In this document: piece after piece, positions 1 through 64,000 of the stretch
Numbering within the stretch: the first letter of the stretch is position 1
How the letters are laid out: each line of letters begins with the position of its first letter
Source: Thermoanaerobaculia bacterium
GTDB lineage: Bacteria; Acidobacteriota; Thermoanaerobaculia; Thermoanaerobaculales; Sulfomarinibacteraceae
Assembly: GCA_027061805.1 (NCBI GenBank)
Contig: JAMOWA010000018.1
Coordinates: 62,001-126,000 of the forward strand
DNA length: 64,000 nt
Direction of reading: 5' to 3'
The notes under the pieces: generated by a model
Databases searched by the model: none
What the model was told of the DNA's origin: nothing
The model's input: only the letters and a program-made list of their open reading frames with translations
Translations under genes and position numbers: made by a program

Positions 1-1
1 C

Positions 2-349
2 ATCGCCGCCGGGCTCATGGCGCTGACGGGCGGCCTGGTCCTGGCCCTGCTGGCCGTCCTCGGCGCCGGGGTCCTGGCCGCCATCCCCGAAGACATCCCC
101 CCGCTGCAGTTCGTGCCGCTGGCCCTCTTCGGCCCCCTGGCGCTCCTGGTGCTGGGCGCCGCCGCGGTGTGCATCGCCGGAGGCATCGCCGCCCTGAAGC
201 GCTCCAGCTGGGGCTGGGCCCTCGCCGGTGCCGTGGCCGCGCTCCTGGCCTTCCTGCCCCTCGGGGTGGTGGCCCTGATCTTCACCATCCTGGCCGAGCG
301 CGAGTTCCAGGCGCAGCCCCCGCAGGCGGCCGCTCCGCCCTCAGGCTGA
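2..349 (+). CDS. Small multi-pass membrane protein, 5' end cut by window edge
   Basis: The frame is open from base 2 to a TGA at 347-349, so the first ATG (base 17) may be internal and the true start may lie upstream of the window. Counting from that ATG, three hydrophobic stretches are visible (about residues 4-22, 32-58 and 66-92), the second and third separated by a short basic loop (KRSS). The protein ends in a Pro/Ala-rich tail. The layout resembles small DUF4064-like inner-membrane proteins, but no diagnostic motif is present and I assign no function. Its last 9 bases overlap the end of the convergent EcsC-family gene. Confidence 0.6.
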   Translation: MAAGLMALTGGLVLALLAVLGAGVLAAIPEDIPPLQFVPLALFGPLALLVLGAAAVCIAGGIAALKRSSWGWALAGAVAALLAFLPLGVVALIFTILAEREFQAQPPQAAAPPSG

Positions 350-1174
350 GAGCCGGCCCGCCGCCAGCTGCCGCGCCGCGGCCCGCACGGCCTCCGGACC
401 CCACGCCCGCTCCAGGCGCCGCACCGTGAAGTGGCCCCGGGCCATGCGCTGGAAGTGCCGGATGAACACCGCGTTCACCGCGGCGCCCCCCGCGGCGCCC
501 AGCAGCGGGGCCGCCTGGGCCACCGCCTTCTCCGACACCACGATCTCGAAGCGCGCGGCGATCTTCCCCACGAAGCCCACCAGCGACCGGGTGAGCCCGC
601 GCCCCGCACCCTCCTGGGCCACCCGCCGCATGGCGTCGGCGAGTCCCGCCCGGATGGCGAAGTAGGCATTGTCCGCGGCATCGTCCGTCGTGGTGGGTCC
701 CCCGAGGGCGAAGACCTGGAGGCAGGCCAGCCTGGCCTCCAGCCGGGAGAGGTCCTCGCCCTCCTCCCGGGCGATCTCCGCGATGGAGCGCAGCATGATG
801 GTGGTGGTCACCGGCAGCTCCACGGCCAGGGCCGCGAGCCCTCCCGCACCGCCCACGGCGCCGGATACCGTGGCCGCCAGGGTGTGCCAGCGGCCCGACC
901 GCCCCCGGAGGAGGCCGGCGTCGAGGCTCTTCACCGCAAGGTCCAGCGCCGCCCTGAGCGCCCGGTCCACCGAGCCCGACACGATCCGTGAGGCCCTCCC
1001 CGGCAGCCGGGCCATGAGCTTCTCGATGGGCACGCCCACGTGGTTCGCCACCTGGATCAGGAACCCCGGGCTCTCGAGCAGGCGCAGCGCCTCCGCAAGC
1101 TCCCGGAGCGCCGGCTCCGGCAGCCCATCCTCCGGCCGCTCCCACTCCCCGTCCACCACGATCGTCTCGCTCAC
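341..1174 (-). CDS. EcsC family protein
   Basis: A 277-aa protein starting at GTG (1174-1172) with a GGGAGG ribosome site just upstream. It has the look of the EcsC family: a helical N-terminal part (residues 20-75), a central GAVGGAGGLAALAVELPVTT segment typical of the family's amphipathic/membrane helix, the motif LQVFALGG, and a C-terminal GAAGGAAVNAVFIRHFQ stretch. EcsC proteins are associated with membranes. The name comes from the Bacillus ecs ABC-transporter locus, but the molecular role is unknown. Here it is not next to an ecsAB pair; the ABC-2 genes at 1.9-4.1 kb are on the other strand. Family call confident, function unknown. Confidence 0.8.
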   Translation of the reverse strand: MSETIVVDGEWERPEDGLPEPALRELAEALRLLESPGFLIQVANHVGVPIEKLMARLPGRASRIVSGSVDRALRAALDLAVKSLDAGLLRGRSGRWHTLAATVSGAVGGAGGLAALAVELPVTTTIMLRSIAEIAREEGEDLSRLEARLACLQVFALGGPTTTDDAADNAYFAIRAGLADAMRRVAQEGAGRGLTRSLVGFVGKIAARFEIVVSEKAVAQAAPLLGAAGGAAVNAVFIRHFQRMARGHFTVRRLERAWGPEAVRAAARQLAAGRLSA

Positions 1175-1245
1175 CTCGAGCCTCCCTGGCCCCGGAGGGG
1201 CCGTATTCCCAGGGTACAGGAATCGGGAGGGGAAGGCGGGTGATC

Positions 1246-1412
1246 GGGGACATGGTCAAGGTGAGGACCATGGACACGGTCACGGCCAGGGTCGGGGACA
1301 GGGTCGGAGACACGGGCACGGACACCGTCACAGGAGCAGGGGAGCAGGGGCGAGGGAGGACCGACGCGGCCATGGACGCCGTCACGGTTACCGGCACCGT
1401 GATGGTCACGGA
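1246..1412. repeat. Degenerate hexanucleotide (GGWCAN) repeat tract
   Basis: The gap upstream of the EcsC gene is built from degenerate hexamers such as GGTCAC, GGACAC, GGGTCG and GGACAG on the plus strand. Because the period is a multiple of 3, all frames stay open and give artefactual Thr/Val- or Gly/His-rich translations. A related, cleaner array lies at 9077-9345. I see no gene here. Confidence 0.65.
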
Positions 1413-1486
1413 CCCATCTCCGGAGTGCGGGCGGGCCGCCTCCCACCATGGCGGGCCACTTCTCCGGGCCTTCTTCCCGTGCGGAG

Positions 1487-1548
1487 CCCGGTACGGCGTT
1501 TCCCGGGTCTTGGGATTCGGAAAGCGTCACGGGAAACGCCGTGCCCGG
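1487..1548. repeat. Long near-perfect inverted repeat (19-bp arms)
   Basis: Arms at 1487-1505 and 1530-1548 share the core GGCGTTTCCCG and pair over 19 positions with one mismatch and one G-T wobble, leaving a 24-nt loop. There is no T-run on either side, so it is not a classical terminator. It could be a palindromic dispersed element or an RNA structure downstream of the tRNA-Arg unit. Confidence 0.5.
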
Positions 1549-1647
1549 CACGCGCCGCCGGGCGCCACCTCCTCCGGGTGGGTAGGGGACGTCTTCACCC
1601 CTTCACCGGGCGAGTGGGCGGGTGGAGGCCACACGTTTCGGAAGACG

Positions 1648-1681
1648 AAAACGCCACGGAGCGGCGAGGACCACCCGTGGC
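1648..1681 (-). terminator. Rho-independent terminator of tRNA-Arg
   Basis: On the minus strand GCCACGG (1681-1675) pairs with CCGTGGC (1659-1653), followed by GTTTTCG. It lies 18 bases downstream of the tRNA 3' end, which fits a monocistronic tRNA transcript. Confidence 0.65.
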
Positions 1682-1698
1682 GCGAGGGCACGAACACA

Positions 1699-1775
1699 TG
1701 GCGCGCCGGAAGGGACTCGAACCCCAAACCTTCTGATCCGTAGTCAGATGCTCTATCCAATTGAGCTACCGGCGC
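1699..1775 (-). tRNA. tRNA-Arg (anticodon ACG)
   Basis: Read on the minus strand, a complete cloverleaf is present: acceptor GCGCCGG pairs with CCGGCGC, the D stem is GCTC/GAGC, the anticodon stem TCTGA/TCAGA encloses the loop CTACGGA (anticodon ACG), and the T-arm contains GGTTCGAGTCC. The discriminator base is G and CCA is encoded (1701-1699), giving 77 nt including CCA. The ACG anticodon normally needs A34-to-inosine editing by TadA to read CGU/CGC/CGA. It stands alone with its own promoter (1789-1817) and terminator. Confidence 0.95.
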
Positions 1776-1788
1776 AGCCGGGATGGGC

Positions 1789-1817
1789 ATTCTGCCACAG
1801 GGGACGTCTCGTTGCAA
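1789..1817 (-). promoter_or_regulatory. Promoter of tRNA-Arg
   Basis: On the minus strand, a -35 TTGCAA (1817-1812) and a -10 CAGAAT (1794-1789) are separated by exactly 17 bases. Transcription would start about 7 bases before the mature tRNA 5' end at 1775. Confidence 0.6.
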
Positions 1818-1901
1818 GGGGTGATTGCGCCTGGAAGCCCATGGAAACACCGGGCCGGGTGGTGCGTATCATTGGCGGACACGACACAGGGAGGAGCCGA
1901 C

Positions 1902-2816
1902 GTGGAATCGATCCTGGAGCTTCGAGACCTGAGCAAGCGTTACGGGGACCACGTGGCCGTGGAGGGGCTGTCCTTCGCGGTGCCGCGGGGCTCCATCTTC
2001 GGGCTGCTGGGACCCAACGGGGCCGGCAAGACCACCACCATCCGCATGGTGATGCGGATCATCCTGCCCGACCGGGGCGAGGTGCTGCTGGACGGCTCGC
2101 CGGTGGACGACGACCGGCGGCGTCTCATCGGCTACCTGCCCGAGGAGCGCGGCCTCTACCGGAAGATGAAGGTCCTCGACCACCTGGTCTTCCTGGGGAC
2201 CGTACGCGGCGTCCCGCCCCGGGAGGCCCGGAGGCGCTCCGCCGCCTGGCTGGAGAAGTTCGGGCTCGGCGAGTGGGCGGACCACAAGGTGGAGGACCTC
2301 TCCAAGGGCATGCAGCAGAAGGTGCAGTTCATCGGGACCATCCTGCACCGGCCCCAGCTGCTGATCCTGGACGAGCCCTTCTCGGGCCTCGACCCCATCA
2401 ACACCCGCGAGCTCAAGGACCTGATGCTGGCCATGCGCGAGGAGGGCGTGACCATCGTGCTGTCCACCCACGTGCTGCCCCAGGTGGACGAGCTCTGCGA
2501 CCACATCTGCCTGATCAACCGGGCCCGGCCCATTCTCGCGGGCAACCTGGAGGAGATCCGCGAGCGCTTCGGCGGCCGGACCTGGGAGGTGGACGGGGAC
2601 TTCGGCCGGGAGGCCCTCGCGCGGCTCCCCCAGGTGGAGGCGGTCCACGGGCTGCGGGACCGGTACCTCCTGGACCTGCGGCCCGAGGCCGCCCCCCGGG
2701 ACGTGCTGACCGCGCTCCTCGAGCTGGGCGAGGTCACCCACTTCGCCCGCTTCGTCCCCGACCTGGAGAACATCTTCATCCGCGCCGTGGAGGAGGACCA
2801 GAGCCATGCTGCATAG
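1902..2816 (+). CDS. ABC-2 type transporter ATP-binding protein (NatA-like)
   Basis: ATPase subunit of an ABC-2 exporter, cytoplasmic. The GTG at 1902 is chosen because GGGAGGAG lies 6 bases upstream and the family N-terminus (ESILELRDLSKRYG) follows directly; the longer open frame upstream overlaps the tRNA promoter. Visible motifs are Walker A GPNGAGKTTT (near residue 40), signature LSKGMQQ, Walker B LLILDEPFSGLDP and the H-loop STHVL. The C-terminal third looks like the DUF4162 extension common in NatA/YhaQ-type ATPases. Its end overlaps the permease gene by 11 bp, so the two are translationally coupled. Substrate unknown; Na+ export, drug export and lipid export are all possible. Confidence 0.88.
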   Translation: MESILELRDLSKRYGDHVAVEGLSFAVPRGSIFGLLGPNGAGKTTTIRMVMRIILPDRGEVLLDGSPVDDDRRRLIGYLPEERGLYRKMKVLDHLVFLGTVRGVPPREARRRSAAWLEKFGLGEWADHKVEDLSKGMQQKVQFIGTILHRPQLLILDEPFSGLDPINTRELKDLMLAMREEGVTIVLSTHVLPQVDELCDHICLINRARPILAGNLEEIRERFGGRTWEVDGDFGREALARLPQVEAVHGLRDRYLLDLRPEAAPRDVLTALLELGEVTHFARFVPDLENIFIRAVEEDQSHAA

Positions 2817-4077
2817 GATCGTCGCCATCGTCCGCAGGGAGTACCTGGAGCGGATCCGCACCAGGGCCTTCTGGGTGTCCACGCTGCTGGTGCCGCTCTT
2901 CATGGGGGCCATGATGGTCATCCCCGCCTGGCTCGCCGAGCGCGGCGGCGGCGAGTTCACCGTGGCGGTGCTCGACCTCTCGGGCCGCTTCGCCGGGCCC
3001 GTGAAGGCCGAGGTGGAGAAGCGCCTGGCCTCCTCCGATGAGAAGCTCTCGGTCCACCTGGCCATCGTGGACCCCGGCGCCGATCCCGAGGCCACCCGCG
3101 AGGCGTTGAAGGGCCGGGTCCAGAAGGGCGAGTTCGACGGGCTCCTGGTGCTGCCCGCGGGCCTGCCCGACCAGGGGGAGCCCGAGTACCTGGCCCCCAA
3201 CGTGGCCGCCTTCAAGCTGCTCATGATCCTGGAACGCTCGGTGAACGACGCGCTGGTGGCGGACCGGCTCACGCGGGCGGGCCTGGACCCGGAAAAGGTC
3301 TCCGAGCTGACGCGCCGGGTGGACCTCAAGACCTTCAAGCTGGGCAAGAAGGGGGAGGAGACCCGGGACGAGGGCCAGGGCTTCCTGCTCTCCTACGGCT
3401 TCATGCTGATCATCTACATGAGCGTGCTCATGTACGGCATCTACGTGATGCGGGGCGTGCTCGAGGAGAAGACCAACCGGATCGTGGAGGTGGTGATCGC
3501 CACGGTGAAACCCTTCGAGCTCATGCTGGGCAAGATCCTGGGGATCGGCGCCGTGGGCCTGACCCAGTTCTCCCTCTGGGGCATCGCGCTCGCCGCCATC
3601 ACGGCGCCGGGGGCCATGGCCGCCCTGGGCTTCGCCGGGGTGGAGCTGCCCTCCCTGCCGCCGCTCCTGCTGGTCTTCTTCGTGGTCTTCTTCGTGCTCG
3701 GCTTCCTGCTCTACGGCACGCTGTACGCGGGCATCGGCGCGGCCTTCGACACGGAGCAGGAGGCCCAGAACTTCCAGACCCTGGTGACGCTCATGCTCGT
3801 GGTGCCCCTGGTGCTCATGGTGCAGATCCTCAACCAGCCCGACGGCACCCTCTCGGTGGTGCTCTCCCTGGTGCCCTTCTTCGCGCCCATGCTCATGTTC
3901 CTGCGCATGACCCTCACGCCGGTGCCGGCGTGGCAGCTGGCCGCCGCCGTGGCCGGCCTGCTCGCCGCCATCGTGGCCTGCGCCTGGGTGGTGGGCAAGA
4001 TCTACCGCGTGGGCATCCTCATGCACGGCTCCAAGCCCACATTCAAGGACATGGTGCGCTGGGTGAGGGAGGCGTAG
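2806..4077 (+). CDS. ABC-2 type transporter permease (NatB/YhaP-like)
   Basis: A 423-aa membrane subunit paired with the preceding ATPase. Residues about 17-40 form a first membrane helix after the typical start IVRREYLERIRTRAFW. A soluble extracytoplasmic region (about 45-200) follows, then five or six helices from GFMLIIYMSVLMYG to the C-terminus. The motif VLEEKTNRIVEVVIATVKPF is the hallmark cytoplasmic loop of NatB/YhaP permeases. The start overlaps the ATPase gene. No further genes follow in the operon. Confidence 0.88.
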   Translation: MLHRIVAIVRREYLERIRTRAFWVSTLLVPLFMGAMMVIPAWLAERGGGEFTVAVLDLSGRFAGPVKAEVEKRLASSDEKLSVHLAIVDPGADPEATREALKGRVQKGEFDGLLVLPAGLPDQGEPEYLAPNVAAFKLLMILERSVNDALVADRLTRAGLDPEKVSELTRRVDLKTFKLGKKGEETRDEGQGFLLSYGFMLIIYMSVLMYGIYVMRGVLEEKTNRIVEVVIATVKPFELMLGKILGIGAVGLTQFSLWGIALAAITAPGAMAALGFAGVELPSLPPLLLVFFVVFFVLGFLLYGTLYAGIGAAFDTEQEAQNFQTLVTLMLVVPLVLMVQILNQPDGTLSVVLSLVPFFAPMLMFLRMTLTPVPAWQLAAAVAGLLAAIVACAWVVGKIYRVGILMHGSKPTFKDMVRWVREA

Positions 4078-4137
4078 GGAGCCGCCCGCCCGTCCGGGTG
4101 GCGCAGGGGCGCAGGGGCGCAGCATACGTCGCTGCCC

Positions 4138-4183
4138 GTGCGACACCCACCCGGCCCTCCGTGCGAGGTGCGACGCCCACCCA
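4138..4183. repeat. Dispersed GTGCGACRCCC repeat, copy 1
   Basis: A segment with the core CCGTGCGAGGTGCGACG flanked by CCACCC/GGCCC tracts. A clearly related copy lies at 9024-9076. The remainder of 4078-4348 is low-complexity (runs such as GGCGCAGG and CTTCACCC) and shows no gene or clear promoter. Confidence 0.5.
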
Positions 4184-4348
4184 CCTGGGAGAATGAACCA
4201 CGGATTCAACGGTTTGGAAAGAAGACAGAAATGAACGAATGTGCGTTCGATTCCGCGCCAGACCAATGAGTCCGATCCATTGGAGAGATTTCAAGAAGCT
4301 CACGTTTCACGATCCGGGGCGAGTGGGTGGGCTTCACCCTTCACTTCT

Positions 4349-5770
4349 TCACTCTTCACCTCCTGCACCCCCGCGCCACCTCCTGCACCCCTGCGCCCCC
4401 TCTCCCCTGCGCCCCGGGCGGGCGGGGGCCGTCCTGACGTCTTCACGTCCTGACTTCCTCATCTCCCCACCCACCAGCACCACCGTCACATCGCACACGT
4501 TGGTCCCCGTGGGGCCGGTGACGAGGGCGTCTCCCGCGGCGGCGAGCACCGTGCCCGCGTCGTTGTCCGCGAGCGCCGCGACGGGGTCGTGCCCGGCGGC
4601 CCGGATCCGCGCGGTGGTCTCCCCGTCCACCACCGCGCCCGCGTGGGGCGTGACTCCGTCGATGCCGTCGGTCCCTGCAGCCAGGAGCACCCGCCCCCGG
4701 CTCCCCTCGAGCACCAGCGCCGCCGCCAGGGCCAGCTCCTGGTTCCGGCCGCCCCTGCCCCTGCCCCGGACCGTGACCGTGGTCTCGCCCCCGAAGACGA
4801 GGGCGGTCCGGTCGCCCGCGGGGATCCCCAGGGCCCTCGCGGCCAGCTCGCGGCCCCGGACGGAGGCCTCGCCGGTGAGTGGCTCCGGAACCACGGTGAC
4901 CTCCCACCCGCCGCCCCTCAGGTGCGCCGCGGCGGCCTCCACGGCGCTGCGGTTGTTGGCCAGCACCACGGTCCGCGCCTTCCGCTCCCAGGGCTCCGGA
5001 GCCACGGGAAGCCCGGCCCGACCGCGGAGGAACTCCACCACGGCCGGCGGCACCCTCTCCGCAAGCCCGAGACGTTCCAGCACCTCCAGGGCGTCCGCCG
5101 CCGTGGTGGGCGAGGGCACCGTGGGACCCGAGGCGATGTCGGGCAGGGGGTCGCCCGGCACGTCGGAGATCAGGGCCGTGCGCACGGGCGCGGGCCAGGC
5201 GGCCCGGGCGAGCCCCCCACCCCCCGCCGCCAGGAGCTGGCGGCGGACGGTGTTCACCGCGCCGATGGGCGCCCCGGCCTCCAGCAGGAGCCGGGTGGTG
5301 GCCAGCACGTCCGCGAGCGCGAGCCCCTCCTCGGGGGCCGCGAGCAGCGCCGAGCCCCCCCCCGAGAGCAGAACCACCAGGAGATCGCCCTCCCCGAGCT
5401 CCCCGACCCGCGCCAGCAGCTCGCGGGCGGCGGCCTCCCCCGCCGCGTCCGGGTAGGGGTGGGCGCCCCGCCGGACCACGGCGGCCCGCTCCACGCCGGG
5501 AGGTACCGGGACACCGTGGGGCGTCACCACGAAGAGCTCGCCGGACCGCTCCCCCGCCGCCGTGAGCCAGGCGGCGGCCAGGCCGGGGGCCGCCTTGCCG
5601 ATGGCCGCCACCAGGCGCCGGCCGGGAACCTCCGGCACCTCCATGCCGGCCAGGCGGAGGCCGCGGCCGTCACGAACCATGGCGGCCGGCAGCAGATTCT
5701 CCGGGAGGACCGCACGGACGGCGGCCCCGAACGCCGCCTCCGCCGCGGAGCGCAGGGTCTCGTCGGGCAC
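4349..5770 (-). CDS. Glycerate 2-kinase (MOFRL/DUF4147 family)
   Basis: A predicted type II glycerate kinase (GckA/TtuD-like) that phosphorylates D-glycerate to 2-phosphoglycerate, linking serine/glyoxylate breakdown to glycolysis. The N-terminal DUF4147 domain shows AIGKAAPGLA, LLSGGGSALL and the NTVRRQL segment; the C-terminal MOFRL domain shows GGETTVTVRGRGRGGRNQEL and AGTDGIDG. At 473 aa it is slightly longer than usual because about 35 low-complexity residues after VVLVGGE read into the repetitive downstream DNA, suggesting that the original stop was lost. The small GDPD-like gene ends 14 bp upstream and could be co-transcribed. Confidence 0.88.
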   Translation of the reverse strand: MPDETLRSAAEAAFGAAVRAVLPENLLPAAMVRDGRGLRLAGMEVPEVPGRRLVAAIGKAAPGLAAAWLTAAGERSGELFVVTPHGVPVPPGVERAAVVRRGAHPYPDAAGEAAARELLARVGELGEGDLLVVLLSGGGSALLAAPEEGLALADVLATTRLLLEAGAPIGAVNTVRRQLLAAGGGGLARAAWPAPVRTALISDVPGDPLPDIASGPTVPSPTTAADALEVLERLGLAERVPPAVVEFLRGRAGLPVAPEPWERKARTVVLANNRSAVEAAAAHLRGGGWEVTVVPEPLTGEASVRGRELAARALGIPAGDRTALVFGGETTVTVRGRGRGGRNQELALAAALVLEGSRGRVLLAAGTDGIDGVTPHAGAVVDGETTARIRAAGHDPVAALADNDAGTVLAAAGDALVTGPTGTNVCDVTVVLVGGEMRKSGREDVRTAPARPGRRGEGAQGCRRWRGGAGGEE

Positions 5771-5783
5771 CCTCCACCTCCCC

Positions 5784-6083
5784 TCAGGCGCGCCGGATCT
5801 TGGCCCTGAGGATGTAGGCCTCGAAGGCCAGGGCGGCCAGCCGCTTCACCAGGTCCGGGTTGAAGCGCCTGGTGCTCATGGTGACCACGGGAACGTGCCG
5901 GGTCCGCGCCGTCTCCACCGAGTTGGTGCAGGTGTGGCCGTCGATGCCCCCCAGCGCGTGGGCCAGGAAGGCCCCCTGCGGGAAGCGCAGCCTGTGGGGC
6001 CCGAGGGCCTCCGAGGAGGACCGTTCCGAGCAGGCGAGCGCGAGGAGCAGCACGGCGAGCACGGAACGGCGTGCGTTTCCCAT
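5784..6083 (-). pseudogene. Truncated GDPD-like lipoprotein (middle missing)
   Basis: A 99-aa protein with a lipoprotein signal (VLLLALACS, lipid-modified Cys near residue 18). It is followed by FLAHALGGIDGHTCTNSVE, which closely resembles the start of secreted glycerophosphodiester-phosphodiesterase-like proteins (consensus near H-A-x-G-x-I-D-G-x-x-Y-T-N-S-x-E). The roughly 200-residue barrel that should follow is missing. The last 40 residues (VPVVTMST... to a C-terminal VKRLAAL.FEAYI) could be the end of the same fold. I infer an in-frame internal deletion and hence a probably inactive remnant. The alternative is a genuine small lipoprotein. Confidence 0.45.
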
Positions 6084-6130
6084 GCTGGCATTCTACATCC
6101 CGTCCCGGCCGGAGGAGCGGGCGGCCCGAC

Positions 6131-6166
6131 ACAAGAAAACGGGGCCGCGGGTCGTCCCACGGCCCC
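6131..6166 (-). terminator. Rho-independent terminator after clpB
   Basis: On the minus strand GGGGCCGTGGG (6166-6156) pairs with CCCGCGGCCCC (6151-6141) around an ACGA loop, followed by GTTTTCTTGT. It lies 31 bases after the clpB stop. Confidence 0.75.
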
Positions 6167-6196
6167 GGTGGGCCGGACAGCCGGCACGGTGGGCCG

Positions 6197-8800
<2,604 letters not shown>

Positions 8801-8889
8801 GGAATCCTCCTTCCTCCCCGCCATCCCCCGGGCCGCATGGGGCCCGGACGGGGACCTGCCGGACGGGAAGCGCGGCGTGGGCCGCATTC

Positions 8890-8920
8890 ACAATATCGGA
8901 CCTGAGTCTGATTTTGTCAA
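8890..8920 (-). promoter_or_regulatory. Predicted clpB promoter
   Basis: On the minus strand, a consensus -35 TTGACA (8920-8915) is followed 18-19 bases later by ATATTG/TATTGT (8896-8890). The segment 8885-8960 is strikingly AT-rich for this genome. No CIRCE (TTAGCACTC) or HAIR (CTTGAGT) element is visible, so the heat-shock control mode is unclear. Confidence 0.5.
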
Positions 8921-8938
8921 GATCTGATGCTCACAATT

Positions 8939-8957
8939 TTGATATTGTTCTTATCAA
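8939..8957. promoter_or_regulatory. Inverted repeat TTGATA-N7-TATCAA upstream of the clpB promoter
   Basis: A perfect 6-bp palindrome with a 7-nt spacer, lying just upstream of the predicted -35 on the clpB side. Its size and position fit a protein-binding site, but I cannot assign a regulator. Confidence 0.4.
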
Positions 8958-9023
8958 CCTTTTCGATGACCGGAGGTCACGACGTCAGGACCTCCCCCAC
9001 CCGGGGGAGAGGGGCACAGGAGT

Positions 9024-9076
9024 GTGCGACGCCCTCCCGCCCGGCCGTGCGAGGTGCGACGACCCCCCGCCCACCC
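9024..9076. repeat. Dispersed GTGCGACRCCC repeat, copy 2
   Basis: Shares the 17-base core CCGTGCGAGGTGCGACG and similar C-rich flanks with 4138-4183. No coding frame is supported. Confidence 0.5.
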
Positions 9077-9230
9077 GTGCCCCTGGCACTGTCCGTGTCC
9101 GTGCCGGTGACCGTGTCCCTGACCCCGACCATGTCCCCGTCCTCGTCCATGACCATGTCCCTGTTCCTTTTCTTGTCCCTGTCCCCGCCCATGATCGTGT
9201 CCCTGTCCATGCTCCACGGCGTCCTTCGGC
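9077..9230. repeat. Hexanucleotide array, TGNCCN orientation
   Basis: About 25 consecutive degenerate hexamers (TGTCCC, TGTCCG, TGACCC, TGTCCA and variants). Read on the minus strand they are the same GGNCAN unit as the next array, so the two arrays form a long imperfect inverted repeat around about 9235. The open frames through it are artefacts of the 6-bp period. Confidence 0.65.
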
Positions 9231-9244
9231 CCTCCACCGAAACA

Positions 9245-9345
9245 GGGTCAGGGTCACAGACACGGCCACGGTCAGGGTCACGGTCAGGGTCACGGTCAGG
9301 GTCACGGTCAGGGTCGGGGTCAGGGTCGGGGTGTGGATCGGGGGG
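9245..9345. repeat. Hexanucleotide array with five 12-bp tandem units
   Basis: The core 9270-9329 holds five head-to-tail 12-bp units: GGTCAGGGTCAC three times, then GGTCAGGGTCGG twice. Each unit is itself two hexamers. Degenerate copies flank the core. It is in the opposite orientation to 9077-9230 and lies upstream of the GCS2-CBS gene. Confidence 0.8.
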
Positions 9346-9472
9346 CACCGGCGGGTGGGTGTCGTACCTCCCCCGTCCTCTTTCGTTTCGCGTCTCACAG
9401 CCCGGGCGGCCGGTGACCCGCGGTACAATGCGGGAACCGTTCGCGGAATGGATCGCAGGAAAGGAACCGACC

Positions 9473-11389
9473 ATGGGAGAGCAGAACGTCCGGCATGCCA
9501 CCGAGGTGGCGGAGCTCCGCCGCTTCCTCAAGCGCCTCCTCCGGGACGTGAAGGCCATGGAGCACATGCTCGAGCACGGCCTCATCGAGTCCGGCGTCCG
9601 GCGCATCGGCGCCGAGCAGGAGCTCTTCCTTGTGGACGACACCTGGCGCCCCGCACCGCTGGCCACCGAGGTCCTGGGCACCCTCGCGGGCCCCCACTTC
9701 ACCACCGAGCTCGCGCGCTTCAACCTGGAGTTCAACCTGGACCCGGTGGCCTTCGGCGGCACCTGTCTCAGCCAGCTGGAGGGCCAGCTCGAAAGCCTGC
9801 TCGCGCGGGCCCGGGACGCGGCCGCGGAGCACGGCGCCCGGGTGGTGCTCACGGGCATCCTCCCCACCCTCACCAAGGGGGACCTCGAGCTGGAGAACAT
9901 GACCCCCAACCCGCGCTACTTCGCCCTCAACGACGCGCTCACGCGCCTGAGGGGCGGCGAGTACAGCTTCCACATCAAGGGGATCGACGAGCTGAACTTC
10001 CACCACAACAACATCATGGTGGAGGCCTGCAACACCTCCTTCCAGGTCCACTTCCAGGTGGGGCCGGAGGAGTTCGCCCGCATGTACAACATCGCCCAGG
10101 CCGCCGCGGCCCCCATCCTGGCTGCGGCGGCCAACTCCCCCCTGCTCTTCGGCAAGCGCCTGTGGCGGGAGACCCGGGTGGCGCTGTTCCAGCAGTCCAT
10201 CGACACCCGCCGCTCGGCCCCCCACCTCCGGGAGCAGGCGCCCAGGGTGAGCTTCGGGCGGCAGTGGGTCCGCTCCTCGGCCCTGGAGATCTTCCGCGAG
10301 GACATCGCCCGCTTCCGGGCCATCCTGTCCACCGAGATGGAGGAGGACCCTTTCGAGGCGCTCGGGGAGGGGCGGGCTCCCGACCTCCCCGCCCTCCGGC
10401 TCCACAACAGCACCGTCTACCGCTGGAACCGCGTCTGCTACGGCATCGGGGAGGGCGGCAGGGCCCACCTGCGCATCGAGAACCGCACCCTCTCGTCGGG
10501 CCCCACCGTCCGCGACGAGGTGGCCAACGCGGCCTTCTGGTTCGGCCTGGTGAGCGGCCTGCTGGGCCGCTACGAGGACATCACGCGCCACATGCGCTTC
10601 GAGGACGCCCACGCCAACTTCTTCGCGGCCGCCCAGCACGGGCTCAACGCCCAGCTCACCTGGCTGGAGGGACGCATCCTCCCCGCCAGGGACCTGATCC
10701 TGAAGGAGCTGCTGCCGCTGGCCCGCGAGGGGCTGCTGGCCTCGGGAGTGGACGACGGCGACGTGGAGCTCTATCTGGGGGTCCTCGAGGAGCGAGTACG
10801 CTCCAGCCACACCGGCGCCCAGTGGCTCCTCTCCTCCTTCGCAACCCTGGGCGAGAAGGGGCCCCTCGCGGAGCGGCTCAGCGCCCTCACGGCCGCCACG
10901 GCTCACCGCCAGGAGCACCGAGGCCCGGTTCACGGCTGGGAACCAGCCAGGCTGGAGGAGGCGGGCGGCTGGAAGCACAACTACCTCCGGGTGGAGCAGT
11001 ACATGGACACGGACCTGATCACGGTGGGTCCCGACGAGCCCGTGGAGCTGGTGACCCACCTGATGGAGTGGAACCGGGTCCGCCACGTGCTGGTGGAGGA
11101 CGAGGACAACCGGCTGGTGGGCATCGTCAGCCGCCGGTCCCTCCTGCCCCTGGTGGGCAGCTACGATCCGGAATCCGTGGACGGCCCCCTGCCGGTGAGC
11201 GAGGTCATGCAGCCGGACCCCATCACCGTGGCTCCCGAGACCTCCACACTGGAGGCCATCGAGCTCATGCGGCAGCACCGGATCAGCTGCCTCCCCGTGG
11301 TGAAGAACGGCCACCTGGTGGGCACGGTGACCCAGGACCAGTACATGGAGATTGCCGGCCGCCTCCTGGAGCAGAAGCTGCGGGAATGA
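9473..11389 (+). CDS. GCS2-type glutamate-cysteine ligase-like enzyme fused to CBS pair
   Basis: The start at ATG 9473 has AGGAAAGGA upstream and a TACAAT box at 9423-9428; 638 aa. Residues about 1-480 look like the glutamate-cysteine ligase 2 family (ATP-dependent carboxylate-amine ligase): [11 protein letters not shown] near residue 48 supplies the E-x-E metal-binding motif, followed by [22 protein letters not shown] and [12 protein letters not shown]. Residues about 520-635 form two CBS motifs (YMDTDLITV... and VMQPDPITV...), each ending in VGIVS/VGTVT, which usually bind adenine nucleotides. I infer nucleotide-gated ligase activity. The true product (gamma-glutamylcysteine or another gamma-glutamyl amide) cannot be told from sequence. 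No glutathione synthetase is nearby. Confidence 0.82.
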
Positions 11390-11490
11390 GCACGGCTGCC
11401 CAGGCGCTCGCACCGCCGGGACTTGTCATCCGGGGCCGATCCGCGTATACTACGCCTCCCGTGGCCCGTCGGGCCACCGAGAGGTGCATC

Positions 11491-11706
11491 ATGAAGCCAG
11501 GAATCCATCCCGAGTACCACGAGGTCGAGGTCCGTTGCGCCTGTGGCAACACCTTCACGACCCGCTCCACCAAGAAGGAGCTCCGGCTGGAGATCTGCTC
11601 CGCCTGCCACCCCTTCTTCACCGGCAAGCAGAAGCTGGTGGACACCGCCGGAATGGTGGAGAAGTTCGAGCGGCGCTACGGCAAGCAGAACGCCGGGCAG
11701 AAGTAG
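11491..11706 (+). CDS. rpmE: 50S ribosomal protein L31 (zinc form)
   Basis: A 71-aa protein starting [16 protein letters not shown]. The four zinc-ligand cysteines of the C+ form are present (C16, C18, C36, C39; motif CSACHPF), so this is the zinc-containing RpmE, not the zinc-free paralogue. The start is the ATG at 11491, directly before the family N-terminus. It lies just upstream of prfA, a common pairing. Binds the 50S central protuberance. Confidence 0.96.
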
Positions 11707-11787
11707 CTCGAAACCGGCCGCGCGAGCGGCCCCGACGACCCCGTGCCGGCTCCCGGGCCTGCGCGGGGTCTTCCGCTGGAAGGCCCC

Positions 11788-12858
11788 ATGCTGGAACGCC
11801 TCGACGAGATCGTCCGACGCCACAGGGACCTGCTCGAGGAGCAGGCGGACCCCCACGTGGCCGTGGACCCCCGGCGGTCCCGCGAGGTGGCCCGGAAGCT
11901 GGCGGAGCTGGAGCCCGTGGTCCGCGCCTACTCCGAGTACCGGCAGGTGGTCGAGCACCTGGAGGGCGCTCGGGAGATCCTGGCCGAGGCCGACGACCCC
12001 GAGATGCGGGAGCTCGCCGAGGCCGAGGTGCGGGAGCTGGAGGAGCGCAGGGAGCAGCTCGACCGCCAGCTCAAGCTCCTTCTCCTGCCCGAGGACCCCA
12101 ACGACCGGCGCAACGTGATCCTGGAGATCCGGGCCGGGACCGGTGGTGACGAGGCGGCCCTCTTCGCGGCCGAGCTGCTCCGGATGTACCAGCGCTACGC
12201 CGAGATGAAGGGGTGGAAGCTGTCGCTGACCGAGGTCAACGAGACCGGCCTGGGCGGCATCAAGGAGGCGGTGGGCATGATCGAGGGCGACCGCGTCTAC
12301 TCCCGGCTCAAGTTCGAGTCTGGGGTCCACAGGGTGCAGCGCGTCCCCGCCACCGAGTCCTCCGGCAGGATCCACACCTCGGCGGCCACCGTGGCGGTGC
12401 TGCCGGAGGCCGAGGAGGTGGAGATCGAGGTGGACGAGAAGGATCTCCGCATCGACCGCTTCTGCGCCTCGGGCCCCGGTGGCCAGAGCGTGAACACCAC
12501 CTACTCCGCGGTCCGGATCACCCACCTGCCCACCGGCCTCGTGGTCTCCTGCCAGGACGAGAAGTCACAGATCCAGAACAAGGCCAAGGCCCTCCGCGTG
12601 CTCAAGGCGCGGCTCAAGGAGATCCACGAGGCCGAGCTCGCCCGCGAGCGGGCCCAGGACCGCCGGAGCCAGATCGGGAGCGGCGACCGGTCGGAGAAGA
12701 TCCGCACCTACAACTTCCCCCAGGGCCGGGTGACGGACCACCGCATCGGTCTCACCGTGCACCGGCTCGGCGAGATCCTGGACGGCAACCTGGACCTCAT
12801 CCTCGAGCCCCTCATCACGGAGCTCCAGGCTCGCCGCCTCAAGGAGGAGCTGGGCTGA
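11788..12858 (+). CDS. prfA: Peptide chain release factor 1
   Basis: Recognises UAA/UAG stop codons and triggers peptide hydrolysis. The ATG at 11788 ([12 protein letters not shown]) gives 356 aa, the normal length; an upstream GTG in frame would add a non-conserved Pro-rich tail. The catalytic GGQ lies in [16 protein letters not shown] (about residue 232), where PrmC methylates the Gln. The RF1 anticodon-mimic region (PxT) falls in [12 protein letters not shown]. The prmC gene follows on the same strand but is separated by 0.6 kb containing an antisense gene remnant. Confidence 0.97.
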
Positions 12859-12876
12859 TCCCTCCGGGTGGCCGGG

Positions 12877-13301
12877 TCAGAGCCCCAGGCTCCGGCACAG
12901 CGACTGGTGCCACCGCTCCGAGTACAGGTAGTTGACCATCAGGCCGCACGACTCCTCCAGGCCCCTCGGCGTGGTGCTGGCCGCGAACCGGACGTGCCTG
13001 CGCGCCACCGTGGCGCCGTTGCCCAGGTGGAAGCCGGCCACCGGGCAGAGGGGACGCCCGTGGGGTCCCGCTCCAGCTCTTCCAGGGCCTGCTCCAGGGT
13101 CCGCCGGAGCTCCTCCGGAGGGAGCTCGAGTTTCCGGACGATCTCCGGGAACAGCACAGTGCGGTCCTCACGGTCGAGCCCCCGGTAGATCCTGGCAAGC
13201 TCGCCCACGAGCCGCGGCCGGCCGGAGGGATCGTCCACGATCCTCCGGGCCAGGTCGAGGATCCTCCGGACCTTCTTCGGAACCCTGGTCTTCGTCGCCA
13301 T
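12877..13301 (-). pseudogene. Malonyl-CoA decarboxylase remnant (head and tail only)
   Basis: The start (MATKTRVPKKVRRI..., ATG at 13301 with GGAGGTGACC upstream) encodes about 75 residues that resemble the helical N-terminal domain (LVGELARIYRGLDREDR). Near 13050 the good coding frame switches. The new frame reads CPVAGFHLGNGATVARRHVR and then GLEESCGLMVNYLYSERW to a TGA at 12879-12877. PVAxFHLxNGA and GLxxSxGxMVNYLY are signature C-terminal stretches of malonyl-CoA decarboxylase. A working enzyme is over 400 aa; here about 140 codons remain across a frameshift, so the catalytic core has been deleted. It is antisense to, and between, prfA and prmC. Confidence 0.75.
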
Positions 13302-13469
13302 GGTCACCTCCGATGCCGGAATCCCATCCTAGCCCGGATCTGTTCATGATGCTTCGGCTGTGCGGAGCGATCCACCCTTCCTGGCGGCGTTTTCTCGACT
13401 CGGTCGCTCGACGTGCCGCAAACCCCTCCTGCCGGCTCCCGCCGGGAGAATCCAGGCTAAGCTTCCGCC

Positions 13470-14321
13470 GTGGACCGACACCGGCGCAACCGTACGGCCG
13501 ACCTCCTGGAACGGGCCGCTCGACGCCTCCCCCGGAGGGAAGGCCTTCCCGACCCGCGCCGGGAGGCCCTCTGGCTCCTGGCCCGTGCCTGGGGGGTCGA
13601 GGAGATCCGCCTCCGCCTGGAGCCCGCCGCCCCGGTGCCCCCGGAGGTCGAGGATCTCTTCCTGGACTGGGTGGAGCGGCGGGCCGCCGGGGTACCGGCC
13701 CACCACCTCACGGGATCCTGCCCCTTCTGGGGCCGTGACTTCCTCGTGACCCCCGCCGTGCTCATCCCCAGGCCCGAGACGGAGCTGGTGGTGGAGGCGG
13801 CCCTTGGCCTGCGTCTCCCCGCAGACGCGCGGGCCGCCGACGTGGGGACAGGGTCCGCCTGCCTCGCCGCCACCCTGGCCCTGGAGCGGCCGGCCTGGCA
13901 TCTGGCCGCCACCGATCTTTCCATGGCTGCCCTGGCCGTCGCCCGGGCGAATGTCCGGCGGCTGGGAGCTCCGGTGCGCCTGGTCCGGTGCCACCTGGGA
14001 TCGGCCCTGGCAGGAGGTCTGGACCTGGTGGTGGCCAACCTGCCGTACGTCCCGACGGCGGCGCTGGCCATCCTCCCCGTGGAGGTGCGTCACGACCCGG
14101 CGCCCGCGCTCGACGGGGGTCCGGACGGCCTGGACCTCGTCCGCGAGCTCGTGGCCGACCTTCCCCGGCTCATGGCCTGCGGCGGCACCGCCCTGCTCGA
14201 GCTGGGCGAGGACCAGGCCGAGGCGGTGGAGGTTCTTGCGGTCCGGCACGGCCTCAGACCCGTCGGGCGCATCCGCGACCCCGGGGGATGCGACAGGGTC
14301 GTCCGTCTCGTCCGGCCCTGA
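13470..14321 (+). CDS. prmC: Release factor glutamine methyltransferase
   Basis: Methylates the GGQ glutamine of RF1/RF2 using SAM. GTG start at 13470; 283 aa. The N-terminal helical substrate-binding part (1-95) ends in HHLTGSCPFWGRDFLVTP, followed by IPRPETELVVE, the SAM-binding DVGTGSACLAATLALE and the active-site motif, here NLPYVP rather than the usual NPPY. The P-to-L change at the second position occurs in a position that contacts the glutamine indirectly; the Asn and Tyr are kept, so I expect activity. Ends just before a strong terminator. Confidence 0.92.
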   Translation: MDRHRRNRTADLLERAARRLPRREGLPDPRREALWLLARAWGVEEIRLRLEPAAPVPPEVEDLFLDWVERRAAGVPAHHLTGSCPFWGRDFLVTPAVLIPRPETELVVEAALGLRLPADARAADVGTGSACLAATLALERPAWHLAATDLSMAALAVARANVRRLGAPVRLVRCHLGSALAGGLDLVVANLPYVPTAALAILPVEVRHDPAPALDGGPDGLDLVRELVADLPRLMACGGTALLELGEDQAEAVEVLAVRHGLRPVGRIRDPGGCDRVVRLVRP

Positions 14322-14340
14322 CCGGAGGACGCTGAACGAG

Positions 14341-14373
14341 CCGCGCCCCGGACGGTGGCCGTCCGGGGCGCGG
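14341..14373. terminator. Terminator between convergent prmC and RRM genes
   Basis: A perfect 15-bp stem (CCGCGCCCCGGACGG, 14341-14355, with 14359-14373) closes a 3-nt TGG loop. On the plus strand it is followed by TGGTTCTCTTCTCTT, so it fits best as the prmC terminator. It could also stop minus-strand transcripts. Confidence 0.75.
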
Positions 14374-14394
14374 TGGTTCTCTTCTCTTGCGGGT

Positions 14395-14667
14395 CTACCA
14401 GCGGGGCCTGCGGCCTCCACCATCACCACGGGGACGCGCCTCGTTGACCTTCACGGCCCGGCCGTCGAGGTCGGTGCCGTTGAGCGCCGCGATGGCCGCG
14501 TTGGCCTCCTCGTCGTTGGGCATGGTCACGAAGCCGAAGCCGCGCGAACGGCCGGTGTCGCGATCGGTGATCACCGCCACCTCTTCCACGGCTCCGTACT
14601 CGGCGAAGGCGGCCCGCAGCCCCTCCTCGGTGGTGTTGTAGGACAGGTTTCCGACGTAGATCTTCAT
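14395..14667 (-). CDS. RNA-binding protein, single RRM domain
   Basis: A 90-aa protein starting at ATG 14667 (MKIYVGNLSYN), with GGAGGTTAG upstream. One RRM fills most of it: RNP-2 IYVGNL (residues 3-8) and RNP-1 RGFGFVTM (about 42-49), both with the expected aromatic residues. A Gly/Arg-rich tail (GDGGGRRPRW) follows. This is the architecture of cyanobacterial and other bacterial cold-induced Rbp proteins, which probably act as RNA chaperones. It is a single-gene unit. Its leader can mask the ribosome site (see 14676-14710), in line with temperature control. Confidence 0.93.
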   Translation of the reverse strand: MKIYVGNLSYNTTEEGLRAAFAEYGAVEEVAVITDRDTGRSRGFGFVTMPNDEEANAAIAALNGTDLDGRAVKVNEARPRGDGGGRRPRW

Positions 14668-14675
14668 GCTTCTAA

Positions 14676-14710
14676 CCTCCAGATTTCTGATGACCACGAG
14701 GACCTGGAGG
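14676..14710 (-). promoter_or_regulatory. Shine-Dalgarno-masking leader element of the RRM gene
   Basis: The ribosome site CTGGAGG (minus strand, 14682-14676) has an exact complement CCTCCAG at 14710-14704 in the same leader. Two flanking G-U pairs extend the helix to 9 bp, with a 21-nt loop. A TACAAT box at 14777-14772 would start transcription near 14765, giving a leader of about 100 nt. A temperature- or protein-sensitive switch is inferred. Confidence 0.4.
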
Positions 14711-15078
14711 CCTGCGCGGGCGTCAGGGGACCGATATCGGCCCGGCGCCAGCCGCCGGACCTTCCAGGGTCATTGTACCCCGAACCTCCCCGAAAACGCC
14801 ACTCCCCCGTCGGACGAATCGTGACGGTGGTCGGGGCCGGGTTTCGGCGGCGGGGGAGGGCGGCATCGGTATCCGACGGGAGCCGGGTCCGGAAATCGGC
14901 AGCGATCAGCTGTGACCGGAGGCGGCGGATCGGGGCATGGTGCTCCTTCTTTTCTCCGCGCCCCTGGCCCTCCCGGGCGGACGGGCGAGCGCCACATCCT
15001 CTCAACGCCACCGTCATCCGCCGCCGCCTCGATCTCCGGCCCTTCACCCCCGGGGGGGCAGCGTGGGATCATGGAGCC
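14711..15078. other. Intergenic region without a supported gene
   Basis: About 370 bp between the RRM gene and truA. Apart from the RRM promoter (TACAAT near 14775, minus strand) it holds only GC-rich, weakly repetitive DNA. A short plus-strand frame from ATG 14937 begins with a hydrophobic stretch but lacks a ribosome site and runs into truA out of frame. I do not call it. Confidence 0.6.
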
Positions 15079-15906
15079 GTGACACGGCGCATCAAGCTCA
15101 CGGTGGCGTACCTGGGAACCCCCTTCCATGGCTGGCAGAGGCAGAGGGGCCAGCGGACGGTCCAGGGTGAGCTGGAGGCGGCGCTGGGAAGGCTCACCGG
15201 ACACGCGCCCCCCACCGTGGTGGGGGCAGGCCGCACGGACGCCGGCGTCCACGCCCGTGGGCAGGTGGCCCACGTGGACCTCCCGGACGGCCTTCCTGCC
15301 GGGATCCTCCCCGGTGCGCTCGGCGCCGCGCTCCCCGCGGAGATCCGGGTGCTCCGTGCCGTGGCGGTCCCGGTCTCCTTCCACGCACGGCGCAGCGCGA
15401 GAGCGAAGCATTACGCCTACCGCGTCCACTGGGCGGGGCACCTCCTGCCCTGGTCGGCCCTCCGCTCCGCGCAGGTGGATGCACCACCCGACTCCGGTGT
15501 CGTCCGGGAGGCGCTGGAGCTGCTGCGGGGGCGCCACGACATGGCCTCGTTCACCGTCACCGATCCTGCGCAGGGCCCGACCGTCCGGACCATCCTGGGC
15601 GCCTGGGAGTCCCGGGGGCGCCGGACGTTGACCCTCCACTTCGTGGGCGAGGGCTTCCTGAGGTACCAGGTCCGGCGGATGGCGGGCGCGATCCTGGCCG
15701 CCGCAAGGGACGGCTCCGCCCGGCGGATCGCGAAGCTCCTGGAGAATCCCCTTCCGGGAGCTCCGGTACCCACGGCCCCCCCGGAAGGGCTCACCCTGGA
15801 ACATGTCCACTACCGGCCCTGGCGGTATCCGGGCCGCGGCGGAAAGGCTGATCCCGGCACCGTCGAGGCCGCCCCACCTGTGGTAGACTCCGGGGCCCAG
15901 GGGTAA
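15079..15906 (+). CDS. truA: tRNA pseudouridine(38-40) synthase
   Basis: Isomerises U38-U40 in the tRNA anticodon arm. GTG start at 15079 (MTRRIKLTVAYLGTPFHGWQ), 275 aa. The catalytic aspartate is D54 in GAGRTDAGVHARGQVAH. Further family motifs are FHARRSARAKHYAYR and GEGFLRYQVRRMAGAI. About 25 non-conserved residues follow the normal C-terminus. The frame is open far upstream through prmC, but the conserved N-terminus fixes the start. The uppS gene begins 5 bases after its stop. Confidence 0.95.
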   Translation: MTRRIKLTVAYLGTPFHGWQRQRGQRTVQGELEAALGRLTGHAPPTVVGAGRTDAGVHARGQVAHVDLPDGLPAGILPGALGAALPAEIRVLRAVAVPVSFHARRSARAKHYAYRVHWAGHLLPWSALRSAQVDAPPDSGVVREALELLRGRHDMASFTVTDPAQGPTVRTILGAWESRGRRTLTLHFVGEGFLRYQVRRMAGAILAAARDGSARRIAKLLENPLPGAPVPTAPPEGLTLEHVHYRPWRYPGRGGKADPGTVEAAPPVVDSGAQG

Positions 15907-15910
15907 GTGA

Positions 15911-16741
15911 ATGCGTCACTTGGATGAAATCGCGGCACCCGGAACACCGGAGCGGGCACTTCTGGACCGGATCGACCCGGCCCGGCTCCCCGCACATGTG
16001 GCCATCATCATGGATGGCAACGGGAGGTGGGCCAGGGCCCGGAAGCTTCCCCGCGTGGAGGGGCACCGGGCCGGCATCCGGGCCGTCCGCGAGACCATCG
16101 AGACCATCGCCAGGCTCGAGATCCCCGTCGTGACCCTCTACGCCTTCTCCACGGAGAACTGGAAGCGGCCGCGGTACGAGGTCCTGACGCTCATGGCGCT
16201 TCTCAAGGAGTACATGCGCAAGGAGCTCGACACCTTCGTCACCAACAACCTCAGGTTCCGACCCATCGGCCGGCTCCACGAGCTGGAGGCCTCCGTGCGG
16301 AGGGAGCTTGCCCGGGGCGTCGAGGCCACCTCGGGGTGCACCGGCACCGTGGTTCAGATCGCCCTGAACTACTCGGGGCGGCAGGAGATCACCGACATGG
16401 TCCGGGAGGCGGTCCGGCTGGCGCGGGCCGGAGAGCTCGAGCCCGGGCAGGTGGACGAGCCCTGGATCGGGGACCACCTGGGCACCGCGGGGCTCCCCGA
16501 CCCCGATCTCCTCATCCGGACGTCGGGGGAGGAGCGGATCTCCAACTTCCTGCTGTGGCAGCTGGCCTACTCCGAGATCTACTTCACGCCGGTTCTCTGG
16601 CCGGACTTCGGCACCCGCCAGCTCCTGGAGGCCATCGTGGACTACCAGCAACGGGAACGCCGCTTCGGGGGGCTCCCCGAGATGACCGAGGAGGAGGAGA
16701 ACCTCTTCCTGTCGGCTGGAGACGTCCGTGCCGGCACGTGA
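15911..16741 (+). CDS. uppS: Isoprenyl (undecaprenyl) diphosphate synthase
   Basis: Cis-prenyltransferase that makes the C55 lipid carrier for peptidoglycan and surface polysaccharides. 276 aa. Catalytic D35 sits in the signature MDGNGRWARARKLPRVEGHRAG. Further family motifs are TLYAFSTENWKRP and, near the C-terminus, DPDLLIRTSGEERISNFLLWQLAYSE. About 20 extra residues precede the conserved start. The end overlaps cdsA by 14 bp, so the two are coupled. Confidence 0.95.
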   Translation: MRHLDEIAAPGTPERALLDRIDPARLPAHVAIIMDGNGRWARARKLPRVEGHRAGIRAVRETIETIARLEIPVVTLYAFSTENWKRPRYEVLTLMALLKEYMRKELDTFVTNNLRFRPIGRLHELEASVRRELARGVEATSGCTGTVVQIALNYSGRQEITDMVREAVRLARAGELEPGQVDEPWIGDHLGTAGLPDPDLLIRTSGEERISNFLLWQLAYSEIYFTPVLWPDFGTRQLLEAIVDYQQRERRFGGLPEMTEEEENLFLSAGDVRAGT

Positions 16742-17540
16742 GGCGGCGGCGGCCGTCGCCATCCCGCTCCTTCTCGCCATCATCGTCTGGGCTCCTGTGT
16801 GGACCTTTCTCCTGGTCCTCGGCGCCGCGGTGGTGCTGGCCGCCGACGAGCTCCTGGCCATGGCCCGGGGCGCCGGCCTGCCCACGGGCCGGTGGGTTCC
16901 CCTGGCCGTGCTGGCCGGGACCCTCACCGCGGCCTGGGCCGGCGGACCGGTGCCCCTCCTCGTGGCGCTGGTCGCGGCCGCCATCGTCCTGCCGGCCGTC
17001 CAGCTGACCAGCTCCACCCGTCCCTCGGGGGCGCTCGCCGGCACGGCAGTGGCCCTGTTCGTCCCCGTGTACCTGGGCCTGGGCGGGGCCTGCCTGGGCT
17101 GGCTCCGGCAGCTCCCGGACGGACCCTGGGGCATCCGCTTCGTCCTCTTCTTCCTGGGCGTCATCTGGATCGGAGACTCCGGGGCCTACTACGTGGGACG
17201 GACCTTCGGCCGCCACCCCATGGCCCCCAGGATCAGCCCGAGGAAGACATGGGAGGGGCTGGCGGGGGGCGTGGCCGCCTCCTTCGCCGGCGCCGCCATC
17301 CTGAGGTTCGTGCTCACCCTCGACCTCTCCTGGAAACACACGCTGGCGGTGGCCGCCATCCTCGCCGTGACCGCACCCCTGGGCGACGTGGTGGAATCCC
17401 AGTTCAAGAGGGACACGGGGGTCAAGGACTCCTCCGGGCTGATCCCCGGCCACGGCGGGTTGCTGGACCGCACCGACTCGCTCCTGTACTCTGCCCCGCC
17501 GGTCCTCGGGTACCTCCTCGTCACCGGTGTGCTCGGTTGA
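16728..17540 (+). CDS. cdsA: Phosphatidate cytidylyltransferase
   Basis: Forms CDP-diacylglycerol from CTP and phosphatidic acid, the branch point for phospholipid head groups. GTG start inside uppS; 270 aa with about seven or eight membrane helices. The C-terminal signature runs from GDVVESQFKRDTGVKD through SGLIPGHGGLLDRTDSL, the CDP-alcohol cytidylyltransferase motif with the metal-binding Asp residues. SPRKTWEG precedes it. In most relatives dxr comes next; here 139 bp of non-coding DNA leads directly to rseP. Confidence 0.95.
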   Translation: MPAREAAAAVAIPLLLAIIVWAPVWTFLLVLGAAVVLAADELLAMARGAGLPTGRWVPLAVLAGTLTAAWAGGPVPLLVALVAAAIVLPAVQLTSSTRPSGALAGTAVALFVPVYLGLGGACLGWLRQLPDGPWGIRFVLFFLGVIWIGDSGAYYVGRTFGRHPMAPRISPRKTWEGLAGGVAASFAGAAILRFVLTLDLSWKHTLAVAAILAVTAPLGDVVESQFKRDTGVKDSSGLIPGHGGLLDRTDSLLYSAPPVLGYLLVTGVLG

Positions 17541-17679
17541 TCGCAGGGGTCGCCCGGCCTCCCGGCACGATCCCGTTCTCTCCGGTATCATGGGCTGCCG
17601 GGATCTCTCGGGCCACCGGCACCGGAACGGGATCCTCCCGGCGATGGCCCCGGAATATCCCTTGATTTCACGAGGTTGA

Positions 17680-19029
17680 ATGACACCAATGCTGATCAAT
17701 CTTCTGGCGTTCATTTTCGTTCTCGGGGTCCTGATCGTGCTTCACGAGGCGGGCCACTTCCTGGCAGCCCGTGCCCTGGGAGCTCCGGTGGAGATCTTCT
17801 CGGTGGGCTTCGGCAAGCGCCTGTGGGGGTTCACACGGGGCGGAACGGAGTACCGGCTCGCGCTCATTCCCTTCGGCGGGTACGTGAAGATCGTGGGACT
17901 GGGCCCCGACGAGTCCACCGTGGTCGGCGGCGGCGGGCCCGAACTCGTCCTCCTGCCCCGGTGGAAGCGGGTCCTGATCTTCCTGGGGGGACCCCTCACC
18001 AACATCGTCGCGGCCGTGGTCTTCCTGGCTGCGGCCTTCGTGATGGGCGTGCAGGTCCCCACCTACCAGAGTGGGCCGCCGGTGGTGGGGTGGGTGGAAC
18101 CCGAGGCGCCCGCCGCGGCGGCGGGCATCCGGCCCGGTGATCGTATTGTCGCCGTGGACGGGACCCCCATCCCCACCTGGCGGGAGCTGGAGTCCAGCCT
18201 CCTCTCCGCGGGAGGCCAGGAGGTGACACTCACCGTGGAGCGGGGGGGTACCACGCTCCGGGTGAAGATCACCCCCCAGAAGGTCACACGCTACGGCTTC
18301 GGCTACGCGGGAATCCTGCCTCCGCTGGACGCCACCGTCGTGGAGCTGATGCCCAACTCGCCGGCGGAACGGGCGGGCCTGAGGCCGGGCGACCGCATCG
18401 TCGCCGTCAACGGGCAGCCCGTCACCCAGTTCTACGACCTCATCCGGCTGATCTCTCCCCACCCTGGCGAGACGCTCACCCTCACCGTGGAGCGGGACGG
18501 CGCGCGGATCCAGCTGCAGGTGGTGCCCAGGAACGAGGGAGGTGAGGGAAAGATCGGTATCCCGATCGTCTTTCCCACCCGGCTGGAGAGGCTCGGGCCC
18601 GTGGCCGCCGTGGGTGCTGCCGTGGCCGAGTGCCGCAGGATGACCGCGGAGACCTTCCGGATCCTGGGCCGGCTGATCCGCCGCAAGGCCTCCATGAGCC
18701 AGCTCTCCGGTCCCATCGACATCGCCAGGATCTCGGGCCGGGCGGCCAGGGCCGGCCTCCGGTCGCTCATCTGGCTGCTCGGCGTGATCTCGTTGCAGCT
18801 GGGAATCTTCAACCTGCTTCCGATTCCTGTGCTCGATGGTGGCCACCTGGCCATCCTGGCCATCGAGACGGCATTCCGGCGGGACTTTTCCACGAAAGTG
18901 AAGGAGCGGATCCTGGAGGTGGGTTTCATCCTCCTGATCCTGCTCATGGTGGTGGTGATCTACAACGACATCCTCAAGATCGTCCCGGAAAGCCTCTACA
19001 AGCTCCTTCCCGGGGGCGGATCCCCGTGA
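17680..19029 (+). CDS. rseP: Site-2 intramembrane zinc protease RseP
   Basis: Cleaves anti-sigma factor stubs and signal-peptide remnants in the inner membrane. 449 aa. The zinc site HEAGH is at residues 22-26 in the first helix and the partner LDGGH motif is at 385-389. Two PDZ domains lie between (about 120-200 and 205-290, each with the AERAGLRPGDRIVAV or AAAAGIRPGDRIVAV core). FGGYVK, a membrane-reentrant motif, is at about 66-71. No anti-sigma factor is nearby. GAGGTTGA precedes the ATG. Confidence 0.96.
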   Translation: MTPMLINLLAFIFVLGVLIVLHEAGHFLAARALGAPVEIFSVGFGKRLWGFTRGGTEYRLALIPFGGYVKIVGLGPDESTVVGGGGPELVLLPRWKRVLIFLGGPLTNIVAAVVFLAAAFVMGVQVPTYQSGPPVVGWVEPEAPAAAAGIRPGDRIVAVDGTPIPTWRELESSLLSAGGQEVTLTVERGGTTLRVKITPQKVTRYGFGYAGILPPLDATVVELMPNSPAERAGLRPGDRIVAVNGQPVTQFYDLIRLISPHPGETLTLTVERDGARIQLQVVPRNEGGEGKIGIPIVFPTRLERLGPVAAVGAAVAECRRMTAETFRILGRLIRRKASMSQLSGPIDIARISGRAARAGLRSLIWLLGVISLQLGIFNLLPIPVLDGGHLAILAIETAFRRDFSTKVKERILEVGFILLILLMVVVIYNDILKIVPESLYKLLPGGGSP

Positions 19030-19092
19030 TCGGGGTCACGGCGTGGTCCGGAACACAGGCCAGAGCCCGTTGAAGTGGTAGAGTCTGACTCG

Positions 19093-19794
19093 ATGGGAGA
19101 GCGGCTTCTCGTTGCCGCGGTCTTCGTGACCGCCTTGGTGGCTGTCTTCTGGCTGGCACTCGTCCGGACGATCCACCAGGGGACGCTGACCGTTCCGGAC
19201 CTCACGGGCTCCGACGTGGAGGAGGCCCGTCAGATGGCCCACGACCGGGGCCTCGACATGGAGATCGTCCGGCCCGGGGTGTTCTCGGAGGCCGTTCCGC
19301 CAGGATCCGTCGCCGTCCAGGAGCCCCTGCCGGGCTTCCACGTCAAGAGCGGTGCCACGGTGAGCGTTCGATTGAGCCTGGGCAACGAGCGCGTGGCGGT
19401 GCCCGATGTCCTGGGCGACTCGCTCCAGGGTGCCACGGCGGTCCTCGACCAGGAGGGGCTCCGGCCGGGGCGCAGGGCCACGGTTCGCGGCCAGGCCGCG
19501 GGAGACAGCGTCCTTGCCACGGCGCCACCCCCGGGAGTCGAGGTGGCGCCGGGGACCGAGGTGGACCTCCTGCTCAATGAGACCCCACGGCAGGCCCTCT
19601 GGGTCATGCCCTCCTTCCTGGCGCTCTCCCGGAGCACGGTGGAGCGATTCTGCCGTCAGCACCGCTTCCGCGTGGGCCAGGTTCACGAGGTGGCCTACCC
19701 GGGCCTGCCCCCGGGGACGGTGCTCCGGCAGTACCCTCCCGCCGGCAGCCCCCTCTCCCGATCCGATATCATCGCGTTATGGGTGAGCCAATGA
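19093..19794 (+). CDS. Membrane-anchored protein with three PASTA domains
   Basis: Starts at ATG 19093 (MGERLLVAAVFVTALVAV); an in-frame GTG 18 bases upstream is possible. Residues 4-24 form a single N-terminal membrane anchor. Three PASTA repeats follow, beginning VPDLTGSDVEEARQMA, VPDVLGDSLQGATAVL and VMPSFLALSRSTVERF, with typical spacing of about 65-70 residues. PASTA domains bind muropeptides or beta-lactams in PknB kinases and PBPs. Here there is no kinase or transpeptidase domain, so it may be a stand-alone peptidoglycan sensor or scaffold. Its end overlaps rpe. Confidence 0.85.
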   Translation: MGERLLVAAVFVTALVAVFWLALVRTIHQGTLTVPDLTGSDVEEARQMAHDRGLDMEIVRPGVFSEAVPPGSVAVQEPLPGFHVKSGATVSVRLSLGNERVAVPDVLGDSLQGATAVLDQEGLRPGRRATVRGQAAGDSVLATAPPPGVEVAPGTEVDLLLNETPRQALWVMPSFLALSRSTVERFCRQHRFRVGQVHEVAYPGLPPGTVLRQYPPAGSPLSRSDIIALWVSQ

Positions 19795-20456
19795 GGCCCC
19801 GGATTGCTCCCTCCATCCTCTCGGCGGATTTCTCCCGCCTGGGAGAGGAGATCCGCGAGGTGGAGGCCGGAGGAGCCGACCTCATCCACCTGGATATCAT
19901 GGACGGACACTTTGTCCCCAACCTCACCTTCGGTCCCCCCGTGGTGCGCTGGCTCGCCCGCCACACCGCACTGCCGCTGGACGCCCACCTCATGGTGACC
20001 GAACCCGATGCCCTCGTGCCCGGACTGGTGGAGGCCGGAGTCGTCCGTATCGCCATCCATGCGGAAACCTGCCCTCACCTCCAGCGGAGCCTCGCGGGGA
20101 TCCGCGATCGGGGGGCCAGCCCCGGGCTCGCCCTCAACCCTGCCACGCCGCTGGTCTTCGCGGAGGAGGCCGCACCGTGGATCGACTTCGTGCTGGTCAT
20201 GTCGGTCAATCCGGGCTTCGGGGGACAGCGCTTCATCGCCGGGAGCCTCCCGAGGATCGAGAGGCTCCATCGTTCGCTGGGCAGCCAGGGTGTCGAGATT
20301 GCCGTGGACGGGGGCATCACCCCCCGGACGGCTCCAGGCCTGGCCGCCGCAGGCGTGACAACGTTCATTGCGGGGAGCGCCGTCTTTGCCGCCCCCGACC
20401 GCGCGCGGGCCATCCAGGAGATCCGGGAGGCCGCACTCCAGGGAGGCCGGACATGA
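19791..20456 (+). CDS. rpe: Ribulose-phosphate 3-epimerase
   Basis: Interconverts ribulose-5-phosphate and xylulose-5-phosphate. I prefer the ATG at 19791, which overlaps the PASTA stop as ATGA and follows GGTGAG; an in-frame ATG at 19779 adds four residues. 221 aa, a TIM barrel. The family motifs are visible: APSILSADFSRLG, HLDIMDGHFVPN (metal and catalytic Asp), HLMVTEPD, VMSVNPGFGGQRFI and VDGGI. Overlaps bamD at its end. Confidence 0.95.
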   Translation: MRPRIAPSILSADFSRLGEEIREVEAGGADLIHLDIMDGHFVPNLTFGPPVVRWLARHTALPLDAHLMVTEPDALVPGLVEAGVVRIAIHAETCPHLQRSLAGIRDRGASPGLALNPATPLVFAEEAAPWIDFVLVMSVNPGFGGQRFIAGSLPRIERLHRSLGSQGVEIAVDGGITPRTAPGLAAAGVTTFIAGSAVFAAPDRARAIQEIREAALQGGRT

Positions 20457-21274
20457 AACCACGTGCCTGCACGGTCCTCGTTCTTCTCGCACTGCTGGCA
20501 CTCGTGCCACTGGGCGGGTGCAAGAGCTCCACGGGCGAGGAGAGCCTGCTCACCGAGCTGGCCAACCAGGACAAGGAGACCATCTACCGCAAGGCCGAGG
20601 AGCTCTACAGCGAGGGGAAGTTCTCCGAGGCCCGGAAGCTGTACTCCTTCCTGTACGACACCTTCCCCAACGACCCGCTGGGCCACAAGGCCGCACTCCG
20701 GATCGCCGACACCTACTTCCAGAAGAAGAACGTCGCGAGCCTCACGGAGGCGCGGCTCCGGTACCGTGATTTCGCCAACCGGTTCCCCAACGACCCGGAT
20801 CGGGACTACGCGCTCCTGATGCTGGGCAACACCTACATCACCATGGGAATCCACCCGGACCGGGAGCTGACCAACGCCCTGGAGGCCCTCAAGGCATACC
20901 GTCAGGTGATCAATCTGTACCCGAACTCCCCCTACTACGACGACGCCAGGGCGAGGGTCCGGGAGGTGGAGAGCATCCTCGGGGAACACGAGTGGCTCGT
21001 GGCGAGATATTACGCCCGGAATAAGCGGTGGGGTGCCGTCATCCTGAGGCTCGAATACCTCAAGGATAATTACCCGGAATATGCCAGGATGGACGAGGCG
21101 AACGCGTTGCTCCAGAAGGCCAATACCATCCGTCAGCAACGGATGGAGGAGTACAACAGACTCGTGGAGGAAGCCAGGAAGGCCGCTGAAGAGGACAAGA
21201 AGGCGGTCGAGGAGATGAAGAAGAAGACACCGGCGGACGAACCGGCAACGAAGAAGAAAACGGAAAATGATTGA
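20453..21274 (+). CDS. bamD: Outer-membrane assembly lipoprotein BamD
   Basis: A lipoprotein of the BAM complex that inserts beta-barrels. ATGA overlap with rpe; 273 aa. Signal peptide ends in the lipobox LVPLGGC (Cys about residue 23). The body is TPR-like: AEELYSEGKFSEARKLYSFLYDTFPNDP, RYRDFANRFPNDP, and AYRQVINLYPNSPYYDDARAR, the characteristic BamD repeats. The last 50 residues are Lys/Glu-rich and probably disordered, longer than in Proteobacteria. bamA is not in the window. Confidence 0.92.
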   Translation: MKPRACTVLVLLALLALVPLGGCKSSTGEESLLTELANQDKETIYRKAEELYSEGKFSEARKLYSFLYDTFPNDPLGHKAALRIADTYFQKKNVASLTEARLRYRDFANRFPNDPDRDYALLMLGNTYITMGIHPDRELTNALEALKAYRQVINLYPNSPYYDDARARVREVESILGEHEWLVARYYARNKRWGAVILRLEYLKDNYPEYARMDEANALLQKANTIRQQRMEEYNRLVEEARKAAEEDKKAVEEMKKKTPADEPATKKKTEND

Positions 21275-21332
21275 CGGGCGCTGTCAACGTGGAGTAACCT
21301 TGATTGTGTTTCCAGGAACCGGGAGTTGTCCT

Positions 21333-22418
21333 ATGAGAAGCGGTATTCGTTTGGCACTCGTGTTTGCTGTCCTGCCGGTGATGGTCTTGGCGCAAACGGT
21401 CTCACCGCCGCCTCAACCGCTGCACCTGGTGGGCGACCACTGGACACCCTACGATCCGCCGGCAGAGTTCCCCGAGGGCGCCAACGTCCACACCATCGTC
21501 AAGGGGGACACGCTGTGGGATCTCGCGAGACAGTACCTGGGTGATCCTTACCTGTGGCCACAGATCTGGGAGCGGAACCCCTACATCAGGGACTCCCACT
21601 GGATCTATCCCGGCGATCCCCTTGTGATCGACATCACAGTGCAGGAGGTGCCAGTGGAGGAGGAGCCGGTCCGGGAGGAGGAGTCGCAGACCTCCATGGC
21701 CCCTCCGGAGGAGTCCGAGGCCTTCGGTGAGGCGGTCCCCCTGGGCAGCACCTCCGACGTCTACTGCTTCATCGAGCTCAACGACGATCCCTCCCTCTAC
21801 CCCTTCCGCATCGTCTCGGCCGAGCAGATTCACTACCAGTCCACCTTCACCGAGGGGGACGTGGTCTACATCGACGGCGGCACGGCCGAGGGTATTGCTC
21901 CCGGCGACAAGTTCTTCATCCTCCGCGACCGTGGGCCGCTGATGCACCCCGTGTCGAAAGCTTCCATGGGGAACCTCTACAAGCAGCTGGGACAGCTCAC
22001 GGTCCTCTGTGCCCAGGAACACTCCAGCATCTGCGAGATCACCTCCTCGTGCGACTCGATTCCCATCGGGGCCCTGCTGCGTCCTTTCAGCCCCATCCCG
22101 GTTCCGCTGGCGGTCCGGTCGCCCCTCACCGGGCGGTGCGATCCACCCAGCGGCAACGTGACGGGATATGTGGTGTACCAGCAGGAGGGCATCCTGGATG
22201 CCGGAACCGAGCACCTCATCATCGTGGACATGGGATCGGCGGACGGCGTCTTCCCGGGGCAGTTCGTCACCCTGTTCCACGAGAACGCCGCTCCGGGCAT
22301 GCCCCGCATCGTCATGGGCGAGGCCGGGATCCTGACCGTCGGCGAGCATTACGCCACCGCACGGATCCTGAACGCCTGGGGTTCCATCAACGTCGGGTTC
22401 CGGGCCGAGGTCAAGTAG
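21333..22418 (+). CDS. Secreted LysM domain protein
   Basis: ATG 21333 after GGGAG; 361 aa. A signal peptide (RLALVFAVLPVMVLAQT) is followed by a LysM domain at about 50-95 (HTIVKGDTLWDLARQYLGDPYLWPQIW and IYPGDPLVI), which should bind peptidoglycan. An acidic Glu/Pro linker (110-135) leads to a C-terminal region of about 220 residues with two similar beta-rich stretches (EGDVVYIDGGTAEGIAPGDKFFI and TEHLIIVDMGSADGVFPGQFVTLF), suggesting an internal duplication. This LysM-plus-duplicated-beta layout is found beside bamD in some Acidobacteriota; its role is unknown. Ends at a strong terminator. Confidence 0.85.
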   Translation: MRSGIRLALVFAVLPVMVLAQTVSPPPQPLHLVGDHWTPYDPPAEFPEGANVHTIVKGDTLWDLARQYLGDPYLWPQIWERNPYIRDSHWIYPGDPLVIDITVQEVPVEEEPVREEESQTSMAPPEESEAFGEAVPLGSTSDVYCFIELNDDPSLYPFRIVSAEQIHYQSTFTEGDVVYIDGGTAEGIAPGDKFFILRDRGPLMHPVSKASMGNLYKQLGQLTVLCAQEHSSICEITSSCDSIPIGALLRPFSPIPVPLAVRSPLTGRCDPPSGNVTGYVVYQQEGILDAGTEHLIIVDMGSADGVFPGQFVTLFHENAAPGMPRIVMGEAGILTVGEHYATARILNAWGSINVGFRAEVK

Positions 22419-22444
22419 CCCCTCCCACAGGAGCGTCACACACA

Positions 22445-22475
22445 CCGACGGCCCGCCGGACCGGCGGGCCGTCGG
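22445..22475. terminator. Bidirectional terminator between LysM gene and tatA
   Basis: A perfect inverted repeat (CCGACGGCCCGCCGG, 22445-22459, with 22461-22475) around a single A. It sits between convergent genes. There is no T-run. Confidence 0.7.
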
Positions 22476-22496
22476 TCGTCCGGGTCTCCCGGGGAA

Positions 22497-22688
22497 TCAG
22501 TTCTTCTCGCCGGAATCCCCTCCTTCGCCCTGGTCCCTGTCCGAGGCGCCGGACTTCACCGAGTCCTTGAAGTTCCGGATGCCCTCCCCCAGGCCCCTGC
22601 CCAGCTGGGGCAGCTTGGAGGCCCCGAAGATGATGACGACGATGGCCAGCAGGATGAGAAGCTCTGGAAACCCGACGCTACCCAACAT
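22497..22688 (-). CDS. tatA: Sec-independent translocase protein TatA
   Basis: 63 aa: a hydrophobic N-terminal helix ([16 protein letters not shown]), the hinge and amphipathic helix [21 protein letters not shown], and an acidic tail. The [21 protein letters not shown] core is typical of TatA/E rather than TatB. It forms the pore for folded Tat substrates. The gene overlaps the upstream kinase-like gene by 11 bp. tatC is not in the window. Confidence 0.93.
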
Positions 22689-23628
22689 GATCCAGTCCCT
22701 CCAGCGGACAGTCTAGCAGAAGCTCCACCATCTCCGCGGGTGCTCCCAGGCTCTCCACGAGGGGCGCCATCCTGGCCGCCAGGGGAGGAACCCACTGGAG
22801 ATACCGCCGCTCACCCCTGGAGAGGGCCAGGCGTGCGAAGGTCCCGAGCACCTTGAGTCCCCGGTGCGCCTCGGTTTCCGCCGCCCGCCCCTCCCATCCG
22901 GGATCCGCGGCCGTGGCCTCCGCCCATGCCTCGAGCCATCGTGCACGTTCCCGTGGGGCCAGCAGAGTGGGAAGGTCCCTGTCCCCCAGGAACGATGACG
23001 CATCGTAGGTGTCCGGCCCTACCAGGACATCCTGGAAGTCGATGATCCCCACATCCCCTTCGGGCAGGAAGAACAGGTTGTTGAGGTGGTAGTCCCTGTG
23101 GCACACCCTCTTCGGGTGCCGGTCCACCCACCGTACGAGGGTCCCGAGCCAGTCCTCGGAGGCCGGGGAAAGGCGCCGCCCGATCAACTCCCCGGCGAAC
23201 CAGGTGCCGAAGGGAATCAGCTCCTCCCGGAGGCGGGACCCGGAGAGCGGGACGTTCCACGGGGGAAGCTCCGCGGGATCGAGGCGGGACAGGACCTCCA
23301 GGGGCCTGACGAGGTCCAGTACCTGTACCAGACGTTCCTCGGGCCCCAGCGCCGCCAGGACCCGGGCCGCATCGTGGGGCCCGAAGTCCTCCAGCACCGC
23401 CTCTCTCTCCTCCGCGTCCACCCAGAGGAGATCCGGGACCCGGAGTCCCTTCTCCGCCAGCCATCTCCGGACCTCGAGGTCCCGCCGGAACTCCCCCGGC
23501 CGGTCGCGCGGATACCTCACGAGGATGACCGTGTTCCCCTCCGGGGTCCGGGCCCTCGCGTACCGGCGGTACGAGGCATCACCGGCCAGATACCTCTCAT
23601 CGCTCAACGGTGGCCTGGCGTGCCGCAC
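22678..23628 (-). CDS. Aminoglycoside phosphotransferase-family sugar kinase (AmgK-like)
   Basis: GTG start at 23628 behind GGGAGGTG; 316 aa. The APH fold is clear: an N-lobe with [11 protein letters not shown] and a VILVRYP strand, the catalytic loop [14 protein letters not shown] (Asp of HRD-type near residue 180) and the metal site IIDFQDV. ASYRRY plus this catalytic loop match the AmgK/MurK branch that phosphorylates the anomeric position of N-acetylmuramic acid or N-acetylglucosamine in wall recycling. murU, the usual partner, is absent, so the substrate is not proven. Co-transcribed with tatA. Confidence 0.78.
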
Positions 23629-23735
23629 ATCACCTCCCGGACCCTTCTGTGGCCCCCATCAGGGTACGGCATCACGCCGTGGTGTACCATGGGAACAGAC
23701 GGGGATGGCCGGTTGTTGACGCGTACGGAGGACGC

Positions 23736-24095
23736 ATGGAAATGCCCGGGACACGGAAACTGCATCAGCTCCTGAAGCGGCTCGGAACGGCACTGCACGG
23801 CTCGGTGGTGGATTCCGACGAGGTGCAGGCATGCCTGAGGGAGCTGCACGAGGCGGGCTGGGATGCGGTGATGATGCTCGATGCCTCCGTGGTCTGCCGG
23901 GCCGATGGCGGTCTCGAGCCCGGGCAGGCCTCCCTGCACGTCCATGCCGATCCCCGGCCCCGGCCCAGGGTGGAGTACCGCATGAACCTCCACGATGCGG
24001 CCTTCCTGGCCGCCCTGGGCATCTCGCCCACACGCCACCGCTCCACGCAGGGTTCGAGGTCCGTCAGCGGTTCCGATGAAACCCCTGACCGGTAG
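23736..24095 (+). CDS. Conserved hypothetical protein upstream of rlmN
   Basis: ATG 23736 follows GGAGGA with ideal spacing; 119 aa. Soluble, alpha/beta-looking: a helical start (KLHQLLKRLGTALHGSVVDSDEVQACLRE, broken here for length) and a strand-rich middle (WDAVMMLDASVVC), then RVEYRMNLHDAAFLAALGI. No signal peptide or membrane segment. I do not recognise a named family, although similar short proteins occur in Acidobacteriota. The end overlaps rlmN by 20 bp, so the two are coupled; this is the best functional hint. Confidence 0.65.
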   Translation: MEMPGTRKLHQLLKRLGTALHGSVVDSDEVQACLRELHEAGWDAVMMLDASVVCRADGGLEPGQASLHVHADPRPRPRVEYRMNLHDAAFLAALGISPTRHRSTQGSRSVSGSDETPDR

Positions 24096-25149
24096 GTCCG
24101 CCTCCGCCATCTCCGAGCTGGTCCGGGACGTGGTGGACCGGCCGTTCCGTGCCCGGCAGGTGGCCCTGTGGGTGCTCCAGCGCAATGCGCGCAGCTTCGA
24201 CGAGATGACGGACCTCCCGAAGGCGCTCCGCCGCGAGCTGGCGCGGCGCTTCTCCCTCCATGAGCCCGAGATGGCGGAGGTTGTCGCCAGTCTTGACGGG
24301 TCACGGAAGTACCTGCTGCGGCTCGCCGACGGGACCACGGTGGAGGCCGTCTCCATGCCCGAGGGCCAGAAGGTGACCCTGTGCCTGTCCTCGCAGTCCG
24401 GGTGCGCCGTGGGATGCACCTTCTGCGTCACCGGTGCCCTGGGTGCCGGGCGGAACCTGACCCCCGAGGAGATCGTTGGCCAGTACCGGCTGATGGTCCG
24501 TGACCTCGGCGGTGACGTGGAGCGGGTGAACATCGTGTTCATGGGCATGGGCGAGCCCCTCCTCAACACCACGCACCTGGGCACGGCACTGGAAGCCCTC
24601 ATGGAGACCGTCAGCCCGAAGCGGATCACCGTGTCCACCGCGGGCATCCTCCCGGGCATCCGGTGGCTGGCCGGCCTTCCCCGCCGCCCGCTCCTGGCGG
24701 TCTCGCTCAACGCCCCCGACCAGGAGCGGCGGGAGGCCATCATGCCCATCACCCGCCGCTATCCGCTCCCGGATCTCATGGCCGCCCTCCGGGCCTTCCC
24801 GCTGGAGCGGGGCCGGAGGATCACCTTCGAGTACGTGCTCATCCGGGGGCTCAACGACGCCCCGGAGGACGCCGGCGCCCTGGCCCGCCTCCTCCGCGGC
24901 ATCCCCTCCAAGGTCAACGTGATCCCGCTGAACGAGGATCCGGACCACCTGCCCGGCCTCCGGCGCCCCGACGACGGAACCATCGACCGGTTCGCCGCCA
25001 GGATCCGGGACGAGGGCCTCACGGTGACCGTCCGCCGTTCCAGGGGCTCCGACGTGGCCGCTGCGTGCGGTCAGCTGAAGGGGCGTCAGGCGTCCAGGAG
25101 CGCCACGGCCGACCACTGCCTGCCGGCGGCGTCCCCGTCCCGGCGGTAG
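24076..25149 (+). CDS. rlmN: 23S rRNA (A2503-C2)/tRNA (A37) methyltransferase RlmN
   Basis: Radical-SAM methyltransferase modifying A2503 of 23S rRNA and A37 of some tRNAs. ATG 24076; 357 aa. The radical-SAM cysteines are C110, C114 and C117 (GCAVGCTFC). The methyl-carrying cysteine near the C-terminus is C331 (VAAACGQL). Other motifs: FMGMGEPLLN and LAVSLNAPD. The last 25 residues beyond C331 run 64 bp into the convergent pgeF gene. Confidence 0.95.
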   Translation: MKPLTGRSASAISELVRDVVDRPFRARQVALWVLQRNARSFDEMTDLPKALRRELARRFSLHEPEMAEVVASLDGSRKYLLRLADGTTVEAVSMPEGQKVTLCLSSQSGCAVGCTFCVTGALGAGRNLTPEEIVGQYRLMVRDLGGDVERVNIVFMGMGEPLLNTTHLGTALEALMETVSPKRITVSTAGILPGIRWLAGLPRRPLLAVSLNAPDQERREAIMPITRRYPLPDLMAALRAFPLERGRRITFEYVLIRGLNDAPEDAGALARLLRGIPSKVNVIPLNEDPDHLPGLRRPDDGTIDRFAARIRDEGLTVTVRRSRGSDVAAACGQLKGRQASRSATADHCLPAASPSRR

Positions 25150-25811
25150 GACGCCAGGCGGGGGTCGCAGGCCGTGCACCCCCCCACCCGTTCCGCCCCG
25201 AAGGGGCCGACGCCCGCCATCACCAGCTGGTGCACGATGATCGCCCCCAGATCCACGCGCCCCTCGTGGAGCCACTCCCCGGGATCCCCCGCCACGCGCC
25301 CGAGAGCCTCCACCACCTCAGAGCCCACCTCGTAGTGGCAGGACCCCACGTGGGGACCCAGGACCGCGGTGAGCTCGCCCGCAGGCACACCGTACTCCAC
25401 CTCGAACCTCCGGACCGCCCGCGGGACGATGCCGGCAGCAGCGCCCCTCCACCCGGCGTGGACGGCCGCCACAACCCCCCCGCCGTGGATCAGCACGGGG
25501 ACGCAGTCGGCCGTCCGGACCGCCACCACGATTCCCGGCTCGTCCGTGAGGAGACCGTCGCATCGGCCCACACAGGCGGCGCCCTGAAGCGGGTTCCCCG
25601 GCTCCCGGGAGAGCGAGGCCAGGATCCGCCCGTGGACCTGCCGGCACCACCGCACGGCCTGCGCCCCACCCGGCAGGGACCCCAGGAGCTCCACGGGCGG
25701 CCCGTCATCCCCGGCATCCCCGTACCGCGGGCCCAGGCCGAGGGCCATCCACACGCGCCCCTGCAGGGCCACGAGGGCCGTCACCTCACCGGACCGGATC
25801 TCGCGCCACAT
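25086..25811 (-). CDS. pgeF: Peptidoglycan editing factor PgeF (YfiH/laccase-domain family)
   Basis: Start placed at ATG 25811 (MWREIRSGEV), preceded by GGAGGGG; an in-frame GTG lies 12 codons upstream. 241 aa. The metal-site residues of the DUF152 fold are visible: His in RQVHG, Cys in VAVRTADCVPVLIH and His in AAVHAGWRGAAAG. The C-terminal part has CDPRLASYRRDGDAAGRQWS. The family is now linked to removing wrongly incorporated L-Ser from muropeptides and also has purine nucleoside activity. Divergent from ftsEX. Confidence 0.9.
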   Translation of the reverse strand: MWREIRSGEVTALVALQGRVWMALGLGPRYGDAGDDGPPVELLGSLPGGAQAVRWCRQVHGRILASLSREPGNPLQGAACVGRCDGLLTDEPGIVVAVRTADCVPVLIHGGGVVAAVHAGWRGAAAGIVPRAVRRFEVEYGVPAGELTAVLGPHVGSCHYEVGSEVVEALGRVAGDPGEWLHEGRVDLGAIIVHQLVMAGVGPFGAERVGGCTACDPRLASYRRDGDAAGRQWSAVALLDA

Positions 25812-25928
25812 CCATCCCCTCCACCGGATGGGGAGAACCTCCCCCACACCGATTCACCCGATTATCCCCCACCTCCACGAGCATGGAGACCCGCCCTCCG
25901 CAGGATGGGGTGGCCGGGCGCTCGCACA

Positions 25929-25946
25929 CCCCCCCCCCCCCCCCCC
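25929..25946. repeat. 18-base poly-C tract in ftsE promoter region
   Basis: An uninterrupted run of 18 C residues. Six bases later comes TACAAT (25952-25957), a good -10, so the tract fills the space between the -10 and where the -35 should be. Such tracts can slip during replication. The length may also be misassembled. Confidence 0.8.
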
Positions 25947-25951
25947 GGTGG

Positions 25952-25957
25952 TACAAT
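25952..25957 (+). promoter_or_regulatory. Predicted -10 box of the ftsEX promoter
   Basis: TACAAT, about 90 bases upstream of the ftsE ATG. No convincing -35 hexamer is present; the -35 position falls at the start of the poly-C run. Confidence 0.45.
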
Positions 25958-26043
25958 CGCCACGCTGGAGGATCCGTGGACGTTCCATCCAAACCCTGGG
26001 TTCAGCCCGGTGATCCGAGGGTTCACCGGCCGGCGGTGGGCCC

Positions 26044-26712
26044 GTGATCCGGCTGCGTGACCTCCACAAGACCTACGATTCACGCCACGTCCTCCGCGGC
26101 CTGAGCCTGCACGTGGAGCCCGGGGAGTTCGTGTTCCTCACGGGGCCCTCCGGTGCGGGCAAGAGCACCTTCCTCAAGCTCCTGTACGCCGCGGAACGGC
26201 CCAGCTCCGGCGAGGTCTGGGTCAACGGCCGGAGAGTGGACCGGATGTCACGGAAGGAGCTGCCCACGCTGCGGCGCACCATGGGGGTCATCTTCCAGGA
26301 CTTCAAGCTCCTCCGGCGGAAGACCGTGCTGGAGAACATCACCTTTGTCCTGAGGTTCCACGGCCTCGGCCAGAAAGAGGCCCACCGGAGGGCCTACCTC
26401 ACCCTCAAGCGGCTGGGCCTCCAGCACCGGCAGGCCGCATTCCCTGATGCACTCTCCGGCGGCGAGCAGCAGCGGGTCGCCATTGCCAGGGCCGTGGTCT
26501 ACCAGCCCCGCCTCATCCTCGCGGACGAACCCACGGGAAACCTCGATGCGGAGCTCGCGGCGGAGCTCATGAGCCTGCTGTGCGAGATCAACTACCAGGG
26601 AGCAACGGTGGTGGTGGCCACCCACGACCAGGGGCTCCTGGAGTCCATCCCCGCCCGGACCCTGGTCCTTCACCATGGAACCATCCAGTACGACGGGAAC
26701 TGGCCGCCATGA
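26044..26712 (+). CDS. ftsE: Cell division ATP-binding protein FtsE
   Basis: ABC ATPase of the FtsEX complex that activates septal peptidoglycan hydrolases. 222 aa. Walker A GPSGAGKSTFLK (about residue 36), Q-loop VIFQDFKLL, signature LSGGEQQRVAIARA, Walker B LILADEPTGNLD and H-loop ATHD are all intact. FQDFKLLRRKTVLENI is typical of FtsE. Its stop overlaps the ftsX start (ATGA). Confidence 0.95.
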   Translation: MIRLRDLHKTYDSRHVLRGLSLHVEPGEFVFLTGPSGAGKSTFLKLLYAAERPSSGEVWVNGRRVDRMSRKELPTLRRTMGVIFQDFKLLRRKTVLENITFVLRFHGLGQKEAHRRAYLTLKRLGLQHRQAAFPDALSGGEQQRVAIARAVVYQPRLILADEPTGNLDAELAAELMSLLCEINYQGATVVVATHDQGLLESIPARTLVLHHGTIQYDGNWPP

Positions 26713-27563
26713 TGGGGCACATCCTGGCCGAGGCCTCGGCCCTGCTCCGTCACCGGGCGCTGGTGAGCCTGGCCCTGGGACTGGCCCTGGCGGTCCCGCT
26801 GGCACTCGGGGGCCTGACACTGTGCCTGGACCTGTGGCTCGCTCCGCTGGTGTCCGGCCGGCCCGACAGGATCACCGTGGAGATCCTGCTCCATCCCGAC
26901 CTCTCCCCGGAGGATCAGGCCCGCTGGATCGAGACCACCGCCGCGGAGCACCCGGAGTGGGAGGTCCGTGAGGTGCCCCCCGGAGAGCTTGCCGCCCGCC
27001 TCGCCCGGTGGTTTCCCTACCTGAAGTCATTGATGGATGAAAGCACCCTCCAAATGGTCCCGGCACTGGTGGAGATCACCACGGCCGAGCCCACCGCTGT
27101 CGAGAACCTCCGGGAGGCCCCGGAGGTGCTCGCCGTGGGCCCCACCGAGCCGGTCACACGGCTCCTCCGGCGCGCGGGGCTCCAGATCCGGCGGGCCCTC
27201 GCCCTGGTCTCGCTCGCCCTGGTGCTCGGAGCCGGCCTCCTGGCCTCCGTCTGGACCCACCTGGAGATGTACCGCCACGCGGACGAGATCACCATCATGC
27301 GGCTCGTGGGCGCCACCGAGGGCGCGGTCCGGGGGCCCTTCCTCGCCGCCATCACGGTCACGGGCCTCCTGGCGGGCCTTCTGGGTGCGGCGGCCACCTG
27401 GGCTCTCGTCCACTGGGCCGGCAGCGTGGCCTCCACGGTGGGGCTCGCAAGGCCTCCGCTCCCTCTCTGGATCCTCGCCGCACAGGTCCTGGTGGGCGTC
27501 ACCCTCCCCCTGCTCACCGCCTGGGCCGCTCTGGCCCGGCACGCGGACCTCGAGCTCACCTGA
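26709..27563 (+). CDS. ftsX: Cell division protein FtsX
   Basis: Membrane partner of FtsE; 284 aa. One N-terminal helix (about 18-38), a large extracytoplasmic loop (about 45-155, with the family-type WVR/WIETTAAEHPEWEVREV and WFPYLKSLMDE parts), then three C-terminal helices. The cytoplasmic loop EMYRHADEITIMRLVGATEGAVRGPF is the FtsX signature. No periplasmic hydrolase gene is adjacent, so the EnvC/RipC-like partner must be elsewhere. Confidence 0.92.
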   Translation: MMGHILAEASALLRHRALVSLALGLALAVPLALGGLTLCLDLWLAPLVSGRPDRITVEILLHPDLSPEDQARWIETTAAEHPEWEVREVPPGELAARLARWFPYLKSLMDESTLQMVPALVEITTAEPTAVENLREAPEVLAVGPTEPVTRLLRRAGLQIRRALALVSLALVLGAGLLASVWTHLEMYRHADEITIMRLVGATEGAVRGPFLAAITVTGLLAGLLGAAATWALVHWAGSVASTVGLARPPLPLWILAAQVLVGVTLPLLTAWAALARHADLELT

Positions 27564-27626
27564 GACGATGCTCCCCCGTGGCCGGCTTGCCGGACGATGG
27601 CAGGGAGGTCCGGGCATCCGGCCCAC

Positions 27627-27651
27627 GAAAAACGCGCCCCGGAGGGCGCGT
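27627..27651 (-). terminator. Rho-independent terminator of the exb-tonB operon
   Basis: On the minus strand ACGCGCCC (27651-27644) pairs with GGGCGCGT (27639-27632) around TCCG and is followed by TTTTTCG. It lies 25 bases past the TPR stop. Confidence 0.8.
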
Positions 27652-27675
27652 GGATGGTTCTCGTGAGGTGGTGCC

Positions 27676-28899
27676 TCAGCGGTTCTTGATGGCGGCCTTG
27701 AGCTGCTGGACCTGCTCCCGGAGCTGCTGGGCCTCCTCCACCTGGCCGAGCTTCTCCAGCTCGTCGGCCTGGGCCTCCAGCGCGGCGATCTTCCGCTTGT
27801 ACTCCTCGAGCTGCCTCTCGGCCTCCTCATTCTGCTTCTGCTTTTCCTTCTTGGCCTTCATCTCGTTGACCTTGGAGGTGTTGCCGATGGTGGCGTACAT
27901 CTCGATGGCCTTGTCGTAGCTCTTCTTCTTGTCGTAGATGTAACCGAGCTGGTTGTAGACCTGCCGCCGCAGCTTGCCGTCGGCTCCCAGCTTGATCGCC
28001 TTCTGCAGCTCGGCGATGGCGGTATCGTACTTGCCGAGCTGGGTGTAGCTCTGCCCCATGTAGAAGTGGACCAGTGCGTTCTGGGGCTTCTTTGCGGCCG
28101 CCTTCTCGAACCAGGTGAGGGCGCTCGAGTAGTTCCTGGCACCGAGCAGGGTCTCCCCGGCCAGCAGCAGGTGCTCGAAGGTCGGCCTGGCCGAGGCCAG
28201 CTTCTTCGCGATCCTGGCCGCCTCCTGGTAGTAGGTCGCCTTCGCCGAGGCACTGGCCCGCCGTCCGGCGGCGATGGCGGCGTAGACGGCGGACCGCCCG
28301 CTGCCATAGTCCTTGGGGTTCAGACTGAAGGCCTTGGCGAAGGCCCGGAACGCCCTGGCGTCATCGCCCGCCTCGTTGTACGCCACACCCAGGGCCTGGA
28401 AGAGCCGGGCGTTCTTGGGATCGGCCCGCGTCTGCTGCTCCAGCACCCTGATGGCCTCCTGGGGCCGGTTGGTCTTGGTGGCGGCCCGCGCGAACAGCAG
28501 GGCGTACAGGCCCTTCTGCCGCGCCGCGAGCTTGGCGGGCTTCACCTTCTTGAGGAGGGAGTACGCCTCGGCATACTGCTTGGCCTGGATCAGCACCTGG
28601 GCGAGCGCCACCTTGTACTGGGGGTTGTCACCGTCGAGCTCCACGGCCTTCCGCAGGTTCCCGAGCGCCTGGCTCGTCTGCCCCAGCTGACTCTGGGCGA
28701 GTCCCAGCATGTAGTATCCGCCCGCGAAGTCAGGGTTGGTCTTCGTGACGTCGGTGAACTCCTTCACCGCCGTCCTGTAGTCCTTCTTCTGGTAGGCGGC
28801 CACTCCCTTCCCCCAGTCCGCGAAGGCTGGCAGGGACACCACCGTCAGAAGCACCGCCAGGACCGCGAGGGTCCGCCAGGGCCGGGTTGTCCACATCAT
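27676..28899 (-). CDS. Secreted TPR repeat protein
   Basis: 407 aa, exported by an N-terminal signal peptide (WRTLAVLAVLLTVVSLPAFA). About seven TPR-type helical repeats fill residues 28-340 (GVAAYQKKDYRTAVKEFTDV, GYYMLGLAQSQLGQTSQALGN, FYMGQSYTQLGKYDTAIAEL and others). The C-terminal 60 residues form a charged coiled coil (EMKAKKEKQKQNEEAERQ and following). It is probably a periplasmic scaffold. It starts 4 bp inside the end of the DUF4388 gene and is the last gene of the exbB-exbD-exbD-tonB operon, so it may organise the TonB machinery. Confidence 0.85.
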   Translation of the reverse strand: MMWTTRPWRTLAVLAVLLTVVSLPAFADWGKGVAAYQKKDYRTAVKEFTDVTKTNPDFAGGYYMLGLAQSQLGQTSQALGNLRKAVELDGDNPQYKVALAQVLIQAKQYAEAYSLLKKVKPAKLAARQKGLYALLFARAATKTNRPQEAIRVLEQQTRADPKNARLFQALGVAYNEAGDDARAFRAFAKAFSLNPKDYGSGRSAVYAAIAAGRRASASAKATYYQEAARIAKKLASARPTFEHLLLAGETLLGARNYSSALTWFEKAAAKKPQNALVHFYMGQSYTQLGKYDTAIAELQKAIKLGADGKLRRQVYNQLGYIYDKKKSYDKAIEMYATIGNTSKVNEMKAKKEKQKQNEEAERQLEEYKRKIAALEAQADELEKLGQVEEAQQLREQVQQLKAAIKNR

Positions 28900-29765
28900 T
28901 GGGTTTTCCTCCTCGCCGACGCCGCCGCGCCGGATTCCGTCGTCATTCCAAGCAACGGTCTCACCTGCTCATCGAACATGGCCGCCACGTCGGCGCCCTT
29001 GAGCAGGGAGATGGCCTTGCTGTGCTGGTCCACCATCTCACGGATTGCCTCGATACCATCGCCACGCTCGATGCGGGTCCTGGCCGCGAGGTACTGCCGT
29101 TCGATGGTCCGTTCTCCGGACTCTCCCGTCACGCTATGGGCCATCTTCCGGATCTTTTCCGCAAGCCCCAGCAGGGTCACGGGGCTTGGCCCGCCAGAAA
29201 ATCCCGATCGGGAGCTCTCGCCGCTTCCCTCCTCGCGGAGGGCCACGAGTCCGGAGGTGATCATTCCGAACAGGAGCTTCGAGACGTCGAAGGCCGACCA
29301 CCGGAGAATCCTGGCGATCTCCCTGATGGTGCGATTCCCGTCGATCCTGGTGATGAGGATCCACTCCTGGGGGCTCAGGGTCACCTGGTCCTGTCCCTGT
29401 CCCCGGTCCGCAAAGTACGGCACCAGGTGGAGCGAGGGAATCTTCCGGGAGAGCACTCTCCACTCGTCGAGCCGCCGTGCCGCCTCCATCATGAGGTTGG
29501 CATTGGACTTCTGGATGGTGACGCGCGGGGCCTCCTCACCGGGGGTGAACATGAACTCTCCCTCGGACCAGATGGCCATCTCGTAGACCGCGTGCTCGCC
29601 CGTGAGCTCGCCCACGCTGGCATCCACGATCTGACCCTCCTTCAGAAAGATGACACCCTTCGTGTCATCCCTCTCAAGGTGGAACGCACCCGTCTTGCCC
29701 GACACGGCCACGAGCTGGATCACGTCGGGCAACGAGAGCTCGGAGAGGGATCCCTGAAGCGCCAT
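28896..29765 (-). CDS. DUF4388 (PatA-like N-terminal) domain protein
   Basis: 289 aa, cytoplasmic. Residues 1-95 match the DUF4388/PATAN-type domain (MALQGSLSELSLPDVIQLVA, GAFHLERDDTKGVIFLKEGQIVDA, AVYEMAIWSEGEFMF), found in bacterial regulators and often tied to motility or type IV pili. Residues about 130-185 look like a winged-helix (SPQEWILITRIDGNRTIREIARIL), and the rest is helical. It sits between tonB and the TPR gene in one operon, so a regulatory role on the Exb/Ton complex is inferred. Confidence 0.8.
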   Translation of the reverse strand: MALQGSLSELSLPDVIQLVAVSGKTGAFHLERDDTKGVIFLKEGQIVDASVGELTGEHAVYEMAIWSEGEFMFTPGEEAPRVTIQKSNANLMMEAARRLDEWRVLSRKIPSLHLVPYFADRGQGQDQVTLSPQEWILITRIDGNRTIREIARILRWSAFDVSKLLFGMITSGLVALREEGSGESSRSGFSGGPSPVTLLGLAEKIRKMAHSVTGESGERTIERQYLAARTRIERGDGIEAIREMVDQHSKAISLLKGADVAAMFDEQVRPLLGMTTESGAAASARRKTQ

Positions 29766-29783
29766 GGACCTGTCGTTCCCCCA

Positions 29784-30512
29784 CTACTGGAGCGAGAACC
29801 GCACGGTCAGAACGTAGATGACCTCCACGGGCTTGCCGTTGAGTGTGGAAGGCTTGAACTTCCACTTCTTCACCGCATTGACCGCGGAATCCGTCAGGCC
29901 CAGGGGCATGCCCCGGAGGACCTTCACGCTCTTCACTTTCCCCCGCTTGTCAATGACACACTCCAGCACCACCACGCCCTGCATTCGCGCCCTGCGGGCG
30001 GCCTCGGGGTAGACGGGCTGTGGTGCCGAGATCTTCACCGGCTCCGTGATGTTCCCGCCAGCCACGAAGCGGACGGGGCCCTCGGGCTCCGGTGGCGGCG
30101 GCGCCTCGGGCACGCCGAGCACCAGGTTGTCATCGGGGATGAAGTCGATGTCCTCCTGGGGCTCCTCCTCGCGGATGGGCTCCGGCTCGTCCGGCGTGGG
30201 ATCCGGAATCGGGACCTTCTTCATCTTCGGCTTCGGGATCTTCTGGAGCTCCTGCTTGGGAGGCTGCTTGAACTTCACCTGCTTGACCACGAAGATCTTG
30301 GTCTTGTTCTTGTTGGCATCAGCCGAACCCGCAGCAAAGGAGGGCCAGTGCATGATGAAGAAGATCACATGCAGCACCACGGCGATCCCGATGGACCACC
30401 GGAACCACTTGCGCTCCTGAGCCTCTTCCTCCGCGATGATCTCGATGACCGTCGGCCGGAGCTTGGGGCCGGCAGCAGTCGTCCTGTTCGCGCTGTTCTT
30501 GTTGTCGGTCAC
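29784..30512 (-). CDS. tonB: TonB energy transducer
   Basis: 242 aa. A 40-residue cytoplasmic N-terminus precedes one membrane helix (about 38-56, WSIGIAVVLHVIFFIMHW). A Pro/Lys/Glu-rich periplasmic linker follows (about 70-130, KQPPKQELQKIPKPKMKKVP and PEAPPPPEPEGP). The C-terminal TonB domain starts ISAPQPVYPEAARRARMQG and ends in VIYVLTVRFSLQ. Spans the periplasm to energise TonB-dependent transporters. The cytoplasmic extension ahead of the helix is longer than in E. coli TonB. Co-transcribed with exbB and two exbD genes. Confidence 0.92.
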   Translation of the reverse strand: MTDNKNSANRTTAAGPKLRPTVIEIIAEEEAQERKWFRWSIGIAVVLHVIFFIMHWPSFAAGSADANKNKTKIFVVKQVKFKQPPKQELQKIPKPKMKKVPIPDPTPDEPEPIREEEPQEDIDFIPDDNLVLGVPEAPPPPEPEGPVRFVAGGNITEPVKISAPQPVYPEAARRARMQGVVVLECVIDKRGKVKSVKVLRGMPLGLTDSAVNAVKKWKFKPSTLNGKPVEVIYVLTVRFSLQ

Positions 30513-30527
30513 GTTGTCCCCCTCGTC

Positions 30528-30983
30528 CTACTGGACACCGAACAGTTCCCAGATGTTCTGGATCTCACGCTGGGTCGGGATGGAGATGGTCTTGATCTCC
30601 ACGCCGATCTTGTCCGGCGCCTGGCGCAAGAGATCGAACACCCGGATCATGTCCCCGTAGGTCGCTTCGGGATCGGTCCTCAGGATGACCGGCTTGTCGG
30701 GGTTCTGCTTCAGCTTCTCGGCGATGTAGGGCAGAATCTGCTCCAGGGCCATCTCCTTGCCATCCACGAAGACGACACCGCCCTGCTGGACGTGGACGTC
30801 GATGGAATCCTCCCTCTTGATCTCGGGAGTCGTGGTGGAGTCCTCAGGAAGCTGGAAGTCCAGGCCACGGGTCGCCGAGAAGACCGAGGTCACCATGAAG
30901 TAGATGATGAGCAGGAACGAGATGTCCGCCATGGATCCGGTGAAGATCTCGGACTCGATGTCTTTCTTCTTGACATTCAGCAT
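30528..30983 (-). CDS. exbD: ExbD/TolR family protein (second copy)
   Basis: Start at ATG 30983 (MLNVKKKDIESEIF); a GTG 4 codons earlier directly follows the preceding stop and is possible. 151 aa. One helix (about 20-40) begins with the motor motif SMADISFLLIIYFMVT, carrying the conserved Asp that conducts protons. A periplasmic ExbD domain follows. Together with the first ExbD it would form the dimer inside the ExbB pentamer, possibly a heterodimer. Confidence 0.92.
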   Translation of the reverse strand: MLNVKKKDIESEIFTGSMADISFLLIIYFMVTSVFSATRGLDFQLPEDSTTTPEIKREDSIDVHVQQGGVVFVDGKEMALEQILPYIAEKLKQNPDKPVILRTDPEATYGDMIRVFDLLRQAPDKIGVEIKTISIPTQREIQNIWELFGVQ

Positions 30984-30995
30984 CGTTGCCCCCAC

Positions 30996-31433
30996 CTACC
31001 CCACGTCCTCGACGGTCTTCTGCTCCGAGAGCAGGAAGATCACCTTGGCCTTCGCCTGCTTGAGGGCGTCGAGCACCTTGTCCACGTAGTCGTACTTGGT
31101 ATCCTTGTCCGCCTTGACCACGAACTCCTTGTAGGGGTTCTCGGCCACCACGTTGGAGGCAAAGGTCACCACCTCCTCCTCCGAACCCACGGGGAGGGAC
31201 ATCTCCTTGCCCGTGGAGACCCGGATCACCCCGGCCTTGTCGATGGAGATGAAGGCGGCCTCCTTGGGGATCTCGGTCCGCACCCACGTCTTGGGCAGCT
31301 TGACCTGGGTCCTGTCCACCTCGGGGTTGTAGGTCAGGACGAAGAATACAATCAGCAGGAAGACGATGTCCGCCATGGACGCCGTGAAGATACCGGCCTC
31401 CGTCCTCCTGGCCCGTCCTCGGATGATAGCCAT
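30996..31433 (-). CDS. exbD: ExbD/TolR family protein (first copy)
   Basis: 145 aa: MAIIRGRARRTEAGIFTASMADIVFLLIVFFVLT places the single helix at about 18-38 with the conserved Asp (MADIVFL). The periplasmic domain (about 45-140) includes LPKTWVRTEIP and VVKADKDTKYDYVDKVLDALKQA. It differs clearly in sequence from the second ExbD, so the motor may be asymmetric, as in Myxococcus AglQ/AglS. Stop and start of the two exbD genes are nearly adjacent. Confidence 0.92.
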   Translation of the reverse strand: MAIIRGRARRTEAGIFTASMADIVFLLIVFFVLTYNPEVDRTQVKLPKTWVRTEIPKEAAFISIDKAGVIRVSTGKEMSLPVGSEEEVVTFASNVVAENPYKEFVVKADKDTKYDYVDKVLDALKQAKAKVIFLLSEQKTVEDVG

Positions 31434-31447
31434 CGAGGCCTCCCTTC

Positions 31448-32110
31448 CTAGGCCTGCTGGCCCTCGCCTCCCTGGCCGTACCGCTGACTGTCCATCTCGC
31501 TGAAGGTCTCCAGCAGCATGTTGGTGGCAGTCTCGATATCACGCACAAACCGGTTGATCTTGGTGGTGTACCAGTTGTAGGCCAGCTGGGCCGGAATCGC
31601 GATGATCAGACCGGTGGCGGTGGTGATGAGCGCCTCCGAGATACCGGCGGCCACCTTGCCGGGGTTGGTCAGACCCTCGGAGGCCAGTGTCGCAAACGAC
31701 TTGATCATGCCGGTCACGGTCCCGAGGAAGCCGAGCATGGGAGCCACGTTCGCCGTGGTGGCCAGCACGCCCATGCCCCGCTCGAGGCGGTCAAGCTCGT
31801 ACAGCGCCGCATTCTCGATCGTCTTCTCGATGTCCTCACGGGTGTGGCCGTACCGCAGCAGGCCGGCCTTCATGACGGATGCCACCGGGCCCTTGTACTG
31901 CTCGCAGACCTTGATGGCTTCCTTCACGTTCCGGTTCACCAGCAGGGCCTTCCGGATCCGCGTGAGGAACTCGTTGACGTTCACCTTCGCCTTGGTCAGC
32001 GCGATGTAACGCTCGATGATGAACGTGAGCGCCAACAGGGAGAAGAACAGGAGCGGCCACATCATGGGTCCACCCTGGCGGAAGTAGGTGTAAAGCTGTC
32101 CGAACTGCAC
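31448..32110 (-). CDS. exbB: ExbB/TolQ/MotA family proton-channel protein
   Basis: 220 aa. Three helices: MMWPLLFFSLLALTFIIERYIAL (about 15-37), NVAPMLGFLGTVTGMIKSF (about 120-138) and ALITTATGLIIAIPAQLAYNW (about 160-180). The GLLRYG and ATTANVAPMLGFLGTV segments are ExbB/TolQ hallmarks. It forms the pentameric channel around ExbD that harvests the proton gradient. First gene of a six-gene operon. Confidence 0.93.
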   Translation of the reverse strand: MQFGQLYTYFRQGGPMMWPLLFFSLLALTFIIERYIALTKAKVNVNEFLTRIRKALLVNRNVKEAIKVCEQYKGPVASVMKAGLLRYGHTREDIEKTIENAALYELDRLERGMGVLATTANVAPMLGFLGTVTGMIKSFATLASEGLTNPGKVAAGISEALITTATGLIIAIPAQLAYNWYTTKINRFVRDIETATNMLLETFSEMDSQRYGQGGEGQQA

Positions 32111-32170
32111 GGCTAGTCCTCCCTTTGCGATGTTTCCAGCGGACCCGACGTGGCCCCGCTTGGATGCACA

Positions 32171-32198
32171 TTGTTACCGAAACCTCTCCCCGACACAA
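32171..32198 (-). promoter_or_regulatory. Predicted promoter of the exbB operon
   Basis: On the minus strand, a -35 TTGTGT (32198-32193) and a -10 TAACAA (32176-32171) are 16 bases apart, about 60 bases upstream of the exbB ATG. Confidence 0.45.
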
Positions 32199-32264
32199 GT
32201 GGGCTCGTCGACCCACCGGTTGATATCGAGCCGTCAACCTGCTCCCGGCTGAGGGCAAAGAATG

Positions 32265-32777
32265 CTAGCATGACAGGTTACCTCGGTCAAGGCGCTCCAG
32301 CGCCGTCCTCCGGGGGGCTGCCTGGAGGTGGGCCAGCGCCACCGCCATGGCGTCCGCCGCGTCCTGAGGGGGGTCGGAGTCGAGCCCCAGCAGGCGCCTG
32401 GCCATGAACACCACCTGCCGTTTCTCGGCCTGGCCGAACCCCACCACCGCCATCTTGACCTGGGCCGGCGAGTAGCCTTCCACCGGGATGCCGTGGCGTC
32501 CGAGCACCGCCAGGATCACGCCACGGCTCTCGGCCAGCAGCATGGCCGACTTGACATTGGCCTTGCTGAACGGCGTCTCCACGGCCGCCTCCTGGGGAGT
32601 CCACCTGCCCACCACCTCCTCGAACTTCTCGGCGAGCCGCCCCAGGCGCTCGGCGCGTGACCCGCCCCCCGTTCTCAGGACGCCGGACCCGGCGAGCAAC
32701 ACACGGTTGCCCTCGGACTCGAGGACCGCCCAGCCCGTGGCGGACGAGCCGGGATCGACACCCAGCACACGGGTCAC
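32265..32777 (-). CDS. ruvC: Holliday junction endonuclease RuvC
   Basis: 170 aa from GTG 32777, which overlaps the yebC stop (GTGA). Cuts four-way DNA junctions during recombination. The first catalytic Asp is D8 in LGVDPGSSATGWAV, then the Glu of AAVETPFSKANVKSAMLL and the C-terminal pair in PPQDAADAMAVALAH. ruvA and ruvB, often adjacent, are not in the window. Coupled to yebC. Confidence 0.95.
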   Translation of the reverse strand: MTRVLGVDPGSSATGWAVLESEGNRVLLAGSGVLRTGGGSRAERLGRLAEKFEEVVGRWTPQEAAVETPFSKANVKSAMLLAESRGVILAVLGRHGIPVEGYSPAQVKMAVVGFGQAEKRQVVFMARRLLGLDSDPPQDAADAMAVALAHLQAAPRRTALERLDRGNLSC

Positions 32778-33523
32778 AGCGCGGCCAGGATCTCTTCGTC
32801 CACGTCGAAGTTCGCCCACACGTTCTGGACGTCGTCGTGGTCGTCGAAGGCGGTCATCAGGCGGATCATCTGCTGGGCCTGCTTGCCCTCGAGGCGAACG
32901 GTGGTGGAGGGCTCCATCTCGAACCGGGCGGACTCCACCGGAACGGCATGCTCCTCCAGCATGGTCTTCACCTGGTGGAGCTCGTCCGGGGCGGTGGAGA
33001 TCCTGAAGTACTCGTCGTCGTCCGCATCCAGGTCCTCCGCCCCGGCCTCCAGGACCAGCTCCACGAGCTCGTCCTCCTCCGGCGCGCCCTCCTTCGGAAC
33101 CAGGATCTGTCCCTTCCTGGTGAAGACCCACGCCACGCAACCGTTCTCACCAAGGTTGCCCCCGTGCTTGGAGAACAGGTGGCGGATCTCCGCGGTGGTC
33201 CGGTTGCGGTTGTCGGTGAGGACCTCGAGCATCACGGCCACGCCCCCCGGCCCGTACCCCTCGTAGCTCACCTCCTCGTAGGTGACCCCGGGCAGCTCTC
33301 CCGTTCCCCTCTGGATCGCCCGCTTGATGTTTTCGGCGGGCATGTTGGCCGCCTTGGCGGCCTGGACCGCGGCCCGGAGCCGGGGATTGGCCTCGGGATC
33401 GCCTCCTCCCTCCCGCGCCGCCACGGTGATCTCGCGGATGATCTTGGTGAAGATCTTGCCACGCTTGGCATCTTCACGTGCCTTCTTGTGCTTGATAGTG
33501 CTCCACTTGCTGTGGCCCGACAT
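32774..33523 (-). CDS. yebC: YebC/PmpR family protein
   Basis: 249 aa from ATG 33523 (MSGHSKWSTIKHKKAREDAKRGK), with GAAGGAGG upstream. The three-domain YebC fold is shown by GGDPEANPRLRAAVQAAKAANMP, the GYGPGGVAVMLEVLTDNRNRT segment and the C-terminal IRLMTAFDDHDDVQNVWANFD. Members act as transcription regulators or, as recent work indicates, as helpers of translation through proline stretches. The latter may matter here because the neighbouring kinase-TonB gene encodes long Pro-rich tracts. Confidence 0.94.
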   Translation of the reverse strand: MSGHSKWSTIKHKKAREDAKRGKIFTKIIREITVAAREGGGDPEANPRLRAAVQAAKAANMPAENIKRAIQRGTGELPGVTYEEVSYEGYGPGGVAVMLEVLTDNRNRTTAEIRHLFSKHGGNLGENGCVAWVFTRKGQILVPKEGAPEEDELVELVLEAGAEDLDADDDEYFRISTAPDELHQVKTMLEEHAVPVESARFEMEPSTTVRLEGKQAQQMIRLMTAFDDHDDVQNVWANFDVDEEILAAL

Positions 33524-33564
33524 GGCGCCTCCTTCGCAGGACACCGCCGGCTGGCGGAAGAGTC

Positions 33565-33570
33565 ATTATA
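33565..33570 (-). promoter_or_regulatory. Predicted -10 box of yebC-ruvC
   Basis: A perfect TATAAT on the minus strand about 42 bases before the yebC ATG. The -35 region is weak. Confidence 0.45.
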
Positions 33571-33620
33571 TACAGTACAGGCGACCTCCGGTTCCGCAGG
33601 CTCCGCGGATCCGGCGCCGG

Positions 33621-33648
33621 TTGACTTTACCGGACGCTCCCCGATAAT
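33621..33648 (+). promoter_or_regulatory. Predicted promoter of the kinase-TonB gene
   Basis: A -35 TTGACT (33621-33626) and a -10 GATAAT (33643-33648) are separated by 16 bases, about 49 bases upstream of the ATG. It is divergent from the yebC promoter. Confidence 0.55.
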
Positions 33649-33696
33649 GAAAACGGGACCCTTGGTTCTTCGAGCGATAGGGAGTTAGGCGGGCAG

Positions 33697-36369
33697 ATGA
33701 AAGCACACGTCCTTCTCGTCGAGTATGAGCCGCGATACGTGGACCGGGTGACGAAGGCGCTCACGGGTGCCGGACACGAGATCAGGGTCGCGGCGGACCT
33801 GGACCAGGCGGTCGCAAGCTGTGCCCATTTCGAGCCCCACGTGGTGATCCTCACCTCCGTTCTGCCCCGGGTGAAGCTCGAGGACGCCATCACCCAGCTG
33901 CGGGCCCGTGCGGGTCTCCGGAACACACCCTTCCTGATCCTCATGTCCGGGTACCGGGGTACGGACCCGGCGGCGGACGCCGAGGGCTACGGCGCCCAGG
34001 ACATCCTGGAGCGGCCCTTCTCCGGCGATGCCCTGGTGCAGAGGGTGGAACGTCTCCTGGAGAACGCCGTGAGCCCGGCAGCCACACAGGCCATTCCCCA
34101 GGACATGCTGGAGGCCCTCCGGAAGAAGGCGGAGTCCACCGGCGGCGGCACGTCGCTCACCTCGGATGACCTCTTCGGTGACATCCTCTCCGACGTGGAG
34201 GGCGGTGGCGAGGAGCCCGAGGCCGTCCCCGCGAAAACCGAGTCGCCAGAGGAGAAGGCCTCCAGCGAGATCGACAAGACCCTGGCCGATGTCCTGGGAA
34301 ACCTTGAGAGGCCCGGTCCCGCACGACCCAAGGTCTCTACGGCCGAGGCAGACGTGGACGCCATCCTCTCGGAGACGCTCGCTGGCCTGGACGTACGGCC
34401 TGCCATGCGTCCTCCGGGTGGCGCTCCATCCGCACCCCCTGCGGCCCCCGAGAAGTCCGGGAAGCCCCATGTCCCCGCGGAGCGGACGGCTCCTCCTGGC
34501 CCCCCGGCGGAGCCCGGTCAGCCAGCGCCCCCCGAGGGCACGGCCGATGAGGAGGGGGAGCGTTTCGGCCAGTACATCCTGATGGAGCACATCGCCACCG
34601 GTGGCATGGCCGAGGTCTACAAGGCACGGATGCTGGGCATGGAGGGGTTCAAGAAGACCGTCGCCATCAAGCGTATCCTGCCACACCTGACGGACAACGA
34701 AGAGTTCGTCACCATGTTCGTGGACGAGGCCAAGCTCGCGGCGCAGCTCAACCACAACAACATCATCCACATCTACGACCTCGGGAAGATCGACCGCTCC
34801 TACTACATCGCCATGGAGTACATCGAGGGCCGCGATCTCCGCTCGGTGCTGACCCGGTGCCGGGACCGGGGGGTGACCCTCCCCATTCCCCTGGCGCTTT
34901 ACGTGGCCAACCTCCTGGCCTCGGCACTGGACTATGCCCACAGGAAGCGCGACTTCGAGAACCGGGAGCTGGGGCTCGTCCACCGGGACGTCTCGCCACA
35001 GAACGTCCTCATCTCTGAGGACGGCGACATCAGGCTCTGCGACTTCGGCATCGCCAAGGCCGCCTCCAAGGCCTCCCACACCCGGGCCGGCGCGCTCAAG
35101 GGCAAGCTCCAGTACATGTCGCCCGAGCAGGCGTGGGGCAAGTCGCTGGATCACAGGTCCGACCTCTTCTCGCTGGGCCTCGTACTCTTCGAGATGCTCA
35201 CGGGGCAGAAGGTGTTCTCGGGGGACTCCGAGCTCTCCATCCTGGAGCAGGTCCGGAACCCCGAGGTGGACCCGCCCTCCAAGTTCAACCCCGAGGTCCC
35301 GCCCGATGTGGACGCCATCGTCCTCAAGGCGCTCGAGGCGGACCGGGAGCACCGCTACCAGAGCGCCCGGGACTTTCAGCAGGACCTGGAGAAGGTCCTG
35401 CGCGACCACGGCTGGTCGCCAGGTCAGGCCGATCTGGCGGCCTTCGTCAAGGAGCTCTTTTCCGGGGAGCCGGAGGCTGCAGGTGCGCCCCCGGCCGCCG
35501 CGGTACCGCCACCCTCGCCCCCCGAACCTCCGGTTCCGGAACCCCCGGCCCGTCCGGAGCCCGAGTCCGGAGAGCCCGTGGTCGTCCCGCCCGGACCTCC
35601 CGACGAGCCTCCGATTCCCCCGGGGGAGGATGGCGAAGGTCCGGAGGAACCCGGAGAGCCCACGCGGAAGAAGACCCCGGTCGCCCTCATCGCCGGCATC
35701 CTGGCGCTGCTTGCGGTGGCGGCCGTGCTCTTCTTCGTGCTCCGGGGCGGAGGTCAGGCCCCGGCCGTGGCGGTGGTCCCGACGCCCACCCCCCCGGAGC
35801 CCACGGCCACGCCCACACCCTCCGAGGAGCTCAGGCAGCTGATCCGGCAGCAGGCCGAGGCCCTCGTCGCCTCCCAGGAGGAGGAGATGAGGAAGCGCCT
35901 CGAACAGGAGTTCCCCACGCCCACGCCCATTCCACCGACGCCGACCCCCACCGAGACTCCCACGCCGGAGCCCTCGGCGACACCCACGGCCACGCCCACC
36001 ATCACCCCGACCCCGGTGCCGCCCACACCGACCCCGATCCCCCCCACGCCGACCCCCTCGGTCCGTGAAGGCGAGATCGTGGTCCCGGGCCCCGATGTCA
36101 AGGCACCCGTGCTGCTCAAGCGGGTGGCCCCGTCCTACCCGCCCGTGGCACGCCGCCTGAAGCTCAGCGGCGAGGTCCGTCTCCGTGCCCTGGTGGGCAC
36201 CGACGGCCGGGTGGAGGACATCCAGATCCTCAAGGTCTCCCGCCAGGGAGTGGGGTTCGAGAAGGCCGCCGAGCAGGCCGTCCGCCAGTGGGTCTACCGG
36301 CCCGCCACCAAGAAGGGCGTGAAGGTGAAGATGTGGATCATCGTCCGCGTTCCGTTCGCGGTGCAATAG
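33697..36369 (+). CDS. Ser/Thr protein kinase with receiver-like N-terminus and periplasmic TonB C-terminal domain
   Basis: 890 aa. Residues 1-125 form a receiver-like domain whose phosphorylation site is missing (VVILTSVLP where D is expected; the acidic pair and Lys are also altered). A Glu/Pro-rich linker reaches residue 285. A full Hanks-type kinase follows: G-loop ATGGMAEVYKA (about 298-308), VAIK Lys325, HRD at 429-431 (VHRDVSPQNV), DFG at 449-451 and the SPEQ segment. After a second Pro-rich stretch comes one membrane helix (about 661-683). Beyond it lie repeated PTPTP tracts broken by a coiled coil (about 707-738), and a TonB C-terminal domain (about 805-890, VAPSYPPVARRLKLSGEVRL). 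The kinase should be cytoplasmic and the TonB domain periplasmic. GGGAG is the ribosome site. Confidence 0.9.
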   Translation: MKAHVLLVEYEPRYVDRVTKALTGAGHEIRVAADLDQAVASCAHFEPHVVILTSVLPRVKLEDAITQLRARAGLRNTPFLILMSGYRGTDPAADAEGYGAQDILERPFSGDALVQRVERLLENAVSPAATQAIPQDMLEALRKKAESTGGGTSLTSDDLFGDILSDVEGGGEEPEAVPAKTESPEEKASSEIDKTLADVLGNLERPGPARPKVSTAEADVDAILSETLAGLDVRPAMRPPGGAPSAPPAAPEKSGKPHVPAERTAPPGPPAEPGQPAPPEGTADEEGERFGQYILMEHIATGGMAEVYKARMLGMEGFKKTVAIKRILPHLTDNEEFVTMFVDEAKLAAQLNHNNIIHIYDLGKIDRSYYIAMEYIEGRDLRSVLTRCRDRGVTLPIPLALYVANLLASALDYAHRKRDFENRELGLVHRDVSPQNVLISEDGDIRLCDFGIAKAASKASHTRAGALKGKLQYMSPEQAWGKSLDHRSDLFSLGLVLFEMLTGQKVFSGDSELSILEQVRNPEVDPPSKFNPEVPPDVDAIVLKALEADREHRYQSARDFQQDLEKVLRDHGWSPGQADLAAFVKELFSGEPEAAGAPPAAAVPPPSPPEPPVPEPPARPEPESGEPVVVPPGPPDEPPIPPGEDGEGPEEPGEPTRKKTPVALIAGILALLAVAAVLFFVLRGGGQAPAVAVVPTPTPPEPTATPTPSEELRQLIRQQAEALVASQEEEMRKRLEQEFPTPTPIPPTPTPTETPTPEPSATPTATPTITPTPVPPTPTPIPPTPTPSVREGEIVVPGPDVKAPVLLKRVAPSYPPVARRLKLSGEVRLRALVGTDGRVEDIQILKVSRQGVGFEKAAEQAVRQWVYRPATKKGVKVKMWIIVRVPFAVQ

Positions 36370-36383
36370 CAAGGAAGGAGATC

Positions 36384-36611
36384 ATGACCGTGCTGACAGA
36401 TTCCCAGAAGAAGTTCTACGAAGAGGCGCTCAACACCACCAAGCAGGAGATCCAGGAGCTGGAGAACCAGATCCAGGAGGAGCTGGCGAAGGTCAAGCAG
36501 AAGATCGCCGATCTGCAGACGGCCCAGAAGGCCGCCCGCCAGATGTACGACGCGGCCTGCCAGCGCCTCGGCATCCCCAACGACCTCGAGGAAGAGGGCG
36601 GCGAGGGCTGA
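36384..36611 (+). CDS. Small coiled-coil protein
   Basis: 75 aa from ATG 36384 with AAGGAAGGAG upstream, 15 bases after the kinase-TonB stop. It is nearly all one charged amphipathic helix (residues 8-60, KQEIQELENQIQEELAKVKQ and following), ending in an acidic tail (DLEEEGGEG). I recognise no family. Its position suggests co-transcription with the kinase and a possible adaptor or substrate role, which is inference. Confidence 0.75.
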   Translation: MTVLTDSQKKFYEEALNTTKQEIQELENQIQEELAKVKQKIADLQTAQKAARQMYDAACQRLGIPNDLEEEGGEG

Positions 36612-36614
36612 ACC

Positions 36615-36682
36615 GGACGCCTCCCCTGGCGTCCCGGAGGATGCCCGGGGACCTCGCCCCTGCGTGAGCGCCAGGGGCGTCC
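36615..36682. repeat. Long-range inverted repeat in the accD leader
   Basis: GGACGCCTCCCCTGGCG (36615-36631) can pair with CGCCAGGGGCGTCC (36669-36682) with a small bulge, enclosing 37 bases. It ends 27 bases before the accD ATG. No T-run follows, so a structured leader is as likely as a terminator. Confidence 0.45.
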
Positions 36683-36709
36683 TCCAAGGAACCGCTGGAA
36701 AGGGAACCC

Positions 36710-37513
36710 ATGGGAACGCCTTCCGTTGCCGTGCCCGAGGGCATGTGGATCAAGTGTGAGAGCTGCAAGGAGATCCTCTACCACAAGGAGGTGGAGGACA
36801 ACCTCCAGGTCTGTCCGCGGTGCGGCCACCACTTCCGGATGACGGCCGGGCGCCGCCTGGACCTCCTCTTCGACGGCGGCCGGTTCAAGCTGCTCTTCCA
36901 GAAGATCCGTTCCGCCGATCCGCTCAAGTTCGTGGACACCAAGCCCTACGTGGACCGGCTGCGGGCCTACACGCGCAAGGCCGGACCGGGCGACGCCCTG
37001 CTGGTGGGCCGCGGCGAGATCGGCGGGCACCCCGCCATGGTGGCCGCCATGCGGTACCGCTTCATGGGCGGTTCCATGGGCTCCGTGGTGGGTGAGAAGA
37101 TGGCCCGCGCCATCGAGCGGTGCCTCGCCAGGAAGATCCCGCTCATCTCGGTGGCCTGCTCCGGCGGCGCCCGCATGCAGGAGGGGATCCTCTCCCTCAT
37201 GCAGATGGGGAAGATCGCCGCCGGCCTGGCCCGCATGCGGGTCAGGGGCATCCCCTTCATCTCGGTGCTCACCGATCCCACCACGGGGGGAGTCACCGCC
37301 AGCTTCGCCATGCTGGGCGACGTGAACATCGCCGAGCCCAACGCCCTCATCGGCTTCGCCGGTCCGCGCGTCATCGAGCAGACCATCCGGCAGACCCTTC
37401 CCGAGGGCTTCCAGCGCTCCGAGTTCCTGCTGGAGCACGGCATGCTGGACCTTGTGGTGCCCCGGCACGAGCTGAAGGGCACCATCGTGCGATGCCTCAA
37501 CTACTTCCACTGA
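36710..37513 (+). CDS. accD: Acetyl-CoA carboxylase carboxyltransferase subunit beta
   Basis: 267 aa. Zinc ribbon with C16, C19, C35 and C38 (KCESCKEILY and VCPRCGHHF), followed by the crotonase-type carboxyltransferase core (GGSMGSVVGEKMARAIE, ACSGGARMQEGILSLMQM, LTDPTTGGVTASFAMLGD, FAGPRVIEQT). It transfers carboxyl groups to acetyl-CoA for malonyl-CoA synthesis. accA is not in the window. Its last codons overlap folC by 22 bp, the common accD-folC coupling. AAAGGGAA lies upstream of the ATG. Confidence 0.96.
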   Translation: MGTPSVAVPEGMWIKCESCKEILYHKEVEDNLQVCPRCGHHFRMTAGRRLDLLFDGGRFKLLFQKIRSADPLKFVDTKPYVDRLRAYTRKAGPGDALLVGRGEIGGHPAMVAAMRYRFMGGSMGSVVGEKMARAIERCLARKIPLISVACSGGARMQEGILSLMQMGKIAAGLARMRVRGIPFISVLTDPTTGGVTASFAMLGDVNIAEPNALIGFAGPRVIEQTIRQTLPEGFQRSEFLLEHGMLDLVVPRHELKGTIVRCLNYFH

Positions 37514-38715
37514 GTCTGACCCGGAGGCGCCCCGGCCGCATCAACCCGGGGCTCGACACCATCCGGGAGGCGGCACGCTGCCTGGGCGACCCCCAGGAGA
37601 CCGCCTCGAATCTCAGGATCGCCGGCACCAACGGCAAGGGGTCCACCGCCGCCATGTTGGACGCCATCCTGACGGCCCACGGCGTCGCCACCGGCCTCTA
37701 CACCTCGCCCCACCTGGTCCGGGTCACCGAACGGATCCGTGCCGGCGGACGGGAGATCCCCCGGGACGACCTCGAGCGGCTGCTCGGGGTACTGGACGAA
37801 CACCCCGGCCTCACCTTCTTCGAGACCCTCACCCTCGCCGCCTTCCTGTGGTTCCGTGAGACCCGCGTGGGGGCGGCCATCCTGGAGGTGGGCCTCGGCG
37901 GGCGGTGGGACGCCACCCGGATCGCACCCTGCGCCGTGGCCGGCCTCACCAACGTGGGGAGCGACCACGCCCGCTGGCTCGGGAACACACCGGAGGAGGT
38001 GGCAGCCGAGAAGGGGGCCGCCCTGGCCGAGGCGCGCCTCGCCGTTGTGGGTCCGGGGGTGGCGCCGGATCTCCTCCCCGCCCTCGGCGTCCCCCGCCTC
38101 CGGCCGGCGCGTGACCTCGTCCGGCTCCGGGTCGAGGCGGCAGGCCGGGTGTCGGCGGACTGGGGCCACGGACCGGTTTCCCTCGCCGTACCCCTCCCCG
38201 GTGTCCACCAGGTCCAGAACCTCCACCTGGCCCTCGCCATGGCCGCGGCCTGCGTGGAGACCGGCCTGCTGGACCGGCTGGACCCCGGCGCCGTGGACCG
38301 GGGGCTCCGGGCCGTGCGCTGGCCCGGCCGCCTCAGCGAGCACCGCATCGCCGGCCGCCGGGTCCTGCTGGACGGGGCCCACAACCGGGAGGCCGCGGAG
38401 GCGCTCTCCAGGGAGCTGGCGGGGAGGCCCGAGCGCTTCTCGCTCCTCTTCTCCTGCCTCGACGACAAGCCCCTCGAGGCCATGGCGGCGGCCCTGGCAC
38501 CGGTGGTGGAGGAGGTGGCGGTCTTCCCCCTGGAGGACCCCCGCGCCATGCCGCTGGAGCGCCTGGTGGACGCCTTCCCCGGGGCCCGGCCGGCCCACGG
38601 CGCCCTCGCCGCCCTTCGGGCCCTGGAGGATCCGGTGGTGGCCGCGGGGAGCCTCCGGGTGGTGGGCGCCCTCCTGGAGTATGCTGAGGACGAACGGGAG
38701 GAACCGTCCCCATGA
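37492..38715 (+). CDS. folC: Folylpolyglutamate synthase / dihydrofolate synthase
   Basis: 407 aa, starting inside accD. Mur-ligase fold: P-loop AGTNGKGSTAAML (about residue 43), SPHLVRVTERI, VGLGGRWDATRI, and the ADP-forming part with LDGAHNREAAEALSRELAG. It adds glutamate to folates. The sequence is compact relative to E. coli FolC. The stop overlaps the dgt-like start (ATGA). Confidence 0.93.
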   Translation: MPQLLPLSLTRRRPGRINPGLDTIREAARCLGDPQETASNLRIAGTNGKGSTAAMLDAILTAHGVATGLYTSPHLVRVTERIRAGGREIPRDDLERLLGVLDEHPGLTFFETLTLAAFLWFRETRVGAAILEVGLGGRWDATRIAPCAVAGLTNVGSDHARWLGNTPEEVAAEKGAALAEARLAVVGPGVAPDLLPALGVPRLRPARDLVRLRVEAAGRVSADWGHGPVSLAVPLPGVHQVQNLHLALAMAAACVETGLLDRLDPGAVDRGLRAVRWPGRLSEHRIAGRRVLLDGAHNREAAEALSRELAGRPERFSLLFSCLDDKPLEAMAAALAPVVEEVAVFPLEDPRAMPLERLVDAFPGARPAHGALAALRALEDPVVAAGSLRVVGALLEYAEDEREEPSP

Positions 38716-40070
38716 ACCGGTCCCGATGGATACTGGACAGGAGGTCCCTGGAGGAGGCGGAGGACCGCAGGCTGTCGCTCTTCGCCACCCGCTCCTCCGA
38801 GGCCTCGCGGCGCCGGAACGTGCCCGAGGAGGGCCGGCATTTCGACTACCGGCTCGCCTTCCAGCGCGACCGGGACCGCATCGTCCACTCCAGGGCCTTC
38901 CGGAGGCTCAAGCACAAGACGCAGGTCTTCGTGCCCCACCTGGCGGACCACCCGCGGACGCGGCTGACCCACACCCTGGAGGTGGCCCAGATCGGGCGCA
39001 CCATCGCCCGGGCACTGGGTCTCAACGAGGACCTGGTGGAGGCCATCGCGCTGGGGCACGACATGGGGCACACGGCCTTCGGCCACACGGGGGAGACGGT
39101 GCTCCGCGAGATCCTGGCCGGCGAGTCCTCCGAGGTCCCCCTTCCCCCGGTGGTGGTGCGCGAGGTGGGCACCTTCAAGCACAACTACCAGTCGCTCCGC
39201 GTTGTGGATCTGCTGGAGCGCCGCTATGACCACCCGGGGCTCAACCTGACGGACCAGGTCCGGGAGGGCATCCTCAAGCACACCACGTGGAAGAAGCGAT
39301 TCCCCTTCCCCCTGCCCGACGAGGAGGGACTCCACCTGGGCGAGCCGTGCCACCTGGAGGGTCAGGTGGTGGCGGTGGCCGACGAGATCGCCCAGCAGAC
39401 CCACGACCTGGAGGACGGGCTGCGCGCGGGTTCCGTGGAGCTCGGGACCGTGGAGCGTCTGGAGATCTCCCGGCGCATCGTGGAGCGCCTGGGGGAGGGG
39501 TGGACCGGTGAACGCCACCGGTGGCGGCGTCAGAACCTCCTCGTCCGCGGCATGATCCACCTCCTGGTGACCGACGTGATCACCGCCGCGGCGGCACGCC
39601 TGGACCGCCTGGTCTCGCGGCGCGGGATCGAGACCCACGAGGCGTGGCTCGAGGAACAGCGGGGGATCTCCCAGACCACGGTGTGGTTCTCGACGGCCAC
39701 CACCCCGCTCTTCGACGAGCTCAAGGCCTTCATCTACCAGTTCATCATCAACCACCCCCAGGTGAACCGTCAGGACTGGAGGGCCCGGCGCGTGGTGACA
39801 GCGCTGTTCAGGGCCTTCTGGACCAACCCGCTGAACCTTCCGTCCTACGTCCTGTTGCGGGCCCACGAGGAGCTCGGGTTCCCCTACCTCCGGGACCTCC
39901 CCATCGGGGCGGTTGCGGCGGAGGTGGCCAGCCGGTACCATTCCAGCCCGGGTTTCGCCCGCCTCGTGACCGACCACATCGCGGGCATGAGCGACCGGTT
40001 CGCCCTGGAGGAGTACCGCTCCCTGGAGCAGCCGGGACCGGGCCACTGGCCCACGGGAGGGGTTCAATGA
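38712..40070 (+). CDS. dgt: dNTP triphosphohydrolase (dGTPase-like HD protein)
   Basis: 452 aa. HD-domain phosphohydrolase: the N-terminal RDRDRIVHSRAFRRLKHKTQVF, His in LTHTLEVAQIGRTIAR, the HD pair in ALGHDMGHTAFGHTGE, and later EGQVVAVADEIAQQTHDLED. It hydrolyses dNTPs to nucleosides and triphosphate. At this length and with this motif set it resembles the type-2 (Thermus-like) enzymes rather than the long E. coli Dgt, so the substrate range may be broad. Overlaps rpiB at its end. Confidence 0.9.
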   Translation: MNRSRWILDRRSLEEAEDRRLSLFATRSSEASRRRNVPEEGRHFDYRLAFQRDRDRIVHSRAFRRLKHKTQVFVPHLADHPRTRLTHTLEVAQIGRTIARALGLNEDLVEAIALGHDMGHTAFGHTGETVLREILAGESSEVPLPPVVVREVGTFKHNYQSLRVVDLLERRYDHPGLNLTDQVREGILKHTTWKKRFPFPLPDEEGLHLGEPCHLEGQVVAVADEIAQQTHDLEDGLRAGSVELGTVERLEISRRIVERLGEGWTGERHRWRRQNLLVRGMIHLLVTDVITAAAARLDRLVSRRGIETHEAWLEEQRGISQTTVWFSTATTPLFDELKAFIYQFIINHPQVNRQDWRARRVVTALFRAFWTNPLNLPSYVLLRAHEELGFPYLRDLPIGAVAAEVASRYHSSPGFARLVTDHIAGMSDRFALEEYRSLEQPGPGHWPTGGVQ

Positions 40071-40510
40071 TCGCCATCGCCTCGGACCACGCGGGCCTGC
40101 CGTTGAAGCGGCACCTCGTGGCGTACCTCGAAAAGCTGGGCCACCAGATCCTGGACCTGGGCGTTGACGAGGACCGCTCGGTGGACTACCCCGACTTCGC
40201 CCACGACCTCGCCGGGAGGGTGGCTGCCGGGGAGGCCGGCCGGGGCATCCTGATCTGCGGCACGGGGCTGGGCATGAGCATGGCGGCCAACCGGCATCCC
40301 GGCGTGCGGGCGGCCCTCTGCCACGACGCCTACACCGCCGAGATGGCCCGCCGCCACAACGACGCCAACGTCCTGTGCATGGGGGCCCGCGTCCTGGGAC
40401 CGGGCGTGGCCGAGCAGGTGACCACCGTCTTCCTGACCACCGCCTTCGACGGCGGCCGCCACCGGCGGCGGGTGAACAAGATCGAGCCGGACTCCGGGGA
40501 GGAATCATGA
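40067..40510 (+). CDS. rpiB: Ribose-5-phosphate isomerase B
   Basis: 147 aa from ATG 40067 ([17 protein letters not shown]). Signature elements: [64 protein letters not shown] (given in parts), with the catalytic Cys in ICGTG and the RpiB His/Asn residues. It converts ribose-5-P and ribulose-5-P, and so complements rpe at 20 kb. ATGA overlap with dgt and 4-bp overlap with glyA, a common rpiB-glyA pair. Confidence 0.95.
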
Positions 40511-41805
40511 GCGAGCTGAAGGAACGTTTCTTCGCCATCCACGACGAGCTGGTGCGTGCCGCCGATCCCGAGGTGGCCGAGGCCCTCGAGAACGAGCGCC
40601 GCCGGCAGAACGAGGGTATCGAGCTCATCGCCTCGGAGAACTTCGTCTCCCCGGCGGTGCTGGCGGCCATGGGGTCCGTCATGACCAACAAGTACGCCGA
40701 GGGCTATCCCGGCAAGCGGTACTACGGCGGCTGCGAGTACGTGGACGTGGCCGAGGAGCTGGCCCGTCAGCGGGCGAAGGAGCTCTTCGGTGCGGGGCAC
40801 GCCAACGTGCAGCCCCACTCGGGCGCCCAGGCCAACATGGCCGTGTACCTGGCGGTGCTCACCCCGGGCGACACCATGCTGGGCATGGACCTCACCCATG
40901 GCGGCCACCTCACCCACGGCCATCCCCTCAACTACTCGGGCAAGGAGTTCAACGTGGTGGCCTACGGCGTCAGGAAGGACACCGAGACCATCGACTACGA
41001 CCGGATCCGGGAGCTCGCCCTGGAGCACCGGCCCAGGCTCATCGTCTGCGGCGCCTCCGCCTACCCGCGGACCATCGACTTCGCCCTGCTGCGCAGGATC
41101 GCCGACGAGGCCGGAGCGCTCCTCATGGCCGACATCGCCCACATCGCCGGGCTCGTGGCTGCGGGGCTCCACCCCTCGCCCGTCCCCCACTGCCATTTCG
41201 TCACCACCACCACCCACAAGACGCTCCGCGGTCCCCGGGGCGGCATGATCCTCTGCACGGAGGAGTGGGCGCAGGCCATCGACAAGGCGGTGTTCCCGGG
41301 CGTCCAGGGCGGGCCCCTCATGCACGTGATCGCCGCCAAGGCCGTGGCCTTCGCGGAGGCCGCCACCCCGGAGTGGCGCGCGTACCAGAAGCGGGTGGTG
41401 GAGAACTCGAAGATCCTCTGCGACGAGGTCAAGGCCCGCGGCTGGCGGATCGTCTCTGGCGGCACCGACAACCACCTCTTCCTCATCGACCTGGGCCCCG
41501 ACTTCATCTCGGGCAAGAAGGCCGAACGCTGGCTGGGGCTCGCGGGCATCACCGTGAACAAGAACACGGTGCCCTTCGACACCCGCAAGCCCTACATCGC
41601 CTCGGGCCTGAGGATCGGCACGCCCGCCGTGACCACCCGCGGCATGGGACCGGACGAGATGAAGCTCATCGCGGACTTCATCGACCGCGTGCTCCGCTCC
41701 GAGGAGGACAAGGAGGACCCCGCGAAGCTCGCCGCCTTCAACGAGAAGATGGCGGGCATCACGGCCGAGGTCGCGGAGCTCACCTCGCGCTTTCCCCTGT
41801 ACTGA
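40507..41805 (+). CDS. glyA: Serine hydroxymethyltransferase
   Basis: 432 aa from ATG 40507, with GGAGGAA upstream. PLP enzyme making glycine and methylene-THF from serine. The PLP Lys is K238 in [46 protein letters not shown] and [15 protein letters not shown] are diagnostic. Forms a one-carbon/pentose block with folC and rpiB. Downstream DNA holds an Rhs scar rather than another housekeeping gene. Confidence 0.97.
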
Positions 41806-41879
41806 CGGGGGTGGCGGCGGGGTACGGCGACGGTGACCGAGAGCGACTGACGGCGGTCCACGATCGGGATCCTTGGGGG

Positions 41880-42116
41880 ATGGCGCGACCGCGGCGCATC
41901 TGGACCTTCAACGCCGACTCCAACTGGACCAGTGGCCTGTTCGACTACGATGACGCCGGCAACATCACGAGGATCGGTCCGGACTGGTACCTCCACGATG
42001 GCATGAGCCGCCTGACGCAGGGCACGGCCAGGCTCACCAACGGCACCGTGGATTCCCGGAGCTACGAGTACGACGGTTTCGGGAACCTGACGACCCTGGA
42101 CGGCCGGAGCATCGGT
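41880..42116 (+). pseudogene. Rhs/YD-repeat protein fragment
   Basis: About 79 codons read RIWTFNADSNWTSGLFDYDD, then AGNITRIGPDWYLHDGMSRL and RSYEYDGFGNLTTLDGR. The alternating YDxxGNI/L units are the YD repeats of Rhs/teneurin-type secreted toxins. There is no signal peptide, no core end (DPxG) and no toxin tip, and both sides run into unrelated DNA. I call it a decayed piece of a much larger rhs gene. Confidence 0.7.
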
Positions 42117-42137
42117 ATGGGTCACACGACCAACAGC

Positions 42138-42280
42138 TGTCAAGGGACACCCAGGATCCCGCAGTTGGGGGACACCCAGATTCCCGCATGGATCCCAGGG
42201 GGGTGTCGGTCGGCCTGGGGCGGGACATGGGGGGATCACCTCCCTTCAGGGGGGTCACCCTGTCCCCGATCCCGGGCCCG
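42138..42280. repeat. Repeat cluster resembling an insertion-sequence end
   Basis: Two direct copies of GGGACACCCAGRWTCCCGCA (42144-42163 and 42169-42188, 18 of 20 identical, 25-base spacing) follow TGTCAA. A partial inverted copy (GGATCCCAGGGGGGTGTC) follows at about 42190, and further GGGACA/TGTCCC arms lie near 42224-42275. Multiple spaced terminal repeats are typical of transposon ends such as IS21-like ones. No transposase is present. Confidence 0.4.
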
Positions 42281-42283
42281 GGC

Positions 42284-42311
42284 TTGCATCCTGCCGGAAA
42301 GCCTGTACAAT
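42284..42311 (+). promoter_or_regulatory. Promoter of the rpsF operon
   Basis: A -35 TTGCAT (42284-42289) and a -10 TACAAT (42306-42311) are 16 bases apart. A leader hairpin follows (GGTT..CCCGC-ATGC-GCGGG..AACC, 42315-42339), about 55 bases before rpsF. It could be a binding site for autoregulation by S6:S18, as known in several phyla, but the consensus was not checked. Confidence 0.6.
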
Positions 42312-42393
42312 GCCGGTTCCCCGCATGCGCGGGAGAACCACAACTCCTTGCTCCGGGCACAGACCCCGAGCCGAAGGCCGAAAGGAGACCACG

Positions 42394-42783
42394 ATGCCTT
42401 TGTACGAGCTGGGGCTGATCCTCGATCCCGAGGCGGCCCCCGAGGACGAGACCGCCGCGCTGGATCGCCTCGAGGCGATCATCACCGAAGCGGGTGGCGA
42501 GGTGGTGAAGAAGGACACCTGGGGCCGCCGCAAGCTGGCCTACCCCATCCGCAAGAAGAACCTCGGCGTGTACCACTTCTGGCAGTACCAGGCGCCGGGT
42601 GCAGTGCACGAACCTCTGGCGTTCGAGCTCCGGACCAATGACGTGGTGATGCGCCACCTGATCCTCAACCTGGATCGCGAGTGGAAGAGGAAGCACAAGA
42701 TCGAGCGGATGCTCAGGGCCAAGGCCGCCAAGAAGGCCGCCGCCGCGGAGGCCGCCGTCACCGCCGACGAGGCGGAGAGCTGA
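42394..42783 (+). CDS. rpsF: 30S ribosomal protein S6
   Basis: 129 aa from ATG 42394 with AAAGGAG upstream. The S6 fold is seen in [44 protein letters not shown] (in parts) and [10 protein letters not shown]. An Ala/Lys-rich tail ([21 protein letters not shown]) extends past the core. It binds S18 on the 30S platform. First gene of rpsF-rpsR-DUF2232-rplI. Confidence 0.96.
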
Positions 42784-42793
42784 GGAGGTCGAG

Positions 42794-43024
42794 ATGGCAC
42801 GGAAGAAGAGATTTCGCCGGCGCGCCAAGGTCTGCCGTTTCACCGTCGAGAAGATCGGGTACATCGACTACAAGGACGTGGAGCTTCTCCGGGACTACAC
42901 CCCTGTCAACGGCAAGATCCTTCCGCGGCGGGTGACGGGGACCAGCCCCTCGTACCAGCACAAGCTGACACGGGCCATCAAGCGGGCCCGATACATGGCG
43001 CTCCTGCCGTACGTGGGTGAGTGA
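42794..43024 (+). CDS. rpsR: 30S ribosomal protein S18
   Basis: 76 aa: basic start [16 protein letters not shown], then [27 protein letters not shown] and the C-terminal [27 protein letters not shown] lies upstream. A single Cys (C14) remains of the zinc-site cysteines found in some S18 proteins. S6 partner, directly downstream of rpsF. Confidence 0.97.
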
Positions 43025-43054
43025 CGCCCTTCAGACGGGTATCCACCACGGCCC

Positions 43055-44050
43055 ATGAACGGACCCGGCGCCCACGGTGACGATCATCCTTCGGGCCCTT
43101 CCCTGCCGGGGAAGGGCCCGGTCGCCGTCCCGGGACAGGGCCCCCTCGTCGCGGCCGCCGTCTCCCTCTTCCTGTTTGCCGCGCTGTTCGTGTTCCCTCC
43201 GCTCGGGGTGTTCGTGGCCCCCATGGCCACGGTGCCGCTGCTCCACCTGGCGGCCCGTCGCGGTACCGCCGCACCGGCGTGGGGCAGCGTGGCGATCCTG
43301 CTCGCCATGGCGACCCTGGCGGGGGGCGGCACGCCCATCCTGCTCTTCCTGACGGGGTACCTCGTCCTGGTGGCGGTTCCGGTGGCCTCCGTGGAGCTGC
43401 GGCGCCTGACCGGATGGGAGGACGGGCGCTGGGCAGCCTCGGCGACCCTGGCGGGCCTGCTCCTCGTGCTGGCGGCCGTGGTGGCCGCCACCTGGCCGGC
43501 ATCCCCGGTGGAGGGCACGGCCGCCTGGTACCACAGGGCCGGGGAACAGGCCATGGAGCTCTATGCCAGGGCCGGCATCTCCCGGGGCGAGATCCAGCTG
43601 GCCATCGACAGGAGCACCCCCCTGATCTCCTGGCTCCTGCCGTCCATGCCCATGGCCTACCTGGTCGCCGTGCTGTTCTGGGTCCGTCCCAGGGCGGAGC
43701 TCCTCGGCCTGGGCACCGGTACCCGGACCTTCGAGGAGTACCGGAGCGACGAGTGGCTCTCCGTCGGCTTCGTCGCCGGCGGTCTCGGCACCCTCTTTCT
43801 CCAGGGCGCTCCCAGGTGGGTCGCGGTGAACCTCCTGGCGACGGTACTCATCTTGTATTTCATTCACGGTTTGGCTATCATCCGAGCCCACCTCGTACGC
43901 TACGTCGGGCGGGGGTGGTTCGTGCGCTGGGGTATCGCACTGCTGTGTCTCCAGGTCCCGCTTCCCGCACTGGTGGCGGTTCTCGGTCTGGCGGACAGCT
44001 TCTTCGATCTTCGTCCCCGGCGTTCCGACGACGACAGGAGGACGACATGA
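43055..44050 (+). CDS. DUF2232 family membrane protein
   Basis: 331 aa with about eight hydrophobic helices, starting after a soluble Gly/Pro-rich N-terminus (1-28). The C-terminal part, including FIHGLAIIRAHLVRYVGRGWFVRWGIAL, resembles DUF2232 proteins, which often lie between rpsR and rplI, as here. The function is unknown; a link to sporulation or motility genes exists only in other phyla. The stop overlaps rplI (ATGA). The start is weakly fixed, so the first 25 residues may be extra. Confidence 0.75.
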   Translation: MNGPGAHGDDHPSGPSLPGKGPVAVPGQGPLVAAAVSLFLFAALFVFPPLGVFVAPMATVPLLHLAARRGTAAPAWGSVAILLAMATLAGGGTPILLFLTGYLVLVAVPVASVELRRLTGWEDGRWAASATLAGLLLVLAAVVAATWPASPVEGTAAWYHRAGEQAMELYARAGISRGEIQLAIDRSTPLISWLLPSMPMAYLVAVLFWVRPRAELLGLGTGTRTFEEYRSDEWLSVGFVAGGLGTLFLQGAPRWVAVNLLATVLILYFIHGLAIIRAHLVRYVGRGWFVRWGIALLCLQVPLPALVAVLGLADSFFDLRPRRSDDDRRTT

Positions 44051-44643
44051 AGGTGATTCTGAACGATTACGTGGAGCATCTCGGCGAGCGGGGCCAGGTG
44101 GTGGAGGTGAAGCCGGGGTATGCCCGGAACTACCTCCTTCCCAAGAAGCTGGCCTACCTCGACACGCCCGGCAACCGGCGGCTCTTCGAGCAGGAACAGA
44201 AGCGCTGGGAGGAGATGGATCTCCGGCGGCGTTCCGCTGCGGAGCAGGTGGCAGCCAGCCTGGAGGGCCTGGAGCTCATCTTCGAGCGCAGGGCCGGAGA
44301 GAGGAACGTGCTCTTCGGCTCGGTGACCACGGCCGACATCGCCGCCGGCCTCGCGGAGAAGGGCGTGGAGATCGACCGCCGGAAGGTGGGCCTCGACCAC
44401 CCCATCAAGGAGCTCGGCAGCTTCGAGGTACCCATCGCCATCCACCGCGAGATCACCGTACACCTCCCCGTCCATGTGGTCCGCCCGGGCGAGGAGCCCG
44501 GCGCCGAGGCCCCGGGGGATGGCGACGGATCCCCCGCCGAGGCCGGCGCGGAAGGGATGGAGGCCGGGGAGACCGGCGGGGCGGACGCCGCGGAGAACGC
44601 CGCGACCGACACGGACGCCGTGGAGCCCACGGCCGGGGCATGA
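44047..44643 (+). CDS. rplI: 50S ribosomal protein L9 with extended C-terminus
   Basis: 198 aa against the usual 148-150. The core is normal: MKVILNDYVEHLGERGQVVEVKPGYARNYLLPKKLA in the N-domain, the connecting helix, and the C-domain FGSVTTADIAAGL...IDRRKVGLDHPIKELG. After VHLPVHVV about 50 residues of Ala/Glu/Gly-rich acidic sequence (GEEPGAEAPGDGDGSPAEAG and beyond) are appended. Such tails are probably disordered. Binds 23S rRNA near L1. Confidence 0.95.
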   Translation: MKVILNDYVEHLGERGQVVEVKPGYARNYLLPKKLAYLDTPGNRRLFEQEQKRWEEMDLRRRSAAEQVAASLEGLELIFERRAGERNVLFGSVTTADIAAGLAEKGVEIDRRKVGLDHPIKELGSFEVPIAIHREITVHLPVHVVRPGEEPGAEAPGDGDGSPAEAGAEGMEAGETGGADAAENAATDTDAVEPTAGA

Positions 44644-44659
44644 CGGCGGCGGTGCTGAC

Positions 44660-45841
44660 GTGAGTGCCGACGACCCCCACGACAGCCCCGGAAAGAACGC
44701 GGTGGGGACCACGCCACAGGACGAGAAGCCCGGCTTTCGCCGCAGAGCGGCGAGAGCCTTCTTTGCATTCGATCCCGCCGAGCTCCACGGGACCCTGGAT
44801 GATATCTCTCGCTCCATCGGGGCACTCCAGCACGAGATGGAGCTGCTCAGGGACGAACGGCTCCCCGCGGTGGAGACGAGGTTGGACCGGGTGGAGACAG
44901 TGCTGGGGAGGCTCCAGGAGGAGCTCACCGTCCTCAGGGACGAACGTGTCCCGGCGACCGAGGTCCGCCTCGACGAGGTGGAAGAGAGCCTGGCCGGGGT
45001 GGTGGGCGACGTGGCGGACCTCCGGGACGAGCGCCTTCCCGCCGCGGTGGAACGGATGGACGTTCTCGTGGATCGTCTGGCCGCAGGGATCGAGGAGGTG
45101 GCCTCGCTGACCGAGCGCTCCCTCCAGGGGGAGCCGCTGCCGGTCCCGGTACAGGGCGATGCGGAGCGGCGGCTCGCCCGCGAGCTCCAGCGGCTGCATC
45201 CCACCCTCCTCGAGGCGTTCCGCGGAAGCGAGTCCGAGATCGCCCACCGGCTGGACCGGTACCTGCCCCTGCTCCGGGACCGGGGCCCCGTGCTGGACCT
45301 CGGGAGCGGCCGCGGCGAGCTGGTGGACCTCCTGACCCGTGCCGGTGTGGAGGTTCGCGGCGTGGAGGGGGATCCCGCACTGGCGGCGGCGGCCAGGCGG
45401 CGGGGGTTGGACGTGACGGAGGGTGACGTGGCCCGGGTGCTCTCGGGTGAGCCGGACGGCTCGTGGGGAGCCGTCACCGCCGTCCACTTCCTGGAGCACC
45501 TGGATCCGGGCGCCATCCTGGGCCTGCTGGCCGAGGTGCGGCGGGTCCTCCGGTCCGGGGGTCTCTTCGTCGCCGAGTGCCCCAACCCGCACAACATTCG
45601 CGTGGGGGCGAGCCTGTTCTGGACCGACCCCACCCATGTCCGGCCCCTGCTTCCCGAGACGCTCACCGTCCTGCTGAAGGTCTCCGGGTTCGAGGTGCTC
45701 TCCACGGAGTACCTCCACCCGTTCGACGACAACGAACGCCTGGAGACCGGGAGTGGCAGCGGGGAGCGCCTGGACGAGCTGATCAACGGGCCGAGGGACT
45801 TCGTGATGGTGGCGGCTTCGGGAAAGGAGAACGGTTCATGA
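44660..45841 (+). CDS. Coiled-coil SAM-dependent methyltransferase
   Basis: 393 aa; GTG 44660 is the best start. Residues about 45-150 hold three copies of an LRDERxPAxExRLDxVExxL unit about 35 residues apart, predicted as a long coiled coil. A class I methyltransferase follows (about 195-370): VLDLGSGRGELVDLLTRAG (SAM motif I), VRGVEGDPA, the acidic post-motif FLEHLDPGAIL and SGGLFVAECPNPHNI. The enzyme part resembles the methyltransferases of polysaccharide chain terminators (WbdD-type, E/CPNPxN), which also carry coiled-coil rulers. No polymer cluster is nearby. ATGA overlap with the next gene. Confidence 0.75.
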   Translation: MSADDPHDSPGKNAVGTTPQDEKPGFRRRAARAFFAFDPAELHGTLDDISRSIGALQHEMELLRDERLPAVETRLDRVETVLGRLQEELTVLRDERVPATEVRLDEVEESLAGVVGDVADLRDERLPAAVERMDVLVDRLAAGIEEVASLTERSLQGEPLPVPVQGDAERRLARELQRLHPTLLEAFRGSESEIAHRLDRYLPLLRDRGPVLDLGSGRGELVDLLTRAGVEVRGVEGDPALAAAARRRGLDVTEGDVARVLSGEPDGSWGAVTAVHFLEHLDPGAILGLLAEVRRVLRSGGLFVAECPNPHNIRVGASLFWTDPTHVRPLLPETLTVLLKVSGFEVLSTEYLHPFDDNERLETGSGSGERLDELINGPRDFVMVAASGKENGS

Positions 45842-47502
45842 GACACGGTGTGACACTCGTGGCGGGTTGCGTGGCGGTGGCCGCCCTGGTGGGCTGTTCC
45901 AGGCCGGCGCCCCCTCCGGCGACGCTGAAGATCGTCCAGGACATCGCCGCCCGCAGGGCGCAGTTCGAGCCCCACACGGTCCGGGCGGACCTGTCCTCCC
46001 TCTCGGAGGGCGACCGCGAGGCCCTGCGCCACCTGGTGGCCGCGGCACGGGAGATCGACGGGATCTTCAGGCTCCAGGCGTGGCGGGGCAATCCAGAGAT
46101 GGCCGTGAAGGTGGCCGCCCTGGACGGGCCGGACGCGGAGGCGGCCCGGGACTACTACAGGATCATGTACGGACCGTGGGACCGGCTGGCCGACTTCGAG
46201 CCCTTCCTCGGCGACCACCCCCACCCCCCCGGGGCCGGTTTCTACCCCGAGGACATGACGACGGAGGAGCTCGAGGCCTGGATCGAGGCCCACCCCGGGG
46301 ACCGCGAGGCCTTCACCTCGCTGACCACGGTGATCCACCGGCAGGCGGAGGGCCTGGTGGCGGTGCCGTACAGCCAGGAGTACCGGGAGGCCCTGGGCCG
46401 CGCCGCCGCCGAGCTCCGTGCGGCGGCCACGGCCACGGACAATGCGAGCCTCACGCGCTTCCTGGAGCTCCGGGCGGAGGCCTTCGCCAGCGACGATTAC
46501 CACGAGTCGGACATGGCCTGGATGGACCTGGACTCCCCCATCGAGGTGGTCATCGGCCCCTACGAGACCTACGAGGACGGGCTCTTCGGCTACAAGGCGG
46601 CCTTCGAGGCCTTCGTGTGCGTGGCCCAGCCCGAGGATTCCCGGCGGCTGGAGATCTACAAGGGCGAGCTGCCCATCCTGGAGCGGAGCCTGCCCATTCC
46701 CGATGAGCACAAGAACTTCGACCGCGGCACCGAGTCGCCCATCCGCGTGGTGGACGAGGTGTTCACGGCCGGGGACGCCAGGGCGGGTGTCCAGACGCTG
46801 GCCTTCAACCTGCCCAATGACGAGCGTGTCCGGGAGGCCAAGGGTTCCAAGAAGGTCCTGCTCAAGAACATGATGGAGGCCAAGTACGAGGCCATCCTGG
46901 AGCCCATCGCGGCCCGGGTCCTCCCCGGGTCCGAGGCCGGGCTCCTGGACTTCGACGCCTATTTCCACTTCATCCTCTTCCACGAGATGTCCCACGGCCT
47001 CGGACCGGGAAGGATCACCGTGGACGGTCGCGAGACCGAGGTGCGGCTCGAGCTCAAGGATCTCTACTCGGCCTTCGAGGAGGCCAAGGCCGACGTGCTG
47101 GGCGTCTACGACCTCTTCGTGCTGGCCGACCGGGGCGTGGTGCCGGTCCGCATCGTGGAGCACCTGCCCTGGACCTACGTGGCGGGCCTGTTCCGGACCG
47201 CACGCTTCGGCACCACCGAGGCCCACGGGCTGGGCGTGGTCCTCCAGGCCAACTACCTTCTGGACAGGGGGGCGATCACGATCACCGACGACGGCAGGTT
47301 CCGCCCGGACCTCGAGCGCTTCCGGGAGGCCATTCGCGACCTGGCCCGGGAGATCCTCATGATCCAGGCCACCGGGGATGCGGATGGCGCCAGGAGAATG
47401 GTGGAGCGCCACGGCAGCGTGCCCCCGGCCATGGAGACCCTGCTGGGCTCCCTGGAGGGCATCCCCGTGGACGTGGACCCCAGCTACCCGGTGGAGGACT
47501 GA
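45838..47502 (+). CDS. Dipeptidyl-peptidase III-like (M49-type) lipoprotein
   Basis: 554 aa, exported lipoprotein (VAVAALVGCS, Cys near residue 20). The zinc motif is HEMSH at 382-386 (FHEMSHGLGPGR), with the second Glu ligand in EEAKAD at about 414-419. This HExxH plus EExxA/D arrangement and the flanking FNLPNDERVREAKGSKKVLLKNMMEAKYEAIL (in parts) match the bacterial DPP3-like family, whose motif is one residue shorter than the HExxGH of eukaryotic DPP III. It probably trims oligopeptides in the periplasm. Coupled to the methyltransferase gene. Confidence 0.82.
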   Translation: MRHGVTLVAGCVAVAALVGCSRPAPPPATLKIVQDIAARRAQFEPHTVRADLSSLSEGDREALRHLVAAAREIDGIFRLQAWRGNPEMAVKVAALDGPDAEAARDYYRIMYGPWDRLADFEPFLGDHPHPPGAGFYPEDMTTEELEAWIEAHPGDREAFTSLTTVIHRQAEGLVAVPYSQEYREALGRAAAELRAAATATDNASLTRFLELRAEAFASDDYHESDMAWMDLDSPIEVVIGPYETYEDGLFGYKAAFEAFVCVAQPEDSRRLEIYKGELPILERSLPIPDEHKNFDRGTESPIRVVDEVFTAGDARAGVQTLAFNLPNDERVREAKGSKKVLLKNMMEAKYEAILEPIAARVLPGSEAGLLDFDAYFHFILFHEMSHGLGPGRITVDGRETEVRLELKDLYSAFEEAKADVLGVYDLFVLADRGVVPVRIVEHLPWTYVAGLFRTARFGTTEAHGLGVVLQANYLLDRGAITITDDGRFRPDLERFREAIRDLAREILMIQATGDADGARRMVERHGSVPPAMETLLGSLEGIPVDVDPSYPVED

Positions 47503-47504
47503 CC

Positions 47505-47621
47505 GTGGACCTCGGCCTGCGGGATACCACGGCCATCACCTTCCTGGCCTCCGGGCGGGCCTCGGGGACCACCGGGACGGCCCTCCCCGTGGACGGCGAT
47601 CTGGGCAGGGGGCTTCTCTGA
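47505..47621 (+). pseudogene. C-terminal scrap of a short-chain dehydrogenase
   Basis: 38 codons from GTG 47505 read TTAITFLASGRASGTTGTAL and PVDGDLGRGLL, closely matching the end of short-chain dehydrogenases (xFLASDxASxVTGxxLxVDGG). Nothing of the Rossmann core remains. It directly follows the M49-like stop. The rest of the gap to 47729 is AT-richer and holds a small hairpin (GCGGAC/GTCCGC, about 47693-47711) before korA. Confidence 0.6.
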
Positions 47622-47729
47622 TGTCGAGAAACAATCTCTTTCTGAATATGCTTCACCATATGGACAATTGGTTGCAACCGGTCCACAATCGCGCGGACGG
47701 ACGAAGTCCGCAAAGGGAGGTAGCAGAGC

Positions 47730-49505
47730 ATGCCCAGGAGTGACCTTACATTTGCCATGGTCGGCTCCGGCGGAGATGGTGTCGTCACCATGGGCGACAT
47801 GGTCGCCCAGGCCGCCGCACGGGAGGGCCTCTACGTCATCAAGGTGGAGGCGTACGGCCCGCAGATCCGCGGAGGGGAGTCGTCCACCACGGTCCGGGTG
47901 AGCTCCGAGGACATCTTCGCCCAGGCGGACCAGGTGGACGTTCTCGTGGTCTTCAACTGGAAGGACTTCGCCCGGTTCAAGGGCGAGATCACCACGGCAC
48001 CCGACGCCATCATCCTCTCTGAGGCCAGGGACGACACCGAGGTGGATCCCGCCGATCTCGGCGCCGGACCCGAGGCCACGTGGATCAAGGTTCCCTTCAT
48101 CGAGCTGGCCAAGGAGTCTGCGGGAACGACGCTGGCCAAGAACATCGTCACCCTGGGCCTGCTGAGCGAGCTCTTCGGCCTCCCCCAGGACGCCATGCGC
48201 CGGGCCATCGAGAAGAAGTTCGCCAAGAAGAAGGCCGAGGTGCTCGAGGCAAACATCAAGGGGTTCACGGCGGGCATCGAACACGCCCGGAGCATCGACC
48301 AGGACCTCTCACCCTGGCAGCTCTCGTACACCCCCGGTGAGCCCAAGCTCCTCATGTCGGGGAACGAGGCGGCCGCCGTGGGCGCGATCCACGCGGGCTG
48401 CCGTTTCTTCGCGGGCTACCCCATCACGCCGTCCTCCGAGGTGCTGCACTTTCTCTCGCAGTGGATGCCCAAGGTGGGCGGGTACGTGGTCCAGACCGAG
48501 GACGAGCTCGCCGCGTTCGGCGCCGTCCTGGGGGGATCCTTCGCCGGCGTCAAGTCCATGACGGCGACCTCCGGACCGGGCCTCGCCCTCATGACCGAGA
48601 TGCTGGGGCTGGCCTCCATGGCCGAGCTGCCCGCCGTCATCTGGGACGTGCAGCGCGGCGGCCCCTCCACGGGCCTCCCCACCAAGAGCGAGCAGTCGGA
48701 CCTCTGGCAGGCGGTGTTCGGCTCCCACGGCGACGCACCCAGGGTGGTGCTCGCACCCGCCGATGTGGAGGACTGCTTCCACACCATGGTGGACGCCTTC
48801 AACATCGCCGAGGAGTACCAGATCCCCGTGGTGGTGCTCTCCGACCAGAACATCGCCCAGCGGCGGGAGACCCTCTCCATGCTGACCCTGGACCACGAGG
48901 TCAAGGAGCGGCTCCGGCCCTCCGACGACGAGCTCGTGGACTACAAGCGGTACAAGGACACCCCGGACGGCGTCTCGCCCATGACATGGCCCGGGATCAA
49001 GGGGGGCGAGTACCAGACCAACGGTCTGGAGCACGACGAGTACGGCCACCCCACCTCCATGCACATCGTCCACGAGAGGATGAACGCCAAGCGGTACCGG
49101 AAGCTCCGGCCCATCCGTGACAGGTACCACTTCATCCGCCGGTACGGTCCCGAGGACGCCGACGTGGGCATCCTCTGCTGGGGATCGTCCAAGGGCCCGG
49201 TGAAGGAGGCGGTCATGAACGCCAACGCCCGGGGCGAGAAGGTGGCCGCCTTCGTGCCCCAGGTGCTCTACCCCTTCCCCAAGCACGAGTTCGAGTCCTT
49301 CCTCAAGGAGATCAAGGAGTTCATCATCGTGGAGCTGAGCTTCTCCGCCCAGTTCTACAAGTACCTCCGGACCTTCCTCGAGCTGCCCGAGGGACACACC
49401 CACCTCTTCAAGCGTTCCGGAGGCAAGAACCTGACCGTCACGGAGGTCGAGGAGCTGATCGCCAAGGTCCTGCCCCTGGCCACCGACAGGGAGGTGCTGG
49501 TATGA
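47730..49505 (+). CDS. korA: 2-oxoacid:ferredoxin oxidoreductase, fused gamma-alpha subunit
   Basis: 591 aa from ATG 47730, with AAAGGGAGGT upstream. Residues 1-190 are the gamma domain (MVGSGGDGVVTMGDMVAQAAAREG, EAYGPQIRGGESSTTVRVS). Residues about 205-480 are the alpha domain binding the pyrimidine part of TPP (GNEAAAVGAIHAGCRFFAGYPITPSSE, TATSGPGLALMTEMLGLASMAELP). The C-terminal 100 residues form domain II (ADVGILCWGSSKGPVKEA). It pairs with KorB, giving a two-subunit enzyme for oxidising 2-oxoglutarate or another 2-oxoacid to acyl-CoA. No ferredoxin-type cluster domain is fused. Confidence 0.93.
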   Translation: MPRSDLTFAMVGSGGDGVVTMGDMVAQAAAREGLYVIKVEAYGPQIRGGESSTTVRVSSEDIFAQADQVDVLVVFNWKDFARFKGEITTAPDAIILSEARDDTEVDPADLGAGPEATWIKVPFIELAKESAGTTLAKNIVTLGLLSELFGLPQDAMRRAIEKKFAKKKAEVLEANIKGFTAGIEHARSIDQDLSPWQLSYTPGEPKLLMSGNEAAAVGAIHAGCRFFAGYPITPSSEVLHFLSQWMPKVGGYVVQTEDELAAFGAVLGGSFAGVKSMTATSGPGLALMTEMLGLASMAELPAVIWDVQRGGPSTGLPTKSEQSDLWQAVFGSHGDAPRVVLAPADVEDCFHTMVDAFNIAEEYQIPVVVLSDQNIAQRRETLSMLTLDHEVKERLRPSDDELVDYKRYKDTPDGVSPMTWPGIKGGEYQTNGLEHDEYGHPTSMHIVHERMNAKRYRKLRPIRDRYHFIRRYGPEDADVGILCWGSSKGPVKEAVMNANARGEKVAAFVPQVLYPFPKHEFESFLKEIKEFIIVELSFSAQFYKYLRTFLELPEGHTHLFKRSGGKNLTVTEVEELIAKVLPLATDREVLV

Positions 49506-50374
49506 GCACGCCGGCCGTTCAACTGAAGCCTGGAGACTACAAGACCGACGTCAAGCCCGTCTGGTGCCCCGGATGCGGTGACTTCGGTGTCCTCAACGCC
49601 CTGTACCGGGCCCTGGCCCGGATGCAGCTGGAGCCGTGGAACACCGTGATCCTCTCGGGAATCGGCTGCTCCTCGCGCCTGCCCGGCTACGTGAAGACCT
49701 ACGGGTTCAACTCGGTGCACGGCAGGGCGCTCACCCTGGCCATGGGGGTCAAGGTGGCCCGGCCGGAGACCCACGTGATCGCCGTGGGCGGCGACGGGGA
49801 CGGCATGGCCATCGGCGGCAACCACTTCATCCACGCCTGCCGCCGGAACCTGGACGTGACCTACATCCTCATGGACAACGAGATCTACGGCCTCACCAAG
49901 GGCCAGACGGCCCCCACCACCCCGACGGGAGACAGGACCAAGTCCTCCTTCTACGGAAACCCGGAGCCCTCCGTGGATCCGGTGGAGCTGGCCATCAGCA
50001 CGGGGGCCTCCCTCGTGGCCCGCGGGTATTCCGGGGACATGAAGACGCTGACCTCCATCATGGTGGAGGCCATCAACCATCGGGGTTTCGCCTTCGTCAA
50101 CGTCATGTCCCCCTGCGTCACCTTCCGGGGCGACCACCAGTTCAAGGAGCTGAAGGCCAAGCTCCGCCACCTCCCGGAGGACCACGACCCCACCGACCGC
50201 ACCGCGGCCCTCGCGTACACCAGGGAAACCGACGTGATGACCACCGGGATCCTCTACAGGGTGGACGAACCGTCCCTGGTGGACCGGCTGAACCACGTGA
50301 ATGCCGTGGCCCAGGGTGAGGGGCCCCAGCCCACCACCCGGGACATCCTCAAGACCTTCTACCCCTCGTTCTGA
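49502..50374 (+). CDS. korB: 2-oxoacid:ferredoxin oxidoreductase, beta subunit
   Basis: 290 aa. TPP-binding subunit: WCPGCGDFGVLNAL (Cys for the Fe-S cluster, about residue 22), SGIGCSSRLPGYV, and the TPP motif GGDGDGMAIGGNHFIHACRRN with MDNEIYGLTKGQTAPTTP. YGLTKGQ.SPTT-type sequences are usual for 2-oxoglutarate/2-oxoacid enzymes. ATGA overlap with korA and a clear terminator after the stop. Points to ferredoxin-based, at least facultatively anaerobic metabolism. Confidence 0.94.
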   Translation: MSTPAVQLKPGDYKTDVKPVWCPGCGDFGVLNALYRALARMQLEPWNTVILSGIGCSSRLPGYVKTYGFNSVHGRALTLAMGVKVARPETHVIAVGGDGDGMAIGGNHFIHACRRNLDVTYILMDNEIYGLTKGQTAPTTPTGDRTKSSFYGNPEPSVDPVELAISTGASLVARGYSGDMKTLTSIMVEAINHRGFAFVNVMSPCVTFRGDHQFKELKAKLRHLPEDHDPTDRTAALAYTRETDVMTTGILYRVDEPSLVDRLNHVNAVAQGEGPQPTTRDILKTFYPSF

Positions 50375-50395
50375 GGCAACCGGCCATTGGCTGAC

Positions 50396-50426
50396 GGCGG
50401 CGGGTCCCCGCGATCCGCCGCCTTTT
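50396..50426 (+). terminator. Rho-independent terminator of korAB
   Basis: GGCGGCGGGTC (50396-50406) pairs with GATCCGCCGCC (50412-50422, with one G-U) around a 5-nt loop, followed by TTTT (50423-50426). It starts 22 bases after the korB stop. Confidence 0.8.
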
Positions 50427-50546
50427 CCTGTGAGCCACCTGGAAAACTCGCTGAAGATACGGGAACCCCCCGGGCCGCTCGTGGCCCCCCGGAGCCTGCC
50501 GTACGCGGTACCATGGTGCGGACATCTCTCGATCCAGGAGGACCGA

Positions 50547-51830
50547 ATGCTCCGGCGACTCGTCCACATCGCTATCCTGGCCCTGCTGGTCCCGGCCTGC
50601 ACCGTCAACCCGGTGACCGGAAAGTCCCAGCTCGACCTCATGGGAGAGGCCCAGGAGCTGGAGATGGGGCGCCAGCTCTATCCGCGCTACACCCAGTCGT
50701 CCCTGGGCGAGGTCCCCGACGATGGGCTCCAGACCTACGTGGACCGCGTGGGGCTGCGCCTGGCCGCGGTCTCCCACCGTCCCGAGATTCCCTGGGAGTA
50801 CAACGCGGTCAACGACCCCGACGTCAACGCCTACGCCCTTCCCGGCGGCAAGATCTCCATCACCCGCGGCCTGCTCTCCCGGATGGAGACCGAGGACGAG
50901 CTGGCCGCCGTGCTCGGGCACGAGACGGGCCACGTGACGGCCCGCCACGCCGCCCAGCACTACACCCGGGCCATGCTCACCCAGCTGGCTCTCGTGGGTG
51001 GCATGGCCTACATGGAGATCCAGGACGTGAGGTACCGGAATCTCTACGCCCTGGGTGGCATGATCGGGGCCCAGCTCGTGCTCGCCAGGTACTCCCGCGA
51101 TCAGGAGCGCCAGTCGGACCACCTGGGCCTCGAGTACATGACCGCAGCGGGCTACAACCCCGAGGGCATGGTGGACCTCCTGGAGATCCTGGACGGCGAG
51201 CACCGCAGGGAGCCCGGCCTCGTGGATCGGATGTTCGGCAGCCATCCCCTCACCCGGGAACGGATCGAGGACGCCAGGGCACGCGTGGCGGCGCTTCCCG
51301 AGGAGGACCGCGCCCGGCCTCCGGTCCGGAAGCCATTCCTCCAGCACGCGGCCCACGTGAGGGAGACGCGGGAGGCCTACGACCGCCTGGCCCAGGCCCG
51401 GCGGCTCCTGGCCGACGAGCAGCCGGAGAAGGCCCTGCCCCTGCTCCGTCAGTCCTCGGACGAGTGGCCCTCCGACGGCCTCCTTCGCGCCTTCCTCGCC
51501 GCCGTCGAGGCCGACCGCCAGCCCCGCCGGGCGCTCACCGACGCCGCCAGAGCCGCCCGGGACGCCCCGAAGATCTTCGTGGTCCAGGTGGTGGCGGCCA
51601 GGGTCTTCCTCGAGGACCGGAGGTACGACGAGGCCCTGCGCCACGCCGAGACGGCCGGGGAGATCCTCCCCGACATGGCCGACGTGGAGCTGCTCCGGGG
51701 CATGGCCCTGGAGGGGCTCGGGCGGTACCAGGACGCGGCCTGGGCGTTCCGCAGGGTCCGCGAGATCGCCCCGGACTCCGAGGCCGCGCGGGAGGCCGAG
51801 CGCCACCTCCAGGCACTGAGCGGGGCCTGA
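50547..51830 (+). CDS. M48-family metalloprotease lipoprotein with TPR-like C-terminus
   Basis: 427 aa from ATG 50547 with AGGAGGA upstream. Signal peptide with lipobox LLVPAC (about residue 17). Protease domain: HETGH at 125-129 (AAVLGHETGHVTARHAAQ), the downstream zinc ligand in RYSRDQERQSDHLGLEYMTAAGYNP, and GSHPLTRERI. Residues about 270-425 are TPR-like helices (ADEQPEKALPLLRQ and YDEALRHAETAGEILPDMAD), as in BepA/LoiP-related enzymes that survey outer-membrane assembly. No operon partner. Confidence 0.9.
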   Translation: MLRRLVHIAILALLVPACTVNPVTGKSQLDLMGEAQELEMGRQLYPRYTQSSLGEVPDDGLQTYVDRVGLRLAAVSHRPEIPWEYNAVNDPDVNAYALPGGKISITRGLLSRMETEDELAAVLGHETGHVTARHAAQHYTRAMLTQLALVGGMAYMEIQDVRYRNLYALGGMIGAQLVLARYSRDQERQSDHLGLEYMTAAGYNPEGMVDLLEILDGEHRREPGLVDRMFGSHPLTRERIEDARARVAALPEEDRARPPVRKPFLQHAAHVRETREAYDRLAQARRLLADEQPEKALPLLRQSSDEWPSDGLLRAFLAAVEADRQPRRALTDAARAARDAPKIFVVQVVAARVFLEDRRYDEALRHAETAGEILPDMADVELLRGMALEGLGRYQDAAWAFRRVREIAPDSEAAREAERHLQALSGA

Positions 51831-51984
51831 GGCCACCCCCACCACGGACGGGACCGGCAGGGCCCGGGCCGTGCAGCACCCCGCCCCGGCCCGGGCGGAG
51901 GGAGGACCTCCACGGCACCCCACCCCCGAACTCCCTCGTATTTTTCTCCACGGTCCCCTCTTCCACCACCCGCCAACACAACAA

Positions 51985-52008
51985 CGGCCGGGGGATGCTC
52001 CCCGGCCG
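51985..52008 (-). terminator. Terminator of the beta-barrel gene
   Basis: GGCCGGGG (51986-51993) pairs with CCCCGGCC (52000-52007) around a 6-nt loop. On the minus strand a TTGTTGTGTTGG tail follows, about 30 bases after the gene's stop. Confidence 0.6.
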
Positions 52009-52037
52009 CCATTGCCAATCATCGTTCCGAGGGTAGT

Positions 52038-52592
52038 TCAGAAGTGGATCACCACGCCCATGTTGATCCCGAAGCCACCGAGGTCGGCGTCGAACCTCTG
52101 GTCCCCCGCCACCGGGTCGGCGACCTTCACGTCCGTGTCCACCCAGCGGTAGATGCCCTCGGCGAAGAAATCGAAGGTGTTCCGGTTGCCCCAGTTGAAG
52201 CCCACGAGCGCGTAGAAGCCCCAGGAGTCGTCCACCCTGGCCCAGTCGGAATCGTTGAAGTAGTAGCCGAAGCCGCCACCACCGTAGGGCCGGAACGCGC
52301 GGTAGGTGTCGGCGATGTACCGGATTCCGAGCTCCACCGGCACGGTCTGCATGTCCTGGCGGTAGTAGCCGTCCCGGCCCGGCCAGTAGTCGGAGTAGGT
52401 GGAGTCGTCCAGCCAGGTGACGGTGAGGTCGGCAGCCCAGGGGCCCTCCTGCCCGGTCAGGCGGAAGCCCAGGCCGTACACGTCACCGGGGTCCTTCTCG
52501 GACCACCACGCACCGAAGATGCTCAGGTCACCGGCCGAGAGGACCGGTGCCACCAGAACCAGCAGGCACAGCAAGAACACGACCTTTTTCAT
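52038..52592 (-). CDS. Small outer-membrane beta-barrel protein
   Basis: 184 aa from ATG 52592 behind AAAGGAGAG. Signal peptide (KKVVFLLCLLVLVAPVLSA) and then about eight short alternating strands rich in Tyr, Trp, Phe and Gly (GYYRQDMQTVPVELGIRYIA, RAFRPYGGGGFGYYF, WGFYALVGFNWG, FDFFAEGIYRW). The chain ends in a terminal Phe (INMGVVIHF), the usual recognition signal for BAM. It resembles OmpW/OmpX-size barrels; the specific role is unknown. Confidence 0.85.
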   Translation of the reverse strand: MKKVVFLLCLLVLVAPVLSAGDLSIFGAWWSEKDPGDVYGLGFRLTGQEGPWAADLTVTWLDDSTYSDYWPGRDGYYRQDMQTVPVELGIRYIADTYRAFRPYGGGGFGYYFNDSDWARVDDSWGFYALVGFNWGNRNTFDFFAEGIYRWVDTDVKVADPVAGDQRFDADLGGFGINMGVVIHF

Positions 52593-52706
52593 CACCCTCT
52601 CCTTTGTCGTTCCTGTATTTACACCACCCCACATCGTGGAGTATGGACCAACGGTGGCACTATTGCAATCGGTTCTCGAATAGTCGCGGGAGGCCCAAAC
52701 CCCGTC

Positions 52707-52920
52707 TCACACCGGTTCGATGGGCTCCCCGGCCCGGGGCCCCGACAGCTGCTCGAGCTGCTGCCGGCCGGACCACAGCAGGAACGAGACCACCAGTGCC
52801 GCCTCGCCAAACCGGAGGCTCCACGAGAGATCCGGCACCAGCAGCGTCAGGACCAGCCCGAAGGTCGCCGGAACCTCTCCATGAGGGCCAGGGCCACGAT
52901 CCGGGCCGGCATCCGCCGGT
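52707..52920 (-). pseudogene. Frameshifted small membrane protein remnant
   Basis: One minus-strand frame gives MPARIVALALMER and stops soon after. The neighbouring frame continues with ATFGLVLTLLVPDLSWSL, RFGEAALVVSFLLWS and GRQQLEQLSGPRAGEPIEPV. Joining the two with a single-base shift yields a believable two-helix membrane protein tail. No family recognised. It could instead be chance, since the region is GC-rich. Confidence 0.35.
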
Positions 52921-52943
52921 TCCCAGCGCCCCCCACGGCCAGT

Positions 52944-52996
52944 GAAGATCCTTCGACTCCGCGTCACCAGGTACGTGCCGCTCCGCTCAGGATGAC
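52944..52996. repeat. Dispersed-repeat candidate (GATCCTTCGACTCCG...CTCAGGATGAC)
   Basis: The ends GATCCTTCGACTCCGC and CGCTCCGCTCAGGATGAC form the two halves of a sequence type that recurs between genes in many bacterial genomes (TCATCCTGAGC-containing repeats). Only one copy is visible here. The rest of 52593-53118 shows no gene apart from the membrane remnant. Confidence 0.4.
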
Positions 52997-53118
52997 TGGA
53001 ACGGTGGAGCCCCGTTCGCTTCGGCCGGATGGCGGTGCGGGACAGGGCTCCGTCTCCTCCGGGGCAGTGGCGGTCGCACGTCTGCTATCCTGCCGGGACC
53101 ACGGAGCGGAGGGGATCG

Positions 53119-55254
53119 ATGGAGAAGAAGCAGGGCGTGCTGAAGTCCTTCAGGCCGGTGTTCTGGCTGGTGATCCTGTTCGAGTTCTTCGAGCGGGGCT
53201 CCTACTACGGGGTCATGAGCATCCTGTCCGTCTACCTCACGGACATCCTCCACTTCGCCAAGGAGGACGTGGGCCTCATCAAGAGCACCATCCAGCCGCT
53301 GCTCTACTTCCTCCCCATCATCACCGGCGCGCTGGCCGACCGCTTCGGCTACCGGAAGACCCTCCTGGTGGCCTTCACCCTCCTGGGCGGCGGCTACGCG
53401 CTCACCTCCCAGATGACCACCTACAGCGGTGTCTTCCTGGCACTCTGCGTCATGGGCCTCGGCGCCGGCGCCTTCAAGCCCATCATCTCGGGCACCATCG
53501 CCCGGACCACCGACTCCGAGAACAGCACACTCGGCTTCGGCATCTACTACTGGTCCATCAACCTGGGTGCCTTCCTCTTCCCCCTGATCCTGGTGCCGCT
53601 GCTCAAGAACAGCATCGGCTGGCAGTGGGTCATGGTGGCCGCCGCCGTGGGCACGGGCGCCATGATCCTCCCCACGCTCCTCTTCTACCGGGAGCCCGAG
53701 GCCGAGCCCGAGAAGGCCGCGGCCCCCAGGACCTCCCTGGTCCAGACCCTGGCCGACGCCTTCGAGATCATCTACTCGCCCGTGATCCTGGTGGTCAGCG
53801 CCGCCCGGCGGCGCCGTGCGGTGGCCGTGGCCGCGCTGGTGATCGGCGCGGCCTTCACCGCCCTGGCCGCCCGCCAGTACCTGGCCCCCCGCGAGGTGAC
53901 CGCCGCCTCCCCGGGCGAGGCCTTCACCGTGGAGGGACGGCTCCTGGAGGTGACGGTGGACCGGAACATGACGGTCCCCGACGCCTGGGTCGTGGAGCAC
54001 GAGGCCGGCGAGGAGCCCCACGTCCGCCTGGTGGTCCACCAGCCGGCCCGGGTGGAGGCCGAGGCCCCGGCGATCCTCGACGAGCTGGGCCTGCCCGGCC
54101 TCGACGCCGCCGGTCTCGTCCGGATGGTGGAGGAGGCCTCCAGGCCGCTCCGCATCACGGTTCGGGTCGACGGGCGCGGTGGCGCCTTCTCCGTGGAGCG
54201 GCCCTCGGCCGACAGCGTGGTCCTCCGGGTGCCGGACCCCGGCGTCTGGACCACGCAGCGGGAGGCGATCCTCGCCGGGCTCCGGGCCATCCCCCGCCTC
54301 CGGGTGCTCCCGGAATCCGTGGTGGACGACCTCTTCGCCCGGGCGGCGAAGCGCCCGTTCCTGCTGGCCTTCATCGCGCTGGTGCTCCTGGTGGCCGCCG
54401 CGGTGATCCTGCTCCAGCCCGGCTACCGGCGGGCCGGAGGGACGGGACGCCTGGCCTACATGGCGGGCACCGTGGCCGTCGGCGCGGCGGTGGTCTGGCT
54501 GCTTCCGGGCCTGAGCCTCTTCGCGCGCATCGTGTCCTCGGTCATCTACCTGACCGTGCTCGCGCTCTACCTCATGGACTTCGCGGACCTCGACCGCTAC
54601 CGCGACCACTGGCGCTTCCTGCTCCTGATCTTCCTCTACTCGGGCTTCTGGGTGCTCTACTTCCAGATGTTCGATTCGGTGCTCTGGTACGTGCAGGCCT
54701 ACGTGGACGCCTCCTCGCTGAACCGCTTCGTCAACGGCCTCTTCGCCTCGCTGGGCCTCGGCTTCGCCTGGCGCTTCGACGTGGAGCACGTGACCGTGAT
54801 CAACGCGGGCACCATCATCCTGCTCCAGCTGCTGGTGTCCTCCATCGTGCGCAAGACCCGGGCCCTGCCCACCATGATCACGGGCATCGCCATGGGCACG
54901 GTGGGCATGGCCATGCTGGCCGTCTCCACCGGCATCTGGGTGTTCATCGCCGGGATCGTGATCTTCTCCATCGGTGAGATGACGGCCCACCCCAAGTTCA
55001 TCAGCTACGTGGGCCAGATCGCGCCGCGAGACCGGGTGGCCACCTACATGGGCTACATCTTCCTCTACGGCGTCATCGGCTCCTCCATCGGCGGCGTGCT
55101 GGGCGCCAAGCTGTACGTCCACTGGGTGGACCAGCTCAACCAGCCGCGGACGCTCTGGCTCATCTTCGCCTCCATCGGGCTGGTGACCATCGTGTCGCTG
55201 CTGCTCTACAGCCGCTTCGTCCACCGGGACGAGACCGCCGGTGGGCAGGCGTAG
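53119..55254 (+). CDS. POT/PTR-family proton-coupled oligopeptide transporter with inserted domain
   Basis: 711 aa against about 450-500 for normal bacterial POTs. ATG 53119 follows GGAGGGGA. The N-half carries the ExxER-type motif FEFFERGSYYGV (about 20-31) and ALADRFGYRKTLL, then FGIYYWSINLGAF, a POT signature. After the sixth helix, two extra helices (about 232-252 and 410-432) flank a soluble domain of about 155 residues (VEGRLLEVTVDRNMTVPDAW, LRITVRVDGRGGAFSVE, RLRVLPESVVDDLF). The C-half follows (FQMFDSVLWYVQAYVD, FSIGEMTAHPKFISYVGQIAP). In prokaryotic POTs the loop between the two extra helices faces the periplasm, so the domain is probably external. Confidence 0.85.
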   Translation: MEKKQGVLKSFRPVFWLVILFEFFERGSYYGVMSILSVYLTDILHFAKEDVGLIKSTIQPLLYFLPIITGALADRFGYRKTLLVAFTLLGGGYALTSQMTTYSGVFLALCVMGLGAGAFKPIISGTIARTTDSENSTLGFGIYYWSINLGAFLFPLILVPLLKNSIGWQWVMVAAAVGTGAMILPTLLFYREPEAEPEKAAAPRTSLVQTLADAFEIIYSPVILVVSAARRRRAVAVAALVIGAAFTALAARQYLAPREVTAASPGEAFTVEGRLLEVTVDRNMTVPDAWVVEHEAGEEPHVRLVVHQPARVEAEAPAILDELGLPGLDAAGLVRMVEEASRPLRITVRVDGRGGAFSVERPSADSVVLRVPDPGVWTTQREAILAGLRAIPRLRVLPESVVDDLFARAAKRPFLLAFIALVLLVAAAVILLQPGYRRAGGTGRLAYMAGTVAVGAAVVWLLPGLSLFARIVSSVIYLTVLALYLMDFADLDRYRDHWRFLLLIFLYSGFWVLYFQMFDSVLWYVQAYVDASSLNRFVNGLFASLGLGFAWRFDVEHVTVINAGTIILLQLLVSSIVRKTRALPTMITGIAMGTVGMAMLAVSTGIWVFIAGIVIFSIGEMTAHPKFISYVGQIAPRDRVATYMGYIFLYGVIGSSIGGVLGAKLYVHWVDQLNQPRTLWLIFASIGLVTIVSLLLYSRFVHRDETAGGQA

Positions 55255-55261
55255 GGGGACC

Positions 55262-55726
55262 ATGGGCCACGAGATCGAGCGCAAGTTCCTCGTGCGGGAC
55301 GAGAGCTGGCGGAAGGGCGCCTCCGGCACCCCGTACCGGCAGGGGTACCTCGCCATCGCACGGGAGTGCACCGTCCGGGTCCGGATCTCCGGAGACGGGG
55401 CGTGGCTCACGGTCAAGGGCCCGGCCCGGGGCCTGACCCGCCTCGAGTTCGAGTACGGCATCCCGCCGGCCGACGCCGCCGCCATGCTCGAGGAGCTCTG
55501 CCCCCATCCCCCCATCGAGAAGACCCGCTACCGGATCCCCTTCGGCGGCCTGGTCTGGGAGGTGGACGAGTTCCACGGGGCCAACGAGGGCCTGGTCCTG
55601 GCCGAGGTGGAGCTCGAGCGCGAGGACCAGCCCGTGGAGCTGCCGCCGTGGGTTGGCCGGGAGGTCACCGGCGACCCCAGGTACCTCAACGCGTACCTGG
55701 CCGAGCATCCCCACACCACGTGGTGA
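55262..55726 (+). CDS. CYTH domain protein (triphosphatase/adenylate-cyclase-like)
   Basis: 154 aa from ATG 55262, with AGGGGGA upstream. The CYTH signature HEIERKFLVRD (ExExK) opens the tunnel fold. Further charged strands follow: CTVRVRISGDGAWLTVKG, RLEFEYGIP, IEKTRYRIPFGGLVWEVDEF and VLAEVELERED. The members closest in layout are inorganic triphosphatases; cyclase activity needs testing. It follows the POT gene by only 7 bases and is probably co-transcribed. Confidence 0.88.
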   Translation: MGHEIERKFLVRDESWRKGASGTPYRQGYLAIARECTVRVRISGDGAWLTVKGPARGLTRLEFEYGIPPADAAAMLEELCPHPPIEKTRYRIPFGGLVWEVDEFHGANEGLVLAEVELEREDQPVELPPWVGREVTGDPRYLNAYLAEHPHTTW

Positions 55727-55740
55727 CACCGTCCGATACC

Positions 55741-55896
55741 ATGGGTACCGTGCAGCGACTCACACGCCTCGCCGCGACCCTCGCGCTCGGCACCGCCGTG
55801 GCCTGCGGCGGCGCACCCGGTGTGCAGCGTCACGAAACCGTGGCACCATGGGGGCTCCCGGGGCTTGACAGCGCCCCCTCTTCCCATCATTATTGA
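55741..55896 (+). CDS. Possible short lipoprotein or truncated gene
   Basis: 51 codons from ATG 55741 encode a lipoprotein-type signal (RLTRLAATLALGTAVACG) and then only 30 residues. No ribosome site is visible. The frame ends inside the mraZ promoter/operator. It may be the stub of a lost lipoprotein gene or a chance frame. Confidence 0.3.
   Translation: MGTVQRLTRLAATLALGTAVACGGAPGVQRHETVAPWGLPGLDSAPSSHHY
55865..55893 (+). promoter_or_regulatory. Promoter of the mra/dcw cluster
   Basis: A consensus -35 TTGACA (55865-55870) and a -10 CATTAT (55888-55893) are separated by 17 bases. Transcription would start near 55900, inside the GTGG array. Confidence 0.7.
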
Positions 55897-55940
55897 GTGG
55901 TCAGAAGTGGCTCAAAATGGCCCGGAGTGGTTTGGCGGCC
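55897..55940 (+). promoter_or_regulatory. Predicted MraZ operator (10-bp periodic GTGG array)
   Basis: GTGG occurs at 55897, 55907 and 55927, with ATGG at 55917 in phase; a weaker GGCC lies at 55937. Direct repeats of (T/G)TGG-type boxes every 10 bp upstream of mraZ are the known binding pattern of MraZ in E. coli and mollicutes. Here they overlap the predicted start site, consistent with autorepression. Confidence 0.7.
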
Positions 55941-55977
55941 CCGAGACGGGCGTCATCCGCGCGGCCGAGGGGGAGTG

Positions 55978-56421
55978 GTGGAGCGTTTTCGTGGAGGTTT
56001 TCCGGCGACCGTGGACGCCAAGGGGCGCGTCAAGCTGCCGGCGAGGCTCCGCGAGCAGCTGGACGGCGGATTCGGCCGCGAGCTCTACGTCTGTTCCTTC
56101 TTCCCCCACGAGCTGCGGCTCTACCCGCTGCCCGTCTGGGAGCTGGTGGAGGAGAAGCTCCTCTCCAAGCCCGCCATGAAGCCGGCCGTGCTCAAGCTCA
56201 TCGAGCGGGTGAACTACGGCCAGCAGGTGGAGATGGACGACCAGGGGCGGGTTCTGATCCCGGCGCTGCTCCGGGAGATGGTGGACGTGGACGGCGAGGT
56301 GGTGGTGTCCGGCCGGATCAACCACCTGGCGGTCACCCGGCGGGACCGTGCGGCGGGGATCCTCAAGGCCCCCTCCCTGAGCGACGATGAGCTGGAAGAG
56401 CTGGCACAGCTGGAGCTGTGA
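55978..56421 (+). CDS. mraZ: Transcriptional regulator MraZ
   Basis: 147 aa. GTG 55978 (or the adjacent GTG 55975) follows CGAGGGGGAG. Two AbrB-like SpoVT/MraZ halves are visible: FPATVDAKGRVKLPARLRE (residues 8-26) and VEMDDQGRVLIPALLREMV (about 82-100), each with the DxxGR core. Forms ring-shaped oligomers that bind repeated boxes upstream of its own operon. First gene of the division/wall cluster. Confidence 0.94.
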   Translation: MERFRGGFPATVDAKGRVKLPARLREQLDGGFGRELYVCSFFPHELRLYPLPVWELVEEKLLSKPAMKPAVLKLIERVNYGQQVEMDDQGRVLIPALLREMVDVDGEVVVSGRINHLAVTRRDRAAGILKAPSLSDDELEELAQLEL

Positions 56422-56433
56422 TGGGGGGGAACG

Positions 56434-57372
56434 ATGTCCGCACACCACGTTCCCGTCCTCCGCGACTCCGTGGTCGCGCTGCTGCGGCCCTCGGCGCCCG
56501 GCCTTCTGGTGGATGCAACGGTGGGGCTCGGCGGACACGCCGCCGCCCTCCTCGGCGCGGACCCGGGTTTCCGGCTCCTCGGTCTCGATCGTGACGGGGA
56601 GGCCCTGGAGCTGGCGCGAGAGCGGCTCCGGGGGTACGGGAATCGGGTGCGCCTGGTCCGGGCCCGTTTCTCGGAGCTTCCCCGGATCCTCGCAGAGCTC
56701 GCCGAGGAGCCGCCCGCGGCCATCCTCGCGGATCTGGGCTGCTCCTCGCTCCAGCTCGACGACCCGGGCCGGGGGTTCTCGTTCCGCCTGGACGGTCCGC
56801 TGGACATGCGCATGGGGAGCGAGGGCCCCACGGCAGCGGACCTGGTCAACTCCCTGGACGAGGAGGAGCTGATGCGGATCCTCTGGAACTTCGGCGAGGA
56901 GCGGCGCGCCCGCGCCATCGCACGGGCCATCGTGGACCGCAGGAAGGGCGGACCGCTCACCACGACCCGGGAGCTGGCCGAGGTGGTGATCCAGGTGCTC
57001 GGGCCGGGACGCAGGGGCCGGGTCCACCCCGCCACCCGCACCTTCCAGGCGCTCCGCATCGCCGTCAACGACGAGCTCGGGGAGATCGAGCGCTTCCTGG
57101 AACCCGCAGTGGATGCCCTGCGCCCCGGTGGGCGCCTGGCGGTGATCTCCTTCCACTCCCTGGAGGACCGCATCGTCAAGCACACCCTGCGCCGCCTGGA
57201 GGGACGGTGCACCTGCCCCCCCGGCCTCCCGGTGTGCCGGTGCGGCGCCACGGCGAAGGTGCGGCTCCTGACCCGCCGCCCCGTGACCCCCTCGCCGGCC
57301 GAGGAGGCCGCCAACCCACGCGCCCGCTCGGCCCGGCTCCGGGCCGCCGAGCGCGTCGAGGGAGACGCCTGA
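56434..57372 (+). CDS. rsmH: 16S rRNA (C1402-N4) methyltransferase RsmH
   Basis: 312 aa; ATG 56434, with GGGGGGAA upstream. Family motifs: HHVPVLRDSVVALL, DATVGLGGHAAALL (SAM site), LDRDGEALELA, DLGCSSLQLDDPGRGFSFR, GPLDMRM, RTFQALRIAVNDEL and FHSLEDRIVK. Methylates C1402 in the ribosomal P site. The normal second gene after mraZ. Confidence 0.96.
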   Translation: MSAHHVPVLRDSVVALLRPSAPGLLVDATVGLGGHAAALLGADPGFRLLGLDRDGEALELARERLRGYGNRVRLVRARFSELPRILAELAEEPPAAILADLGCSSLQLDDPGRGFSFRLDGPLDMRMGSEGPTAADLVNSLDEEELMRILWNFGEERRARAIARAIVDRRKGGPLTTTRELAEVVIQVLGPGRRGRVHPATRTFQALRIAVNDELGEIERFLEPAVDALRPGGRLAVISFHSLEDRIVKHTLRRLEGRCTCPPGLPVCRCGATAKVRLLTRRPVTPSPAEEAANPRARSARLRAAERVEGDA

Positions 57373-57374
57373 CC

Positions 57375-57707
57375 ATGGAGTCCCGGGTCCTCCGCCCCGC
57401 CAACCGGTTCCTGAACCGGCAGAGGGACCGCCACTGGCACCTGGTGCTGGCGGGGACCCTGGTCCTGGCCCTGGTGGTGGCCCTGGTGCTGGCCCTGGTG
57501 GGCTGGCCACGGCTGGAGTCCATGGCGCTCCACTACGACCTGCTCCGGCTGCGCGGCCAGGTGGAGGAGCTGGAACGCCACCAGCGGGAGCTCGAGGCGG
57601 AGCTCGAGGCGGAGCGAAACCCCGTCCGGCTCGCCCGGCGGGCCCGCGAGATCGGCCTGGTCCCGCCCGAGGAGGCCGGAACCCCCGGTGTGGAGGCTGC
57701 GCCGTGA
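57375..57707 (+). CDS. ftsL: Cell division protein FtsL
   Basis: 110 aa in the canonical position between rsmH and ftsI. A short cytoplasmic start, one helix (about 24-42, LVLAGTLVLALVVALVLALV), and a periplasmic leucine-zipper coiled coil (LLRLRGQVEELERHQRELEAELEAE), then RLARRAREIGLVPPE, as in FtsL/FtsB-type proteins. Links FtsQB to FtsWI. The call rests on layout and context because FtsL is poorly conserved. Confidence 0.85.
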   Translation: MESRVLRPANRFLNRQRDRHWHLVLAGTLVLALVVALVLALVGWPRLESMALHYDLLRLRGQVEELERHQRELEAELEAERNPVRLARRAREIGLVPPEEAGTPGVEAAP

Positions 57708-59401
57708 CGCGCGCCCGCTTCCGTGTGGTGGCGGTCCTCCTGGCGGGGGCCCTCGCGGTGCTCGCCGCCAGGACCGTCCAGGTGATGGTCCTCGGCCACG
57801 AGCGCTACGCCGAGCTGGCCCACCGCCAGCAGGAGCGCAAGCTCACGGTCCCCTCCCTCCGGGGCGAGATCCGGACCGCCGACGGCTACCTCCTGGCCAC
57901 CAGCGTCTCCCGCGTGGCGGCCCAGGTGGACCGGCAGCTCCTGGGCGATCCCGAGCTCTTCGCCAGGGCTGCGGCACCGATCCTCGGCCGCCCGGCCGAC
58001 GAGCTCGTGCGGCGCCTCGGCCGGGGCCCGCGCGCGGTCTGGATCGGCCAGAAGCTGCCGCTGGAGACCGGCGAGACCCTCCGCCAGCTGGCCCCCGCGG
58101 CCGTGGTGCTGGTTCCCGACAGCGCCCGGCTCTACCCGCTGGGCTCCCTGGCGGCCCCCGTGGTGGGGTTCGTGGGACGGGAGGAGCTCCGGCCGGTGGG
58201 CCGCGCCGGCCTCGAGCACCACTTCGACTCGCTGCTGGCCGGCCGGCCCGAGACCTACCTGGCGGTACGCGACGCGGTGCAGCGCCAGGTGCGGCTCCGC
58301 CGGCTCCACACGGGCCGCTCCGGCTACGACCTGGAGCTCACCATCGTGGCCAGGCTCCAGGCCCGGTGCGAGGAGATCCTGGGGGACGTGCTGGAGCGCA
58401 CGGGGGCACGCTCGGCCTCGGCCGTGGTGATGGAGCCGTTCTCGGGCGAGATCCTGGCCCTGGCCTCGGTCCCCTCCTTCGATCCGGGGGCACCGGGCCG
58501 CGTCCCTCCCGAGCGGTGGCGCCTGAGGCCCGTCCAGGACGCCTTCGAGCCGGGTTCCACGGTCAAGCCCATGGTGGCCGCCGCGGCCCTGGCCGCCGGG
58601 GCCGTCCGGCCCGGGGAGCGGCTGGACTGCCGCGCCCGGGGGATCCGGGTGGCGGGCCACTGGATGCGCGACCACGCCGACCCCGGCCGCTACACCCTGG
58701 ACGAGGTGGTGGCCCACTCCTCCAACACGGGGATGGTGGTGGTGGCCCGGCGCCTGGACCCGGAGCTCCTGTGGCGCACGCTGGACGGGTTCGGGTTCGG
58801 CCGCCGCACGGGTGTGGGCTTCCCCGCCGAGGCATCGGGCACCCTCCGCCCCCCGGCCCGGTGGTCCAGGATGAGCGCCGCGGCCCTGGCCCTGGGCCAG
58901 GAGCTCACGGTCACGCCCCTCCAGCTGGCCACCGCCTACGCCGCCGTCGCCAACGGCGGCTGGCTCCTGCGCCCCCGCCTGGTGCGGCGCGCCACCGGTG
59001 GCCTGGACGAGATCGAGGGACGCCCGGCCTGGCGGTGCCGGGTGATGGATGCCACGCTGGCCGGCCGGATCGCCGCCATGCTCCGCGGGGTGGTGACCAC
59101 CGGGACGGGCACCGGGGCCGAGGTGGCGGGCTACGCCGCCTGCGGCAAGACGGGAACCGCCCAGAGGGCCGTGGCCGGTGGATTCGACGACGCCCACCAC
59201 GTGGCGTGGTTCGCCGGCTTCCTCCCGTGGCCGGCTCCCCGTGCCGTGGTGGTGGTCGCCGTGGAGGAGCCGCGCACGGACTACTGGGCCTCCACGGTGG
59301 CGGCCCCCTGCTTCCGCGAGATCGGTGCCGCCACCATGCGCGTGCTGGGGATCCCACCGTCCGCGACCTCCGGCGGGGGTCCGGTGGGGGGGCGCACGTG
59401 A
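57704..59401 (+). CDS. ftsI: Septal peptidoglycan transpeptidase FtsI (PBP3-type)
   Basis: 565 aa; GTG start overlapping the ftsL stop. One N-terminal helix (about 8-24), PBP dimer domain (RGEIRTADGYLLATSVSRVAAQ), then a class B transpeptidase: nucleophile S285 in GSTVKPM, SSN in VAHSSNTGMV and KTGTA near the C-terminus (CGKTGTAQRA). No PASTA repeats follow. Cross-links septal wall with FtsW. Coupled to murE. Confidence 0.95.
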   Translation: MTRARFRVVAVLLAGALAVLAARTVQVMVLGHERYAELAHRQQERKLTVPSLRGEIRTADGYLLATSVSRVAAQVDRQLLGDPELFARAAAPILGRPADELVRRLGRGPRAVWIGQKLPLETGETLRQLAPAAVVLVPDSARLYPLGSLAAPVVGFVGREELRPVGRAGLEHHFDSLLAGRPETYLAVRDAVQRQVRLRRLHTGRSGYDLELTIVARLQARCEEILGDVLERTGARSASAVVMEPFSGEILALASVPSFDPGAPGRVPPERWRLRPVQDAFEPGSTVKPMVAAAALAAGAVRPGERLDCRARGIRVAGHWMRDHADPGRYTLDEVVAHSSNTGMVVVARRLDPELLWRTLDGFGFGRRTGVGFPAEASGTLRPPARWSRMSAAALALGQELTVTPLQLATAYAAVANGGWLLRPRLVRRATGGLDEIEGRPAWRCRVMDATLAGRIAAMLRGVVTTGTGTGAEVAGYAACGKTGTAQRAVAGGFDDAHHVAWFAGFLPWPAPRAVVVVAVEEPRTDYWASTVAAPCFREIGAATMRVLGIPPSATSGGGPVGGRT

Positions 59402-60855
59402 GGCTCGGGGACCTCGTCCGCCGGCTCCCGGGGGCCCGCCTCGCCGGCGACCCCTCCGTGGAGGTGGGCGGCATCACCCACGACTCCCGCTCGGCGGCAC
59501 CCGGCCTCGTCTTCGCCGCCCTGCCCGGCGAGCGGGCCCATGGCATGGACTTCCTGGAGGAGGCGCTGGGCCGCGGGGCCATCGCCGTGCTCAGCGACCG
59601 GCCCGCCCCCCGCACGGTGGAGATCCCCTGGATCCTCACGCCCAGCCCCCGGCGGCACACGGCGCTGGCGGCGTGGGCCCTCGCCGGCGACCCCCAGGAC
59701 CGGCTCACCCTGGTGGGCATCACCGGGACCAACGGCAAGAGCACCGTGGCCGACCTGGTGGCGGCCATCGCCGGCGCTGCGGGACGCACCGTGGGGGTCT
59801 TCGGAACGCTGGCCTACCGGATCGGCACCGAGAGCGTCCCGGCGGAGCGCACCACGCCCGAGGCCACCGACCTGGCACCGCTCCTGCGGCGCCTGGTGGA
59901 GGCCGGGGGGGACCTGGCCGTCATGGAGGTCTCCTCCCACGCCATCGCCCTGGAGCGGGTGGCCGGCCTGCCCTTCGGCGTGGCCGTCTTCACCAACCTC
60001 TCCCGGGACCACCTGGACTTCCACGGGGACCTGGAGAGCTACTTCGGTACCAAGCGGCGGCTCTTCGACGAGCTGCTGGCTCCCGGGGGCCGGCGGGTCC
60101 TCCCCGTGGGGTGCGAGTGGGCGGCGCGGATCCTGGAGACGCCCCGCGAGGGTGACCTCCTGTGGGGCCCGGGGGGTGACGTGGAGGCTCTGGAGCCCGC
60201 GTTCTCGCTGGAGGGAACGAGCTTCACCCTCCGCCACGGCCACGGCACCGCCGCGGTGGACCTGCCCCTGGTGGGCGCCCACAACCTGGACAACGCCCTG
60301 GCCGCCGCCGCGGCCGCACTGGCGGCGGGCCTGCCCTTCGAGGCGGTGGTGGGGGGGCTCCGGTCCGCCCGGCCCCTGCCCGGCCGGCTGGAGCCGGTAC
60401 CTGCGGACCTGCCCTTCCCCGTCTTCGTGGACTACGCCCACACGCCCGACGGGCTCCGGGCGGTGCTGACGGGCCTCCGTCAGGTCACCGACCGCCGGAT
60501 CATCGTGGTCTTCGGGGCGGGCGGCGACCGGGACCCCGGCAAGCGGGAGCCCATGGGCGAGGCCGCCGGCCGCCTCGCCCACCGGGTGATCGTCACCTCC
60601 GACAACCCGCGCTCCGAGGACCCGGCCGCCATCGCCGGGGCCGTGGCCGCCGGCGTGCGGGCGGCGGGTGCGGAGCCCGTGGTGGAGCTGGACCGGCGGC
60701 GGGCCATCGAGCGGGCGCTCCGGGAGGCCGGGGCGGACTCCCTGGTGCTGGTGGCCGGCAAGGGCCACGAGAGCGTGCAGCGGATCGGCTCCCGCGCCAT
60801 CCCCTTCTCGGACCGCGAGGTCATCGCCGAGCTGGCGGGGAGGGTGGCGTGCTGA
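59398..60855 (+). CDS. murE: UDP-MurNAc-tripeptide synthetase MurE
   Basis: 485 aa; GTG 59398 inside the ftsI end. P-loop GITGTNGKSTV (about residue 110), EVSSHAIALERV, NLSRDHLDFHGDLESYF, VDYAHTPDGL and the substrate motif DNPR at 402-405 (TSDNPRSEDP). DNPR is the mark of meso-diaminopimelate-adding enzymes, so the peptidoglycan is probably DAP-type. Overlaps murF by 7 bp. Confidence 0.96.
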   Translation: MRLGDLVRRLPGARLAGDPSVEVGGITHDSRSAAPGLVFAALPGERAHGMDFLEEALGRGAIAVLSDRPAPRTVEIPWILTPSPRRHTALAAWALAGDPQDRLTLVGITGTNGKSTVADLVAAIAGAAGRTVGVFGTLAYRIGTESVPAERTTPEATDLAPLLRRLVEAGGDLAVMEVSSHAIALERVAGLPFGVAVFTNLSRDHLDFHGDLESYFGTKRRLFDELLAPGGRRVLPVGCEWAARILETPREGDLLWGPGGDVEALEPAFSLEGTSFTLRHGHGTAAVDLPLVGAHNLDNALAAAAAALAAGLPFEAVVGGLRSARPLPGRLEPVPADLPFPVFVDYAHTPDGLRAVLTGLRQVTDRRIIVVFGAGGDRDPGKREPMGEAAGRLAHRVIVTSDNPRSEDPAAIAGAVAAGVRAAGAEPVVELDRRRAIERALREAGADSLVLVAGKGHESVQRIGSRAIPFSDREVIAELAGRVAC

Positions 60856-62225
60856 GGACCGCCGGGGCCGTGGCCGAGCTCCTGGGCGCCACCCTGGAGG
60901 GCGAGGCCTCCGTGAAGCTCCGCGGCGCCGAGGTGGACTCCCGCCGCGTGGAGGAGGGCGACCTCTTCGTGGCGCTGCCCGGCGCCCAGCGGGACGGCCA
61001 CGACTTCGTGGCCGAGGCCCTCGAGCGGGGGGCTGCGGCGCTGGTGCGGCGGGACGTGGAGCTGCCACCGCCACCGGCTGGCCGCGCCCTGATCCGCGTG
61101 GACGACACGCTGGGGGCCTACCACCGCCTGGCCGCGGAGGAGCGGACCCGCAGGCCCTGGTGGGTGGTGGGCCTCACGGGATCCGTGGGCAAGACCACCA
61201 CCAAGGACATGCTGGCGGCGCTGCTGGGCACGCGCTTCCCCACCGGTGCCTCCGAGGGCAACCGCAACTCCACCCTGGGCCTGCCCGCCGAGATCCTGAG
61301 CCAGCCGCCGGAGGTGGAGGTCTTCGTGGCGGAGATGGGCATGAGCCGGCCCGGGGAGCTGGACACGCTGGGGCGCATCGTCCGTCCCCACGTGCTGCTC
61401 TACACCCGGATCGCCCCGGCCCACACCGAGTTCTTCCCCGACCTCGAGGCCATCGTGCGGGCCAAGGCCGAGCTCCTGCGCCACCTGGAGGAGGGCGGCG
61501 TGCTGGTCCTCAACGCCGCCGACCCCCACCAGGCATCCTTCGCCGCGCCCCAGGCCAGCCGCACCATCACCTACGGCGCCCCGGGAGCCGAGGTCCGGGC
61601 GGAGTCCCTCGAGCCGCGTGGCCTCCTGGGGTCCGTCTTCACCCTCGTCATGGAGGAGGAGAGCGTCCCGGTGGAGCTGCCCCTGGCCGGGGCCCACCAG
61701 GTGGAGAACCTGCTGGCCGCCGCGGCGGCCGCCGGGTCCATGGGGGTGACCGCCGAGGAGATCGCCGGGGCCGCGGCAGGGCTCCAGGCCGCACCCCACC
61801 GCGGCCGGGTGCTGCACCCCAACCCGGACGTCACGCTGGTGGACGACAGCTACAACTCCTCGCCCCTGGCGCTCACCCGCATGCTGGAGCTGCTGGCGGC
61901 CACGCCCGGACGCCGGGTGGCCGTCCTGGGCGAGATGTACGAGCTCGGCGAGATCGCCGAGGAGGCCCACGCCGAGGCGGGCCGCCTGGCCGCCACGAGC
62001 TGCGACGTCCTGGTGACCGTGGGCGGCCAGGACGCCATGGAGCTGGCCATGGCGGCCCTCTCCTCCGAGAGACCGCCCTCGGCGGTACACCGTGTCAGTG
62101 GCGTGGAGGAGGCCATCGGGGTCGTCACGGGCCTCGTGGAGCCCGGTGACGTGATCCTGGTGAAGGGCTCCCGGGGTGTCCAGCTGGACCGCCTGGTGGC
62201 GGCGCTGACGGGGGAGGAGGCCTGA
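60849..62225 (+). CDS. murF: UDP-MurNAc-tripeptide:D-Ala-D-Ala ligase MurF
   Basis: 458 aa; GTG 60849. Adds D-Ala-D-Ala. Visible: DSRRVEEGDLFVALPG, the P-loop GLTGSVGKTTTKDM, EGNRNSTLGLPAEIL, EMGMSRPGELD, NAADPH and VDDSYNSSPLAL, a MurF signature. Its last base is the first base of the mraY start codon. Confidence 0.95.
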   Translation: MLRTAGAVAELLGATLEGEASVKLRGAEVDSRRVEEGDLFVALPGAQRDGHDFVAEALERGAAALVRRDVELPPPPAGRALIRVDDTLGAYHRLAAEERTRRPWWVVGLTGSVGKTTTKDMLAALLGTRFPTGASEGNRNSTLGLPAEILSQPPEVEVFVAEMGMSRPGELDTLGRIVRPHVLLYTRIAPAHTEFFPDLEAIVRAKAELLRHLEEGGVLVLNAADPHQASFAAPQASRTITYGAPGAEVRAESLEPRGLLGSVFTLVMEEESVPVELPLAGAHQVENLLAAAAAAGSMGVTAEEIAGAAAGLQAAPHRGRVLHPNPDVTLVDDSYNSSPLALTRMLELLAATPGRRVAVLGEMYELGEIAEEAHAEAGRLAATSCDVLVTVGGQDAMELAMAALSSERPPSAVHRVSGVEEAIGVVTGLVEPGDVILVKGSRGVQLDRLVAALTGEEA

Positions 62226-63310
62226 TGGCGTACTGGCTCCTCTACCCCCTGCGCGACCTGTGGATCGGCTTCAACGTCTTCCGCTACATCACCTTCCGCG
62301 TGGGCGTGGCCATGGCCACCGCCTTCTTCCTGAGCCTGGTCCTGGGGCCCCCGGTGATCCGGTGGCTCGCGGGTCTCAAGATCCGCCAGACCATCCGGGA
62401 CGAGGGCCCGGCCCACCACCAGGTGAAGGCCGGAACCCCCACCATGGGCGGCGTCCTCATCGTGGGGACCACGATCCTGGCCACCCTCCTGTGGGCCGAT
62501 CCGGCCAACCGCTACGTCTGGACCGTCCTGGCGGTGACGGCGGCCTACGCCGCCATCGGCTTCGCCGACGACTGGATCAAGGTGACCCGGCGGCGCAGCC
62601 TGGGCCTCACCGCCCGGCAGAAGCTGGTGCTCCAGGCGGCGGTGGGCCTCGCCGCAGGGTGGGCCGTCCGTGCCGTGGCGGAGCCCGCGGCCCACGCGGG
62701 CACGCTGGCGCTGCCCTTCTTCAAGGACCTGCTCCTGCCCCTGGGCTGGCTCTACCTGCCCTTCGTCATGGTGGTGCTCATGGGCTCGTCCAACGCCGTC
62801 AACCTCACCGACGGCCTGGACGGCCTGGCCATCGGCTCCATGGCCATCGCGGCGGCCACCTACACGGTCTTCGTCTACGTGGCGGGCCACTCCCGTATCG
62901 CCGACTACCTCCGGATCTCCTACGTGGCGGGCTCGGGGGAGGTGGCCGTGTTCACCGGGGCCGTGGCGGGCGCCGCCATGGGCTTCCTCTGGTTCAACTG
63001 CCATCCCGCGGAGGTGTTCATGGGGGACGTGGGCTCCCTGGGCCTCGGCGGCGCCATCGGCATCGTGGCCGTGGTGGCCAAGCAGGAGCTCCTGCTGGTG
63101 GTGGTGGGCGGCCTCTTCGTGGTGGAGGCCGTCTCGGTCATGCTCCAGGTGGGCTCCTACAAGCTGCGCGGCAAGCGGATCTTCAGGATGGCGCCCATCC
63201 ACCACCACTTCGAGCTCCTGGGGTGGGACGAGACGAAGGTCGTGGTCCGGTTCTGGATCGTGGCCGTGGTCTTCGCGCTGGCCGGGCTGGCCACGCTCAA
63301 GCTGAGGTGA
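62225..63310 (+). CDS. mraY: Phospho-MurNAc-pentapeptide transferase MraY
   Basis: 361 aa, about ten membrane helices. Makes lipid I from the UDP-pentapeptide and the undecaprenyl phosphate supplied by the uppS pathway. Family motifs: GTPTMGG-type KAGTPTMGGVLI, FADDWIKVTRRRSLGLTARQKL, NAVNLTDGLDGLA, CHPAEVFMGDVGSLGLGG and the C-terminal MAPIHHHFELLGWDE with three His. Overlaps murD (GTGA). Confidence 0.96.
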   Translation: MAYWLLYPLRDLWIGFNVFRYITFRVGVAMATAFFLSLVLGPPVIRWLAGLKIRQTIRDEGPAHHQVKAGTPTMGGVLIVGTTILATLLWADPANRYVWTVLAVTAAYAAIGFADDWIKVTRRRSLGLTARQKLVLQAAVGLAAGWAVRAVAEPAAHAGTLALPFFKDLLLPLGWLYLPFVMVVLMGSSNAVNLTDGLDGLAIGSMAIAAATYTVFVYVAGHSRIADYLRISYVAGSGEVAVFTGAVAGAAMGFLWFNCHPAEVFMGDVGSLGLGGAIGIVAVVAKQELLLVVVGGLFVVEAVSVMLQVGSYKLRGKRIFRMAPIHHHFELLGWDETKVVVRFWIVAVVFALAGLATLKLR

Positions 63311-64000
63311 CCGTGCGGTACGACCCCCCCTCCCGCGTGCTGGTGGTGGGCCTCGGGGCCTCGGGGCAGGCCGCCGTGCGCCTGGCGGCCGCCGACGGCT
63401 CGCGGGTGGTGGTGACCGACCTGCGCTCCGGCGAGGAGCTCGGCGCCGTGCTGGAGGGGCTCCCCGGCGTGGAGGCCGCGTTCCTCGGGGGCCATCCGGA
63501 GGCCTGCCTGGAGGGCGTGGGACTGGTGGTGACCAGCCCCGGGGTGGAGGCCGGCGCCCCGCTGCTCGAGGCCGCCCGGCACCGCGGCATCCCCGTGCTC
63601 ACCGAGCTGGAGTTCGCCTGGCTCCACCGTCCGGAGGCCCCCCTGGCCGCCGTGACCGGCTCCAACGGCAAGAGCACCGTGACGGCCCTCACCGCCCACC
63701 TCCTCCGGGAGGCCGGCATCCCCGCGGTGGCCGGGGGGAACCTGGGGCCGCCGGCATCGGAGCTCGTTCTCGCAGGCGGATGGGACGCCTGGGTCCTGGA
63801 GGTCTCCAGCTTCCAGGCCGAGCTGCTGACGGCCCTCCGTCCGCGGGTGGGCGTGCTGCTCAACCTGAGCCAGGACCACCTGGAGCGGCACCCCACCATG
63901 GCCGACTACCTCGCGGCCAAGCTCCGCCTCTTCGCCCGCCAGGAGCCCGGTGACGCCGCCGTGCTCAACGGGGACGACCCCCTGGTGGCGGAGGCCCCGG
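63307..64000 (+). CDS. murD: UDP-MurNAc-L-Ala:D-Glu ligase MurD, 3' end cut by window edge
   Basis: GTG 63307 overlaps the mraY stop; 231 codons are visible and the frame is open to the window end. VLVVGLGASGQAAVRLAAADG starts the Rossmann-like domain 1. Then come SPGVEAGAPLLEAAR, ELEFAWL, the P-loop AVTGSNGKSTVTAL and EVSSFQAELL, followed by NLSQDHLERHPTMADYLAAK. Only domain 1 and part of the ATP domain are present. It adds D-Glu to UDP-MurNAc-L-Ala. Confidence 0.94.
   Translation, partial: MTVRYDPPSRVLVVGLGASGQAAVRLAAADGSRVVVTDLRSGEELGAVLEGLPGVEAAFLGGHPEACLEGVGLVVTSPGVEAGAPLLEAARHRGIPVLTELEFAWLHRPEAPLAAVTGSNGKSTVTALTAHLLREAGIPAVAGGNLGPPASELVLAGGWDAWVLEVSSFQAELLTALRPRVGVLLNLSQDHLERHPTMADYLAAKLRLFARQEPGDAAVLNGDDPLVAEAP

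What the first reader, a model, noticed from the sequence alone, without database searches (positions are those of the whole stretch)
33697..36369. Ser/Thr kinase that ends in a periplasmic TonB domain
Seen: an intact Hanks kinase (K325, HRD 429-431, DFG 449), one membrane helix at about 661-683, PTPTP-rich stalk, and a TonB C-terminal domain (VAPSYPPVARRL...). Known: TonB domains touch outer-membrane transporters and are normally driven by ExbBD through an N-terminal helix that carries no catalytic domain. Inference: one protein could sense or act on the outer-membrane transport state and phosphorylate cytoplasmic targets, or have phosphorylation gate the transducer. This is the strongest candidate for an undescribed system in the window.
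Basis: partly seen in the sequence, partly recalled or inferred. Interest (0 to 1): 0.72.

Follow-up and report, generated by a model that had tools for sequence, protein, structure and literature searches.

The report
Envelope-sensing kinase with TonB tail
A bacterial protein kinase crosses the inner membrane and ends in a TonB-type domain outside it; its relatives across the Acidobacteriota carry the same tiny unnamed partner gene right behind it, suggesting an undescribed way for these bacteria to report the state of their cell envelope to the cytoplasm.

Summary
ORF 33697-36369 (+, 890 aa) encodes a receiver domain, disordered linker, Hanks kinase, one membrane helix, coiled coil, Pro/Thr stalk and a TonB C-terminal domain. 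The fusion is no artefact: the architecture recurs across Thermoanaerobaculia (Acidobacteriota) and other families of the phylum, and the small gene follows the kinase in 73 of 73 testable loci. The module is swappable: some lineages lost the TonB domain, others the kinase, while the small partner stays. A class-wide paralogue has a dead kinase domain and the same TonB tail; in 19 of 30 loci it follows mltG, a peptidoglycan lytic enzyme. The membrane helix lacks the His found in every genuine TonB of these loci, the strand that would hold a TonB box carries a different, basic motif, and neighbouring ExbBD comes and goes independently. I favour a receptor kinase whose TonB domain is a passive envelope (perhaps peptidoglycan) sensor, not a proton-driven transducer. 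New variant of a known kind; ligand, substrates and direction of signalling are untested.

The parts
33697..36369 (+). Receiver - Hanks Ser/Thr kinase - TM - TonB_C protein, 890 aa
   Evidence: orthologues
33709..34050 (+). Pseudo-receiver domain (residues 5-118): CheY D12-D13 = E-Y, D57 = T, T87 = M, K109 = R
   Evidence: Pfam Response_reg E 5.3e-9; residue table
34162..34188 (+). Conserved linker motif SDDLFGDIL (residues 156-164), predicted helix 156-167
34351..34389 (+). Second linker motif DVDAILSETLAGL (residues 219-231), predicted helix 216-229
34579..35361 (+). Hanks Ser/Thr kinase domain (residues 295-555), catalytic residues intact
   Evidence: Pfam E 4.8e-40; invariants; Foldseek best matches PknB
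35680..35742 (+). Membrane helix (residues 662-682), no His
35824..35910 (+). Juxtamembrane predicted long helix / coiled coil (residues 710-738)
   Evidence: kept in TonB-less orthologues
35914..36078 (+). Pro/Thr-rich periplasmic stalk (residues 740-794)
   Evidence: sequence; low pLDDT
36079..36366 (+). TonB C-terminal domain (residues 795-890) with basic edge strand KKGVKVKMW
36384..36611 (+). Partner gene, 75-aa helical protein of no named family, RBS AAGGAG, 14 bp after the kinase stop
   Evidence: sequence; alignment; 73 of 73 kinase loci; no family over cut-off
29784..30512 (-). Genuine TonB with TM His (VLHVIFF); neighbour, probably not part of the system
30528..32110 (-). ExbD, ExbD and ExbB; neighbour, adjacency not conserved with the kinase

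Best explanation
A single-pass receptor-type Hanks kinase of Acidobacteriota. Shown by sequence: pseudo-receiver, docking linker with two short helical motifs, active-looking kinase, one TM, juxtamembrane long helix, Pro/Thr stalk, TonB_C domain, and an always-linked 75-aa partner. Inferred: the TonB_C domain works as a periplasmic sensor or anchor that binds an envelope component (peptidoglycan or an outer-membrane protein) without being driven by ExbBD; ligand or tension on it changes dimerisation through the juxtamembrane coiled coil and so switches the kinase, much as PASTA domains do for PknB/IreK kinases; the pseudo-receiver and linker motifs dock the small partner and/or substrates on the cytoplasmic side. 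A paralogous pseudokinase-TM-TonB_C protein, often next to mltG, may share the ligand and regulate or localise cell-wall enzymes.
For: Domain order conserved in orthologues across the class and other families; catalytic residues invariant; TM without the TonB His; predicted long helix right after the TM, kept where the TonB domain is lost; TonB domain has the true TonB fold but a family-specific basic edge strand; partner gene in 73 of 73 loci and kept when the kinase (12 loci) or the TonB domain (9 loci) is missing; receiver lacks the phospho-Asp in 63 of 67; kinase is closest to the PASTA-kinase model and PknB structures; no PASTA kinase found in this genome; pseudokinase-TonB paralogue directly downstream of mltG in 19 of 30 loci; a PASTA kinase is known to phosphorylate MltG (PMC12369325).
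Against: No ligand evidence at all: peptidoglycan is inferred from the gene neighbourhood of a paralogue and from analogy. MltG here has almost no cytoplasmic tail (sequence), so the Enterococcus MltG-phosphorylation mechanism cannot simply be copied. The stalk is never shorter than 117 residues, long enough to reach the outer membrane, more than a peptidoglycan sensor needs. The TonB domain is absent in several lineages that keep the kinase. GltG of Myxococcus, with a similar layout, binds an ExbB-like protein (PMC3169522), so lack of His is not proof of no coupling.
Confidence: 0.5

Rival explanations
1. Outer-membrane transport sensor: the TonB_C domain binds TonB boxes of transporters, perhaps driven by the neighbouring ExbBD, and the kinase reports transport state or phosphorylation gates the transducer.
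For: True TonB fold, close to the BtuB- and FhuA-bound TonB structures; ExbB-ExbD-ExbD-TonB gene cluster within 4 kb in this and related genomes; stalk at least 117 residues; TonB-dependent transporters (Plug) in this genome and all 51 others tested.
Against: No TM His in 105 of 106 kinase helices versus His in 23 of 23 genuine TonBs; TonB-box strand replaced by a basic motif absent from genuine TonBs; E. coli Q160 position Q/N in most genuine TonBs but variable in the kinases; ExbB adjacency independent of the kinase TonB domain; transporters are just as present in lineages whose kinase lost TonB.
Confidence: 0.17
2. Structural or localising role like GltG (FHA-TM-TonB) and GltJ of the Myxococcus gliding machine: the TonB_C end ties a cytoplasmic signalling platform to a trans-envelope machine driven by an ExbB/ExbD-type motor, and the kinase is a passenger that acts where the machine sits.
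For: Same general layout as GltG, which interacts with the ExbB-like AglR (PMC3169522); an ExbB plus two ExbD, as in AglRQS, and a TPR gene lie nearby; TonB-only and receiver-TonB versions without kinase keep the small partner, so an envelope link without kinase is selected on its own.
Against: ExbBD not adjacent in about half of the loci; no other Glt component was recognised or sought systematically; lineages with kinase-TM but no TonB keep the same partner gene.
Confidence: 0.2
3. The TonB_C domain is a neutral hitch-hiker and the functional unit is a cytoplasmic kinase plus the small protein.
For: TonB domain lost several times without loss of kinase or partner.
Against: TonB domain kept in 90 of 105 scorable kinases, under purifying selection in most pairs, and kept in 12 loci where the kinase is gone.
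Confidence: 0.05

Closest known systems
PASTA-type transmembrane Hanks kinases (PknB, StkP, IreK)
   Same: Cytoplasmic PknB-like kinase, single TM, extracytoplasmic non-enzymatic domain; NF033483 is the best kinase model (303 bits) and PknB the best fold.
   Different: TonB_C instead of PASTA repeats (NF033483 cut-off of 450 bits not reached); added pseudo-receiver and an always-linked small partner; a Gram-negative-type envelope.
GltG (PglI) of the Myxococcus xanthus gliding machinery
   Same: Cytoplasmic phospho-signalling domain (FHA), internal TM, Pro-rich stalk, periplasmic TonB_C (PMC3169522).
   Different: FHA reader instead of a kinase; no receiver; part of a motility machine with AglRQS.
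Energy-transducing TonB (here 29784-30512; E. coli TonB)
   Same: C-terminal fold and YP/G186/P217 core, Pro-rich stalk.
   Different: N-terminal TM with conserved His versus internal TM without; TonB-box strand differs; cytoplasmic catalytic domain.
Mycobacterial PknB with the pseudokinase MviN (from general knowledge, not tested)
   Same: Kinase and pseudokinase that both touch cell-wall synthesis.
   Different: Here both proteins carry a TonB_C tail, and no interaction between them is shown.
M56/BlaR1-like peptidase with TonB_C (own genome, L160)
   Same: Another signal-transducer type with TonB_C appended (reading of the sequence only).
   Different: Peptidase, multi-pass, not a kinase.

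Membership tests
Hanks-type Ser/Thr kinase | Pkinase domain over curated cut-off with intact Lys, Glu, HRD, Asn and DFG | tested here: met
   138 bits against a cut-off of 31.7; K325, E344, HRD 429-431, N436, D449 invariant
Hanks-type Ser/Thr kinase | Phosphotransfer activity | not testable with these tools
   no biochemistry
PASTA kinase (NF033483) | Curated score cut-off and extracytoplasmic PASTA repeats | tested here: not met
   303.5 bits against 450; no PASTA domain in the protein
TonB C-terminal domain fold | Sequence profile and fold of TonB CTD | tested here: met
   PF03544 63.4 bits against 24.6; TIGR01352 49.1 against 27.1; Foldseek 1u07 TM-score 0.80 by target
Energy-transducing TonB (ExbBD-coupled) | Conserved TM histidine | tested here: not met
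   window TM has none; 1 of 106 orthologue helices, 23 of 23 genuine TonBs
Energy-transducing TonB (ExbBD-coupled) | N-terminal TM without a cytoplasmic catalytic domain | tested here: not met
   TM at 662-682 behind receiver and kinase
Energy-transducing TonB (ExbBD-coupled) | Binding of TonB boxes and energy transfer | not testable with these tools
   only indirect: divergent edge strand
Response regulator receiver | Fold / profile | tested here: met
   36.7 bits against 30.2; alternating strand-helix model with pLDDT mostly 80-91
Response regulator receiver | Phospho-acceptor Asp and acidic pair | tested here: not met
   D57 = Thr, D13 = Tyr here; 63 of 67 in the named set lack the Asp
GltG/AgmX-type gliding protein | FHA or GltJ-type cytoplasmic domain and AgmX/PglI tail (NF033768) | tested here: not met
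   no FHA; NF033768 not among the 25 models shown for the kinase
GltG/AgmX-type gliding protein | Co-occurring gliding machinery | not tested
   only ExbB/ExbD/TPR neighbours seen

The most novel reading that the evidence does not exclude
An ancient, modular trans-envelope signalling system of Acidobacteriota, built on a TonB_C sensor, pseudo-receiver, kinase and an obligate 75-aa adaptor, with a class-wide pseudokinase twin tied to mltG, in which TonB-fold domains have been turned from energy transducers into cell-wall sensors.
Probability: 0.35. Interest if true: 0.78.

Novelty: new variant of a known kind. Interest (0 to 1): 0.6.

Why it matters
TonB C-terminal domains are almost always read as parts of nutrient import. 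Here is a conserved family in which the domain sits on a receptor kinase, has lost the mark of energy coupling, and is swapped in and out as a module beside an uncharacterised small protein. If confirmed, it would give Acidobacteriota, a large and poorly studied phylum, a defined envelope-to-cytoplasm signalling route, and would show that automatic 'energy transducer TonB' labels can hide receptors. The small-partner family and the pseudokinase-mltG link are directly testable.

Tried and rejected
Chance or frameshift fusion: rejected. Receiver as a phosphorelay input: rejected for most members because the Asp is missing; a few (L142, L149, L150, L154, L233, L263) keep it. Test of transporter dependence by looking for TonB-bearing lineages without transporters: uninformative, all 51 genomes have Plug and ExbD. 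Net charge of the TonB domain: only slightly higher in kinases (7.7 against 5.8), not used as an argument. Literature searches for kinase-TonB fusions found nothing relevant in the open-access library; this is weak evidence of novelty, since domain databases such as InterPro may list the architecture. Foldseek with the full-length model only returned kinases. Families for the small protein: only sub-cut-off helical matches.

Full report
What is there. The frame 33697-36369 (+) is open from ATG to stop, 890 aa. Pfam finds Response_reg 5-118, Pkinase 295-555 and TonB_C 811-887. AlphaFold with 12 aligned orthologues gives a well-folded receiver, a helix at 662-682 in the membrane segment, a long helix at 710-738 right after it, a disordered Pro/Thr stalk and a confident TonB domain from about 795; the kinase itself is modelled only in part. 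The TonB domain alone models at pLDDT 92.9 / pTM 0.80, and Foldseek puts 17 TonB-type C-terminal domains at the top, including those bound to BtuB and FhuA.

Where it comes from. Orthologues with the same order were found in nearly all same-family and same-order genomes looked at. In 80 named loci the gene context is YebC-RuvC on one side, and the small gene, then usually AccD-FolC-dGTPase-RpiB, on the other. The small gene follows in 73 of 73 kinase loci with enough sequence.

How variable it is. The small gene was then used as an independent marker: 106 of 148 class genomes and 108 of 297 genomes drawn from the phylum have it. Of 46 regions from other families, the gene before it is kinase-TonB in 22 (19 with a detected receiver), kinase without TonB in 9, receiver-TonB without kinase in 6, TonB without either in 6, and none of these in 3. 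Within the named set five class orthologues have no TonB domain, and the small gene starts directly after them, so no frame is hidden. On the kinase tree the TonB-less members form several small groups among TonB-bearing ones (90 with, 15 without; six changes, three forced by well-supported branches), which suggests repeated loss; the root is unknown. Two linker motifs, [ST]x[DE][LI]FGD and DIDxLLxxTLxxL, recur in proteins of different architecture and are predicted helical; I infer that they are docking sites.

The receiver. Relative to CheY, the window has E-Y for the acidic pair, Thr for the phospho-Asp, Met for T87 and Arg for K109; 63 of 67 in the named set lack the Asp, with Thr or Ser commonest, and other families often have Glu, Ser, Ala or Arg. 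It is a pseudo-receiver in most members, probably an interaction domain.

Is it a TonB? By fold yes, by mechanism probably not. All 23 genuine TonBs from these loci, and the one in the window, keep a His in the membrane helix; among 106 kinase helices only one has any His, at its end. At the strand which in E. coli TonB pairs with the TonB box (residues about 225-232, from general knowledge), the kinases carry [KR]x[GN][VI][KR]V[KR] in 67 of 101 and the genuine TonBs in 0 of 24. ExbB adjacency is 16 of 33 for TonB-bearing and 4 of 6 for TonB-less orthologues. On the other side, the stalk is at least 117 residues in 89 proteins, enough to reach the outer membrane, and Myxococcus GltG, FHA-TM-TonB, binds an ExbB-like protein (PMC3169522). 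Coupling is therefore unlikely but not excluded.

A dead twin. A second TonB_C protein of the same genome (L159 4476-6350, 625 aa from its ATG) has a kinase-like domain in which HRD reads HGF and DFG reads GFG. In 30 class loci none has the catalytic Asp or the DFG Asp, and all 29 full-length ones carry TonB_C. In 19 of 30 it lies directly downstream of mltG/yceG on the same strand. MltG cleaves nascent peptidoglycan, and the PASTA kinase IreK phosphorylates it in Enterococcus (PMC12369325). This is the main pointer to peptidoglycan. It concerns the paralogue, not the protein itself, and the MltG here has almost no cytoplasmic tail. This genome has no PASTA kinase hit; its only PASTA protein found is a stand-alone membrane protein in this same window.

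Verdict. A receptor-type Hanks kinase with an unusual, TonB-derived periplasmic domain, a pseudo-receiver and a constant small partner. Shown: architecture, conservation, modular loss, partner linkage, missing energy-coupling mark. Inferred: sensor function, ligand, adaptor role. No paper found describes it, within an open-access library only.

Noticed in passing
L159 4476-6350 (own genome, contig C45): Pseudokinase-TM-coiled-coil-TonB_C protein, single class-wide family, mostly directly downstream of mltG; all 30 lack HRD and DFG Asp.
   Followed up: partly
window 36384-36611: 75-aa helical protein with invariant Cys59 and Tyr12, no named family, found in about a third of the Acidobacteriota genomes sampled, always single or double copy.
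   Followed up: partly
window 19075-19794: Stand-alone TM protein with three PASTA domains and no kinase, while no PASTA kinase was found in the genome.
   Followed up: partly
L248-L253, L261, L264, L267, L268: Genes before the small gene that carry TonB_C (with or without receiver) but no kinase; a receptor without its enzyme.
   Followed up: partly
L160 3493-4719 (own genome): Peptidase M56/BlaR1-like membrane protein ending in two TonB_C domains (by sequence reading).
   Followed up: no
window 27676-29765: TPR protein and DUF4388 protein downstream of TonB-ExbD-ExbD-ExbB, conserved as a cluster across the class.
   Followed up: no
family f8 of the class (for example G043, G046): This family lacks the small gene, and its main genus has hardly any kinase-like sequences: the whole system seems lost there.
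   Followed up: no
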